Assembly (NCBI GenBank): GCA_016935565.1
Contig: JAFGQS010000063.1
Location: 1-45,128 of the forward strand
DNA: 45,128 nt
Direction of reading: 5' to 3'
Source of the DNA: Deltaproteobacteria bacterium
Lineage (GTDB): Bacteria > Desulfobacterota > Syntrophia > Syntrophales > UBA6807
This document shows positions 1-45,128 of this stretch, one piece after another. The stretch's first letter is position 1; every line of letters begins with the position of its first letter. The position numbers and the translations under genes are program-made. The notes below the pieces were generated by a model, which had not been told where the DNA came from, searched no databases, and worked only from the letters and a program-made list of their open reading frames with translations.

Positions 1-100
1 ATAAACGCTGATTTCTGATGCTATCATGCATAGCCATATCGACCGGAATAGTGTATAGACACTGATTATTCAATCCTCAATAATCTTTCACGGGGGAAAG

Positions 101-1081
101 ATGATGAAGTATAGCCTAGTAGTTAATGGTATCGGCCATGCATTTTTAAGAGAATTCGGATGTTCCTGCGGTCGCTGCACACAACGTGAGCACGTGGCAA
201 ACACTTCAGTTTCCATCATTGCTGCCGATAATAAAAGTAACGAGGTAGTCTGGCATGCTCTTGTTGATGTTGGTCTTGGTGTCGTGACAAGCCTCTGTAA
301 TCTTGTAAAACCTGAAGATGCTCGTCTGGACTGGTTGCTGTTCACCCACTGGCATCCCGATCATAGTCTGGAATTGAACCGTCTCTGTGAAACGCTGCGA
401 CGAACTGCAAGATTGAGGAGTCAGCCCTTCACGCCAATTTCAACATGGTGCCGAAACGGAACAGCTCAGTGGCTGCAAAAAACATATTCTTACGAGTGGC
501 ACCGCTGCCTTGATCCTGACAGACATGAAGGATGCGAACCTCCGGGAAGAGTTCTTGACCCTGTTCAAACGGGAACGGCAGGTTTAAAGATTACGCCGAT
601 AAGCGTCTCTCATTATACCGCAGACATCGATCCCGTAAATTTCAAAGACCGACTCTTCTCCAGCGCATCATTCGTGGTTGAAACGGATCAGAAGAAAGCC
701 ATACTCTTCTGGGACATTGACAATACGAATGATTGGATTGTAAATCCTGCATCGGAAGAGCAGGAAAAAACCGTAGCGTTACTTTCCGAAGCGGATTACG
801 TTTTCATCGATTGTTTCAATTGGACCGTGGAAAACATACGGGGATACAATACGGGCCATATCTCTTTTTCGACAGTACGACAGTATATGAAGGCACTTCA
901 GCCCCGGGAGACACTCCTTATGCATATAAGCGGCCATGAAGAAGGATTGGGGAATCCCGGATGGGGCTGGCTTGACGGGAAATGGGAACAGGAGGCACAG
1001 AAAATATGGCAGGAAGAATCAGTATCCGGTATTGTTCGAGTGCCACGGATTGGAGAAGAATTCCCACTTTTTAATGACTAA
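101..1081 (+). CDS. MBL-fold metallo-hydrolase
   Basis: A 326-residue protein of the metallo-beta-lactamase fold. The metal-binding motif THWHPDH gives H83, H85, D87 and H88. Later ligand candidates are the Asp in LFWDIDN (about residue 207) and the His in MHISGHE near residue 270. Near the N-terminus a GCSCGRC cysteine cluster resembles the structural zinc site of PhnP-like phosphodiesterases. No signal peptide is visible, so it is likely cytoplasmic. The ATG follows GGGGGAAAG at good spacing; the next codon is also ATG. The substrate cannot be read from the sequence. A phosphodiester or similar ester is the family-based guess; PhnP identity is not supported because no phn genes are nearby. 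Confidence 0.85.
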   Translation: MMKYSLVVNGIGHAFLREFGCSCGRCTQREHVANTSVSIIAADNKSNEVVWHALVDVGLGVVTSLCNLVKPEDARLDWLLFTHWHPDHSLELNRLCETLRRTARLRSQPFTPISTWCRNGTAQWLQKTYSYEWHRCLDPDRHEGCEPPGRVLDPVQTGTAGLKITPISVSHYTADIDPVNFKDRLFSSASFVVETDQKKAILFWDIDNTNDWIVNPASEEQEKTVALLSEADYVFIDCFNWTVENIRGYNTGHISFSTVRQYMKALQPRETLLMHISGHEEGLGNPGWGWLDGKWEQEAQKIWQEESVSGIVRVPRIGEEFPLFND

Positions 1082-1121
1082 ACAGTATAAAACAAAAGAG
1101 CAAATACTATAAACAGTTATA

Positions 1122-1430
1122 ATGAGAACAATCATGATTGACCCGGAAGAAGCCATCGGAAAAATAGACAAACAGATCGAGATGATCGACGACTTACAGG
1201 ATATGACGTCTAACTCTTCCGAATTTATCAAATGGCTTAATGATACTGAGGAGCTGATTGAAGAAATTTTCGGCGGAGAAACCCGCTTCCTGGAAGACTT
1301 CAATGCCATCTATTTTACCCCCTTCTTTCTCTCATGCCAGAGTAAAGATACAGTTTTCGATGAAGCATATCTCGGAGGCCTTGAAGAAGCACGATCATTC
1401 CTCCATTTCCTCATCGATGAGATCGAATGA
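1122..1430 (+). CDS. small acidic helical protein, possibly a stand-alone N-terminal domain
   Basis: A 102-residue acidic, mostly helical protein starting 40 bp after the MBL gene. From memory of the family, the pattern FIKWLNDTEELIEEIFG, then EDFNAIYF, then GLEEARSFL and a C-terminal IDEIE resembles the N-terminal helical domain that usually precedes a TIR-like or other effector domain in predicted defence or nucleotide-sensing proteins. Here the frame stops exactly at the end of that domain, and no effector is readable in the 346 bp that follow. It may be a natural single-domain protein or a remnant. The ribosome binding site is weak, and an internal ATG at 1134 is an alternative start. Function unknown. 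Confidence 0.6.
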   Translation: MRTIMIDPEEAIGKIDKQIEMIDDLQDMTSNSSEFIKWLNDTEELIEEIFGGETRFLEDFNAIYFTPFFLSCQSKDTVFDEAYLGGLEEARSFLHFLIDEIE

Positions 1431-1776
1431 CGGTGATTGGTAACCCCAGGCATAGTCCGGCACTATGATGATGAAGATTTGATGGGACCGGATACACATG
1501 GATTTTCGCCAGGCATAACCGAATCATCAAGGATATGATTTATTGTTTGACAGAGCGAATGTTACCACAAATATCGCTCCGTATTTATTCACACCTTTAT
1601 TCATTTCTTTTACCATTCAAACCATACATTCGGTAACTTCTGAATATGTAATAAAAATGATTACAAAATAACTGATTCGTGGTATGAGTTCCCCGAAATC
1701 CGCTATGTCCAAGGTTTTCTGGATTGAGTTTATTGTACAACCATTCATTTTAATACTTGCTTGGGAAATGTGAAAA
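1431..1776. other. intergenic region without a gene
   Basis: 346 bp between the small helical protein and the acyltransferase gene. The second half is AT-rich. I see no RNA gene, no terminator with a U tract and no credible short ORF. An antisense reading frame at 1617-1961 overlaps the acyltransferase and has no family character. Confidence 0.5.
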
Positions 1777-2397
1777 GTGAGAAATACGATTTTTGATACA
1801 TCCATGACAACCACTCTGCTACACTGGTTGTCCTCGCTTTTTCTCAAGGCCCTTGGGTGGCGCAAGGTAGGTGAATTACCGGCTATTCCTAAATATGTGT
1901 TAATCGGTGCACCGCATACTTCCAATTGGGATTTTCCAATCACACTGGCGTATGTCTTCACCTACAAAGTAAAAGTCTTCTGGCTGGGAAAGCACACGTT
2001 ATTCCGCAAACCTTTCGGCGGCCTGCTCAAGTGGATGGGAGGAATTCCCATTGATCGCACGAAGTCAAATAATATTGTATCCCAGTCTATCGAACTTTAT
2101 CACAGGCTTGAAAAACTCATTATGGTTGTTTCCCCCGAGGGAACCCGTAAAAAAGTCACACACTGGAAAACCGGATTCTATCACATTGCCTCAGGAGCGA
2201 ACGTTCCGATTTTTCTCGGTTTTCTCGATTTCCGACGTAAGCTTGGAGGATTTGGCCCCATGATTATCCCAACGGGAGACATCGGTGCCGACATGAAAAA
2301 AATCAGAAAATTCTATGCGACCATCAAAGGGAAAAACCATGATCAGGTAAGCTCTGCTATGGTCATGGGCGATACCAGCCCTGCAGACATAATATGA
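1777..2397 (+). CDS. lysophospholipid acyltransferase, PlsC-like
   Basis: A 206-residue acyltransferase of the LPLAT superfamily, which transfers an acyl chain to lysophosphatidic acid or a related acceptor at the inner membrane. The catalytic motif HTSNWD (H-x4-D) lies near residue 46, the GGIPIDR motif near 88 and the PEGTR phosphate-binding motif near 117-121. It is shorter than E. coli PlsC and resembles the compact 190-200-residue subfamily. Start choice is open: GTG 1777 has a GGGA upstream, whereas ATG 1804 fits the usual N-terminus of the family better. The gene stands alone. Whether the substrate is a phospholipid precursor or another lipid is not known. Confidence 0.85.
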   Translation: MRNTIFDTSMTTTLLHWLSSLFLKALGWRKVGELPAIPKYVLIGAPHTSNWDFPITLAYVFTYKVKVFWLGKHTLFRKPFGGLLKWMGGIPIDRTKSNNIVSQSIELYHRLEKLIMVVSPEGTRKKVTHWKTGFYHIASGANVPIFLGFLDFRRKLGGFGPMIIPTGDIGADMKKIRKFYATIKGKNHDQVSSAMVMGDTSPADII

Positions 2398-2721
2398 TTC
2401 CATTGTCTATTAATATAAGGAACTTCCCGGCCTTGTTCATTTAAAATTATCGAAAATTATTTCTGAGTTAATTGAAAAGGCCATACAACCGACCGCTCGA
2501 CATAAAAGAAGCCTCTTCATGGTACTTGAACCATCATAACTCGATACATTGACCGGTTCGAAATTGACACATTTGCATATGAAAAAAGGCATAAAGTATT
2601 TTGAAAAAATGGCGATGTAATTAATTGAATACTCTTGCAACTTTATTTGGTTCATCACTGTGACGAGAAACGGACAAGAGAAAAAAAATTGGTAGCAGCG
2701 CATATGCAGTACCATGCCATT
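2398..2721. other. intergenic leader of the hybrid kinase gene
   Basis: 324 bp, AT-rich, with no gene recognised. A TTGACA at 2564-2569 could be a -35 element, but the nearest good -10 (CATAAA, 2590-2595) is 20 bp away, so no promoter is claimed. A TTG at 2635 extends the kinase frame upstream, but the added residues are not typical signal-peptide sequence. Confidence 0.4.
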
Positions 2722-5700
2722 ATGTCACATCTGAAAAAAATCAAACTCTCAGTTGTACTTCTCTGTTTCGTTATTATATTCATGGTAAATTCGCAGGGAT
2801 GGGCTGCTGAAACACCGCAGAAAAGAGTCCTCGTTCTCCACTCATATTATCTCGGATTTACCTGGACGGATGATATCACAAAAGGAATTAATGAAGCTTT
2901 TGCTCCATGGGCCGGAAAGGTGGAGTTGTACTATGAATTCATGGATGCAAAGCGTCACCCCGAAACTGATTATCTTAAGAGTCTTAATGAATTATATCAG
3001 TTAAAATATCCTGCCGGGACTATCGATCTTATCATCTGTTCCGACGATCAGGCGCTCACATATCTCCTGACTACGGGAGCACAACTTTTCCCGAATGTGC
3101 CCGTCGTCTTTTGTGGCGTCAATGATTATGACTCTTCAATGCGCAATCAAGGTCGTCCGCTCACGGGAGTAATTGAAAGGATCGACCCGATGAGCACCCT
3201 TGATATTGCTCTGAAACTCCACCCGAATACAAGACGTATCGTGGTTATTACCGATTCAACACGCACGGGAAGAGCAATCCATGCAAATGCCCGAAACACC
3301 TTCCAACAGTATGCAGACTGGCTTGAATTTTCTTATCTATACGATTGTACCATGGAGGAACTTCAACAGGAGGTTGCAAAACTTTCAGGAGAAACCTTAT
3401 TATTTCTGTTTGTCTTTAATCGTGACAGGTCCGGTAAAAATTTTACCCATGAGAAAAGTTTGGAGCTCATAAAAAATCACTGTCATGTACCCATATATAG
3501 TTTCTGGAATTTCTATCTCGACCATGGCATCGTCGGCGGGATGGTAACAAACGGACAATCTCAGGGAAAAGTTGCGTCGGAGCTGGCAACCAGAATTCTC
3601 GAAGGCGAAAAAGCATCTGAAATACCAGTGATTACCGAAAGTCCCAATGAGTTTATGTTTGATTATAAACAGCTTCAGCAATTTTCGATTTCCCGGGATC
3701 AACTCCCCAAAGACAGCATCATCGTTAATCTACCGGGCGGTTTCTATGAGAAATACCGAAAATATATATGGGGGTTCATACTGATACTCCTCGTACAGAT
3801 GGGAATTATTATTATCCTGGCAGTGAATATCGTGCAGCGCCGTCGTGTACAGGTTGCACTGCGGGCCTCGGAAGAGAAATATCGCTCATTAATTGAAACC
3901 TTATCTGATATTGTCTTCACTCTCGATCTCAATGGAAAATTTACCTATTTTAACCCCGAATTTGAAAAAATTACCGGATACACGACCCAAGACTTTATAG
4001 GAAAACATTTTATTGAATTGCTTGCCCCCGAATACGTTGAATCAACACTTGCACGTTTCAAGAAAGGACTTTCCGGCGAACCGATTCCTGTTTATGAAAT
4101 CGAAGTAATACATCGTGACGGTCTGCGGATACCGTTGGAACTCAAGGTATCTTCAATCATAGGTTCTGATGGAAAGCCCACGGGCAGGATCGGTGTTGCA
4201 CGCAACATAACGGAGCGAAAATATGCGGAAGAAGTACTACGAAAAGAAAGAGATTTTTCAACCTCACTTATACAGAGTTCACCCGCTTTTTTCGTAGCAC
4301 TCACTGCTGAAGGCAAAACGATAATGATGAACGAACCTATGCTCGCAGCACTGGGATATACAGAAGAAGAAGTTGTCGACACCGATTACTTATTGACATA
4401 CGTCCCTGAGACTGATCGGGAAATGGTGTCAAAGGTATTTGATCAACTGACAACAATGCAACAACCAACTGTCAATGAAAACCGCGTTCTGACGAGAGAC
4501 GGACGCGAACTCACCGTTGAATGGCATGGAAGAACGGTCTATAAAGAAGATGGTGAATTTGACTTTTTCTTCGGCGTGGGAATGGACGTCACCGATAAAA
4601 AGCAGTCAGCAGAGGCACTTCGTGAAAGTGAGGCACGTTTCCGCTCAATTGTTGAAAACTCTCATAACGGAATCCTTATTGTAGATGAATTTTATAAGTT
4701 CATTTATGTAAATGATGAACTGTGCGGAATGCTTGATTATCTTCGAGAAGAGATTATCGGCCATGACTTTCGTGAATTTCTTGATGATGAAGCTATCAAA
4801 ATCGTTTCTGATCATTACATCCGACGACAAAAAGATGAGAAAATCCCCCGCCGGTATGAGTTTAATGTCGTACGGAAAAACGGCACGAAAAGACGCGTGG
4901 AAATCAGCTCTTCCGTAATTAAAGATGCAAGCGGTAATATACGGACGGTAGCACAACTCCTCGATATCACCGAGCGCACGCGCGCCGAGGAAACATTGAA
5001 AGAGTCCGAGAAAAAGTACCGATTGATTACGGAAAATACCGATGATTTTATAGCGATAATAGCCTTAGAAGGAAATTTTTTATATGCGAGCCCTTCTCAT
5101 AAAAAATTCGGATACCACCCTGAAGATCTTGTCGGAATGTCGGCCTTTGATCTGATTCATCCGGAAGATAGAATACATTTGATGTCCCTCAGTAACAGCT
5201 ATGCAAAGCTGGTTTCCTCGGACCTACCTGAAGAACAGAAGGAGGACATAGTTGAGCACCTTGAATTCCGCTTTCTGGATACATGGGGAGAGTGGCACAA
5301 TCTGGAAACAACAGCAAATGTTGTAAAAAGCATCTCGGGAGAAGGATATGATGCGTTATGTGTATCACGAGATATGACCAGGACGAAGCATCTTGAATCC
5401 AAGCTCCAGCAGGCCCAGAAGATGGAGGCAGTGGGCACGTTAGCCGGCGGTATCGCCCATGACTTCAACAACCTCCTGATGGGTATTCAGGGGAATGTGT
5501 CCCTGATGATTCTCGATATTGGCCGGACCCACTTCCACTATGACCGGTTAAAAAATGTGGAACAATATGTCAGAAACGGTGCAGAGCTTACCAAACAGCT
5601 GCTTGGTTTTGCCAGAGGTGGGAAATACGAAGTCAAACCAACTGACCTGAATGAACTTCTCAAGAAGAATTCCGACATGTTCGGCCGAACCAAGAAAGAG

Positions 5701-6579
5701 ATAACAATCCACAGGAAACTTCAGGAAAACATCTGGCCGGTTGAAGTCGATCAGGGACAGATAGATCAGGTACTCTTGAACCTGTACGTCAATGCCTGGC
5801 AGGCCATGCCCGGCGGTGGTTCATTATATATTGAAACTGCCAACATCACCCTCGACGAAAATTATGTCAAGCCACACCATGTCGCACCGGGCAAATATGT
5901 TAAAATATCAATTGCCGATACGGGGACCGGTATGGATAATGCGACGAAGGCAAGAATATTTGATCCTTTCTTCACAACCAAGGAAATGGGAAGAGGTACC
6001 GGCCTGGGATTGGCTTCTGCTTATGGAATTATTGTGAACCACAATGGCATCATTACCGTTGACAGCGAAAAGGGCTCAGGAACGGTATTTACCATTTATC
6101 TGCCTGCATCGGACAAAGTCATTGGTGAAGAAGAGGAACGTCACGAAGATCTTCTTACCGGTACCGAAACGGTTCTCCTCGTAGACGATGAAGATATGAT
6201 CCTTGACGTTGGTACGCAGATTCTTGAAAAAATCGGTTATCAGGTAATCACGGCGAGCAGTGGTAAAAAAGCGGCAGAAACCTACACGGAAAAACAAAAT
6301 GAAATAGATCTTGTTATTCTGGACATCATTATGCCTGAACTGAGCGGAGGAGAAACACATAATATTCTTAAAGAAATTAATCCGAATATAAAAGTTCTGC
6401 TGTCAAGCGGATACAGTATTGATGATCAGGCTAAAGATATTCTTGACCGGGGCTGCAATGGTTTTATTCAAAAACCCTTTAATATTGAAGCATTATCTCA
6501 AAAAATACGGGAAATCCTGGATAATAGAACTTTCAAGAACGATTCTTCGGAAGTAAAACATGGCAACAGTCCCGTATGA
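2722..6579 (+). CDS. hybrid sensor histidine kinase with ABC_sub_bind sensor, four PAS domains and receiver
   Basis: About 1285 residues. A signal peptide or anchor (residues 1-30, basic MSHLKKIK then hydrophobic) precedes a periplasmic domain resembling ABC_sub_bind (PF04392) up to about 340. It starts RVLVLHSYY, as is usual for this sensor type. A membrane segment follows at about 345-370. Four PAS domains lie at about 383-498, 506-626, 633-752 and 760-883. The HisKA box is AHDFNNLL with phospho-acceptor H913. The HATPase has an N box (QVLLNLYVNA), a DTGTGMD G1 box and GTGLGL. The C-terminal receiver has phospho-acceptor D1201 in VILDIIMP. No separate output regulator lies beside it, so its target is unknown. 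The signal may be a small ligand bound in the periplasm. ATG 2704 is an alternative start; neither has a clear Shine-Dalgarno. Confidence 0.92.
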   Translation: MSHLKKIKLSVVLLCFVIIFMVNSQGWAAETPQKRVLVLHSYYLGFTWTDDITKGINEAFAPWAGKVELYYEFMDAKRHPETDYLKSLNELYQLKYPAGTIDLIICSDDQALTYLLTTGAQLFPNVPVVFCGVNDYDSSMRNQGRPLTGVIERIDPMSTLDIALKLHPNTRRIVVITDSTRTGRAIHANARNTFQQYADWLEFSYLYDCTMEELQQEVAKLSGETLLFLFVFNRDRSGKNFTHEKSLELIKNHCHVPIYSFWNFYLDHGIVGGMVTNGQSQGKVASELATRILEGEKASEIPVITESPNEFMFDYKQLQQFSISRDQLPKDSIIVNLPGGFYEKYRKYIWGFILILLVQMGIIIILAVNIVQRRRVQVALRASEEKYRSLIETLSDIVFTLDLNGKFTYFNPEFEKITGYTTQDFIGKHFIELLAPEYVESTLARFKKGLSGEPIPVYEIEVIHRDGLRIPLELKVSSIIGSDGKPTGRIGVARNITERKYAEEVLRKERDFSTSLIQSSPAFFVALTAEGKTIMMNEPMLAALGYTEEEVVDTDYLLTYVPETDREMVSKVFDQLTTMQQPTVNENRVLTRDGRELTVEWHGRTVYKEDGEFDFFFGVGMDVTDKKQSAEALRESEARFRSIVENSHNGILIVDEFYKFIYVNDELCGMLDYLREEIIGHDFREFLDDEAIKIVSDHYIRRQKDEKIPRRYEFNVVRKNGTKRRVEISSSVIKDASGNIRTVAQLLDITERTRAEETLKESEKKYRLITENTDDFIAIIALEGNFLYASPSHKKFGYHPEDLVGMSAFDLIHPEDRIHLMSLSNSYAKLVSSDLPEEQKEDIVEHLEFRFLDTWGEWHNLETTANVVKSISGEGYDALCVSRDMTRTKHLESKLQQAQKMEAVGTLAGGIAHDFNNLLMGIQGNVSLMILDIGRTHFHYDRLKNVEQYVRNGAELTKQLLGFARGGKYEVKPTDLNELLKKNSDMFGRTKKEITIHRKLQENIWPVEVDQGQIDQVLLNLYVNAWQAMPGGGSLYIETANITLDENYVKPHHVAPGKYVKISIADTGTGMDNATKARIFDPFFTTKEMGRGTGLGLASAYGIIVNHNGIITVDSEKGSGTVFTIYLPASDKVIGEEEERHEDLLTGTETVLLVDDEDMILDVGTQILEKIGYQVITASSGKKAAETYTEKQNEIDLVILDIIMPELSGGETHNILKEINPNIKVLLSSGYSIDDQAKDILDRGCNGFIQKPFNIEALSQKIREILDNRTFKNDSSEVKHGNSPV

Positions 6580-6835
6580 CACACGCAACTACAACAAAAG
6601 ATACGCTATCGCTGTTTACTGTGTCGTGGGACGATACGTACTGCACAACCCGAGTTACAGAGAGCATGAAGTCACGTTGAAGCGAATTATTACTAAACGA
6701 TAAGATACAAGTACGATCATCTGATTTTTTCCCGACATATCCTTAAGCCGTTAACATATATCTTGTTATTGATTTTATTGAAATATTCCTATATAGAAAC
6801 CAATATATACCGTCATACATCTTTCGGGAGAAACC

Positions 6836-7816
6836 GTGTCAAAACAATTATTCAGAATGTCCGTCGTACCGGTACTGTTTCTTTTTTCACTGTGGCTGTC
6901 ACCGCCTGTACATAGTGCTGAATCAGATACGGTTTATGATATCCAATGCGGCTGTTATAAAAAAAGCTCAAATGTACAGCGGATGGTTCAACGGCTGCAG
7001 GAACTTGATCTTTCCTGGTATAGCGTTCAGAGCGGTCATTTCACCTGTCTCATCCTCGATATCAACGTCAACCATGAAAAAGTATCAACATTTCTCGATC
7101 AATACCCTGAGTTCTCCGACGCCGTACTCGTGAAAAATTACTGGGATCTTCCTCATCCGAATCCGATGAGGATTTCTCCCCTTCCCACCAGCGAAGATTT
7201 CACCGCCATTATGGTTCCTTACATGCAGAAAGAATACAAGCGAGGTTATTACAATCGCAAAAGACTCCCTTTGGCAAGGAAACAAGCGGAAATGTATGCA
7301 CGTTTTATCTACGATGCATCCAGATACTACGATCTAGACCCCTTTCTTTTGTTTGCCCTGGGAAATTTTGAAACGTATTTTCGCAACATGAACGGTGATT
7401 TGGATCACGTTAAAAACAACCGGCCCGACCCGGCGCAGGGGATCTTTCAGATTCTCGAATCGACCGAACGCGTAATCTACCGGAACATGAAAAAGCAGAA
7501 CATTCCACACACGCCGGCAGAGCTTCCTACCAATCTGAGAAAGCATCCCAAGACGCAGATTTATTTTGCAGGCCACTACTTACATACATTACACACGAAA
7601 CATTATAATAACCGATACATGGCACTTCTTGCGTATAATGGAAGACACTCTGCCAATTACGATTACCCGCGACGTGTCATGCGATTCTATCAGAGAGCAA
7701 TCAAACATTTTATCGAAACGGCACAGCAATGCAGAACACAGGAGATTGCAATGATGCCCCCGTCTATTGACAGACTGACAACGATACCTTCCTCAATGGC
7801 TCGACCGACACAATAG
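6836..7816 (+). CDS. secreted lytic transglycosylase, SLT-type, with SPOR-like N-terminal region
   Basis: 326 residues. A signal peptide (residues 1-28, cleavage near VHSAES) indicates export. Residues 33-100 (YDIQCGCYKK onward, with hydrophobic beta strands) look like a SPOR-type peptidoglycan-binding fold; this is an inference from pattern. Residues 150-300 are a goose-lysozyme-like SLT domain, with catalytic Glu candidate E179 in GNFETYF, GIFQI at 202-206 (equivalent to the GLMQI motif) and the late ALLAYNG motif. It would cleave murein glycan strands with 1,6-anhydro product formation. The GTG start has a good GGGAGA Shine-Dalgarno. The last 35 residues after the domain are unstructured. 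It stands alone between the kinase and the exonuclease. Confidence 0.85.
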   Translation: MSKQLFRMSVVPVLFLFSLWLSPPVHSAESDTVYDIQCGCYKKSSNVQRMVQRLQELDLSWYSVQSGHFTCLILDINVNHEKVSTFLDQYPEFSDAVLVKNYWDLPHPNPMRISPLPTSEDFTAIMVPYMQKEYKRGYYNRKRLPLARKQAEMYARFIYDASRYYDLDPFLLFALGNFETYFRNMNGDLDHVKNNRPDPAQGIFQILESTERVIYRNMKKQNIPHTPAELPTNLRKHPKTQIYFAGHYLHTLHTKHYNNRYMALLAYNGRHSANYDYPRRVMRFYQRAIKHFIETAQQCRTQEIAMMPPSIDRLTTIPSSMARPTQ

Positions 7817-7927
7817 AGGCCATGACATACATCGGCATAGGGAGAGTAAGTTCTCGTCTCAACATGCAGTACATAAACGGAAGTGCAACTCCGAAAACAT
7901 TTCAAATCAATACAACGGGATAGTAGT

Positions 7928-8701
7928 ATGACAATCAAGTTCTTGCTGATTGATGCCCTCAATGTGATCCGTCGAGTTTATGCAGCCCAGCCCGGTGAAG
8001 ACAGCCCTGAAAGGGTGGAATATGCACGAACGTCATCCGTTCAATCACTTCAGCGTGCAGCTCGGGAATGCAGGCCGACACATGCGTGCTGCGTCTTTGA
8101 CAGTCAGGAACCAGGCTGGCGTCATGACATGTATGCAGACTATAAGGCAGGACGTAAGCCGATGCCCGACGCTTTGCAGCAGAAACTGTCCGGTTTTAAA
8201 GATGCTTTTTCTGATTCCGGAGTGTCATCGATAGAGATTCCCAGATTTGAAGCAGATGATGTCATCGCAACGCTTGCCAGCAAGGTAGCACTACAAAACG
8301 GTCATGTCATAATACTGTCAACTGACAAGATCTTTTTCCAACTTATCTCCGAACAAATTACTATCCGCGACCACTTCAACAAACGTGACATTGATTACTC
8401 CTCTGTTATGGACAAGTTCGGTGTCCGACCTGACCAGTTTGCCGATTTTCTGGCGTTATCCGGCGATAGCACAAATAATATCGGCGGTGTTCCCTCGGTC
8501 GGCAAGAAGACTGCAGCACGTTTATTAGGTCAATTCGATACATTAGATAACGTTTTATCGGCGGCATATATCATTCCGGGCAAGCTCGGGGATATGATTC
8601 GTTTGTACAGTGAAGACGCCCGCACGGCTCAAACATTAGTGCGCCTCAGGATCGACCTTGAGCTTGGACTCAACCTCAGAACATATCGATACGGCCATTA
8701 A
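7928..8701 (+). CDS. 5'-3' exonuclease / flap-endonuclease-like protein (Xni type)
   Basis: A 257-residue stand-alone member of the 5'-3' exonuclease family related to the N-terminal domain of DNA polymerase I. Acidic metal-site residues are visible in LIDALN at the N-terminus, FEADD near residue 100 and STDK near 120. The helix-hairpin-helix segment is around GDSTNNIGGVPSVGKKTA. No polymerase domain follows, so it resembles Xni/ExoIX and similar minimal proteins that trim branched DNA. ATG 7928 is preferred over the upstream 7883 because the family begins at KFLLIDALN and ACGGGA lies upstream. The stop codon overlaps an ATG of the next frame, but the real downstream start is at 8773. Confidence 0.85.
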   Translation: MTIKFLLIDALNVIRRVYAAQPGEDSPERVEYARTSSVQSLQRAARECRPTHACCVFDSQEPGWRHDMYADYKAGRKPMPDALQQKLSGFKDAFSDSGVSSIEIPRFEADDVIATLASKVALQNGHVIILSTDKIFFQLISEQITIRDHFNKRDIDYSSVMDKFGVRPDQFADFLALSGDSTNNIGGVPSVGKKTAARLLGQFDTLDNVLSAAYIIPGKLGDMIRLYSEDARTAQTLVRLRIDLELGLNLRTYRYGH

Positions 8702-8772
8702 TGTTTCTATGTATAGAACTGTCCTACGGGACATGTGTGATCCGGTCTCACAAAAGGAGGATAAGCTCAGCT

Positions 8773-9276
8773 ATGGATTTAATGGAAGGCATTTACTCTC
8801 GAAGAAGTATACGACAGTTTACGGATCAAATGGTGAAGAAAGATGATTTGAAAGAAATCATCAAGGCAGGAACATGGGCTCCGTCGGGGTTGAATAACCA
8901 GCCGTGGCGCTTTGTTATCATCCAGAACGGAGAAATTCGATATAAGCTTGCAACGTTAACGCATTATCGAACAGTAATCGAGAACGCTTCCGCCTGTATA
9001 GCCGTTTTTGTGGATCGACAAGCGATGTATGATGAAAGGAAAGATCATCAAGCTATGGGAGCCTGTATACAGAATATGCTCCTTGCTGCCCATTCTCTGG
9101 GGCTGGGTGCGGTCTGGCTCGGTGAAATACTGAAAAACGCTGAAAAGGTCCGCATGCTTCTTGAGCTTTCCGAAGAGATGGATCTCATGGCCGTCGTAGC
9201 ACTCGGATATCCACCATCAAAGACTTTTTCATCCAGCAGAAGAGAAATTTCCGAAGTTATTCTCAAGGAAATCTGA
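8773..9276 (+). CDS. nitroreductase-family flavoprotein
   Basis: 167 residues with the classic compact nitroreductase pattern: IYSRRSIRQF at the N-terminus (FMN phosphate contacts), WAPSGLNNQPWRF near residues 34-46, GACIQNMLLAAHSLGLGAVWLG near 95-116, and the C-terminal VALGYP. It is expected to be an FMN-binding NAD(P)H-dependent oxidoreductase acting as a dimer in the cytoplasm; the substrate is unknown. The start at 8773 is chosen because a strong AAGGAGG lies at 8754-8760 and the family begins just here. The upstream in-frame ATG at 8701 would add 24 residues of no family character. Confidence 0.9.
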   Translation: MDLMEGIYSRRSIRQFTDQMVKKDDLKEIIKAGTWAPSGLNNQPWRFVIIQNGEIRYKLATLTHYRTVIENASACIAVFVDRQAMYDERKDHQAMGACIQNMLLAAHSLGLGAVWLGEILKNAEKVRMLLELSEEMDLMAVVALGYPPSKTFSSSRREISEVILKEI

Positions 9277-9366
9277 TGAATAAGGCAGTTGTTTTTATCA
9301 CATATTTCTTATATACCCTCCGGGAGATTACATCAGCAATCAAATTTATTATGTAAGGAAGGGCGT

Positions 9367-9660
9367 ATGGCTTCAGATATACAGGATTTAACGGTACAGT
9401 ATGAAGAAGATGGTATCGTGATTGTTAAAGAGGAGGACAAATTCATTCTTTCCAAGGGTGCCTGGACAACCATTATATTCAGATACCGTCAATGGGACCG
9501 CAAAAAGGAAGAATACGGCCCCGATCGATATACCATCCGACGGTATCGAAAAATAAAAGGTGACTACATCCAGCAGTCAAAATTTAATATATCAAGCAAC
9601 GATCAGGCAATAAAAATTGTTGAGGTCTTGAAGAGGTGGACCGGGGAATCTGACGTTTAG
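9367..9660 (+). CDS. conserved hypothetical protein, beta-rich, 97 residues
   Basis: 97 residues; the ATG at 9367 follows AAGGAAGG. The sequence is a run of short strands with many charged and aromatic residues (FRYRQWDRKKEEYG, YTIRRYRKIKG), then a helix ending VLKRW. It contains no membrane segment and no signal peptide. I recall similar small proteins in delta-proteobacterial genomes but no assigned function. It lies 10 bp upstream of darP on the same strand, so the two are probably co-transcribed. That suggests, but does not show, a link to ribosome biogenesis or general nucleic-acid binding. Confidence 0.7.
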   Translation: MASDIQDLTVQYEEDGIVIVKEEDKFILSKGAWTTIIFRYRQWDRKKEEYGPDRYTIRRYRKIKGDYIQQSKFNISSNDQAIKIVEVLKRWTGESDV

Positions 9661-9670
9661 CGAGCACTCG

Positions 9671-10165
9671 ATGAGAGAAGAAAAGAGCAAATCACAAATC
9701 AAAAGGGAAATGCATGCGTTGCAGAAAGTTGGTGAGCGACTTGTCGAACTTTCATCGGATCAAATCGGAAAGATCGAAATGCCGGAAGAATTGCGTGAGG
9801 CAGTACTTGTTGCACAGACAATGAAAAAGCGAGAGGCCCGACGCAGGCAGATACAGTATATCGGATCTCTCATGAGGCACGTTGACACCGATCCGATTCT
9901 CAAAACTCTTGAGACCATCTCACAGGGCCGAACGAGAAAGGTGCAGACCTTTCATCAGATTGAAACATGGCGGAACCGTTTAATCGAAGGGAATGACGAC
10001 CTCGTCGAAGAACTATTATATCGTTTCCCTCACGCCGATCGCCGGCAATTCAGTCAGTTGATACGGAACGCCCGGAAAGAAAAAGAAGAAAACAGAACCT
10101 CAAAATTTTCCCGTGCACTGTTTCGGTATCTTAAGGAACTCTCTGAACATACAACGAAGCAATAA
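9671..10165 (+). CDS. darP: ribosome biogenesis factor DarP (YjgA, DUF615)
   Basis: 164 residues matching the DUF615/YjgA family by its whole layout: the KSQIKREMHALQKVGERLVEL opening (shown in parts: KSQIKREM, LQKVGERL), a central REARRRQIQYIGSLMR block, an ETWRNRLIEG segment, and a C-terminal HADRRQFSQLIRNARKE block. In E. coli the protein binds late 50S precursors and helps 50S maturation. It is strongly basic and helical, as expected for rRNA binding. The start ATG at 9671 has only a weak GAG upstream and may be translationally helped by the gene ending 10 bp before. Confidence 0.93.
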   Translation: MREEKSKSQIKREMHALQKVGERLVELSSDQIGKIEMPEELREAVLVAQTMKKREARRRQIQYIGSLMRHVDTDPILKTLETISQGRTRKVQTFHQIETWRNRLIEGNDDLVEELLYRFPHADRRQFSQLIRNARKEKEENRTSKFSRALFRYLKELSEHTTKQ

Positions 10166-10229
10166 ACACACACTGAAATCAACAGACATAATTACAGTAT
10201 CAAGACAATACAAATAGAGGAAATTTATT

Positions 10230-11387
10230 ATGCCGTCAATCAGTCGTCGTCTCAACCATTTCACTGAATCGATTATTCGTCATATGACCCGTCTCTCCGA
10301 CGAATGCGGCGCCATCAATCTTTCCCAGGGATTCCCCGATTTCAATCCACCGGAAGAACTGATGGACGCTGCTCAACGCGCCGGCAGGGAGGGCCCTCAC
10401 CAGTATGCCGTTACGTGGGGTGCGCCGAACTTTCGCGCCGCCCTGGCCCGTAAGCAGACTCGCTTCATGGGTATTCCAATCAATCCCGACACTAATATTG
10501 TCATCACGTGCGGAAGCACCGAGGCCATGATGGTGGCAATGATGACAGTCTGTAATCCCGGGGAAAAGGTTATTATCTTTTCACCCTTTTATGAAAACTA
10601 TGGTGCCGACACGATTTTGTCCGGCGCCGAGCCTATTTATGTCCCTCTTCATCCTCCCGATTTTCTGTTTGATCCCGATGAACTGCGGAACGCCTTCCTG
10701 CAGCGGCCGAAAGCTCTTGTCCTGTGTAATCCTTCCAATCCCTCGGGAAAGGTCTTCACTCACGAGGAACTCGAATACATCGCCGGCCTGGCCCTGGAAT
10801 ATGACACGTTTGTTATTACCGATGAAGTATACGAACATATAATATTCAAGCCACATGAGCATTGTTACATCGCCACGTTACCGGGTATGTTCGAACGCAC
10901 ATTATCCTGCAGTTCACTTTCAAAAACATATTCCATAACAGGGTGGCGGCTCGGTTATGTGATTGCAGCACCGGATATTATCAATGGCGCTCGAAAAGTT
11001 CACGATTTCCTCACCGTCGGAGCGGCCGCTCCGTTACAGGAAGCTGCTGTGACAGCACTGAATTTCCCCGATTCCTATTATGAAACCCTTCGAGCCGAAT
11101 ATACCGAACGCCGCAATATGATGTTAAAATATATGGACAGGATCGGTCTTCTCTATACACAACCTCAGGGAGCTTACTATATCCTGGTCAATATTTCTGA
11201 GTTCGGATGGAAGAGCGACATGGAATTCTGCGAATGGATGACGCGAGAGATCGGTGTTGCCGCTGTTCCCGGTTCAAGTTTTTTCCATGAACCGGTTAAC
11301 AACCTCATCCGTCTCCATTTCGCCAAGCGGATTGAGACCATAGAAGAGGCGGGCAAACGTCTCTGTCGATTGAAAGAACGAGTTTAA
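10230..11387 (+). CDS. PLP-dependent aminotransferase, class I/II
   Basis: A 385-residue fold-type I aminotransferase. Visible landmarks are NLSQGFPDF near the N-terminus, the cofactor-loop motif CGSTEAMMVA, NPSNPSGKVF (the conserved Asn contacting PLP), TDEVYEH with its Asp, and the Schiff-base lysine K232 in SSLSKTYSITGWR. A C-terminal IRLHFAK Arg would bind the substrate carboxylate. The overall pattern is closest to the aspartate/kynurenine/methionine aminotransferase group (YbdL-like). Substrate specificity cannot be read. The ATG follows AGAGGAAAT. The gene is monocistronic or loosely linked to darP 64 bp upstream. Confidence 0.92.
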   Translation: MPSISRRLNHFTESIIRHMTRLSDECGAINLSQGFPDFNPPEELMDAAQRAGREGPHQYAVTWGAPNFRAALARKQTRFMGIPINPDTNIVITCGSTEAMMVAMMTVCNPGEKVIIFSPFYENYGADTILSGAEPIYVPLHPPDFLFDPDELRNAFLQRPKALVLCNPSNPSGKVFTHEELEYIAGLALEYDTFVITDEVYEHIIFKPHEHCYIATLPGMFERTLSCSSLSKTYSITGWRLGYVIAAPDIINGARKVHDFLTVGAAAPLQEAAVTALNFPDSYYETLRAEYTERRNMMLKYMDRIGLLYTQPQGAYYILVNISEFGWKSDMEFCEWMTREIGVAAVPGSSFFHEPVNNLIRLHFAKRIETIEEAGKRLCRLKERV

Positions 11388-11533
11388 GGACCATTACACA
11401 GAACTCCTTTGTTTCCTCAACAATGTTCCCTTCTTTACATTCCGCTTTCAACTGTGATAGACTGCCCCCGTTCTTTGCAGGGTCGGACGACTTGGCTCGA
11501 CAATCCCATCCGCTTTATGAATTTCAAAGGAGA

Positions 11534-11803
11534 ATGATCATTTTACCGGGTAATAACTGCAAACTCACATTGGAATATCCATGCCTCTGGAAATACAAAG
11601 TTATCGGGTATAATGAAGGAAGTATCCGAAAAGCCGTTGAAGAAGTGATTACCGAAGAAGCCTTCGCTATCTCATTCTCCAACATGAGCACGACTGGAAA
11701 ATATCTTTGTTTTAATATCGAAACCGAGGTTCGTGATGAGAACCATCGTATGACCACCTACGAAGCATTAAAGAAGCATTCCGCTATCAAAATTGTTTTG
11801 TAA
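11534..11803 (+). CDS. DUF493 / YbeD-family protein
   Basis: 89 residues from ATG 11534, matching the YbeD/DUF493 family: LEYPCLWKYKVIG near the N-terminus (family FPxxFxYKVxG), the helix RKAVEEVI, the strand SNMSTTGKYLCFNIETE, and the C-terminal YEALKKHSAIKIVL, which ends exactly where the family ends. YbeD has an ACT-like ferredoxin fold; it is conserved in lipoate-gene neighbourhoods in E. coli but has no settled function. The AAAGGAG is very close to the ATG (about 2 nt), which is unusual. The longer frame from 11423 has no family character before residue 38. Confidence 0.85.
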   Translation: MIILPGNNCKLTLEYPCLWKYKVIGYNEGSIRKAVEEVITEEAFAISFSNMSTTGKYLCFNIETEVRDENHRMTTYEALKKHSAIKIVL

Positions 11804-11894
11804 AGAAGCACTGCGGATCGTCAAATTTCTCTCACCGATGAACTATATTGATTAATTTGACAATTATTCTTTTCAAAGAGAGGAGGCTGTATTC

Positions 11895-12683
11895 ATGAAA
11901 TGTCATGAAGTGGACTATGAAATACTGGGACACGATATGCAGATTGTTGAGGTAGAGCTTGATCCCGGCGAAACGGTTATCGCCGAAGCGGGTGCCATGA
12001 ATTACATGGAAGAAGGCATTACATTCGAAGCCAAGATGGGTGACGGTTCCACGGGAGATGAAGGTCTTTTCGGAAAACTGATGAGTGCCGGAAAGCGTGC
12101 ACTGACAGGAGAATCCCTGTTTCTCACTCATTTTACGAACACCGGCAGCGGCAAGAAACGGGTGTCCTTCGCAGCACCGTATCCGGGAAAGATCATTCCG
12201 TTCGACATGGCCAAGTTTGGTGGTGAATTGCTCTGTCAGAAAGATGCCTTCCTGGCGGCTGCCCTCGGAACCGAAGTCGGTATTGCTTTCACGAAGCGCC
12301 TGGGAACGGGTTTCTTCGGAGGAGAAGGTTTTATCCTTCAGCGCCTGCGTGGCGATGGAATGGCGTTCGTTCATGCCTGCGGTACTGTCATCGAAAAAAA
12401 CTTGAACAATGACGTGCTCAGAGTAGATACAGGCTGTCTGGTGGCATTTACCTCCGGTATCGATTACAATATCGAACGTGCAGGAAGTCTCAAATCGATG
12501 TTTTTCGGGGGTGAGGGTCTTTTTCTCGCGACACTGAGCGGCACCGGTACCGTACTTCTTCAAAGTCTGCCCTTTTCACGAATGGCTGACAGGATCTTAG
12601 CCCATGCACCTTCCGGTGGCGGCGGCAGTAAAGGCGAAGGATCACTCCTCGGTCGATTGGGCGGGATGCTCGACGGAGATTAA
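11895..12683 (+). CDS. AIM24 / TIGR00266-family protein
   Basis: 262 residues of the AIM24 family (PF01987), a beta-rich fold. Typical landmarks are the opening [15 protein letters not shown], the [10 protein letters not shown] motif, a glycine-rich middle with GFFGGEGF at about 139-146, and the second half [12 protein letters not shown]. The tail is glycine-rich with a polar GGGGS stretch. The bacterial members have no firmly known function; mitochondrial AIM24 affects inner-membrane organisation in yeast. There is no signal peptide or membrane segment. AGAGGAGG lies upstream of the ATG. The cluster of inverted repeats at 12745-12861 follows and may end transcription. Confidence 0.9.
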
Positions 12684-12744
12684 TACGCATTGTTACAGCC
12701 GTCACCAATCGTACCGACAAACGCTATTATGAAGTCCATATATG

Positions 12745-12861
12745 TGTAACATCAGTTACAAGTAAAACTCCCCGCCCTACGGCGGGGCATCCTAAGGAAT
12801 GTTTATCATAGTTATACCTGCCTTCGGCAGGTAAACGTTTCATCCCCGTTTAAAAACGGGG
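12745..12861. repeat. cluster of four inverted repeats (REP- or IS200/IS605-end-like)
   Basis: Four perfect inverted repeats lie in 117 bp: TGTAAC/GTTACA at 12745-12760 (4-nt loop), CCCCGCC/GGCGGGG at 12770-12787 (4-nt loop), ACCTGCC/GGCAGGT at 12816-12832 (3-nt loop) and CCCCGTTT/AAACGGGG at 12844-12861 (2-nt loop). None is followed by a U tract, so a classic terminator is unlikely, although they would slow or block RNA decay. The arrangement of several GC-rich foldback units recalls palindromic-unit clusters or the ends of IS200/IS605-type elements. No transposase or second copy is present in this window. Confidence 0.7.
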
Positions 12862-12922
12862 TATTCACGTTTCCGATTTCATAAAAGTAAACGTCTGTCA
12901 CGGATAACGGTGGAGAAATTCA

Positions 12923-14053
12923 ATGCTGTCTGACAGAAAACCGTATACATTCGACAGGGTTTTTCGCATTTGCATTGCGGTGGCTCTGTTATGGGGATTA
13001 ATCTGGATCCTCGGATATTTGAGCGATGTTCTGATTCCCTTCGCTGTTGCCCTTATCCTGGCCTATATGATGAATCCGCTGGTCAATCTGATCCAGAAAA
13101 AGATTCCCCATCGCCTTACCGCCGTCTTTATCAGTCTTTTTATTGTTATTACGCTGGCAGTATTTCTTGTATGGTTAATCATCCCAATGATTGTAACCGA
13201 GATAAAACACACGGGACAGCTTCTATCAAATCTTGTTAACAATGCCGAGCTGGCTCAGCATGCCGCTAAACGTCTTCCCCCGGACCTCTGGCAGGCAATT
13301 AAAGAGTACGCATCCCGTCAGGAGGTTCAGCAATTTTTCAAGACCGAAAATTTCTGGAAAATTGTTGAAATGGCGGCAAGCAAGGTCCTGCCCGGCGTGT
13401 GGGGTCTCATTACGGGAACGGCGAGTTTCGTCATGGGCCTGATCGGTCTTGCTGTGATCGGACTGTATCTCGTCTTTTTGCTCCTGGACTATGAAAAGGT
13501 CCTTCAGGAATGGAAAGAACTCCTTCCACCATCCCATCGTGAAACAATTACGGGTTTCGTGAGCGATTTTGAATCGGCTATGAACCGCTATTTCCGAGGA
13601 CAGGCGGCGGTTGCTTCTATTGTGGGGGGATTGTTCGCTGTGGGGTTTTTACTTATTGGACTGCCGATGGGTATTTTGCTCGGACTTTTCATCGGACTCT
13701 TGAATATGGTTCCCTACCTGCAGATTATCGGCCTCATTCCCGCCATCTTACTGGCTCTGGTCTATGCTCTCGAAACAGGTACCAGTTTTCTGGTGGTTCT
13801 GGGACTAACCGGCCTGGTGTTTATCGTTGTTCAAATTATTCAGGACGCCATATTAGTTCCCAAGATTATGGGTCGGGTCACCGGGTTAAATCCCGCCATG
13901 ATATTACTGTCTCTTTCCATATGGGGCAAATTACTGGGTATCTTTGGATTGTTGATTGCACTGCCCATGACATTTCTGTTTCTCGTCTATTACCGGCGGT
14001 TCATTGTCACACCTTACCCGGAAACTGCCCAGCCACCGTTAACCGAAAATTGA
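12923..14053 (+). CDS. AI-2E / PerM-family membrane transporter
   Basis: 376 residues with the AI-2E family (PF01594) layout. Two N-terminal membrane helices come first (RICIAVALLWGLIWILG, then VLIPFAVALILAYMMNPLV, with the family-typical PFxxAxxLAYxxxPxV). A third helix lies at about 65-90, a soluble helical insert at about 90-150 and a cluster of five more helices at about 160-355. The family motif DxxxPKIMGRxxGLxP appears as DAILVPKIMGRVTGLNP. Members export or take up varied small solutes (AI-2 signal, Na+/H+ in some); the substrate here is unknown. The start is supported by GGTGGAG upstream of the ATG. It is not linked to a quorum-sensing gene in the window. Confidence 0.92.
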   Translation: MLSDRKPYTFDRVFRICIAVALLWGLIWILGYLSDVLIPFAVALILAYMMNPLVNLIQKKIPHRLTAVFISLFIVITLAVFLVWLIIPMIVTEIKHTGQLLSNLVNNAELAQHAAKRLPPDLWQAIKEYASRQEVQQFFKTENFWKIVEMAASKVLPGVWGLITGTASFVMGLIGLAVIGLYLVFLLLDYEKVLQEWKELLPPSHRETITGFVSDFESAMNRYFRGQAAVASIVGGLFAVGFLLIGLPMGILLGLFIGLLNMVPYLQIIGLIPAILLALVYALETGTSFLVVLGLTGLVFIVVQIIQDAILVPKIMGRVTGLNPAMILLSLSIWGKLLGIFGLLIALPMTFLFLVYYRRFIVTPYPETAQPPLTEN

Positions 14054-14088
14054 AACCCTCTTTCCGGCAAAACAATTTCATCACATTC

Positions 14089-14478
14089 TTATGGAATATC
14101 CGGGTGTATAGCTTCTCTGATACATATCACTCCCCGTCTATGTAAGTTAACGAATACGTTTTGATTTTCCAGAGCTGAATTGATCGTCGATACTTTTGAC
14201 AGATAGTCTTCAAATGTTATGAAGCCAAACAGACCAACCAGGTAATACAGAATGTATATATAATGATCAGCAAAAATCGATGCAAAGATGACACCTACGA
14301 CAGTGAGAGGAAACGAATAAATTCGAATTGCAAAATGAAACAATTTTACCAGCGGATTCGGGGAAACTCTCGCATAGTGAAGCAATGCGGTGCTCCTATT
14401 CACATCGATTGATAGTTCCCCTTTTCTGTATTTGTCTACCACAATTCTATGAAGGGCAGATCTTTCCTCATCAATCAT
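14089..14478 (-). CDS. small membrane protein, third gene of HTH-ExeA cassette 1
   Basis: 129 residues with a strong AGGAGGAGG Shine-Dalgarno. The N-terminal 45 residues are charged. Two hydrophobic helices follow (FAIRIYSFPLTVVGVIFAS and YIYILYYLVGLFGFI, residues about 48-85), and the C-terminal 45 residues are polar. The protein is therefore an inner-membrane hairpin with both ends probably in the cytoplasm. I do not recognise the family. It begins 65 bp downstream of the first ExeA-like gene on the same strand and could be the membrane partner of that ATPase; this is inferred from position only. Confidence 0.6.
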   Translation of the reverse strand: MIDEERSALHRIVVDKYRKGELSIDVNRSTALLHYARVSPNPLVKLFHFAIRIYSFPLTVVGVIFASIFADHYIYILYYLVGLFGFITFEDYLSKVSTINSALENQNVFVNLHRRGVICIREAIHPDIP

Positions 14479-14543
14479 GAATTATTCCTCCTCCTGTTTA
14501 TTATAGTAGTTCCTCATGGAACTTTTCGTCTTGCAATACACTT

Positions 14544-15959
14544 TCACATCACGCTTACTTTTTTTTCTTTCCCCAGCATATTCAGGACAAATTCCCTGAT
14601 TTCTCCCCATACATGGACGGGATCAGACTGCTGTGACGACACCAATTGCGGATGTTGCTGAAGAGTCTGTGCTGCCACGGCCCCTGCTACTTTGATCCGG
14701 CTTTCTCGTGTTAATGACTGTGCCCTTTTGATTAACTGAGCAGGGACGTTGACCCTGACCTTTATCGTTCCGATTTCTACTTCTCCGCAACCCTCTTTTT
14801 CAATCACCGGCCGGACTTCATCGTCACACTGCCTTTGTTCCACGCTACGAGAAGCTTCTTGAGCCGGATCCGACGATTCTTCAGACACAACATCATTTGC
14901 AATCATGTCAGTTTTTGTGTCTCTTCCGAAATCTTCCGTCATAGTTAAGGATGATTTTTCAACAGACTCCTTCAATTCCACCGGTCTCAATTGTTCAATA
15001 TAGGAAACTCTATTATCTCTTTCATACCCTACCAGTACCTCTCCCGGTGTATGTGCCGGTTCCATTTCCTGATACTGATCCTGGACCACTTCCTTTTCAA
15101 ACCTTTTCCGGGGTCTCCTCCTCTGAATGGCCGGTCCTGTTAATTTGCAAAAGCGTTCCCCGATTTGCCTGACTACATCACCGGTAATTTCACTGAATTC
15201 ATTTGTTTCGCCCGCTTTGAGACACAATTTACTAATCTTATTGATAAGACGAGGGACTCCGTGCTCGGAATGTTCCCACAGCTGAATAAACGCATCGTCA
15301 GTAAAAATCTTCGTCGTTCCTCCGGCAAGTTTCAATCGGGTTTCCACATAATTTTTTACTAAATTTTCAGAATGTATCTTATCGATTCGGTTGTATGTTC
15401 CGATCCGCTGGAACAGATTCTTCCGTTTTGGATGTTCCAAGCGTCGAGCGAGTTCCATCTGCCCTGCAAGGACAACCGTAAAGAGATTGATCAGATCGTC
15501 CTGCATATTGGTGAGGAGCCTCAAACTTTCGAGGGTTGCAGGCGAAATAGCATTTGCCTCGTCAATAAATATGAGGACCCTTCTGCCTTCGTCTATCGTG
15601 TCAAATAACAGTCTGTTGAAGGTTTCCAATAAATCTCCTTTTCTTCCGACATCACATCGTACCCCCGTAAGCTGACCTATAATTTCTTTCAAAAGCTGAC
15701 AAAAGGAAATACCAGGATTGGTAATAAGTGCTATCTTATACTTTTCCTGTTCTAATGAGTCGATGATCATACGAAGCGACAAGGTTTTGCCCAAACCGAC
15801 ATCACCGACAATCACTGCAAGGCTGTCTCTTCCCTCCTCTATGGCAAACAGTGTTTCAGCTATAGCATTCTCCATCGATGCATGACAGTCAACATACATC
15901 GATGGATCAGGAACGTTGTCAAAGGGCGGCTTAATGAGATTCCAGTAGTTGTAATACAT
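14544..15959 (-). CDS. ExeA-like AAA ATPase with conserved C-terminal domain (cassette 1)
   Basis: 471 residues. The N-terminal part is an ExeA/GspA-type AAA ATPase: YWNLIKPPFDNVPDPSMY at 6-22, Walker A GDVGLGKT at 52-59, Walker B VLIFIDEAN at 128-136, the sensor LFTVVLAGQ and arginine-rich HPKRKNLFQRIG. A long polar linker (about 285-385) leads to a C-terminal domain of about 85 residues ending in DPVHVWGEIREFVLNML. The same domain ends the second ExeA-like protein (19905-21389). Unlike GspA it has no membrane segment or peptidoglycan-binding domain. GGGGAGG lies upstream of the ATG, and the HTH gene ends 76 bp before. It is probably a regulatory ATPase; the partner process is unknown. Confidence 0.85.
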   Translation of the reverse strand: MYYNYWNLIKPPFDNVPDPSMYVDCHASMENAIAETLFAIEEGRDSLAVIVGDVGLGKTLSLRMIIDSLEQEKYKIALITNPGISFCQLLKEIIGQLTGVRCDVGRKGDLLETFNRLLFDTIDEGRRVLIFIDEANAISPATLESLRLLTNMQDDLINLFTVVLAGQMELARRLEHPKRKNLFQRIGTYNRIDKIHSENLVKNYVETRLKLAGGTTKIFTDDAFIQLWEHSEHGVPRLINKISKLCLKAGETNEFSEITGDVVRQIGERFCKLTGPAIQRRRPRKRFEKEVVQDQYQEMEPAHTPGEVLVGYERDNRVSYIEQLRPVELKESVEKSSLTMTEDFGRDTKTDMIANDVVSEESSDPAQEASRSVEQRQCDDEVRPVIEKEGCGEVEIGTIKVRVNVPAQLIKRAQSLTRESRIKVAGAVAAQTLQQHPQLVSSQQSDPVHVWGEIREFVLNMLGKEKKVSVM

Positions 15960-16035
15960 AAGCCTTCACCTCCCCGGCCTTGAAAATCTCGTCATATTTT
16001 TGATCAGGACTATTAATAACAAGGCCATACTTTTT

Positions 16036-16557
16036 CTAATCTCCAAATTCTTCGGTTTGTGCCAGATATTCAATGACATCGTCTAACAAAAAACGTCTTA
16101 GTCTACCCATTTTATAACTTCTCATTCTTCTTGTTTTTACAAGCTTCCTTAAATAACTCTTACTGACCTGGAGCATTTGACATACATGCGTCGGCTTGAG
16201 CAATCTGAGTGCATGCACCGCTTCAAAATAGAAATTGAGACTGATTCGTCCATCTCTGTGCTGCTCAACATCCAACGCCGCATTGCTGGGAAATTCATGC
16301 GAAATATTCTGCATGAACATGCTTGACTGAAACAAATTGCTCTGCTCCGGTGTCAATGGAAAGGTAATAATTTCATTGTTGTCTTCTTCCGAGTGTTCAT
16401 ACCAAGACTCACAGTCTCTTTCATGAGGAATCATACGCGATGAAATGACACTTAAGTTGTGATTCGACAGCATCGCGGTATCAGTCGAGATGTCGCTCTG
16501 GTTTCTCAACTCGTGAGTGTACTTTTTCCTCCTTTTCACAATACAAATCTTTTCCAT
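16036..16557 (-). CDS. excisionase-type HTH protein (cassette 1)
   Basis: 173 residues. It starts MEKICIVKRRKK, a basic peptide identical over 12 residues to the start of the HTH protein of cassette 2. The middle has a short shared motif LTPEQS (68-73) and a shared strand LNFYF (107-111). Residues 119-166 are a MerR/excisionase-type winged helix: KPTHVCQMLQVSK, then YKMGRLRRFLLDDVIEYL. Such domains usually bind DNA as small regulators or recombination directionality factors. No integrase is nearby. AGGGAGC precedes the ATG. The paired ExeA-like ATPase follows. The role is inferred to be a transcriptional regulator or scaffold for the cassette. Confidence 0.75.
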   Translation of the reverse strand: MEKICIVKRRKKYTHELRNQSDISTDTAMLSNHNLSVISSRMIPHERDCESWYEHSEEDNNEIITFPLTPEQSNLFQSSMFMQNISHEFPSNAALDVEQHRDGRISLNFYFEAVHALRLLKPTHVCQMLQVSKSYLRKLVKTRRMRSYKMGRLRRFLLDDVIEYLAQTEEFGD

Positions 16558-17253
16558 AATGCTCCCTGCTTATTTTTCTTTAGAACAATAGAACCGTGTA
16601 TTTCGATCATGCATCATTTTAAACATATAATCGGAAGATTCTTTGAACTTCTTGAGTATCCCTTCTTCGCCTTTCACTCATATCGTACCCTTACTAGTGT
16701 GCTCTTCATAACATCGTTTTCATAGATTCATACCAGGACACCATGACTCCATGAGGACATTCCATCATCAACCACTCTGAATTTCCGGGGCATCAAGGAT
16801 TTTGAAAGATGAAGAATACGTGCGGATGACGCGGATAGGACACACAAGGATTACGAGAAATGTAACATATTAATATTACACAAGAAACAGATTGACAACT
16901 TCGGTAGCCTGGCGATCACCATATCGATGACCCATGGCTTTGCGTCCCACCCTCACGGATAGTTTGCCTTTATCGGTTCCCAAAGAACGGTGTATATTGC
17001 TTCATTTTTCTTGACTTCTGAAACCATGTCTATACAGTGATACCACTGTTGAAAGACAAAGGTTTATTGTTTTTATACAAAAAATCAAGGGATTATGCTA
17101 TGACGTGTTTCATGCCTTGTGTATGAAATATTTCACACAAAAATCAATCTGATTACACTTTCGCCGTGCAACAAAAACAATAAGGTAAACTACCGGTTGA
17201 CCGGCAGCTCCGATAAAACTTGAGTCAGATACTGCACGAAGAGGAGCTACACC
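16558..17253. other. long intergenic region with no gene
   Basis: 696 bp between the HTH gene of cassette 1 (leftward) and a truncated ferritin-like gene (rightward). I see no ORF with family character and no tRNA. A near-perfect palindrome is at 17117-17140. TTGACT at 17011-17016 with TACAGT at 17033-17038 (16-bp gap) is a plausible rightward promoter, but it is unproven. The length suggests decayed sequence or regulatory DNA for the divergent units. Confidence 0.45.
17117..17140. promoter_or_regulatory. operator-like palindrome
   Basis: A TTGTGT arm and an ACACAA arm flank the perfect 10-bp core GAAATATTTC, with two extra bases (AT) in the left half. The 114 bp to the start of the ferritin-like fragment would place it upstream of a promoter. 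The arm spacing does not fit CRP/FNR/HcpR sites (TTGTGA-N6-TCACAA). The protein that binds here is unknown. Confidence 0.4.
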
Positions 17254-17514
17254 ATGAACGACGACATATTAATCGAAACAGTCAAACTATGTCTTGCCCT
17301 TGACCAGAAGTCATCAGACGTGTACGCCCGTTTCTCTTCCCTCGTTAAAATTGAGGAACTCAAACGTTTCCGGAAGGAAATGTCAGACGAGGAAATGACC
17401 CATATGGAGTTTTGGAAAAGGCTTGTAGCGATGGCAGAAAATAGAATGCTGCCCTAGGTATTCGATAATCCGGAAGAGATAAAATCAGAGTTGGAAGGTA
17501 TGGCGGAAAGGTAA
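17254..17514 (+). pseudogene. N-terminal fragment of a ferritin-like domain protein with in-frame TAG
   Basis: The frame opens at ATG 17254 after AGAGGAG and codes for a helical ferritin-like segment (LCLALDQKSSDVYARFSSL, then DEEMTHMEFWKRLVAMAE). It reaches TAG at 17455-17457. The same frame continues for 18 sensible codons (VFDNPEEIKSELEGMAER) before TAA at 17512. The pattern MLP-x-xFDNPEEI-xxEL is the normal continuation of ferritin-like domains found at the N-terminus of delta-proteobacterial sensor proteins. The natural protein is therefore longer, and this is the truncated, interrupted start of one. The 67-residue product could still be made. Iron-binding carboxylates of the second helix pair are missing. 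Confidence 0.6.
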
Positions 17515-17614
17515 GAATGGTTTTTACATGAGAGCATTTTTCAAATATCGTCATCCATTGTTTATCGACCATCATAACCGTGACAATGACATGACAAACG
17601 ATACAGACTAATAT

Positions 17615-18910
17615 ATGAAGAAATATCAGGTAATTATAATTGGAGGAGGCGCAGCCGGCTTGATGGCTGCCGTCCAATCTGCCGAAGTGGGTGCTGATAC
17701 ACTCATCCTTGAAAAGATGAAGCAACCGGGACGCAAACTGCGCATAACCGGAAAGGGACGGTGCAATGTAACCAATGTAACGTCGTTGTCAGATTTCGTT
17801 GAGCATTTTGGAGCAAATGGAAAGTTTCTCCGACAGGTCTTTACCCGCTTTTTTACCGAAGACCTCATGGCCTTCCTCCACAATATGGGAGTTCCAACAA
17901 TCGTTGAAAGGGGAGGACGAGTTTTTCCAGCCAGCGGTGACGCTCAAGATGTGGTGGATGGACTGGTACGACAGGCCATCGACCACGGCGCCGACCTGCA
18001 GACGGGAATGACAGTGAATCGGCTTCTTGTCGAAGGGAAACGGGTGATCGGCGTCGAGGTACAAGAGTCCTCGGTTCCGAAGCAGAACACCAAGACAGAA
18101 CACCATCCCGGATTAAAGCGCTATTACGCAGACTCTGTTATCATCGCCACCGGTGGTGCCTCGTACCCCGCAACCGGATCGACAGGCGACGGATATCGTC
18201 TTGCAGAATCGGTGAGACATACAATCATCCCGATTCGACCTGCATTGGTGCCTCTCGAGACTGCCGGTGATGTTGCCCCCAGGTTACAGGGATTGAGCCT
18301 CCGTAATGTAACTGCCAGCGTCTGGGTCAACGGAAAAAAGCAGGCTGAGGCAATGGGAGAGCTCCTTTTCACACATTTCGGCCTGTCCGGACCGATTATC
18401 CTTTCTCTGAGTAAATACGCGGTGGACGCTCTGTGCATGAACCGGAAAGTAGCTTTTTCTATCGATCTGAAACCTGCTCTTGATTATACCAAACTGGACG
18501 GACGTCTCCTGCGAGATCTGGATGAACACGGCAAGCAGTATTTTCGTACATTACTCAAGAGTTTGCTTCCCAGAAAGTTAATCCCTGTTTGCATAGATTA
18601 TACGGGAATCCCACCGGACAAACGGGGACACCAGATAACAGTCGGGGAACGTAAGCAACTTCGTACGTGGTTAAAGGACATTCGCCTCGATATAACAGGC
18701 TACCGACCTTTTGAGGAGGCGATCATTACCGCAGGCGGGGTGGATACGCGAGAGATTGAACCGCGGACGCTTGCCTCACGGCTTGTAAAAGGACTTTATT
18801 TTGCGGGTGAAGTGCTCGATATACAGGCAGATACGGGCGGTTATAATCTGCAGGCAGCGTTTTCCACCGGGTGGGTCGCCGGTCGGCAGTGCGGATCTGT
18901 TTCAAAATAA
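17615..18910 (+). CDS. NAD(P)/FAD-dependent oxidoreductase, BaiN/RdsA (YhiN, HI0933) family
   Basis: 431 residues. The dinucleotide-binding GGGAAGLMAA starts at residue 10. The family signature PGRKLRITGKGRCNVTN (about 38-54), the second FAD contact ATGGASYPATGSTGDGY (about 180-196) and the C-terminal FAGEVLDIQADTGGYNLQ with AFSTGWVAG are all present. Length matches the family (about 400-430). BaiN of gut clostridia reduces a bile-acid double bond, but most members of the HI0933 family have no known substrate, so only the cofactor is confidently assigned. It converges on the TPR gene with a gap of 46 bp. No clear ribosome binding site is visible before the ATG. Confidence 0.92.
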   Translation: MKKYQVIIIGGGAAGLMAAVQSAEVGADTLILEKMKQPGRKLRITGKGRCNVTNVTSLSDFVEHFGANGKFLRQVFTRFFTEDLMAFLHNMGVPTIVERGGRVFPASGDAQDVVDGLVRQAIDHGADLQTGMTVNRLLVEGKRVIGVEVQESSVPKQNTKTEHHPGLKRYYADSVIIATGGASYPATGSTGDGYRLAESVRHTIIPIRPALVPLETAGDVAPRLQGLSLRNVTASVWVNGKKQAEAMGELLFTHFGLSGPIILSLSKYAVDALCMNRKVAFSIDLKPALDYTKLDGRLLRDLDEHGKQYFRTLLKSLLPRKLIPVCIDYTGIPPDKRGHQITVGERKQLRTWLKDIRLDITGYRPFEEAIITAGGVDTREIEPRTLASRLVKGLYFAGEVLDIQADTGGYNLQAAFSTGWVAGRQCGSVSK

Positions 18911-18956
18911 TATAGAAAGACCTATCGTACGGGAAATCATATTCAGCATTGTCCGG

Positions 18957-19859
18957 TTACGTTTCTGCGAGTTCCTCAAGGATTTGAAGCACTTTTTTGT
19001 TATGCGGACTCAAGGACAGGACAAAATTGAGTCTTTGGATTATTTTCTCTTTCAAAACATTATCCGGATTCGACCGATAGTATGCATACTGTATTCGAGC
19101 CAGATTGACATGGGCTTCTTCTTGAAAGGTATTGAGAGAAAGTGCGCGCTGGTAGGCAGTAACAGCCTCTTCATAATCCCCGATATCTTCGTAAATAGAG
19201 CCGAGGTTATTCCACGTTTCAGCACTATCGGGCTGCACCTTCAACACTCGTTCAAAATATGCAATAGCTTTTCTATAATCACCGATTTGGACATAAAGAT
19301 TCCCGAGGTTGAAATTTGCTTTTACATGGGTAGGATCTCTGTCGAGCACATTTTCATATTCTTGAATTGCTTCGTCAAACATATCATATCGATCATAGAG
19401 GACAGCCAGGCAGAAGATCGGCGCTACAGCATCACGATTTGCTGCAATCGTTTTACGGTACTGTTCTACAGCGCCGTAATAGTCTCCTTCCAGCTCCAGG
19501 GCCTGAGCAATGTTGAGCATCGCCTCCATATTGTCGGGGCTCAATTCTAAAGCCTTCTCGTAAATTTGCTTTGCACTTCTCGATCTGTCCATTCTCTCAT
19601 AGACATATCCCAGATTATTATAAGCTTCAGGATTGTCCGGCTCCAGCGCTACGACTTTTTCGAAACATTTCAGTGCCTCATCATAATTTTCTCTCTTGAG
19701 ATATATAAACCCCAGATTTACATAAGCATCCGTCAATGTGTCATCGAGTTTTATGCTTTCTCTATACGCTTCGACGGCTTTATCAGAATCCGGGTCAAGG
19801 GTATCGTATCGATATCCCCTGATGAAACATTCCCGTGCACGTTGTTTTGCATTCATCAT
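18957..19859 (-). CDS. TPR-repeat protein, third gene of HTH-ExeA cassette 2
   Basis: 300 residues made of about seven consecutive tetratricopeptide repeats from residue 20 to 270. Examples are AYVNLGFIYLKRENYDEAL, AYNNLGYVYERMDRSR and TWNNLGSIYEDIGDYEEAV (each given only in part). There is no signal peptide, so it is cytoplasmic or membrane-associated through partners. Like other TPR solenoids it is expected to bind a peptide or protein. It starts 45 bp after the second ExeA-like gene on the same strand, so a link to that ATPase is likely. In cassette 1 the same position holds an unrelated membrane protein. Confidence 0.85.
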   Translation of the reverse strand: MMNAKQRARECFIRGYRYDTLDPDSDKAVEAYRESIKLDDTLTDAYVNLGFIYLKRENYDEALKCFEKVVALEPDNPEAYNNLGYVYERMDRSRSAKQIYEKALELSPDNMEAMLNIAQALELEGDYYGAVEQYRKTIAANRDAVAPIFCLAVLYDRYDMFDEAIQEYENVLDRDPTHVKANFNLGNLYVQIGDYRKAIAYFERVLKVQPDSAETWNNLGSIYEDIGDYEEAVTAYQRALSLNTFQEEAHVNLARIQYAYYRSNPDNVLKEKIIQRLNFVLSLSPHNKKVLQILEELAET

Positions 19860-19904
19860 AATCGCCTTTTCAATCGTTGAATGTCATCAAGTTTTCCGTC
19901 TTTT

Positions 19905-21389
19905 TTATCCAAATTGGTTTAAAACGACGGTCCTGATTTCCCCCCATATGTGAACAGGATCATCAACATGAGAAACAATCAGCTGAGGATTTTTCTTTAA
20001 TATTTGCGCCGCCAGACTCCCGGCCATCTTGACCCGCTGTTCCCTGGTTGAATATTTTGCCTGTTCAATAACAATGTAAGGAATTTCAATATCAATAACA
20101 TATTTTCCAATTTCTAACTTTTCGATAACCCCTTCCTGTTTCACCATCTTTTCGGATATGACCTCTTGAGCTGCCTCCTTCTCCTCTTCATCCGCCGCCT
20201 CTGCCGGAGCCGTGACTTCAGGTACAGGTTCTTCAAAAACTGCCGACTCAGGAATGATCGCCTCCGATGCTTCCTCTTGAACAACTTCTTTTTCTTCTTC
20301 CTCGACCGTCTCTTCCGGTGTCACGGTTTCAGGTACAGGTTCTTCAATAATTGTCAACTCCGGAACGGCCACCTCCGTTGCAACCTCTTCCACAGGTTCC
20401 GCAGGAACAAAAGCTTCTTCCGGAAGGCTTGTCAGTTCAGCATCGGATTCCTCAGGCATCATCTCGCCGACAATTGTATACCGATCATATGCTGCATCCC
20501 TTATTTCTTCCCGTAAAACGGTTTCATCTGCTTTTTTCCTGGGTCTCCTTTTACCTACGGCAGGGCGGGTCAATCTTTTAAATCGTTCGCCGATCTGATT
20601 GACCACCTCCCCGTTAATGGCATCAAAATGGTTGGTCTCACCCGCCTTTAAAGACAATTTTGCAATCTTGTTGATGAGACGGGGAACACCCTGCTCAGAA
20701 TGCTCGTAGAGGGCGGTAACAGCATCGTCCGAAAAAATCTCCGTTGTCCCTCCTGCATGTTTCAGTCGTGTTTCAACATACGTCTTGACTAATTCCGGAG
20801 ACTCTATCTTATCAATCCTGCTGTACGTTCCGATCCGTTGAAACAGGTTGGCTCGTTTGGGATGTTCCAATCGCCGAGCCAGTTCTATTTGCCCGGCCAG
20901 AACCATGGTAAAAAGATTATTTTGATCTTGCTGCATATTGGTGAGCAGCCGTAAGCTTTCGAGATTCGCAGGTGTGATTGCATTTGCCTCATCAATAAAG
21001 ATAACAACCCGCTTACCCTCATCTAATGTCTCAAACAAGAGTTTGTTAAAGGTTTCTAAAAGATCGACTTTTCTTTTTTCCGTACATTGTGTCCCGGTGA
21101 GCTGACCTATGATTTCCCGTAAGAGCTGAATAAAGCTGATGCCGGGATTGGTAACGAGAGCCATCCTGTACTTATCCTGATCGAGGGAATCGATTATCAT
21201 ACGAATCGACATCGTTTTACCCAGACCGACATCACCAACGATTACGGCAATGCATTCATCTCCTTCTTCAATACCGAACAGCGTTTCCGCTATGGCGCTT
21301 TCCATCGATGCATGACAGTCTACATACATGGAAGGGTCAGGCACATTATCAAACGGAGGTTTGTTAAGATTCCAATATTCATAATACAT
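19905..21389 (-). CDS. ExeA-like AAA ATPase with acidic repeat linker (cassette 2)
   Basis: 494 residues, a clear paralogue of the protein at 14544-15959: the same opening (YWNLNKPPFDNVPDPSMY), Walker A GDVGLGKT, Walker B VVIFIDEAN, HPKRANLFQRIG and C-terminal domain ending DPVHIWGEIRTVVLNQFG. The linker (about 295-415) is very acidic and proline-rich and contains an internal duplication of about 37 residues (two copies starting EEPVPE). The duplicated DNA is seen as the same 19 bp at 20218-20236 and 20329-20347. The start at 21389 is preferred: GAGGAGG lies upstream, and its N-terminus then matches the paralogue. This gives an 11-bp overlap with the HTH gene, so translation is probably coupled. 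Confidence 0.85.
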   Translation of the reverse strand: MYYEYWNLNKPPFDNVPDPSMYVDCHASMESAIAETLFGIEEGDECIAVIVGDVGLGKTMSIRMIIDSLDQDKYRMALVTNPGISFIQLLREIIGQLTGTQCTEKRKVDLLETFNKLLFETLDEGKRVVIFIDEANAITPANLESLRLLTNMQQDQNNLFTMVLAGQIELARRLEHPKRANLFQRIGTYSRIDKIESPELVKTYVETRLKHAGGTTEIFSDDAVTALYEHSEQGVPRLINKIAKLSLKAGETNHFDAINGEVVNQIGERFKRLTRPAVGKRRPRKKADETVLREEIRDAAYDRYTIVGEMMPEESDAELTSLPEEAFVPAEPVEEVATEVAVPELTIIEEPVPETVTPEETVEEEEKEVVQEEASEAIIPESAVFEEPVPEVTAPAEAADEEEKEAAQEVISEKMVKQEGVIEKLEIGKYVIDIEIPYIVIEQAKYSTREQRVKMAGSLAAQILKKNPQLIVSHVDDPVHIWGEIRTVVLNQFG

Positions 21390-21921
21390 AAGACTTAACC
21401 TCCTCGCTTCGGGCAAGATATTCGAGAACGTCTTCCAGCGAGAAACGCCTCCGTCTGCCCATCTTATAACTTCTCATCTGCTTTTCCCTCACGAGTTTCA
21501 TTAAGAACCATTTACTGACCTGCAGCATCCGACACACTTCATCAGGCTTAAGCATCGTTACCGCATGCGCCTTCTGTACATAAAAATTGAGAATAAGTTG
21601 TCCACTTTCTCCTTGATGCACATCGAGCGAAAGATTGCCTGATGTTTGATTCAATAAAGCTCTGACATATTGATTCGATTGCACCATTTCCGATTGCTCA
21701 GGGGTTAATTCAAACGAGAGTATCTGATCACTTTCAGAAGCACGGACCTCGGGAGGGCTGTCTTCTGCTTCATCCCAGCGAATGGTCGCGGGCATTGAAC
21801 TCGATGATAACACGGCCGACCCTCCAGCTTCTCTCATATTAAAACCGGTTATAGACGGTGTTCTATCATCTATTGTTCTAGTTTCTTTCTTTCTTCTTTT
21901 AACGATGCAGATCTTTTCCAT
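21379..21921 (-). CDS. excisionase-type HTH protein (cassette 2)
   Basis: 180 residues from ATG 21921, chosen because GAGAGGGG precedes it and the protein then starts MEKICIVKRRKK exactly like its cassette-1 paralogue. The region after this peptide differs in length and sequence. The shared parts are LTPEQS (72-77), LNFYV (111-115) and the C-terminal HTH (124-170): LKPDEVCRMLQVSK, then YKMGRRRRFSLEDVLEYL. The conserved N-terminal basic peptide is too short for a domain and may be a DNA contact or a docking tail. The upstream 21 residues of the longer frame are rejected. Confidence 0.75.
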   Translation of the reverse strand: MEKICIVKRRKKETRTIDDRTPSITGFNMREAGGSAVLSSSSMPATIRWDEAEDSPPEVRASESDQILSFELTPEQSEMVQSNQYVRALLNQTSGNLSLDVHQGESGQLILNFYVQKAHAVTMLKPDEVCRMLQVSKWFLMKLVREKQMRSYKMGRRRRFSLEDVLEYLARSEEVKSYVL

Positions 21922-22463
21922 ACCCCTCTCGTCTGATGTTTTATTCTTTATGAAACCGTCACACGACAGTTTATCACTTATCATAGTTACAGATTATCGT
22001 CTATGAATCTCCGTGAATTGAATGTTCCGGTGCACATATATCAATCAGGAGACATTAATTATATCGGTTCATTGCAGGATTAAATTGATTATTTTTTTAA
22101 CATAACGATGGTAATTTTTCAATGAGGCTGCTATTCCGACAGGAACATGACATTTTTCGTCGTCATAGGCAGTATTATTGGTCCGGCATTCTGAATACCA
22201 TCAGCGCACTCTATCTCTGATTTTTTTGTCCATAAATGGCCCGCAGTCTTTGTGATTTTTTTAAAACCAGTTTTTTTATGCCGCTGTTTCTGTTAAAAGA
22301 GACCGACTCACTTGCTATTGAGAAATTCGGAATATTATTATAGGGTATTACGTGATAATTGAAGGTGATTGAGTAATAATTGTTGATCACATCACAACGA
22401 TGTTATGAGACGGTTATCAATATATCAACCTATCAGCAACAATATGGATATACAGGTATTCTT
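21922..22463. other. divergent intergenic region between cassette 2 and the Na/Pi transporter
   Basis: 542 bp, AT-rich, holding the promoters of both directions. I see no gene and no RNA. Runs of seven T occur near 22255-22290. Four degenerate 7-bp half-sites in 11-bp phase begin at 22389, 22400, 22411 and 22422 (ACATCAC, ATGTTAT, CGGTTAT, ATATCAA). They are too weak and too close to the ATG to call a Pho box. Confidence 0.4.
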
Positions 22464-24071
22464 ATGGATTTCAATGTTATTCTAGGAGTCATCGGGGGTT
22501 TGGGACTCTTTCTTTTCGGGATTCACATTCTCAGTGATTCACTGAAAAAACTTTCTTTGGGCCTGCTGAAAGACCTCCTGGAAAAAATTACATCCAATCG
22601 AGTTAAATCCGCCCTGGTGGGGGTCTTTGTCACTTCGATCATACAAAGTTCCAGCGCCACCTCGGTCCTGCTCATCGGATTTTTAAACGCGGGACTCATA
22701 ACACTGACTGCGGCACTCCCCGTTATTTTCGGAGCCAATATCGGTACAACGATCACGGCCCAGTTGATCGCCTTTAAATTAACCAAGTCGGCTTTCTTGT
22801 TCGTCTTTATTGGTGCTCTGATTTATCTGTTTGCAAAGAAAAACAAGAACAAGAACAAAGGCCTTGCAATCCTGGGGTTCGGAATTCTCTTTCTGGGACT
22901 TGCCACAATGAGTTCCTCCGTTAAGCCGCTGGCGGGTAACGAGACGATTACAAATCTCTTCGTTCATTTCGGGACGAACCCATTCCTCGGAATTCTCATG
23001 GGGTTACTCGTTACCGTTATTCTGCAGAGCAGCAGTACCACCATCGGAATGGTGATCGCCTTTGCTTCCGTCGGATTACTCGACTTACCGTCTTCTGTGT
23101 ACCTGGTCCTCGGAGACAACATCGGCACGTGTATCACCGCAATTATTGCCAGTATCGGCGGGAAACTCGCCAGCAAGCGACTCGCTCTGGGTCATTCTCT
23201 ATTTAACATCATCGGAACAATAATCGTCTTTCCGTTTATCCCCTTGTACCTCCACTACATACCGATGATCTCAGGCGATATTGCACGGCAAATCGCCAAC
23301 ACCCACACTATTTTCAATGTGGTGAATACTATTATCCTGCTCCCGTTTATACCGCTTTTCATTAAACTTCTCGACAAGATGGTCCCCGGCAGAGACTATG
23401 AAAAGAAAGAAGCGAAATTTCTCGACAGGAATCTGCTGAGTACACCCCATATGGCTCTCAGGGCTGTCATTAAGGAACTCTCTCTTATGCTGAGCATCTG
23501 TCAGGACATGCTGGAAAAGGCCCGAATGTGTACAGTAGAGTATAATCATAAGCTCAAAAATGAGATTACCATGGATGAAGAATCCGTCGACGATATGCAG
23601 AGACATATCACGGAATACCTGGTTGAAATCACACAGAACGAACTGACGGATAGACAGAGAAGGTTGGTTCCGGCATTGCTCCACAGCGTTAATGACCTTG
23701 AAAAAGTGGGCGATTACTGTGAAGGTATCGTCACATTAGCCCAGAGGGCCTATGAGCACAATCTGAGCTTTTCCGAACCGGCCAGTGTGGAACTTGAAAA
23801 ATTATTCGATAAAACGACTACGCTGATGAGACAAACCAAGAAAGCGATGGATTTTAATGATCAGAAAGCGGCAACCATTACCTTAAACATCGAACGGGAA
23901 ATTGATGAACTGATCAATAAGTATAAACTCAACCATCTTATGAGACTTGAAGAAGGTGTGTGTATCAGTGATGCCGGTCTCATCTATTCGGATATTCTTA
24001 CCGATATCGGAAGGATGAATGATCACCTCTGTAACATTACCAAAGGCATCCTGCACATCGGAAAACGGTAA
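22464..24071 (+). CDS. Na/Pi cotransporter II-family protein with C-terminal PhoU-like domain
   Basis: 535 residues from ATG 22464. There are two inverted Na/Pi repeats, each with the QSSS motif: SIIQSSSATSVLLIGF near residue 69 and VILQSSSTTIGMVIAF near 190. Further paired motifs are ANIGTTIT and DNIGTCIT. About eight membrane segments occupy residues 5-320. Residues 345-530 are a helical PhoU-like domain (ELSLMLSICQDMLEKA, then NDLEKVGDYCEGI). This is the NptA/YjbB architecture; the protein carries phosphate across the inner membrane driven by Na+ or exports it. The longer frame from 22380 adds 28 residues of no family character. The neighbours support a phosphate role. Confidence 0.92.
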   Translation: MDFNVILGVIGGLGLFLFGIHILSDSLKKLSLGLLKDLLEKITSNRVKSALVGVFVTSIIQSSSATSVLLIGFLNAGLITLTAALPVIFGANIGTTITAQLIAFKLTKSAFLFVFIGALIYLFAKKNKNKNKGLAILGFGILFLGLATMSSSVKPLAGNETITNLFVHFGTNPFLGILMGLLVTVILQSSSTTIGMVIAFASVGLLDLPSSVYLVLGDNIGTCITAIIASIGGKLASKRLALGHSLFNIIGTIIVFPFIPLYLHYIPMISGDIARQIANTHTIFNVVNTIILLPFIPLFIKLLDKMVPGRDYEKKEAKFLDRNLLSTPHMALRAVIKELSLMLSICQDMLEKARMCTVEYNHKLKNEITMDEESVDDMQRHITEYLVEITQNELTDRQRRLVPALLHSVNDLEKVGDYCEGIVTLAQRAYEHNLSFSEPASVELEKLFDKTTTLMRQTKKAMDFNDQKAATITLNIEREIDELINKYKLNHLMRLEEGVCISDAGLIYSDILTDIGRMNDHLCNITKGILHIGKR

Positions 24072-24388
24072 TACCACCGCCTGGATCGTTGGATCGTGCA
24101 TCTACGGGTGGATATGCCGATCATTATCCTGTAATACCAACCCTGCCGCGGCATTGTGGCGTCCCAAAACACAACCGGGACATAAGAGCCATTCCCGGTT
24201 CTGAACCTATTTCCTGCCATACAAGAAAAGTACATCACGTATCGGGCAATCGCGTATAAACCGATACCGGTGGTGTCCTTTGAAGATCTTTTTTTGCACA
24301 TTCGTAACACATTCCTCATTAAATCTTAACATGCCGCTGTTATGCTGATTGCCAACAGATACTACCTTATACAATGAAGGAGCATTGC
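24072..24388. other. intergenic region with inverted repeat and Pho-box-like array
   Basis: 317 bp without a gene. An 8-bp inverted repeat, AACCGGGA (24173-24180) with TCCCGGTT (24193-24200), could be a terminator-like hairpin for the transporter gene, although no U tract follows. The Pho-box-like array for the next gene is listed separately. Confidence 0.45.
24302..24346 (+). promoter_or_regulatory. candidate PhoB box and -10 for the HAD fusion gene
   Basis: Three 7-bp half-sites spaced exactly 11 bp apart: TCGTAAC (24302), TCCTCAT (24313) and TCTTAAC (24324), with 4-bp spacers. TCGTAAC is identical to a half-site in the pstS array. A weaker TTTTTGC lies in phase at 24291. Ten bases after the last half-site is TATGCT (24341-24346), a fair -10. 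In known PhoB promoters the box replaces the -35 at just this distance. The ATG is 42 bp further on. Confidence 0.55.
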
Positions 24389-25888
24389 ATGAATGAGTGG
24401 ATGCACAAACTTGCAGTTCATTATGAATCCGTCAAGCAAACCTATTCGCATGATAAACTGATTATTCTTTTTGATATCGACGGCACCATATTGGACATGC
24501 GTTACATGATTCTCTACGTTTTGAGATCATATGACCACTATCACGACACGCGCTATTTCAAGAATCTCCGTATTTCCGATATCACGATTCACGAAAGCAA
24601 TATCAACGATTTTCTGCTGGAAATACTGCCGGCACCTGATGAGTGGCAGGTCATCAGTGACTGGTGTATGCATCACTGTTGGTCGACATCAGCCATTCTT
24701 GAATCGCATCGCCCGTTTGCCGGCGTTATGGAAGTGATCCGGTGGTTTCAGATACAACCGAACACATTTGTCGGCCTCAATACGGGAAGACCGGATTTCG
24801 TTAAGCGCGATACTCTGCATTCATTAAACAGAATCGGCATGAAACATAAGGTACATTTTTATGATGACCTTGTTTTTATGAATCCCGGCGGATGGAAAAG
24901 CGACATACCACAGGTAAAGGCAGCCGGTATTCAGTATTTCAAAAATGCAGGATACCGTGTCTTTGCATTCATCGATAATGAACCGGAGAACCTCAGTGTT
25001 GTGTCCGAGGTCGATCCCAACAATGAAATCCTCCTACTTCACGCGGACACGATTTTCAAATCAAAACGTGTCACAATTCCTTCAAGCGCAATCAGTGGCA
25101 ATACATATGACATAAAAGAACTGGTTAACAAGGATAAAATCCCGTCGCACACACAATTTGTGTGGCACAGCATCAATAGTAGTGAAAATCTAAAGCAGTT
25201 TCTGCAGTCCAATGTGACATGGGCGGAATTTTCCATTTGTCTCGACGTCGTTCGGGAAAGCATCATACTATATGATGACGTTCTTGATCATATTCAGCGT
25301 CCATATGGAGAAGACTGTATTTCCCTCGAGGAACTGTTGGTACATTTTCAAGGTTCGAATAAGTCCATGAAACTCGACCTGAAAGAAAACGGACTGCTTT
25401 TAGATAAAGTCGTTGACCTGCTGCAACGTTTTGAGTTCGATAACTCTCATCTCTGGTTTAATGGAAAAATAGAGACCCTCAAAGAAAAAGGGTTTCGAAA
25501 GATAGCCAAGGCGTTTCCCGGATCGATCATACAATGTCCCATTGATTATATGGTCCCTCTTATCATGAGTATACCTTCCAGGGCACTTTCAATTCTCGAT
25601 ATGTTCCATGACTGGGGAATCAATCGATTTTCGGTCAGCTGGAAAACACCGGATCTCCATCTTGTTCTCGATAAAATCGACACCTGGGGCTTCGAAATCA
25701 ACATTTACAACATACCCGACCTCGAATCATTCCTGAAGGCGGTATTACTCTTGCCGACATCGGTAACGACAGATTTTACCTTCTTACGGTGGACGCATCA
25801 AAAAAACCATCATGTTTATAACGGCGATAATCACAGACTTCCGGTCATCACGATTCCGGAACATGAACAGGGAATCAATGGACGGTAA
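24389..25888 (+). CDS. HAD-like phosphatase fused to a menorin/GDPD-like TIM-barrel domain
   Basis: 499 residues from ATG 24389 (AAGGAG six bases upstream). Residues 1-220 are HAD-like: motif I FDIDGTI at about 29-35, motif II LNTGRPDF near 130, a Lys in GGWKSDIPQVK, and FIDNEPEN as motif IV near 198. Residues 250-480 resemble the menorin/FAM151 family (DUF2181), distant relatives of glycerophosphodiester phosphodiesterases. WHSINSSENLKQFL matches their WxHxxNS opening, followed by AEFSICLDV, KSMKLDLKEN, LWFNG and later barrel strands. The catalytic His of GDPD enzymes is not obvious. There is no signal peptide. A phosphate-ester hydrolase of two steps is a reasonable inference, supported by the Pho-box-like array upstream. 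Confidence 0.7.
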   Translation: MNEWMHKLAVHYESVKQTYSHDKLIILFDIDGTILDMRYMILYVLRSYDHYHDTRYFKNLRISDITIHESNINDFLLEILPAPDEWQVISDWCMHHCWSTSAILESHRPFAGVMEVIRWFQIQPNTFVGLNTGRPDFVKRDTLHSLNRIGMKHKVHFYDDLVFMNPGGWKSDIPQVKAAGIQYFKNAGYRVFAFIDNEPENLSVVSEVDPNNEILLLHADTIFKSKRVTIPSSAISGNTYDIKELVNKDKIPSHTQFVWHSINSSENLKQFLQSNVTWAEFSICLDVVRESIILYDDVLDHIQRPYGEDCISLEELLVHFQGSNKSMKLDLKENGLLLDKVVDLLQRFEFDNSHLWFNGKIETLKEKGFRKIAKAFPGSIIQCPIDYMVPLIMSIPSRALSILDMFHDWGINRFSVSWKTPDLHLVLDKIDTWGFEINIYNIPDLESFLKAVLLLPTSVTTDFTFLRWTHQKNHHVYNGDNHRLPVITIPEHEQGINGR

Positions 25889-25970
25889 CGATTGCTTCGA
25901 TATCAATGTAAGTACTCCTGCACACTCTCTTCGTGTTTCACGTACCATCGCAGGAAGGAGACCTTGATTT

Positions 25971-27272
25971 ATGCAGAAAACGTACATTCTCGACACAAAT
26001 GTCCTACTCCATAATCCCGATTCACTCTTTGCCTTTGAGGATAATCACGTGGTAATTCCCTTCGTAGTGATCGAAGAAATCGACAATCTCAAAAAAAGAC
26101 AGGATGAAATTGGACGGAATGCCCGTGTCGTCACCGCAATACTTGACGGATTGCGAAGTCTCGGACATCTATCCGACGGCGTCGCTCTCCCGTCGGGAGG
26201 ACGGCTCCGGATCGAACTGAACCACCAGGAATTCTCATCATTTCCCGCCGTTCTGGATTCCAACAAGAATGATAATCGCATCCTGTCTGTTGCCCACCAT
26301 TTATTACACGAGCCTGGCGGCCCCGTTATTCTTGTGACGAAAGACCTCAGCCTCCGCGTCAAGGCTGATGTACTGAGTATTCAATCGGAAGATTTCCATA
26401 AGGACAAGGTCAATTTTACCCGGTTATATGAAGGCATCGGATCGATCCATGTTTCAGCAGAGCAAATGAGCCGATTTTACCGGGACGGCAGGCTTTCCCT
26501 CAATGGTAAACTACAAGGTTACCCCAATCAGATATTTATCATGAAAAACCCCTGTCAGGATTCCCAGTCTGCGCTCGCTTTATACAGTGGGAATATATTG
26601 CGACGGCTTATCTTCGGCGACAGCATCAATTTCGGCATGAAGGCCAGGAATAAGGAACAACGTTTTGCACTGGAATTTCTAATGGATGATGAAATAAAAA
26701 TAGTAACCCTGGTGGGGAGGGCAGGCACCGGAAAAACGCTTCTTGCTCTTGCTGTCGGACTGGAGAAAGTATTGGAACAGAAGGCCTATACAAAACTTCT
26801 CGTAACTCGTCCGGTGATGCCCATGGGAAATGACCTGGGATATCTTCCGGGTTCGAAAGAAGAAAAGCTGCGCTCATGGATGCAGCCCATCTATGATAAT
26901 CTTGAATTCCTTTTCAAAAACAGCGAAGAACCGGCAAAACTGATCGACCATCTCATCGGCAGGAACGTCCTCGAGATGGAAGCCCTGACGTATATGCGGG
27001 GGCGGAGCATTCCCGGTCAATTCATTATCTGCGATGAAGCCCAAAATCTTTCACCGCACATGATAAAAACCCTCATTACCAGGGTTGGCGAGGGAACCAA
27101 GATTGTATTTACGGGTGACCCGGAACAGATTGACCATCCATACCTCGATGCAAGCAGCAATGGCCTTTCATATCTTGTTGAAAAATTGAAGGATGAAGAA
27201 CTGGCGGGTCATGTGACTCTCAAGCGCGGTGAACGATCACGAGTCGCAGAATTATGTTCGCACCTGTTGTAG
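25971..27272 (+). CDS. PIN-PhoH fusion ATPase (PhoH2/YlaK-like)
   Basis: 433 residues. The N-terminal PIN domain (residues 1-140) shows LDTNVLLHNP with the first catalytic Asp (D8), IEEIDNLKKR and the LSVAHH and VTKDLSLRVKA regions. The PhoH ATPase domain follows with Walker A GRAGTGKT (249-256), the Q/R-rich VTRPVMPMGNDLGYLPGS motif and Walker B IICDEAQN. This PhoH2 architecture is described as an RNA helicase/ribonuclease in mycobacteria. The start has AAGGAGA upstream. Despite the name, PhoH2 proteins are not always phosphate-regulated, and no Pho box is visible before this gene. Confidence 0.92.
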   Translation: MQKTYILDTNVLLHNPDSLFAFEDNHVVIPFVVIEEIDNLKKRQDEIGRNARVVTAILDGLRSLGHLSDGVALPSGGRLRIELNHQEFSSFPAVLDSNKNDNRILSVAHHLLHEPGGPVILVTKDLSLRVKADVLSIQSEDFHKDKVNFTRLYEGIGSIHVSAEQMSRFYRDGRLSLNGKLQGYPNQIFIMKNPCQDSQSALALYSGNILRRLIFGDSINFGMKARNKEQRFALEFLMDDEIKIVTLVGRAGTGKTLLALAVGLEKVLEQKAYTKLLVTRPVMPMGNDLGYLPGSKEEKLRSWMQPIYDNLEFLFKNSEEPAKLIDHLIGRNVLEMEALTYMRGRSIPGQFIICDEAQNLSPHMIKTLITRVGEGTKIVFTGDPEQIDHPYLDASSNGLSYLVEKLKDEELAGHVTLKRGERSRVAELCSHLL

Positions 27273-27276
27273 GACA

Positions 27277-27341
27277 CTGTAACGATACCTTCATGCAATC
27301 CTCATTAAAATGTCATATTATTGTGGCATTATACATATTAT
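27277..27341 (+). promoter_or_regulatory. weak Pho-box-like array
   Basis: Five 7-bp units in exact 11-bp phase: CTGTAAC (27277), CCTTCAT (27288), TCCTCAT (27299), ATGTCAT (27310) and TTGTGGC (27321). The first and fourth are good half-sites; the others keep only the central T and the CAT or C end. The segment TCCTCATTAAA is identical to the one in the array at 24313. Possible -10 elements are ATTATA (27328) and TATTAT (27336). It could drive the gene at 27449. Confidence 0.35.
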
Positions 27342-27448
27342 CATTCGGGGAATGGATGGCGCACGTAGAATGCATTCGATCAAGACGGAAAGCAACGACA
27401 ACTCTATGATGGACCATACCCGTTACCTGTTATAAGGAGAAAAACACA

Positions 27449-28132
27449 GTGAATACATTTTTCGAAAAAGACGAGACCCGCTGTTCCGTTTCATTATCTG
27501 AAAACGAAAGCGACGATTGCATTGCACCGAAACGATCGCAGCATGCGTCTTTTGTATACGTCGGAACCGGAGTTACTATCGGCAAAACATCACCATACTA
27601 TTCGCCGTCACCCACAGAAGGTGACCGCACAGACATCAATGATATCATCGATAAAGTAGCATCGCTGGCAATAAACACGGAAAGGTCCGTGTCCATATAC
27701 CGCAAATGCAATAAATATCTATGGCGGATTACGGATCGGGACGGCAAAGTCGGCCAGGTTCTTCTCAACCTCTTGCGTCATCATGTCGGTGTCGCATCGG
27801 ATACGACCAAAACAGTCTACATCGAAAGTGACAACATATTTGTCGATATCATCGAAGCACAGCGACGAAGGATTAGACCGGGCGAGTATGTGAAGGTTTC
27901 GTTCTCAGTAGCATGCGAGCCCATGATGCAGGGGGAAACACACCTTCATCATTCGGATTCGAGCCCTTCCGTGGCAGTCAGGTACAATACCTGCCATAAA
28001 ACATCCATCGCATATATTCGTGCATATGGTGGATTGCTTACATACTCGGCGGGCGGAAACGACTGTGCCAACATGACGATCTTACTGCCCGTATACGGCA
28101 CACCGATTCCGGTTTCATATCGTATACAATGA
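27449..28132 (+). CDS. degenerate histidine-kinase ATPase-like protein (pseudokinase)
   Basis: 227 residues; GTG start after AAGGAG. Residues 62-220 align by eye with the ATPase domain of PAS-type hybrid kinases such as the one at 2722-6579: GQVLLNLL (102-109, N-box region), TVYIES (122-127), RPGEYVKVSF (143-152), YGGLLTYSA (193-201) and ILLPVYG (211-217). The ATP-binding residues are gone. The N box reads NLLRHHVG instead of NLYVNA, the DTGTGM box is replaced by SVACEP, and the GTGLGL lid is replaced by CHKTSIAYI. There is no phospho-acceptor domain. The frame is intact, so it is more likely a non-catalytic partner protein than a decayed gene. What it binds is unknown. Confidence 0.65.
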   Translation: MNTFFEKDETRCSVSLSENESDDCIAPKRSQHASFVYVGTGVTIGKTSPYYSPSPTEGDRTDINDIIDKVASLAINTERSVSIYRKCNKYLWRITDRDGKVGQVLLNLLRHHVGVASDTTKTVYIESDNIFVDIIEAQRRRIRPGEYVKVSFSVACEPMMQGETHLHHSDSSPSVAVRYNTCHKTSIAYIRAYGGLLTYSAGGNDCANMTILLPVYGTPIPVSYRIQ

Positions 28133-28204
28133 CCGCCACAGACATGGGAATCATCGCGTAACAACGGGCTGCCGATTTCACTATAGGGGGAGGTAACGAA
28201 ATTT

Positions 28205-28609
28205 ATGAAACCCGAGGTAGTTCAGAGCTATAAGAACCTTCTTACTCAGCGCATTCAAGACTTGCTTCTGTCCACCGGACATGTGGTTCAAACTATGCGG
28301 GATTCCAATGAAACAATGCCTGATCCCTGCGATCAGGCATTTCAGGAATTTTTTCACACGATCAGCTTTTCTTTGAGAGACAAGGACAGGCAGGCTATCC
28401 GGGAAATCAGAGAGGTTATGAAACGAATTGATGAGGGAACATTCGGTATTTGCAGAATGTGCAAGAAAAAAATATCCGAAAAAAGACTGATGGCGCATCC
28501 GGCAACCACCCTCTGCATAGACTGCAAAAGAAGGGAGGAGACGTTACAACTCAATCACCGAACAATTCCCGAATCTTTTTCGGCCTTTGACTGGAACATG
28601 GAGCAGTAA
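28205..28609 (+). CDS. DksA/TraR-family zinc-finger protein
   Basis: 134 residues with a coiled-coil N-terminal half and the DksA-type C4 zinc finger: C83-x2-C86 and C104-x2-C107 (GICRMCKKKI, then TLCIDCKRRE). IDEGTFGIC immediately before the finger is a family hallmark. Such proteins bind the secondary channel of RNA polymerase, often with ppGpp. The coiled-coil tip has acidic residues in the expected place (IREVMKRIDEG). A strong GGGGGAGG lies upstream of the ATG. Whether this is the housekeeping DksA or a paralogue cannot be told from the window. It converges on yibE/F. Confidence 0.9.
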   Translation: MKPEVVQSYKNLLTQRIQDLLLSTGHVVQTMRDSNETMPDPCDQAFQEFFHTISFSLRDKDRQAIREIREVMKRIDEGTFGICRMCKKKISEKRLMAHPATTLCIDCKRREETLQLNHRTIPESFSAFDWNMEQ

Positions 28610-28698
28610 CGTTATATCCGGTCGCATCGCAATATTCGTGCATTCCGGCATTATTGAAACCGACTCAGCGCTGCACATATATTTGCTTTATTCATGGG

Positions 28699-29853
28699 TC
28701 ATTTCCGCGAAACCGCCGTTTTGGAAGCATCTGTAACATACAGCCGTGTATAGATTAATGCACCGATAAAAGCCGTGAACGGTGCTACGGTTACGAGGCC
28801 GAAGCTCCCCACGATCGTGTTCAGAATTTCTGCGGCCACATAATTGAGATTGAGCATATTGGCCAACGGCACGCCCTGTGCCATGAATACCATGAGGAGG
28901 GTAATATAACTGCTCGAATATGCCAGAAGCAATGTCGTCGTCATGGTACCGACGACGGCACGTCCGACACGAAAACCCGACCGGACTGCCTCACGAAATG
29001 TGATACGAGGATGCCTGCGGATAACTTCGTCCATCGATGCGGCTACATCCATAGCCAGATCCATAACTGCACCCGAAGAAGCCATAAATACGCTTGCCAG
29101 GAAAATACGGGTCAGGTTGAGGTTCGGAAAGCCGCTGTATAATAGAGTTTCCGAAAAGGGTTTGACGGCGCCGTGGAGATGAAACCCCTGTGAGAATAGC
29201 AAGGCGAGAACGCATGTCGTCGCGATACCGAGGAAGGCACCCAGAAAGGCGACCAGCCCGCGTCTTGTTACTCCTCCTACAAGGAATATGATTGCGGCAG
29301 TTAGAACTGTGACAACACCGAGTGACACTACAGCAGGATCGTATGCTTTCAGAAAGGCAGGCACCAGTATTTTCCAGATCATCATGGCCGCAAAAACGAA
29401 TGAAAGCAGAGCCTTCAATCCGGTCCAGCCTCCGAACAACACGAGCAGCAGGGCAAAGCTGACAAGGAGAATACATTCAGTATTGATACGATAGTGGTCC
29501 TGGGCATTTGCGTAAAATATATCTCCGTTTTTTAAACTCAACACCACGAGAGCCATATCGCCGACCTTGAAAAACTTGTCCAGTTCGAGCTTACCCATGA
29601 TATTGTTCATTGACTGGACTTCACGCCCCTGAAAAGGACCATCAAGGATCTTTACCGTCAGCTCCTGGGTTCCAATCCTGACAATGCCGAACTGTTTCAC
29701 CTCCGAGTTATCTGCACTCAGCACCCGTCCCTTGCAGCGGATGGAATATTCGGGAAGCCGTCGTTCAAACCCCGTAGGCACAAAATACAGTATTATCGTC
29801 AGACTGAGAAAAAAAAACGTCAGTACTATATCTTTTCGATCGACTGTTTTCAT
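28699..29853 (-). CDS. YibE/F-family membrane protein
   Basis: 384 residues. One N-terminal membrane helix (about 10-27) comes first. A small soluble beta domain (about 40-120, VRIGTQELTVKIL onward) is followed by seven or eight membrane helices from 128 to 375, with the family features ILVPAFL, SGAVMDLAMDVAASM and GTMTTTLLLAYSSSY. This matches the YibE/F family (PF07907), which has no settled function; transport is assumed. The start is 14 nt downstream of an intrinsic terminator after the alkaline phosphatase gene, so expression depends on read-through or on a promoter inside that gene. Confidence 0.9.
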   Translation of the reverse strand: MKTVDRKDIVLTFFFLSLTIILYFVPTGFERRLPEYSIRCKGRVLSADNSEVKQFGIVRIGTQELTVKILDGPFQGREVQSMNNIMGKLELDKFFKVGDMALVVLSLKNGDIFYANAQDHYRINTECILLVSFALLLVLFGGWTGLKALLSFVFAAMMIWKILVPAFLKAYDPAVVSLGVVTVLTAAIIFLVGGVTRRGLVAFLGAFLGIATTCVLALLFSQGFHLHGAVKPFSETLLYSGFPNLNLTRIFLASVFMASSGAVMDLAMDVAASMDEVIRRHPRITFREAVRSGFRVGRAVVGTMTTTLLLAYSSSYITLLMVFMAQGVPLANMLNLNYVAAEILNTIVGSFGLVTVAPFTAFIGALIYTRLYVTDASKTAVSRK

Positions 29854-29867
29854 AGCTATGCCTGCTT

Positions 29868-29903
29868 AAAAAAGGGCGACCATGCATTGCACCAGGCCGC
29901 CCT
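29868..29903 (-). terminator. intrinsic terminator after the alkaline phosphatase gene
   Basis: On the - strand AGGGCG (29903-29898) pairs with CGCCCT (29878-29873), with further partial pairing inside, and is followed by a run of six T (29873-29868). It starts 22 nt after the alkaline phosphatase stop and ends just before the yibE/F start at 29853, so it can also act as an attenuator of that gene. Confidence 0.75.
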
Positions 29904-29925
29904 GTTATTTGGCATGGAATTGTTT

Positions 29926-31470
29926 TCACTTGACAACGGCCATACTTATGGCGTCTTGACCGGCATCAGCCATGTTTACCTTCAAGCCCATGAGGAGCAT
30001 TATTTTCTTCGCTATATCGGTGTTGTCATAATATCCGTTAAACAGTGCTGCTCCTTTACCTATGGCCGATGTTGTTACGGGCACGCCCGTATGGGAATAT
30101 GACGTCCATCCCAGGCCGGCCTTACGATTAAGAATATGAGTCAGTTTCACCGTCAGTGGATCGTATCCGCCGTACAAGAGATACTCCTGTGTACCCTCAT
30201 TGATTTCGATATTCTTCATGCTTTTATCGAATGCATCTCGCAATTCGGCAATCTCAAAATCCTTGAGGACCATCGGTCCGTTGCCTTTCATGGTTAATCC
30301 GAAGTACAGTTCTATCTTTGGAATCATATCTTCAAAAGAGGCACCGTCCTTTTTCGATTTCTTATACTCCGCCATGATGGAATCGGTAAAAGCCTGGAAT
30401 GAAAGTCTCTGTCCTTTCAAGACATCAAAATATGACTCATAGACGGTTCCCGCGAACCCGAGGGTCAGACCGCCGCATTCGTGATCGCCGGTCACGACAA
30501 TAAGCGTTTCTTCCGGATGTTTTTCATAGAATGCAAGTGCCCGTTTGACGGCTTCATCAAATGCGATCGTATCTTCGATGGCAGCCATTGCATCATTGGC
30601 ATGGCAGGCCCAGTCGATTTTACCCCCTTCTATCATGAAAAAGAAACCCGCATCACCATACAGCAGTTCAATACCTTTTTCGGTAAATTCCGCCAGTGAA
30701 ATGTCACGGGGCGTTTTATCCATGTCGTAGGGAAGTGCTTCATCATCGGGCAGATTCCTGTTGCAGGCGATTATCTTACCGTCATCCCCTTTGAGTGCAC
30801 GAAATTCAGATTGATCGGTGACGATCCTGTATCCTTTTTCACGGGCCAGTTCGAAAACGTCACCGATGGGTTTCTTGGATTTTTTGCCCGTGGGATCCTT
30901 AAAACCACCGCCACCGAAATAATTAAACCCGCTCTTGACAAGATCATAGGCAATCTCGTGATACATTTTGCGGCTTGGCTGGTGGGCATAAAAACATGCC
31001 GGTGTCGCATGATCAATCGAAACACTTGAAACAATCCCGACTTTCATTTTCCTGTCACGGGCCATTTCCGCTATGCTTTTAACCATCTTATATGCGGGGT
31101 CAACGCCGATATATCCGATATTGGTCTTGACGCCGCATGCAATTGCCGTGGCAGCGGCAGCGGAACCGGTAATGAACCGATCATTGGCAAATGTGGTGGT
31201 CACCCCCTGGGCGGGCAGCTTTGACATGGCCATTTTACAGTCCGACGGCTTGAGTCCCTGAGCCGATGCCATGTATGCTTCGGCAGCGGTGCGCTGGGGT
31301 TGCCCCATTCCATCACCGATAAATAAAAAAATGTACTTTGCAGGCGTCCCCTTGTAGTGCAGGACCTTAGCATAAACAGGTGAAAAACAGACCGACCCCA
31401 TTACAATGAGGCCGGCGAGAAACACTGCACACGCAACAAAGACTGCATTCCTTTTATTGATCTCCTTCAT
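29926..31470 (-). CDS. secreted alkaline phosphatase (PhoA superfamily)
   Basis: 514 residues. A signal peptide (residues 1-34, cleavage near PVYAK) directs it to the periplasm. The alkaline phosphatase metal and nucleophile motifs are present: IGDGMG with D53, TGSAAAATA with nucleophile S103, SIDHATPACFYAHQ, KIDWACHANDA (metal-site Asp and His residues), GDHECGG, and the late SYSHTGVPV His. It releases phosphate from monoesters. AAAGGAG lies before the ATG. A Pho-box-like array is present at 31661-31700, about 190 bp upstream, consistent with induction at low phosphate. It is close to the bacterial 500-residue subfamily rather than E. coli PhoA. Confidence 0.93.
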   Translation of the reverse strand: MKEINKRNAVFVACAVFLAGLIVMGSVCFSPVYAKVLHYKGTPAKYIFLFIGDGMGQPQRTAAEAYMASAQGLKPSDCKMAMSKLPAQGVTTTFANDRFITGSAAAATAIACGVKTNIGYIGVDPAYKMVKSIAEMARDRKMKVGIVSSVSIDHATPACFYAHQPSRKMYHEIAYDLVKSGFNYFGGGGFKDPTGKKSKKPIGDVFELAREKGYRIVTDQSEFRALKGDDGKIIACNRNLPDDEALPYDMDKTPRDISLAEFTEKGIELLYGDAGFFFMIEGGKIDWACHANDAMAAIEDTIAFDEAVKRALAFYEKHPEETLIVVTGDHECGGLTLGFAGTVYESYFDVLKGQRLSFQAFTDSIMAEYKKSKKDGASFEDMIPKIELYFGLTMKGNGPMVLKDFEIAELRDAFDKSMKNIEINEGTQEYLLYGGYDPLTVKLTHILNRKAGLGWTSYSHTGVPVTTSAIGKGAALFNGYYDNTDIAKKIMLLMGLKVNMADAGQDAISMAVVK

Positions 31471-31793
31471 AGTATTCTCCTTTGCAATGTATTAATTACA
31501 AATATAATGGCCTCTCCCTTCACACGATCGAACCATACATTCGCTTCACACTGACCGTCCCGTCATCAATAGCCGACAATGATAATTCAGTGGTCGAGCA
31601 TCTCTGTCGCTGAGCACGGCAACGATCAACCATACGACGATATCAACGTATCAGATTCGTATGTCAGTCCGGTTATATTTTGATGACAGAATCGTAATAA
31701 TTAAGCTGCTGCTCATTTTCTTCGGAGTGCAGAACATTGGCGGCGGTCAAAGAATGAAGTCTGTTAGATCCATCGTCGATGTATTGTTGTGTC
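31471..31793. other. intergenic region: alkaline phosphatase promoter region
   Basis: 323 bp between the end of the Lgt-like operon and the alkaline phosphatase start. It holds the Pho-box-like array at 31661-31700 (listed separately) and a 190-bp stretch that would be the 5' leader. No gene or terminator with a U tract is seen. Confidence 0.5.
31661..31700 (-). promoter_or_regulatory. candidate PhoB box upstream of the alkaline phosphatase
   Basis: Read on the - strand, four half-sites in 11-bp phase are TTATTAC (31700-31694), CTGTCAT (31689-31683), ATATAAC (31678-31672) and CTGACAT (31667-31661). CTGTCAT followed by spacer CAAA also occurs in the pstS array. A weak -10 candidate, TACGTT (31650-31645), lies ten bases further on. 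The distance to the ATG is about 190 bp, long but workable. Confidence 0.6.
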
Positions 31794-32108
31794 TTACGCA
31801 GATTCCAGATACCGAAGGCCTTCATTGACAAACTTACGTTCATTCAAGAGATAGTCAACCATGTTTTCAGATGGTATTTCTTCCTCCATCTGCCAACCGG
31901 CCCCGGTAGATGAAATCGTATAGACACCCCGGCTTTCACACCACCGCATGGTAACGTATCCACCCGTCGTGCCCAGCAACGGGAAATAATAAGAAAATCC
32001 ATTCTCACGTTCTCTTATCCGTTTTGAAAGAACCTTCGCGTCTCTCTTGGACTTTATTTGAAACATTTTTGCTTTCATTGTTCTCAAGCTCCATAGTACG
32101 ATATTCAT
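31794..32108 (-). CDS. small hypothetical protein, last gene of the lipid operon
   Basis: 104 residues, no recognised family. The N-terminal third is basic (KAKMFQIKSKRDAKVLSKRIRERE in parts), the middle is beta-like with aromatic residues (SYYFPLLGTTGGYVTMRWCE) and the end is a charged helix (NERKFVNEGLRYLES). There is no signal peptide. ATG 32108 lies 2 bp after the stop of the Lgt-like gene, which points to coupled translation; ATG 32078 with GAG before it is an alternative start. It belongs to the operon with the Psd-like and Lgt-like genes. Confidence 0.6.
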   Translation of the reverse strand: MNIVLWSLRTMKAKMFQIKSKRDAKVLSKRIRERENGFSYYFPLLGTTGGYVTMRWCESRGVYTISSTGAGWQMEEEIPSENMVDYLLNERKFVNEGLRYLESA

Positions 32109-32110
32109 CG

Positions 32111-33163
32111 TTATATTCGGTCATGCATTACCCGCAGTGCTACATCAGAGTCGGTCACATCACTCCTTCCGGTGTAGAGGAACGTCGCCAGCCATAGGGC
32201 CTGGAGAGAAAAAAGAACGGCCGGACTCCACAGTGATTGCAGTCCTGCAAGCACATCAGGTGCCTGCATATCCGCTCGAGGGATGACAAACAAGAGTGCC
32301 GTGGAGTAACAAACGGCGCCTCCCGCCATAATCTGATAGGAGGATATCTTGTTTTCACCCCGGTAATCGGCACGGAGGAATTCCGACAGAACACGCCATA
32401 CCTGCGTTGTAATGAGTGTTAACAGAAACGAGATTATGAAGTGTTCTTCGAGAAAGAAGTATATACCGGCAACACCGGCACAGCCGTACAGAATCGACGT
32501 CATTGCCTGTATGGGTATAACCTTCTCCCCGTCGAGGCCGTGGGCGTAGGCGATTTTTTTCGTTTTACCCCGAAAGACGAAATAATATTTTTCAAAGATT
32601 CGACGAAGCCACGGAGGGCTTTCGGAAACCGGTTTGCCGTAGCAGCAGCCGAAGCTGATGCAGGCGAGTCGTCCGATTCCTTCACCCAGTGTATATGCGA
32701 TCGAAACTGCCGCCAGTATGGGTATAACCTGCAGGTCGGTTTCATACCATGATGATATCATCCTGTCGGTTCCCCAGACAATCCACGGGATACTGATGAT
32801 ACCCACAAACGATGCTCCGCCGATGGTGAATGTATAGGATTTTTTCTCAACCCATCGAGCGATGCATCTCGAGGAGGGAACGCACACGGCAAGCACGGCC
32901 GATGTCATGACAAGAATAACCGGCACTGGAACTGCGATGGACGCCATGAGGCACAGTAAGACAGTGACGCTGAAGAGATACGCCGTCGCATTGAAAAAAC
33001 CATAGTAGGTGAGATTCAGGCTTTTCCACGTTCCATTTTCCTTTTTTTCCTGCGGTATACACGCAAGGATCTGCCAGCGTTCGGCCGGAAGTGTCTTGAA
33101 CCCCCACGCAAGCAACACGGCCAGACCCATCCCGAGTATAAGCGTAAATATCACGTTAACCAT
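32111..33163 (-). CDS. Lgt-like (prolipoprotein diacylglyceryl transferase family) membrane protein
   Basis: About 350 residues with eight or so membrane segments. Lgt-type landmarks are TYYGFFNATAYLF near residue 52, IGGASFVGIISIP near 114, and GEGIGRLACISFGCCYGKP near 160-178, whose Arg (about 165) corresponds to the catalytic-site Arg of Lgt GRxGNF. VIPIQAMTSILYG matches the HPTQLYE region, and SEFLRADYRGE the C-terminal REFFR motif. The His of true Lgt (HPTQ) is replaced here by IPIQ, and the NF..E part by CISFGCC. It is therefore a paralogue that may use phosphatidylglycerol or a related lipid on a different acceptor. ATG 33163 (AAGGGA upstream) is chosen over TTG 33169; it overlaps the Psd-like stop by 8 bp. 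Confidence 0.75.
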   Translation of the reverse strand: MVNVIFTLILGMGLAVLLAWGFKTLPAERWQILACIPQEKKENGTWKSLNLTYYGFFNATAYLFSVTVLLCLMASIAVPVPVILVMTSAVLAVCVPSSRCIARWVEKKSYTFTIGGASFVGIISIPWIVWGTDRMISSWYETDLQVIPILAAVSIAYTLGEGIGRLACISFGCCYGKPVSESPPWLRRIFEKYYFVFRGKTKKIAYAHGLDGEKVIPIQAMTSILYGCAGVAGIYFFLEEHFIISFLLTLITTQVWRVLSEFLRADYRGENKISSYQIMAGGAVCYSTALLFVIPRADMQAPDVLAGLQSLWSPAVLFSLQALWLATFLYTGRSDVTDSDVALRVMHDRI

Positions 33164-34196
33164 TTTCAATAGTCCCTTTATTACTGATATCCTTTTTATT
33201 GCCGATCCGAGCTCGTACGCTCACTTCCGTTTCAACCAGGGGTCTAACAAATCCCCTGGCAAATCTGGTATGGACACCCGGGCGGTACATGTTTCTTACG
33301 AGATCATCCGAGAAAGAAATCCTGTTTTTTTGAAACAGCAGCACATCCGTTGAACTCCCCGGACGATAGAGGCTCTTGGGCTGTCCCTTCAGTAAAAACA
33401 CCCCCTTGTATACTGCCACGGGATTCTCATAGCGAACGGCACTGTAACACTGGACAATATCCCCGATCATGAGAGCTACGATCTCAATCATTGCAACCAG
33501 ACCGATGCCGGTTCCTCCTTCGACATCAGTATCGATGATTGTCACGACCCTTTTATTTTTCGAGCAGGGTGTCGCAATGTTGACAACAACCGCCGGGTTG
33601 CACGGATGATAAGAACCGGGCAGTTCGTATATGTCGACCACCGTTCCGGTAACAGGAACGTGATTGTAATGATATTTCTCCGGTGTTAATCGCAATACGG
33701 CAAAGTTTCCCCCATGGAAAGCGTTGTGCCACGTGTTTATCGTCTCTCCCAGCAGTTCTTCGTACTCAAAAAATTTGTCTTTCAGGAAGAGCCGTGATGT
33801 TTCTGAAAATGACCCCACCAGTATCTTCGCATCCGCCGGAGATACTACCGCACGGTCATCATCCGGCATGGGTCGTGTTTCCCAGAATCGTATCTTGCGT
33901 TCGAACACGTCGCGCAGACTTTTAAAAGACCCGGGATCATCAACGCACTCACTGAGATCCACACCGGACATCTCGACGAATCGCTTCGCCCCCGCAAGCC
34001 GCGCCATTGTTATACTGTCATAATTGACGTAACCAAGCAGTCGCGACATACGGGCTGATGCGAGTGCCTTAAAGAGTGTGGATGCATCCTCTCTCATGTA
34101 TGAGTAAATAAAATTGATTATTTTGTCTGCAAAAAGCCTTTCCGTCCTGACTTCCGCTGTTTCCCGTTCAATGTACTGATGCATTCGTTTATTCAT
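33156..34196 (-). CDS. phosphatidylserine decarboxylase-like pyruvoyl enzyme
   Basis: 346 residues. The Psd catalytic set is visible: D122 in VVSPADAKI (E. coli SPADG), His residues 176/179 in LTPEKYHYNHVPVTG, and the self-cleavage site G280-S281 in RPGSSTDVLLF in place of LGST. Cleavage would give an alpha chain of about 66 residues with an N-terminal pyruvoyl group. The N-terminal 110 residues are helical and longer than in E. coli Psd; no membrane helix is obvious. It makes phosphatidylethanolamine from phosphatidylserine, or decarboxylates a related lipid or amino acid. It is second in a tight operon: 9 bp after the 813-residue orphan and overlapping the Lgt-like gene. Confidence 0.85.
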   Translation of the reverse strand: MNKRMHQYIERETAEVRTERLFADKIINFIYSYMREDASTLFKALASARMSRLLGYVNYDSITMARLAGAKRFVEMSGVDLSECVDDPGSFKSLRDVFERKIRFWETRPMPDDDRAVVSPADAKILVGSFSETSRLFLKDKFFEYEELLGETINTWHNAFHGGNFAVLRLTPEKYHYNHVPVTGTVVDIYELPGSYHPCNPAVVVNIATPCSKNKRVVTIIDTDVEGGTGIGLVAMIEIVALMIGDIVQCYSAVRYENPVAVYKGVFLLKGQPKSLYRPGSSTDVLLFQKNRISFSDDLVRNMYRPGVHTRFARGFVRPLVETEVSVRARIGNKKDISNKGTIENG

Positions 34197-34205
34197 CGTT
34201 TCTTT

Positions 34206-36647
34206 TTAATCCATGTAAGATGTTGATAACTCCCGGTTCCGATGTATCACCATCAGTAACACACTGATAAGTTTCCTCAATACCTCGGAATGCACTTTCT
34301 CATTAATGAGGTCCGATTTCACCGAGGCGAAGTATTCGGCGGCGCTCCATCCATTTAGTACTGCGTGCAATGCTTGTCTGAGTTCGGAATCGGCGGTTCT
34401 TGCATCAGCATCGAGCAGTGCCAGTTCTTCTTCCAGTACCGTAATCGACTCATTCGTGTGGCGGCGGCTGAGTGTCGTTCGATAATACTCTTCAGCCGAC
34501 CGGTTGAATTCATATCCCGAGACTTTCAGAGGAGATGTCGTACCGATTTCACGAAGAATGCCGTGCTCGATCCTTTTCGCGGTCGCACAGTTATCGGGAT
34601 CGAGTATACGTGCCTCGAGATCACGGATAGTCTCGGATAGACCCAGTATGTCGATCAGATCTGCAGCATCTTCCTTAATGACTTTGATAAGAGCCTTTCT
34701 GTATTCTAAATTGTGGACACGGATATAACCGGGATACCGGTGGCTGTGACGATTTTTTTCGGTTTTCGCGATAATTTTCATGAGAAACCGGTTTTCCGAA
34801 TTCTTCCGAACATAGAATGTGGGAATTCCTATGGCCGTACCGAAAAAAATCTGTCGCCGTTCACTTTCTACCGACGGATCATCAGGTATGTGGTCATGAC
34901 TTATTTCACCCCGAAGACTGTATTTATAGGCAAGCGCCGTCATAAGCGCCTGTAGATTGGTGGCTTCCCCCATATCATCGATAATACTGTGAAAGAGACT
35001 GTAATGCCGACCTTCAAAGCCCGAAAAACCGGAAGACGCATATTGCCGGTTTCTGTACAGGAGGTACATCGTCATTTGAGGATCAAATACACCCAGATCG
35101 GCAAGATCCCGTCTGAGCCGAATATCATTACCCAACGTACCGTCGAGAGCCGGACTTTCATCAGTGCTCATGAGGGAGACGAAGTAATCGATAAGTCTGA
35201 AATCCTGAACAAAATCACCGCGCAGACCGAAAAGCCTGCTGATCATCATATCGAACCACTTGGGACCGAACGGTGTTATAGGCTGGCCGAAAATTTTGAA
35301 CCGTGCTTTTTTCTTCCACCGGCGCCATATCATCCTGAGATGCGTATAATCGAGCTCATGGGGCATGAAACCGAGGGCACGCTCCGGATGAAAATCTGCA
35401 AAATCGAGCCGGTACGGAGCAGCACTGTATGCACCGACAAACAGCGGGAGAAAGTGTTCCGCGATCTTGATGACGAGGTCGCCGAAATATTTCTCATCAG
35501 CTTCCCGGTACCCTGACTTCACATCGCGCAGTAAGCGTGTGAGCTTCCGGCTGCCCAGACTGATATGAGTTCCGTTGTTGGCTAACCCGATATTGGAAAT
35601 GCTCGGCAGTACAAACAGATTGTTTATGATAATACCGGCGTCTTTGAGCTTGATGACCGCGTTCAACTGGCTGCGTGACAGAACCCTATGGCACAGACCC
35701 ATGTAGTCGTATTTTTCCTCACCGCGATCCCATCCGGAAAGACAGGGGTTCATGAAAAGAGTTCGATAAAAAGAATCCGGTATTATCTCATTGAGTATCT
35801 TCTGGCGAACAGGAGGATGAGGAGCAAAATAGATCATAGCTTTCTGACCAAGCGAAATCAGTTGAAGTGCGATATTGGCATACATGATAAGCAGTTGTGT
35901 CAACAGAAATCGAAGCGCTGTTTCACGGGCCAATCCCCGCCCCATTCCGACATCCCTACTTAATAATACCGGCATGAATGAATATGTCTCCGGTGAGGTA
36001 TTATCGTTCAGAAAGTGATGCGCAGCGGCCTTGCCTGCGGAGATGACAAGGGGATGAGCGACTGAACGCGAACTGATTGCATCGATCAGTGCCAGCTTTA
36101 AAAGGTAGCTGATGGGGATTCTCAAAAAATCCTCACCGTTTTTGGTAAAAATAAATTTTCCAACATCACCGCGGCGGAGACTTGACGGGTCACTCTTATC
36201 ATACAGCAGATCGCTTTCAAAAATTTCACTCGTATCGCTGCTCAGCACTGACCGCGGTATGTCAACCCAACTGTTCTCCCATACTCTGCTGGAGTTATCA
36301 TTGAGATACCGGTCCAGCTCTGCTATGATTTTTTTGGGAGCCTCACCTGTTTTCGTTCTTTTGAGTATGTTTTTGTAGAAATTGGACTGTTCAATAATGC
36401 GCGGTAAATCAACGTCCTCTTTTTCCCCCACAACCACGACCTGAAACTCATTTTCAGACCCCGCCGTCGTATCGTTGAGTGAAAAAGGCATTGATTCCAC
36501 CACCTTTTCACTTGATTTGGCATTAATATCAAGAATATCCATAATCCGTGCCAGATAGCGTGATCCCCCGATCTTGTTCTCACTTTTACTATTTCCGATG
36601 CTGATAAGCGGCGGTAATATCCTTATGTCTTGTGCGACTACTTTCAT
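34206..36647 (-). CDS. large orphan protein (813 residues), first gene of the lipid operon
   Basis: 813 residues, no family recognised. There is no signal peptide and no clear membrane segment; the protein is mixed alpha/beta, cytoplasmic or peripheral. Notable segments are HPLVISAGKAAAHHFL (about 198), FAPHPPVRQKIL, LANNGTHISLGSRK (about 356), SAAPYRLDFADFHPE (about 410), GFMPHELDYTHLRM (about 427), WRRWKKKARFK and SVESERRQIFFGTAIGIPTFYVRK (shown in parts: SVESERRQI, GIPTFYVRK). The many His and Asp residues and the ESERR motif suggest an enzyme, but this is only a suggestion. GGGAGGTG precedes the ATG. A Pho-box-like array lies 57-85 bp upstream. Gene order and spacing tie it to the Psd-like and Lgt-like genes. 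Confidence 0.85.
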   Translation of the reverse strand: MKVVAQDIRILPPLISIGNSKSENKIGGSRYLARIMDILDINAKSSEKVVESMPFSLNDTTAGSENEFQVVVVGEKEDVDLPRIIEQSNFYKNILKRTKTGEAPKKIIAELDRYLNDNSSRVWENSWVDIPRSVLSSDTSEIFESDLLYDKSDPSSLRRGDVGKFIFTKNGEDFLRIPISYLLKLALIDAISSRSVAHPLVISAGKAAAHHFLNDNTSPETYSFMPVLLSRDVGMGRGLARETALRFLLTQLLIMYANIALQLISLGQKAMIYFAPHPPVRQKILNEIIPDSFYRTLFMNPCLSGWDRGEEKYDYMGLCHRVLSRSQLNAVIKLKDAGIIINNLFVLPSISNIGLANNGTHISLGSRKLTRLLRDVKSGYREADEKYFGDLVIKIAEHFLPLFVGAYSAAPYRLDFADFHPERALGFMPHELDYTHLRMIWRRWKKKARFKIFGQPITPFGPKWFDMMISRLFGLRGDFVQDFRLIDYFVSLMSTDESPALDGTLGNDIRLRRDLADLGVFDPQMTMYLLYRNRQYASSGFSGFEGRHYSLFHSIIDDMGEATNLQALMTALAYKYSLRGEISHDHIPDDPSVESERRQIFFGTAIGIPTFYVRKNSENRFLMKIIAKTEKNRHSHRYPGYIRVHNLEYRKALIKVIKEDAADLIDILGLSETIRDLEARILDPDNCATAKRIEHGILREIGTTSPLKVSGYEFNRSAEEYYRTTLSRRHTNESITVLEEELALLDADARTADSELRQALHAVLNGWSAAEYFASVKSDLINEKVHSEVLRKLISVLLMVIHRNRELSTSYMD

Positions 36648-36703
36648 ATATGCACACCTCCCGGCAGCATGACCTATTCAATTGAGATTACTATCAATTT
36701 AAC

Positions 36704-36732
36704 ATGACGTTTCTGTTACGAAGATATTACGT
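36704..36732 (-). promoter_or_regulatory. candidate PhoB box upstream of the orphan lipid operon
   Basis: Read on the - strand, three half-sites spaced 11 bp are ACGTAAT (36732-36726), TCGTAAC (36721-36715) and ACGTCAT (36710-36704), with 4-bp spacers. TCGTAAC is identical to a pstS half-site. Eight bases further on is GATAGT (36695-36690) as a -10 candidate; the operon ATG is at 36647. Confidence 0.55.
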
Positions 36733-36937
36733 TTCGAATAAGAGTGTTTCCAGTAAAGGCCTGCGATACATGCCGGTAATACGTTGAGCGACGAGATTCA
36801 GAGTTAGTGAGAGCTGCTGCCTCATCACATTCTGCACCTCGCCGGAATGCGACGATCAAGCATGCCTGCATTAAAGAAACAGCAAAGATTGTTAAAAGGG
36901 AAGGTATGATGAAAAAACAAGAAAGGAGAAGCGCTGA

Positions 36938-37645
36938 TCAATCAGTATCAATATCAGCAAACTTATAACCAACTCCACGGACTGTCTGGATATAGCGGGG
37001 TTCTGACACATCTTTCTCAATCTGAGCTCTGAGACGTCGTATATGGACATCAACTGTTCGCGGCTCAACAAAGGTTGCATCCCCCCAGGCATGATCGAGA
37101 ATCTGATCCCTGGTATATACCCGACCCGGGCGTCTTGAAAGAAACGTCAGAATCTTAAACTCGGTGGGACTCAATTCAACCCTTTCACCATCAATGGTGA
37201 CTCGATGCGAGGCGAAATCAATACGGAGACCCTTAAACTCGAATTTTTCTTTTTTAACCTGCACTTCAGATGCCTTAAACCGACGCAGAACAGCCTTTAC
37301 ACGTGCAAGCAGTTCCCTGACACTGAAAGGCTTGGTAATGTAATCATCCGCACCCATTTCAAGACCGAGAATTTTGTCGACCTCATCTCCCTTGGCTGTA
37401 ACCATGATGATCGGAAGGTTTGATATCTCTTGATTTTTACGAATGCGCTTACAAACCTCAATACCCTGTATCCCGGGAAGCATCAGATCAAGGATAACCA
37501 AATCCGGTTTTTGTGACTGAACAAGCCCCAAAGCCTCCTCACCATTATAGGCTTTCAGTACAGCGTAACCTTCTCTTTGAAGATTATAGGAAATGAGATC
37601 TACCAGATCCTTTTCATCATCTACTACGAGAATTCTGGCGGTCAT
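36938..37645 (-). CDS. phoB: phosphate response regulator PhoB
   Basis: 235 residues. The receiver domain has the acidic pair D9-D10, phospho-acceptor D53 in ILDLMLPG, the T in MVTAKGD and K of ITKPFS. The OmpR/PhoB-type winged helix (about 135-232) has the typical LSPTEFKIL, RDQILDHAWG and VDVHIRRLRAQIE. It is the last gene of the pst-pho operon, 57 bp after phoR. PhoB binds tandem 11-bp repeats, and such arrays are seen at several promoters in this window. No clear terminator is seen after the stop. Confidence 0.95.
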   Translation of the reverse strand: MTARILVVDDEKDLVDLISYNLQREGYAVLKAYNGEEALGLVQSQKPDLVILDLMLPGIQGIEVCKRIRKNQEISNLPIIMVTAKGDEVDKILGLEMGADDYITKPFSVRELLARVKAVLRRFKASEVQVKKEKFEFKGLRIDFASHRVTIDGERVELSPTEFKILTFLSRRPGRVYTRDQILDHAWGDATFVEPRTVDVHIRRLRAQIEKDVSEPRYIQTVRGVGYKFADIDTD

Positions 37646-37702
37646 TCTTTACGTTCTTTCTTTACGTATTTTGTTGCGTTTTTATGATCATTCCAGAGTT
37701 TT

Positions 37703-39463
37703 TCACTGCGATTTGAAAATCGGGAGGGCCAGTGAGACCGCAGTTCCTGCGCCGAGCCGGCTCTCAATATTAATTGTGCCACCATGAGCTCTCATGAGGT
37801 GTTTGACGATTGACAGACCCAACCCTGTTCCGCCCAGTTCCCGTGACCGTGTCTTGTCGACCCGATAAAAACGTTCGCCTAATCGTGGGATTTCACTTTT
37901 CGGTATGCCAATACCCGTATCAATAATTTTTACAATGACATGATTTTCATCTTCATGCAACCGTGCCGTGATGGAAATTTTTTCCGACTCGGGAGTAAAT
38001 TTCACCGCATTATCGAGAACATTTAGTAATATCTGATTTAATCTATCTCTATCCGCTCGGAGCGGCGGCAGATCGTCCGGTATATCTTTCGTCAGATGTA
38101 TCTGCTTTTCATGAGCCCGTGGAATGATTATGGCGAGAACGCTGTCAATCACTCCCGCAAGGGAAACACTTTCAAAGAAAAGACGTGTTTCACCGAGTTC
38201 GATATTGGATATAACGAGGAGATCATCTACCAGACGATTGAGTCGTTCGGCATGTTTCCGAATCGTCGTGAGAAACTTTCGGGCCGTTTCCTCTTCAACA
38301 ATTGCCCCTTCCTGCAAGGTCTCAATAAACCCGAGAATCGCTGTCAAAGGGGTTTTTATTTCATGAGTGACGTTGGCGACAAAGTCAACACGCATTTTTT
38401 CCAGTCGTTTCAAACGGGTAACGTCATGAAAAACCATCATGGTTTTTTCGTCACCCTTGGCCAGTCCATGAATGGCGGAAATATTGACATCAAGTATGAT
38501 GTCCTCGGCACCACCTAAGGTTATCTCCTCCGAAATAGGAATACCTGTTTCTTTAAATCGATCAATTGCATCCGCCAGTTCGATATTTCTGAATGCTTCG
38601 AGGGGAGTTTTCCCGATAATGTCACGCCTTCTAAGCCTGACTATCGTCTTGAATGCATTATTCAATGCTTCAATTCTTCCCTGATTGTCGAGAACCAGTA
38701 CTCCGTCCGTCATACTGGCAAAAGCAGCTTCCAGCTTACCCTTCTCTTCATTTGCAAACCGAACCTTTTCCTGTAGTTCCGTCACAATGTAATTTATATT
38801 GCGAGCTAAACGTCCCCGTTCATCACTCGAATTGATGAGAAGCGTGCCCGACATGTCGCCATCTTGCAATTTTCTCGTGAACTGTTCCATTTCCTGAACC
38901 GGAGACACCAGCCGTGCAGAAAAAATGAATGCAATAATAAAGGAGATCGCTCCCACGAATAGAAAAGACTGAAGTATTAAAATATTGAACGCACCAACGG
39001 TTTTTTTAACTTCGTGAAGTGGCCGTGCCAGGCGGATATATCCCCTGATGTCCGTATTTTCCATCATAGGAAGTGCAACATATAAGGTATCAATGCCGAG
39101 AGTATGACTGTAACGGATTGCCGTTCCCTTGCCTTTTACCCGCGCCTCTTGTACTTCGGTACGATTAAGATGATTGTCCATTTCAGAGGCCGTTGCTTCC
39201 GAATCCGCCAACACGGTTCCCATCGCATCAATCAGGGTTATACGCGCATCGGTCATTTTCGAGAGGCGTACCAGCTTTGATTCGATCTCCGTCTTTGTGC
39301 AGGCAAGATCTATCATCCCCGCATAGGTTGTAAGATCGGATTCGATTTTGCCCATCAGCTTTGATTTTATCTGACTCGAGACCTGAAATCCGACAACCGC
39401 CATAGCCAACAGTATGATGACTACGTATGTCGCGAAAATCTTATAAAACAAGTTGCCTTTCAT
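37703..39463 (-). CDS. phoR: phosphate sensor histidine kinase PhoR
   Basis: 586 residues. Two membrane helices (about 7-28 and 160-182) flank a periplasmic loop of about 130 residues, which is larger than in E. coli PhoR and like the sensor of Gram-positive and delta-proteobacterial PhoR. HAMP (about 183-235), PAS (about 245-350) and HisKA with phospho-acceptor H367 in FVANVTHEIKTPL follow. The HATPase has NVLDNAVKFTP, DTGIGIP and GTGLGLSIV. It answers to PhoU/Pst by protein contact and phosphorylates PhoB. It lies 42 bp after phoU and precedes phoB, the reverse of the E. coli order. Confidence 0.93.
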   Translation of the reverse strand: MKGNLFYKIFATYVVIILLAMAVVGFQVSSQIKSKLMGKIESDLTTYAGMIDLACTKTEIESKLVRLSKMTDARITLIDAMGTVLADSEATASEMDNHLNRTEVQEARVKGKGTAIRYSHTLGIDTLYVALPMMENTDIRGYIRLARPLHEVKKTVGAFNILILQSFLFVGAISFIIAFIFSARLVSPVQEMEQFTRKLQDGDMSGTLLINSSDERGRLARNINYIVTELQEKVRFANEEKGKLEAAFASMTDGVLVLDNQGRIEALNNAFKTIVRLRRRDIIGKTPLEAFRNIELADAIDRFKETGIPISEEITLGGAEDIILDVNISAIHGLAKGDEKTMMVFHDVTRLKRLEKMRVDFVANVTHEIKTPLTAILGFIETLQEGAIVEEETARKFLTTIRKHAERLNRLVDDLLVISNIELGETRLFFESVSLAGVIDSVLAIIIPRAHEKQIHLTKDIPDDLPPLRADRDRLNQILLNVLDNAVKFTPESEKISITARLHEDENHVIVKIIDTGIGIPKSEIPRLGERFYRVDKTRSRELGGTGLGLSIVKHLMRAHGGTINIESRLGAGTAVSLALPIFKSQ

Positions 39464-39505
39464 GAGAGTTCCCTTCTGATGTTCGACAAAACAAGACGTT
39501 TTCTT

Positions 39506-40195
39506 TTATTTAATTTTTTTCATTTTATCCCGGTGTCTTACGTTCCGACCGGTGACCAGATAAATAACCATCACGGCGATACTCGTTGCATGATCCGAAA
39601 TCCGCTCCAGGTTCTTAGAAATCTGCATTATCAGGATTGCTCTATGAATCGTACGGGGATCTTCCATCATGAAAGTGAGGAGTTCCCGAAAGATTTGATC
39701 ATTCAAATTATCCACTATTTCATCCGCTTTTATGACCTCTTCTGCCAAATCGCAGTCTTCTCTTACCAGGGCATCGAGACTTTTCTTTATCATCTGCTGG
39801 GCCGTATCGGACATGCGTGGCAAATCAATGTATGGTTTGAGTTGCGGTTCTTCATTCAGGGCTATCGCTTTTTCCGCAATATTGGCCGCCATATCTCCGA
39901 TTCTCTCAAGGTGAGCATTGATCTTGATAGCCGTCGTTATAAATCGTAAATCCTTTGCAACCGGCTGTCTCAAAGCAATAACATCCAGACATTTCCTCTC
40001 GATTGCTTCATCGAGCCGGTCAATCTGTTCATCGGAGTCAATAACGCTCCTCCCGAGTTCCGAGTCCCGCTCCAGGAGAGATGTCATGGCATTCTGTATT
40101 GCTTTTTCCGCGAGGGCACCTGCGTATAAGAGATTTTCTTTAATACTCTGGAGTGCCTTGTCGTAAATACTGCTTGTGTGAGCTTTTTCTTCCAT
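39506..40195 (-). CDS. phoU: phosphate transport regulator PhoU
   Basis: 229 residues forming two PhoU three-helix repeats with the metal-site E/D-x3-D pattern: LDEAIERKCLDVIALRQPVAKDLR (in parts: DEAIERK, RQPVAKDLR), AHLERIGDMAANIAEKA in the first repeat, and NLERISDHATSIAV in the second. The sequence layout is typical of PhoU, which represses PhoR activity when phosphate is plentiful. AAAGGAGA precedes the ATG, 17 bp downstream of pstB. Confidence 0.95.
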   Translation of the reverse strand: MEEKAHTSSIYDKALQSIKENLLYAGALAEKAIQNAMTSLLERDSELGRSVIDSDEQIDRLDEAIERKCLDVIALRQPVAKDLRFITTAIKINAHLERIGDMAANIAEKAIALNEEPQLKPYIDLPRMSDTAQQMIKKSLDALVREDCDLAEEVIKADEIVDNLNDQIFRELLTFMMEDPRTIHRAILIMQISKNLERISDHATSIAVMVIYLVTGRNVRHRDKMKKIK

Positions 40196-40212
40196 ATTCT
40201 CTCCTTTTCATG

Positions 40213-40986
40213 TTATCCGAATCTTCCCGTGATGTATTCTTCCGTCTGCTTCTCGTCAGGCCGTGTAAAGAGTTTCTCCGTTGGGTTGAACTCAATAAGC
40301 TCTCCAAGATAGAAGAACCCGGTGTAATCTGATACACGCGCAGCCTGCTGCATATTGTGAGTAACGATGATAATCGTATAGTCTTTTTTCAGTTCTGCGA
40401 TTAATTCCTCTATCTTCGCCGTTGATATCGGATCAAGCGCCGAAGTCGGTTCATCCATCAACAAAACATCCGGCTTCATTGCCAGGGCTCGGGCTATGCA
40501 GAGTCGCTGCTGCTGCCCACCGGAAAGCATCATGGCAGATTGCTTCAGAATGTCCTTCACTTCACCCCAGAGCGATGACTGTTCGAGGCTCCGTTGCACC
40601 AGCGCCTCTTGTGCGGTTTTGCCTCGAACACCATTCAGTTTTGGGCCGTATGTAATATTATCAAAAATTGATTTGGGAAACGGATTTGGCTTTTGGAAAA
40701 CCATCCCTATCCTTCGTCGAATATCAACAGGATCAACATTGGAATTGTAAATATTGGTCCCTTCAAAAAGAACCTCCCCTTCCACTCGCGTCCCGTCAAT
40801 GAGATCATTCATTCTGTTCAACAATCGAAGAAGAGTTGACTTCCCGCATCCCGAGGGACCAATGAGGGCAGTTACTTTGTTTTTTTCAAAGTCCATTGTA
40901 ACATCGATCAGAGCTTTAAACGTGCCGTAGTAGAAATCTACATTTTTTGTCCGTATGATAATATCATTATTTTGCATGGTCACCAT
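40213..40986 (-). CDS. pstB: phosphate ABC transporter ATP-binding protein PstB
   Basis: 257 residues with Walker [11 protein letters not shown]-loop VFQKPNPFP, the ABC signature LSGGQQQRL, Walker [14 protein letters not shown] and the switch His in [10 protein letters not shown]. The pattern [10 protein letters not shown] near the C-terminus is typical of PstB. ATG 40986 overlaps pstA by 7 bp; ATG 40977 just after the pstA stop is an alternative start. Confidence 0.96.
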
Positions 40987-41834
40987 CTTTTTTTCTTGCG
41001 TACATAGCTGCGTATGATTATGGCAATCAAATCGACTCCCAGAACAAGGGCCACAAGGACAAGCACCGTTCCGTACTGGAGTGGTCTTGTTTCCTCAATA
41101 TGCGTCCCGGCTGTCGCAAGTACATAGACATGGTACGGTAACGCCATAACCTCATCAAAAATCGACTTTGGCAGCTTGGAAGTGAAAAAGGCTGCTGCCG
41201 TAAACATGATCGGGGCAGTCTCTCCCGCAGCACGGCCGATACCCAGAATCGATCCGGTCAGGATACCGGGTAATGCGTTCGGCAATACAATCCGCAATAT
41301 TGTCTGCCACTTGGAGACACCGAGCCCAAGTGATGCCTCCCGAAATGTCTGTGGAACGGCTTTCAGTGCCTCTTCGGAAGCTCCGATTATTGTCGGTAGA
41401 ATCAGGAAGCCCAGTGTCAATGCCCCTGACAGCACACATGATCCGAATTGGAGAAATACAACGAACAGCCCCAGACCGAACAGTCCGAATACGATTGACG
41501 GTACCCCGGCGAGGCAATTGACACCTACGCGGATTATTCTGATAACCGGTCCCTGCTTTGCATATTCACTTAAGTATATAGCAGATGCGACACCAAGAGG
41601 AAGGGCAATTATAATGGCACCGGCTGTCAGATAAAATGTTCCAAGGATTGCCGGCATAATGCCACCCTTTGTCATCGAGTCGCGTGGCGGTTGTGTGAGA
41701 AACTCCCAGTTGATGGCTCCAATACCGTTTACAACAATATAAACCAGGAATGCGCCGATGGCCAGGGCAATTGAAAATGCTGCCAGTCGAACAATCACGA
41801 AGAATGAATGTTGTTTGAAGTAACGCCATCTCAT
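40980..41834 (-). CDS. pstA: phosphate ABC transporter permease PstA
   Basis: 284 residues with six membrane segments and the permease EAA-type loop [18 protein letters not shown] (in parts: [19 protein letters not shown]), which contacts PstB. The motif [14 protein letters not shown] near residue 50 is typical of PstA. Its ATG overlaps the pstC stop by four bases (ATGA). Confidence 0.95.
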
Positions 41835-42718
41835 AATGTGGCAGACCCCACCTCTTTGAATTTATGTGACACATAGTCGGCAATCAGATTAAAACAGAAT
41901 GTCAGGAAAAACAGTACGATTCCTGTTGCAAACAGGGCATGATAATGTTCGCTCCGGAAAGGTGCTTCTCCCATTTCAGCGGCGATACTGGCCGGCATGG
42001 GCCGAACCGAGTCAAAAATGCTTTCCGGTATCGCTGCAGCACCCCCCGCAACCATGAGCACAACCATCGTTTCACCGATCGCCCGAGCCATGCCGAGAAT
42101 AACAGCCGTCGATATTCCCGAGAGGGCAGCCGGCACAATTACCTTTGCAATCGTCTCGAAGCGAGTTGCCCCCAGAGCGTATGACGCCTCCTTAAATTCC
42201 TGCGGGACCGAATACAGGGCATCCTCCGATATACTTGCAATTGTGGGAACGGCCATGAGCGCCAGCACCAATGATGCATTTACAATATTGAGTCCTGTCG
42301 GGATGTCAAACGTCTCTTGCAGCCACGGTGCGAGCACAGCCATGCCGAAAAAACCGAGTACCACCGACGGCAGTCCGGCAAGAAGTTCGATAACCGGTTT
42401 AAATATCTCCTTGATAAATGGTGGTGCAATTTCGGCAATGTAAACAGCGGAAAGAACTCCAAGAGGTATGGCAATTACTGATGCAAAAAATGTCACAATA
42501 AATGATCCGACAATTAATGCCCAGATCCCGAATGATGGCGGATCATAGGTCGGATACCACTCAAGACCGAAAATGAAATCTTTAAAAGACACGACTTTGA
42601 AAATGGGTAGTCCTTCAAGGAAGAGAAATACAACAATAAGTCCGAGAATAAAGATGGAAACGAGGGCAATAAACAGGAAAATATTTTTTATAATTATTTC
42701 TTTGATCTTTCGTTTCAT
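41831..42718 (-). CDS. pstC: phosphate ABC transporter permease PstC
   Basis: About 295 residues with six membrane segments. The cytoplasmic loop EDALYSVPQEFKEASYALG (in parts: VPQEFKEAS, YALGATRFET) and the FGIWALIVGSFIVTFFA segment identify PstC. ATG 42718 (GAG upstream, natural start MKRKIKEI) is preferred; ATG 42742 would add eight residues. The 100-bp gap from pstS contains a small GGCAT/ATGCC hairpin. Confidence 0.94.
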   Translation of the reverse strand: MKRKIKEIIIKNIFLFIALVSIFILGLIVVFLFLEGLPIFKVVSFKDFIFGLEWYPTYDPPSFGIWALIVGSFIVTFFASVIAIPLGVLSAVYIAEIAPPFIKEIFKPVIELLAGLPSVVLGFFGMAVLAPWLQETFDIPTGLNIVNASLVLALMAVPTIASISEDALYSVPQEFKEASYALGATRFETIAKVIVPAALSGISTAVILGMARAIGETMVVLMVAGGAAAIPESIFDSVRPMPASIAAEMGEAPFRSEHYHALFATGIVLFFLTFCFNLIADYVSHKFKEVGSATL

Positions 42719-42824
42719 GGAATGTACTCGGTATTTATGCATTCAGCAGCCGGCAAACATCGCCCACACATCACCGTACAGGCATGTTATGCCGGCAGCC
42801 GAAAATCAACGATCTTCCATTTGT

Positions 42825-43646
42825 TTAAAACAGCGGGATGAATCCCTCTTTTTTGACGATGTCCTGACCTTCTCTGCTCACAACATAGTTTAAAAACGAA
42901 GAAACGATCCCCACCGGCCACCCGTCGGTAAACATGAACAACGGCCTTGCTACAGGATATACACCGGACAATGCCGTTTCGACTGATGCCGTCACACCGT
43001 TTACTTTGACAGGCTTTACACTTTTATTCAAATAGCCAAATCCGATGTACCCGATGGCATATTTGTTTTTCGATACGGCCTGGACAACGGCACCATTCGA
43101 GGCCTGCAGCTGAGCCCGGGGTGTTACCTTGGCCTTGTTGAGAATCTTTTCCTCCCAAACTTCGTATGTACCGGAACTTGTGTCACGCGATACCACCACG
43201 ATCTGGAGATCCGGACCGCCCACCTCTTTCCAGTTGCGGATTTTGCCTTGGTAGATAAGGCTTAACAGCTCAATTGTCAGGTCGCTCACCTTATTTGATG
43301 GATGAACAATGGGTACGATAGCATCGATTGCGACACGGTGAGGAACAGGGTATATGCCCTTTGCCATAGCCATCTCGATTTCCTTGTCTTTGATGAACCT
43401 TGATGAGTTTGCAATGTCGGTCGATTTATCGACAAGGGCTTTAATGCCGTTGCCGGAACCGCCGCCGGAAATAGAAATATTAACACCGGAATGACTTTTC
43501 ATATAGGCTTCGGCCGCTGCTTGCGCCACGGGGAGCACGGTTGTCGAACCTTTGACGACGATTGTTTCACCCGCACTAGCCGTACCTAACCCCGCAAATG
43601 CAAGGCAGATAACGGCGATAAGTAAAATGTTCATAATCCTTTTCAT
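42825..43646 (-). CDS. pstS: phosphate-binding protein PstS
   Basis: 273 residues with a signal peptide (residues 1-25, cleavage near ASAGET) for the periplasm. Phosphate-site motifs are KGSTTVLPVAQA (residues 32-43), SGGGSGNGIKAL (about 60) and SRDTSSGTYEVW (about 153). The length matches the compact PstS found in many non-enteric bacteria. AAGGAGG lies before the ATG. It is the first gene of pstSCAB-phoU-phoR-phoB, and strong tandem Pho boxes lie upstream. Confidence 0.95.
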   Translation of the reverse strand: MKRIMNILLIAVICLAFAGLGTASAGETIVVKGSTTVLPVAQAAAEAYMKSHSGVNISISGGGSGNGIKALVDKSTDIANSSRFIKDKEIEMAMAKGIYPVPHRVAIDAIVPIVHPSNKVSDLTIELLSLIYQGKIRNWKEVGGPDLQIVVVSRDTSSGTYEVWEEKILNKAKVTPRAQLQASNGAVVQAVSKNKYAIGYIGFGYLNKSVKPVKVNGVTASVETALSGVYPVARPLFMFTDGWPVGIVSSFLNYVVSREGQDIVKKEGFIPLF

Positions 43647-43701
43647 TTTGATTCCTCCTTGTCATGAGTTTTTTGTGATTATGGTTTGCACATATGTCCG
43701 A

Positions 43702-43735
43702 ACTTTACGTGACAAATGTTACATTCACATGACAA
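43702..43735 (-). promoter_or_regulatory. PhoB box proximal to pstS with -10
   Basis: Read on the - strand: TTGTCAT (43735-43729), spacer GTGA, ATGTAAC (43724-43718). Ten bases further on is TAAAGT (43707-43702), a fair -10. A further TTGTCAC (43715-43709) is out of phase by two bases. This is the promoter-proximal part of the pstS control region; the ATG is at 43646. Confidence 0.7.
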
Positions 43736-43782
43736 TACGATGAAGAAACAAAGAAATAGCAACATTATGAATATGTTATATT

Positions 43783-43844
43783 GTTACGAATATATGACAT
43801 GTATGTTACAGTTTGATGACAGTGAGGTTACAATCCCATGAAAT
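43783..43844 (-). promoter_or_regulatory. distal tandem Pho-box array of pstS (six half-sites)
   Basis: Read on the - strand from high to low coordinate in exact 11-bp phase: ATTTCAT (43844-43838), TTGTAAC (43833), CTGTCAT (43822), CTGTAAC (43811), ATGTCAT (43800) and TCGTAAC (43789-43783). The types TGTCAT and TGTAAC alternate. It matches the known layout of PhoB sites (CTGTCAT-like 7-mers with 4-bp AT-rich spacers). It sits about 140-200 bp upstream of pstS. Confidence 0.8.
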
Positions 43845-44343
43845 TCAGGATTTAGAGGACACCGAATCCAGGGATAGTTTGGTAGAACATGAATAAATGC
43901 GATCGGATGTGAAATGCAATATGTTGATGAAACAGGAGAACGGAACCGGTTTTCTTGTTTCGGTTGTTCGAGAGCGCGAAACCAATGCGGAGCAGAATAG
44001 CATTGGTATTCGATGGTGTATTAATATGTCGGAATATATCAGGATTCGTCACGCAGATCAATTGCCTTTTGCCCGGTCACCAGACCGGGAACCGACAGGA
44101 ACGCCTCAAATCACAGAACTCCATACGTTCGTTCCTTTATAGCTCTTGACTATCAGGATAAAATTAGTTAATCTCAGCACCTACATGGGGGCATCAAGCG
44201 GATTACATAATAGAAGTTAAAAAGCAAGAAACCACCTTACGCTGATTTGCCGCGTACAGAAATAATAATATTGGGAAGAAAGGGCGTCCTCCTCCGACCA
44301 AAAAGAATAAAAGATAGACTCTACTCCTGAAAATCCACACAAA

Positions 44344-44379
44344 GCCCGGGAGCTTGCGCGATTTCCGGGCAAGTCGCAA
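44344..44379 (+). ncRNA. candidate H-type pseudoknot
   Basis: GCCCGG (44344-44349) pairs with CCGGGC (44365-44370). The loop contains TTGCG (44354-44358), which is complementary to CGCAA (44375-44379) just 3' of the stem. This gives a classic H-type pseudoknot. An alternative pairing uses GCGA (44358-44361) with TCGC (44374-44377). No known riboswitch class fits. It could be part of a leader or a small RNA upstream of the lipoprotein gene. Confidence 0.35.
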
Positions 44380-44543
44380 ACAGCCGGAACCTGACGAGCA
44401 GAAAACAACGGACACTGTTTAGGGACGAATCACTCCCGCGCACAAAAGACAAAAATTTTTTAAATACAGATTCACTCAAAAAAAACAAATCGACAATAAT
44501 AGGGAAAGGCACATGTGCCCGAAAATACCATCAATATCATCAT

Positions 44544-44564
44544 ATCAGGGCAAATTTGCCTGAT
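44544..44564. promoter_or_regulatory. operator-like palindrome upstream of the lipoprotein gene
   Basis: ATCAGG, then one extra G, then the self-complementary CAAATTTG, then CCTGAT: a 20-bp perfect palindrome with a single inserted base. It ends 53 bp before the ATG at 44618, a usual place for a repressor or activator site. The binding protein is unknown. Confidence 0.45.
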
Positions 44565-44617
44565 AATCAATGGTTCAGAAAAACTAACCAAAACTGAATT
44601 TGGAAAGGAGCCAGGTC

Positions 44618-45128
44618 ATGAAGAAAGCTGTTTTTGAAATTTACTTTTGTGTTTTAACGATGTCTCTTTGTCTAATGGTCACTGGTTGTCAAACGGGACA
44701 CAAACCAATACCTGTTCAAAAATCAAAGCAAACCACTAAAGCTACTTCAACCAAAGTTACTTCAGCTAAAGCTACTTCAGCTAAAGCTACTTCAGCTAAA
44801 GCTACTTCAACAGCTCAGTTAACTGAAACAAAAATCTTCGGCTGGCTTGTTGGTATCTCAGGACGTGACGGCAAATTTGATCCAGCAGTTGTAGCGAAGA
44901 AGTGCGCTGAGCTGAAAGGGTTGGCTCAGCCTTCCTCCAAGCAGCAGTATATTGATCAATGCCGAAAAATGGGTGGCATTCCACAAGATGGGACTGGAAA
45001 AATATTTCGATTGGGGAGAATCCCCCAGATGGGTGGTGTGAATTGTATTATTTGTTGGTCCAAGAAAGACCTTAATGATCCAAACGTCCGCCGATTAGTA
45101 GAACCCGCGTGTCCCGAAGCCGATACAG
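44618..45128 (+). CDS. lipoprotein with pentapeptide repeat, incomplete at the window end
   Basis: The first 170 codons of an open frame with no stop before the window ends. AAAGGAG lies before the ATG. A signal peptide ends in the lipobox LMVTGC (Cys24), so the protein is a lipoprotein. A Lys/Thr/Ser-rich tether (residues 40-64) is built from five repeats of a five-residue unit (TKATS, TKVTS, then AKATS three times). A domain with several Cys follows (KKCAEL, QCRKMGG, NCIICWSKKD, PACPEA), which may form disulfides. The family is not recognised. Base and codon use is more AT-rich than the neighbours, which suggests recent acquisition. Confidence 0.8.
   Translation, partial: MKKAVFEIYFCVLTMSLCLMVTGCQTGHKPIPVQKSKQTTKATSTKVTSAKATSAKATSAKATSTAQLTETKIFGWLVGISGRDGKFDPAVVAKKCAELKGLAQPSSKQQYIDQCRKMGGIPQDGTGKIFRLGRIPQMGGVNCIICWSKKDLNDPNVRRLVEPACPEADT
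44735..44809 (+). repeat. 15-bp tandem repeat in the lipoprotein tether
   Basis: Five 15-bp units in frame. The first two differ slightly (they begin ACTAAAGCT and ACCAAAGTT), and the last three are identical (GCTAAAGCTACTTCA). Such repeats can change in number by slippage and so alter the length of the tether. Confidence 0.85.

Follow-up and report, generated by a model that had tools for sequence, protein, structure and literature searches.

The window analysed here is the whole stretch of 45,128 nucleotides from a deltaproteobacterial contig. Its minus strand carries a compact operon and two promoter arrays, with the following features.

29926..31470, minus strand: alkaline phosphatase, downstream of the operon (context; Pfam PF00245, 3.7e-69)
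31794..32108, minus strand: orf104, a 104-aa ORF, lineage-specific operon passenger (72.6% identical copy in genome G005)
32111..33169, minus strand: Lgt-like integral membrane protein, 352 aa (Pfam PF01790, 3e-7)
33156..34196, minus strand: Psd-like pyruvoyl decarboxylase, 346 aa (Pfam PF02666, 1.5e-36)
34206..36647, minus strand: ORF813, predicted GCS-fold ATP-dependent carboxylate-amine ligase-like protein, 813 aa (AlphaFold2 model and invariant residues)
36703..36731, minus strand: Pho-box-like array with three half-sites of 7 bp in 11-bp steps (0 mismatches to YGTMAYR(N4)x3)
36938..37645, minus strand: phoB-type response regulator, operon neighbour (context; Pfam Response_reg and Trans_reg_C)
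43706..43843, minus strand: Pho-box array in the promoter of pstS, reference within the window for the array of ORF813 (overlapping matches, 0-3 mismatches)

The preliminary description of this locus reported four tightly packed genes between those for an alkaline phosphatase and PhoB, and the observation as a whole is real. Recomputed coordinates give a 9-bp gap between the ORF813 and Psd-like genes, an 8-bp overlap of the Psd-like and Lgt-like genes when the latter starts at the in-frame ATG at 33163, and a 2-bp gap between the Lgt-like gene and orf104; Pfam matches identify both flanking genes. The packing of all four genes stands, but orf104 lies outside the conserved unit. Its copy follows the Lgt-like gene in a single relative of the same family (locus L216); no relatives were found beyond that genome, and no Pfam match exceeded the cut-off.

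Linkage and distribution of the trio

Same-strand linkage of the genes for ORF813, the Psd-like protein and the Lgt-like protein is seen at 57 of 60 loci. Two of the three exceptions (G133, G134) have the Psd-Lgt pair on the same contig, at a distance of 12-21 kb. Across 155 class genomes and 395 phylum genomes, co-occurrence is nearly perfect: ORF813 and the Lgt-like protein are found together in 44 of the 47 class genomes that have either, and in 44 of 45 such genomes in the phylum sample, the exceptions being draft assemblies. Matches to the Psd-like protein occur in 45 class genomes, the same set as the trio apart from drafts with broken contigs. Homologues of the 813-residue protein sit beside Psd-like and Lgt-like genes at nearly all of these loci; a scatter of partnerless homologues, named beforehand as a refutation, was looked for and is not what the loci show. 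Another Psd is present in 15 of 15 ORF813 genomes and an ordinary Lgt in 14 of the 15, while the operon-type copies of both are absent from five genomes without ORF813.

Searches of plasmid and viral collections found no relative, and an origin in a mobile element or phage is therefore not supported. The trio has no conserved small-protein gene as a companion in the loci of relatives. An apparently conserved antisense gene near ORF813 (cluster c10) was rejected as an artefact of the longest-ORF caller opposite the Psd gene.

Predicted phosphate control

The array upstream of the ORF813 gene reads CGTAATA-tctt-CGTAACA-gaaa-CGTCATG and lies 56-84 bp before the gene; the half-sites in 11-bp phase described earlier fit the pattern without a mismatch. 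Exact matches to the pattern occur at only two places in the window, this promoter and the array directly upstream of pstS (42825-43646), and matches with up to three mismatches number 13 against 0.63 expected. The promoter of this putative Pho regulon operon thus contains a PhoB box like that of pstS. Among relatives, a Pho box is clearly detectable at p<=0.005 in only about a quarter (25%, as against 12% of other genes and 36% of pst/pho genes), which counts against the proposal made below; the array of the window had some influence on the half-site score, and other genes of the same loci therefore served as control. Phosphate genes (Pst, PhoU, alkaline phosphatase, PhoH) lie within about 8 kb in 27 of 60 loci. 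Control by phosphate starvation, as first suggested, is in agreement with the array shared with pstS and with the neighbours seen in relatives; as a prediction from promoter sequence, it has good support in the window and moderate support in the relatives.

ORF813 is predicted to adopt a carboxylate-amine ligase fold

ORF813 had been described as an orphan that could not be placed. Its lack of sequence matches holds: neither the single sequence nor profiles of 33 and 62 sequences gave anything significant against Pfam, NCBIfam or the PDB, the GshA (PF04262) and GCS2 (PF04107) profiles left it unmatched, and the 33 relatives yielded no relevant Pfam match. The protein can nevertheless be placed by structure prediction. 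With 33 close sequences as input, the AlphaFold model had a pLDDT of 64 in the middle and meaningless Foldseek matches, a problem solved by phylum-level relatives; the resulting AlphaFold2 model (pLDDT 91, pTM 0.92) matches E. coli GshA (1v4g) with a VIA Z of 16.7 over 415 residues (rmsd 4.2), YbdK with 15.4, PafA with 14.6 and Dop with 14.5. Eighteen further GCS/PafA/Dop entries score between 10 and 17, and the best unrelated fold scores 3.4.

Residues E65, E67, E220, H361, E545 and R547 are invariant in 62 sequences and represent acidic, histidine and arginine positions of the metal- and ATP-binding type on the sheet. They keep the order of the GshA superfamily, with ExE in the first strand, a later Glu, a His in an NGTH strand and ExR in a late strand; their equivalence to GshA E27/E29, H150 and E328/R330 is one of motifs read in secondary-structure order, not of superposed coordinates. 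On the strength of this model, ORF813 appears to be a GCS-fold carboxylate-amine ligase-like protein that shares about 400 residues of common fold with GshA, YbdK and PafA-Dop (Z 14-17). It differs from them in lacking detectable sequence similarity, in having about 300 additional residues that include a helical C-terminal region, and in the nearly constant linkage of its gene to Psd-like and Lgt-like genes. A role in glutathione biosynthesis was rejected: PF04107 is absent from 19 of 20 of these genomes, and the linkage seen for the trio is with lipid-type enzymes.

The Psd-like and Lgt-like proteins

The Psd-like protein shares with phosphatidylserine decarboxylase (PF02666) the pyruvoyl-forming Asp, two His and the GS(S) cleavage site. 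The residues singled out in the preliminary description, D122, H176, H179, G280 and S281, which comprise the Asp/His/Ser self-cleavage triad and the GS(T/S) motif, are invariant in 39 of 39 relatives. By profile it matches true PSDs, including the E. coli structures (PDB 7cnw, 4.6e-19), but it falls under every NCBIfam Psd equivalog cut-off (143.3 bits against 371; 87.2 against 111.75), and where E. coli PSD has YHRVHMPC it has YHYNHxPV. Tryptophan decarboxylases are among its relatives. It is a second copy in genomes with an ordinary Psd; in the host genome, the ordinary, short Psd is encoded elsewhere and is distinct from the operon copy.

The third protein was said to resemble Lgt without its HPTQ and NFxxxE motifs. 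Both are indeed absent, and the Pfam match is weak (PF01790, 30.4 bits against a gathering score of 24.9); the NCBIfam Lgt cut-offs lie far above it, and the family profile gives only a weak partial alignment with 12 ordinary Lgts (E 0.002). Of the residues essential in E. coli Lgt, Y26, H103, R143, N146, G154 and R239 (PMC13251419), equivalents of Y26, R143, G154 and R239, as read from motifs, are present and those of H103 and N146 are missing, so the chemistry may differ from that of Lgt. Equivalents of E243 and R246 are also kept. Conservation is strict at R259, E263, R266 and C170 (39 of 39) and nearly so at R167 (38 of 39). The position of N146 is a Cys in all 39 proteins, and unlike in Lgt no histidine is fixed anywhere in the family. 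Two further differences from Lgt are an additional N-terminal helix and positive charges on the active-site face, which in the window protein carries 24 Lys/Arg against 1 on the other face (means for the 39 proteins, 20.8 and 2.2). Because of these charges and the helix, the protein is predicted to be inverted, with a cytoplasmic active site, whereas the active site and head domain of Lgt are periplasmic; this follows the positive-inside rule, and the basic residues conserved in the head loop might serve substrate binding instead.

Discussion

We propose that the trio constitutes a PhoB-controlled three-enzyme pathway at the cytoplasmic leaflet, whose product is an amino-acid-containing diacylglycerol lipid poor in phosphorus or free of it, a reading to which we give about an even chance. 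Phosphatidylglycerol would give up its diacylglyceryl group to the Lgt-like enzyme, with release of glycerol phosphate, and a small cytoplasmic molecule (a cysteine-like or similar amino acid) would receive the group in place of a lipoprotein. Decarboxylation by the Psd-like pyruvoyl enzyme would then turn the phosphatidylserine-like head into an amine, and ORF813 would use ATP to couple this amine, or its amino-acid precursor, to a carboxylate activated as acyl phosphate, probably the gamma-carboxyl of glutamate. In a concrete version, diacylglyceryl-S-Cys would become diacylglyceryl-cysteamine and then N-gamma-glutamyl-diacylglyceryl-cysteamine; for two C16:0 chains, the calculated [M+H]+ values of the latter two are 628.533 and 757.576. 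The substrates, cysteine and glutamate included, the order of the steps and the product are those that we infer. The proposal is supported by linkage, taken directly from the sequence, by the computed ligase fold, Lgt-like topology and Pho regulation, and by the ligase catalytic positions, the pyruvoyl-enzyme residues and the Lgt arginines. More tentatively, the product may be a membrane lipid of a new, phosphorus-free class, made by an inside-out Lgt that moves the diacylglyceryl group of phosphatidylglycerol to a small amino-acid-derived head, Psd-type decarboxylation, and amidation by a new family of GCS-fold ligases. The earlier interpretation, a phosphate-starvation system that changes membrane lipids or attaches lipid to a protein or small molecule, is partly supported; the trio may change membrane lipids, as that interpretation has it.

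The acceptor of Lgt is a protein cysteine, and PafA and Dop have the fold of ORF813. The Lgt-like enzyme could accordingly modify a dedicated peptide, with a PafA-like ORF813 joining a glutamate side chain to lysine. We consider such lipidation unlikely: no small-protein gene accompanies the trio beyond orf104 in one related genome, nearly all trio genomes checked have an ordinary Lgt, and the predicted cytoplasmic active site would not meet exported prolipoproteins. It is similarly improbable that the operon remodels phosphatidylethanolamine, with the Psd-like protein acting as a true PSD under stress, ORF813 acylating the amine (for example with a gamma-glutamyl group) and the Lgt-like protein recycling the diacylglycerol of phosphatidylglycerol. 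The profile match to PSDs and the retention of all pyruvoyl-forming residues are in its favour, but every trio genome checked has a separate Psd, YHYNH replaces the YHRVH of E. coli PSD, and phosphorus would stay in the product, a poor fit with Pho control. A soluble metabolite, thiol or siderophore-like, with the Lgt-like protein transporting or anchoring it or acting similarly, is more doubtful still: GCS-fold enzymes usually make small molecules such as gamma-glutamylcysteine and the tryptophan decarboxylase relatives act on free amino acids, but both arginines that hold phosphatidylglycerol in Lgt are conserved (38 of 39 and 39 of 39), which argues for lipid chemistry.

The proposed lipid pathway has a parallel in a sulfate-reducing anaerobe, Desulfovibrio alaskensis G20, in which Pho-regulated lipid replacement likewise changes the membrane under phosphate control, through an ornithine lipid (OlsF) and a glycolipid (Agt) (PMC5193443). 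Its enzymes and product classes are unrelated to those proposed for the trio.

We found no published description of the ORF813/Psd-like/Lgt-like trio. Our analysis provides a widespread protein family, unnamed in all libraries searched, with a predicted fold and a probable type of reaction. To our knowledge, the genes behind the phosphorus-free lipids of anoxic settings are often not known, and this operon is a ready candidate for such a source. We also know of no earlier case of Lgt-type chemistry on a small molecule at the cytoplasmic side; if the proposal is true, this would be the first, and the pathway would account for a possible recovery of phosphate by these bacteria from their own phosphatidylglycerol.

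Results

Rechecking the window sequence upheld both the tight packing of four minus-strand genes and the residues originally noted in them, together with the half-site array described upstream.

31794-32108 (-): orf104, a 104-aa ORF, fourth gene of the operon
32111-33169 (-): 352-aa Lgt-like protein
33156-34196 (-): 346-aa Psd-like protein
34206-36647 (-): ORF813, 813-aa protein, first gene
36703-36731: Pho-box array CGTAATA-N4-CGTAACA-N4-CGTCATG, 56-84 bp upstream of the ORF813 gene
24303-24331: weaker Pho-box site, upstream of a 504-aa HAD-type gene
27278-27317: weaker Pho-box site, behind the PhoH gene

The operon array is supported from within the window: its only other exact match lies inside a longer array (43706-43843) directly upstream of pstS, and near matches number 13 where 0.63 would be expected. 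These arrays and the accompanying genes make the 22-44 kb region a phosphate island; between 22380 and 44000 it holds a Na/Pi cotransporter with PhoU domains, PhoH with a PIN domain, YibE, alkaline phosphatase, the ORF813-Psd-Lgt trio, phoBRU and pstSCAB, around several Pho-box arrays. The 504-aa protein (24374-25888, +) has an N-terminal HAD-like region that weakly matches Acid_phosphat_B, and its gene is preceded by a Pho-box-like array at a distance of about 43 bp. At 8 of the 60 ORF813 loci a relative of it lies nearby, and it is possibly a phosphate-salvaging partner. Elsewhere, two ORFs for similar ExeA-like AAA ATPases (14544-15959 and 19905-21416, both -) are almost identical at their N-termini and apparently duplicates of one another.

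The preliminary description could not place ORF813, and by sequence this stands, since profile libraries and PDB sequences gave no match; structure modeling, on the other hand, did place it. An AlphaFold2 model built on a 62-sequence alignment (pLDDT 91, pTM 0.92) retrieved gamma-glutamylcysteine synthetases as top Foldseek matches at probability 0.97-1.00, yet with a best E of only 0.006. VIA-align gave Z 16.7 to GshA over 415 residues, 15.4 to YbdK, 14.6 to PafA and 14.5 to Dop, dropping to 5.9 for a glutamine synthetase and 3.4 for the first unrelated fold. Pairing by motif and strand order rather than by superposed coordinates matches GshA ERE(27-29) with ENE(65-67), GVHYNFSLP with GTHISLGS (H361), PYLFGASPA with PLFVGAYSAAP, TSLRLSDLGY with THLRMIW, and IEVR with FEGR (E545, R547). 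As the fold is of the GCS type and the catalytic letters do not vary across the 62 sequences, we take ORF813 to be a putative ATP-dependent carboxylate-amine ligase.

Within the class, 45 of 155 genomes carry an ORF813 relative, as do 44 of the 395 genomes in a phylum-wide sample (two small fragments left out of the count); one relative, L016 (87% identity), is a deltaproteobacterial metagenome-assembled genome. The association with Psd-like and Lgt-like genes seen in the window recurs, on the same strand, at 57 of 60 loci inspected; in 56 of the 57 the Psd-like gene follows ORF813 at a distance of no more than about 220 bp. The three unlinked loci belong to one genus: in two genomes (G133, G134) 12-21 kb of the same contig separate the Psd-Lgt pair from ORF813, and in the third, a draft, the pair is on another contig. 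Reverse searches with the Lgt-like profile returned 46 strong genomes for the class, of which 44 also belong to the ORF813 set, and 45 for the phylum, again with 44 in common (phylum matches below about 60 bits, being ordinary Lgts or fragments, were left out), and the Psd-like profile returned 45 in the class. Discordant genomes are drafts, and in several of them (such as G081 and G270) the contig ends before the neighbor. Genomes G141 and G146 have the pair, ORF813 was not found in either, and a sister genus in the same family has its ORF813 detached from the pair. The fourth gene, orf104, has a copy in one close relative only.

Several loci depart from the common arrangement. The closed genome G511 retains only a 30-residue ORF813 remnant (L220:8061-8150), its genus-mate G440 having the full trio; ORF813 there has been lost by decay. 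In G094 the gene is broken by stops, and at five loci (L117, L118, L120, L123, L126) the Psd-like and Lgt-like genes are separated by the gene for a protein of 130-150 aa that has a DksA/TraR-like zinc-finger motif.

Pho-box-like arrays (p<=0.005) precede 25% of ORF813 genes, compared with 12% of other genes from the same loci, used as control, and 36% of pst/pho genes. ORF813 has phosphate genes within some 8 kb at 15 of 22 loci in its own order and 12 of 38 in other classes. We accordingly regard Pho control of the trio as firm for the window, likely across the order, and plausible beyond it.

Discussion

Might the Psd-like and Lgt-like proteins simply be housekeeping copies? An additional Psd is present in 15 of 15 trio genomes checked and an ordinary Lgt in 14 of 15, the lone exception being an incomplete draft, and no operon-type copy of either was found in five checked genomes lacking the trio, which argues for a dedicated pathway.

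The pyruvoyl-enzyme residues of the window's Psd-like protein, namely the Asp, the two His and the GSS at the cleavage site, proved to be kept in 39 of 39 relatives. The protein aligns with E. coli PSD and scores under every NCBIfam Psd cut-off; its resemblance to tryptophan decarboxylases suggests that its substrate may be other than phosphatidylserine.

E. coli Lgt needs Y26, H103, R143, N146, G154 and R239 (PMC13251419). The Lgt-like protein keeps Y26, R143, G154 and R239 (as Y56, R167, G178 and R259); N146 is Cys in 39 of 39 relatives, a substitution noted in other distant Lgts (PMC13251419), and no histidine is fixed anywhere in the family, which also has an additional N-terminal helix. 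Lysines and arginines average 20.8 (minimum 17) on the active-site face and 2.2 (maximum 5) on the opposite face, the reverse of the ordinary Lgt from the same genomes, so that the positive-inside rule predicts a cytoplasmic active site. The putative ligase and the decarboxylase would also be expected in the cytoplasm, because in neither does the most hydrophobic stretch lie near the N-terminus, as it would in a signal peptide.

Our literature search, whose coverage left out preprints and most subscription journals, found no paper linking the three enzymes. Replacement of phospholipids at low phosphate by glycolipids and ornithine lipids, via other enzymes, is known in a sulfate-reducing anaerobe (PMC5193443). 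The trio is best read as a phosphorus-sparing lipid pathway, in which diacylglyceryl would be moved from phosphatidylglycerol onto a small acceptor, the head of the resulting lipid would be decarboxylated, and an amide would be formed by the ligase.
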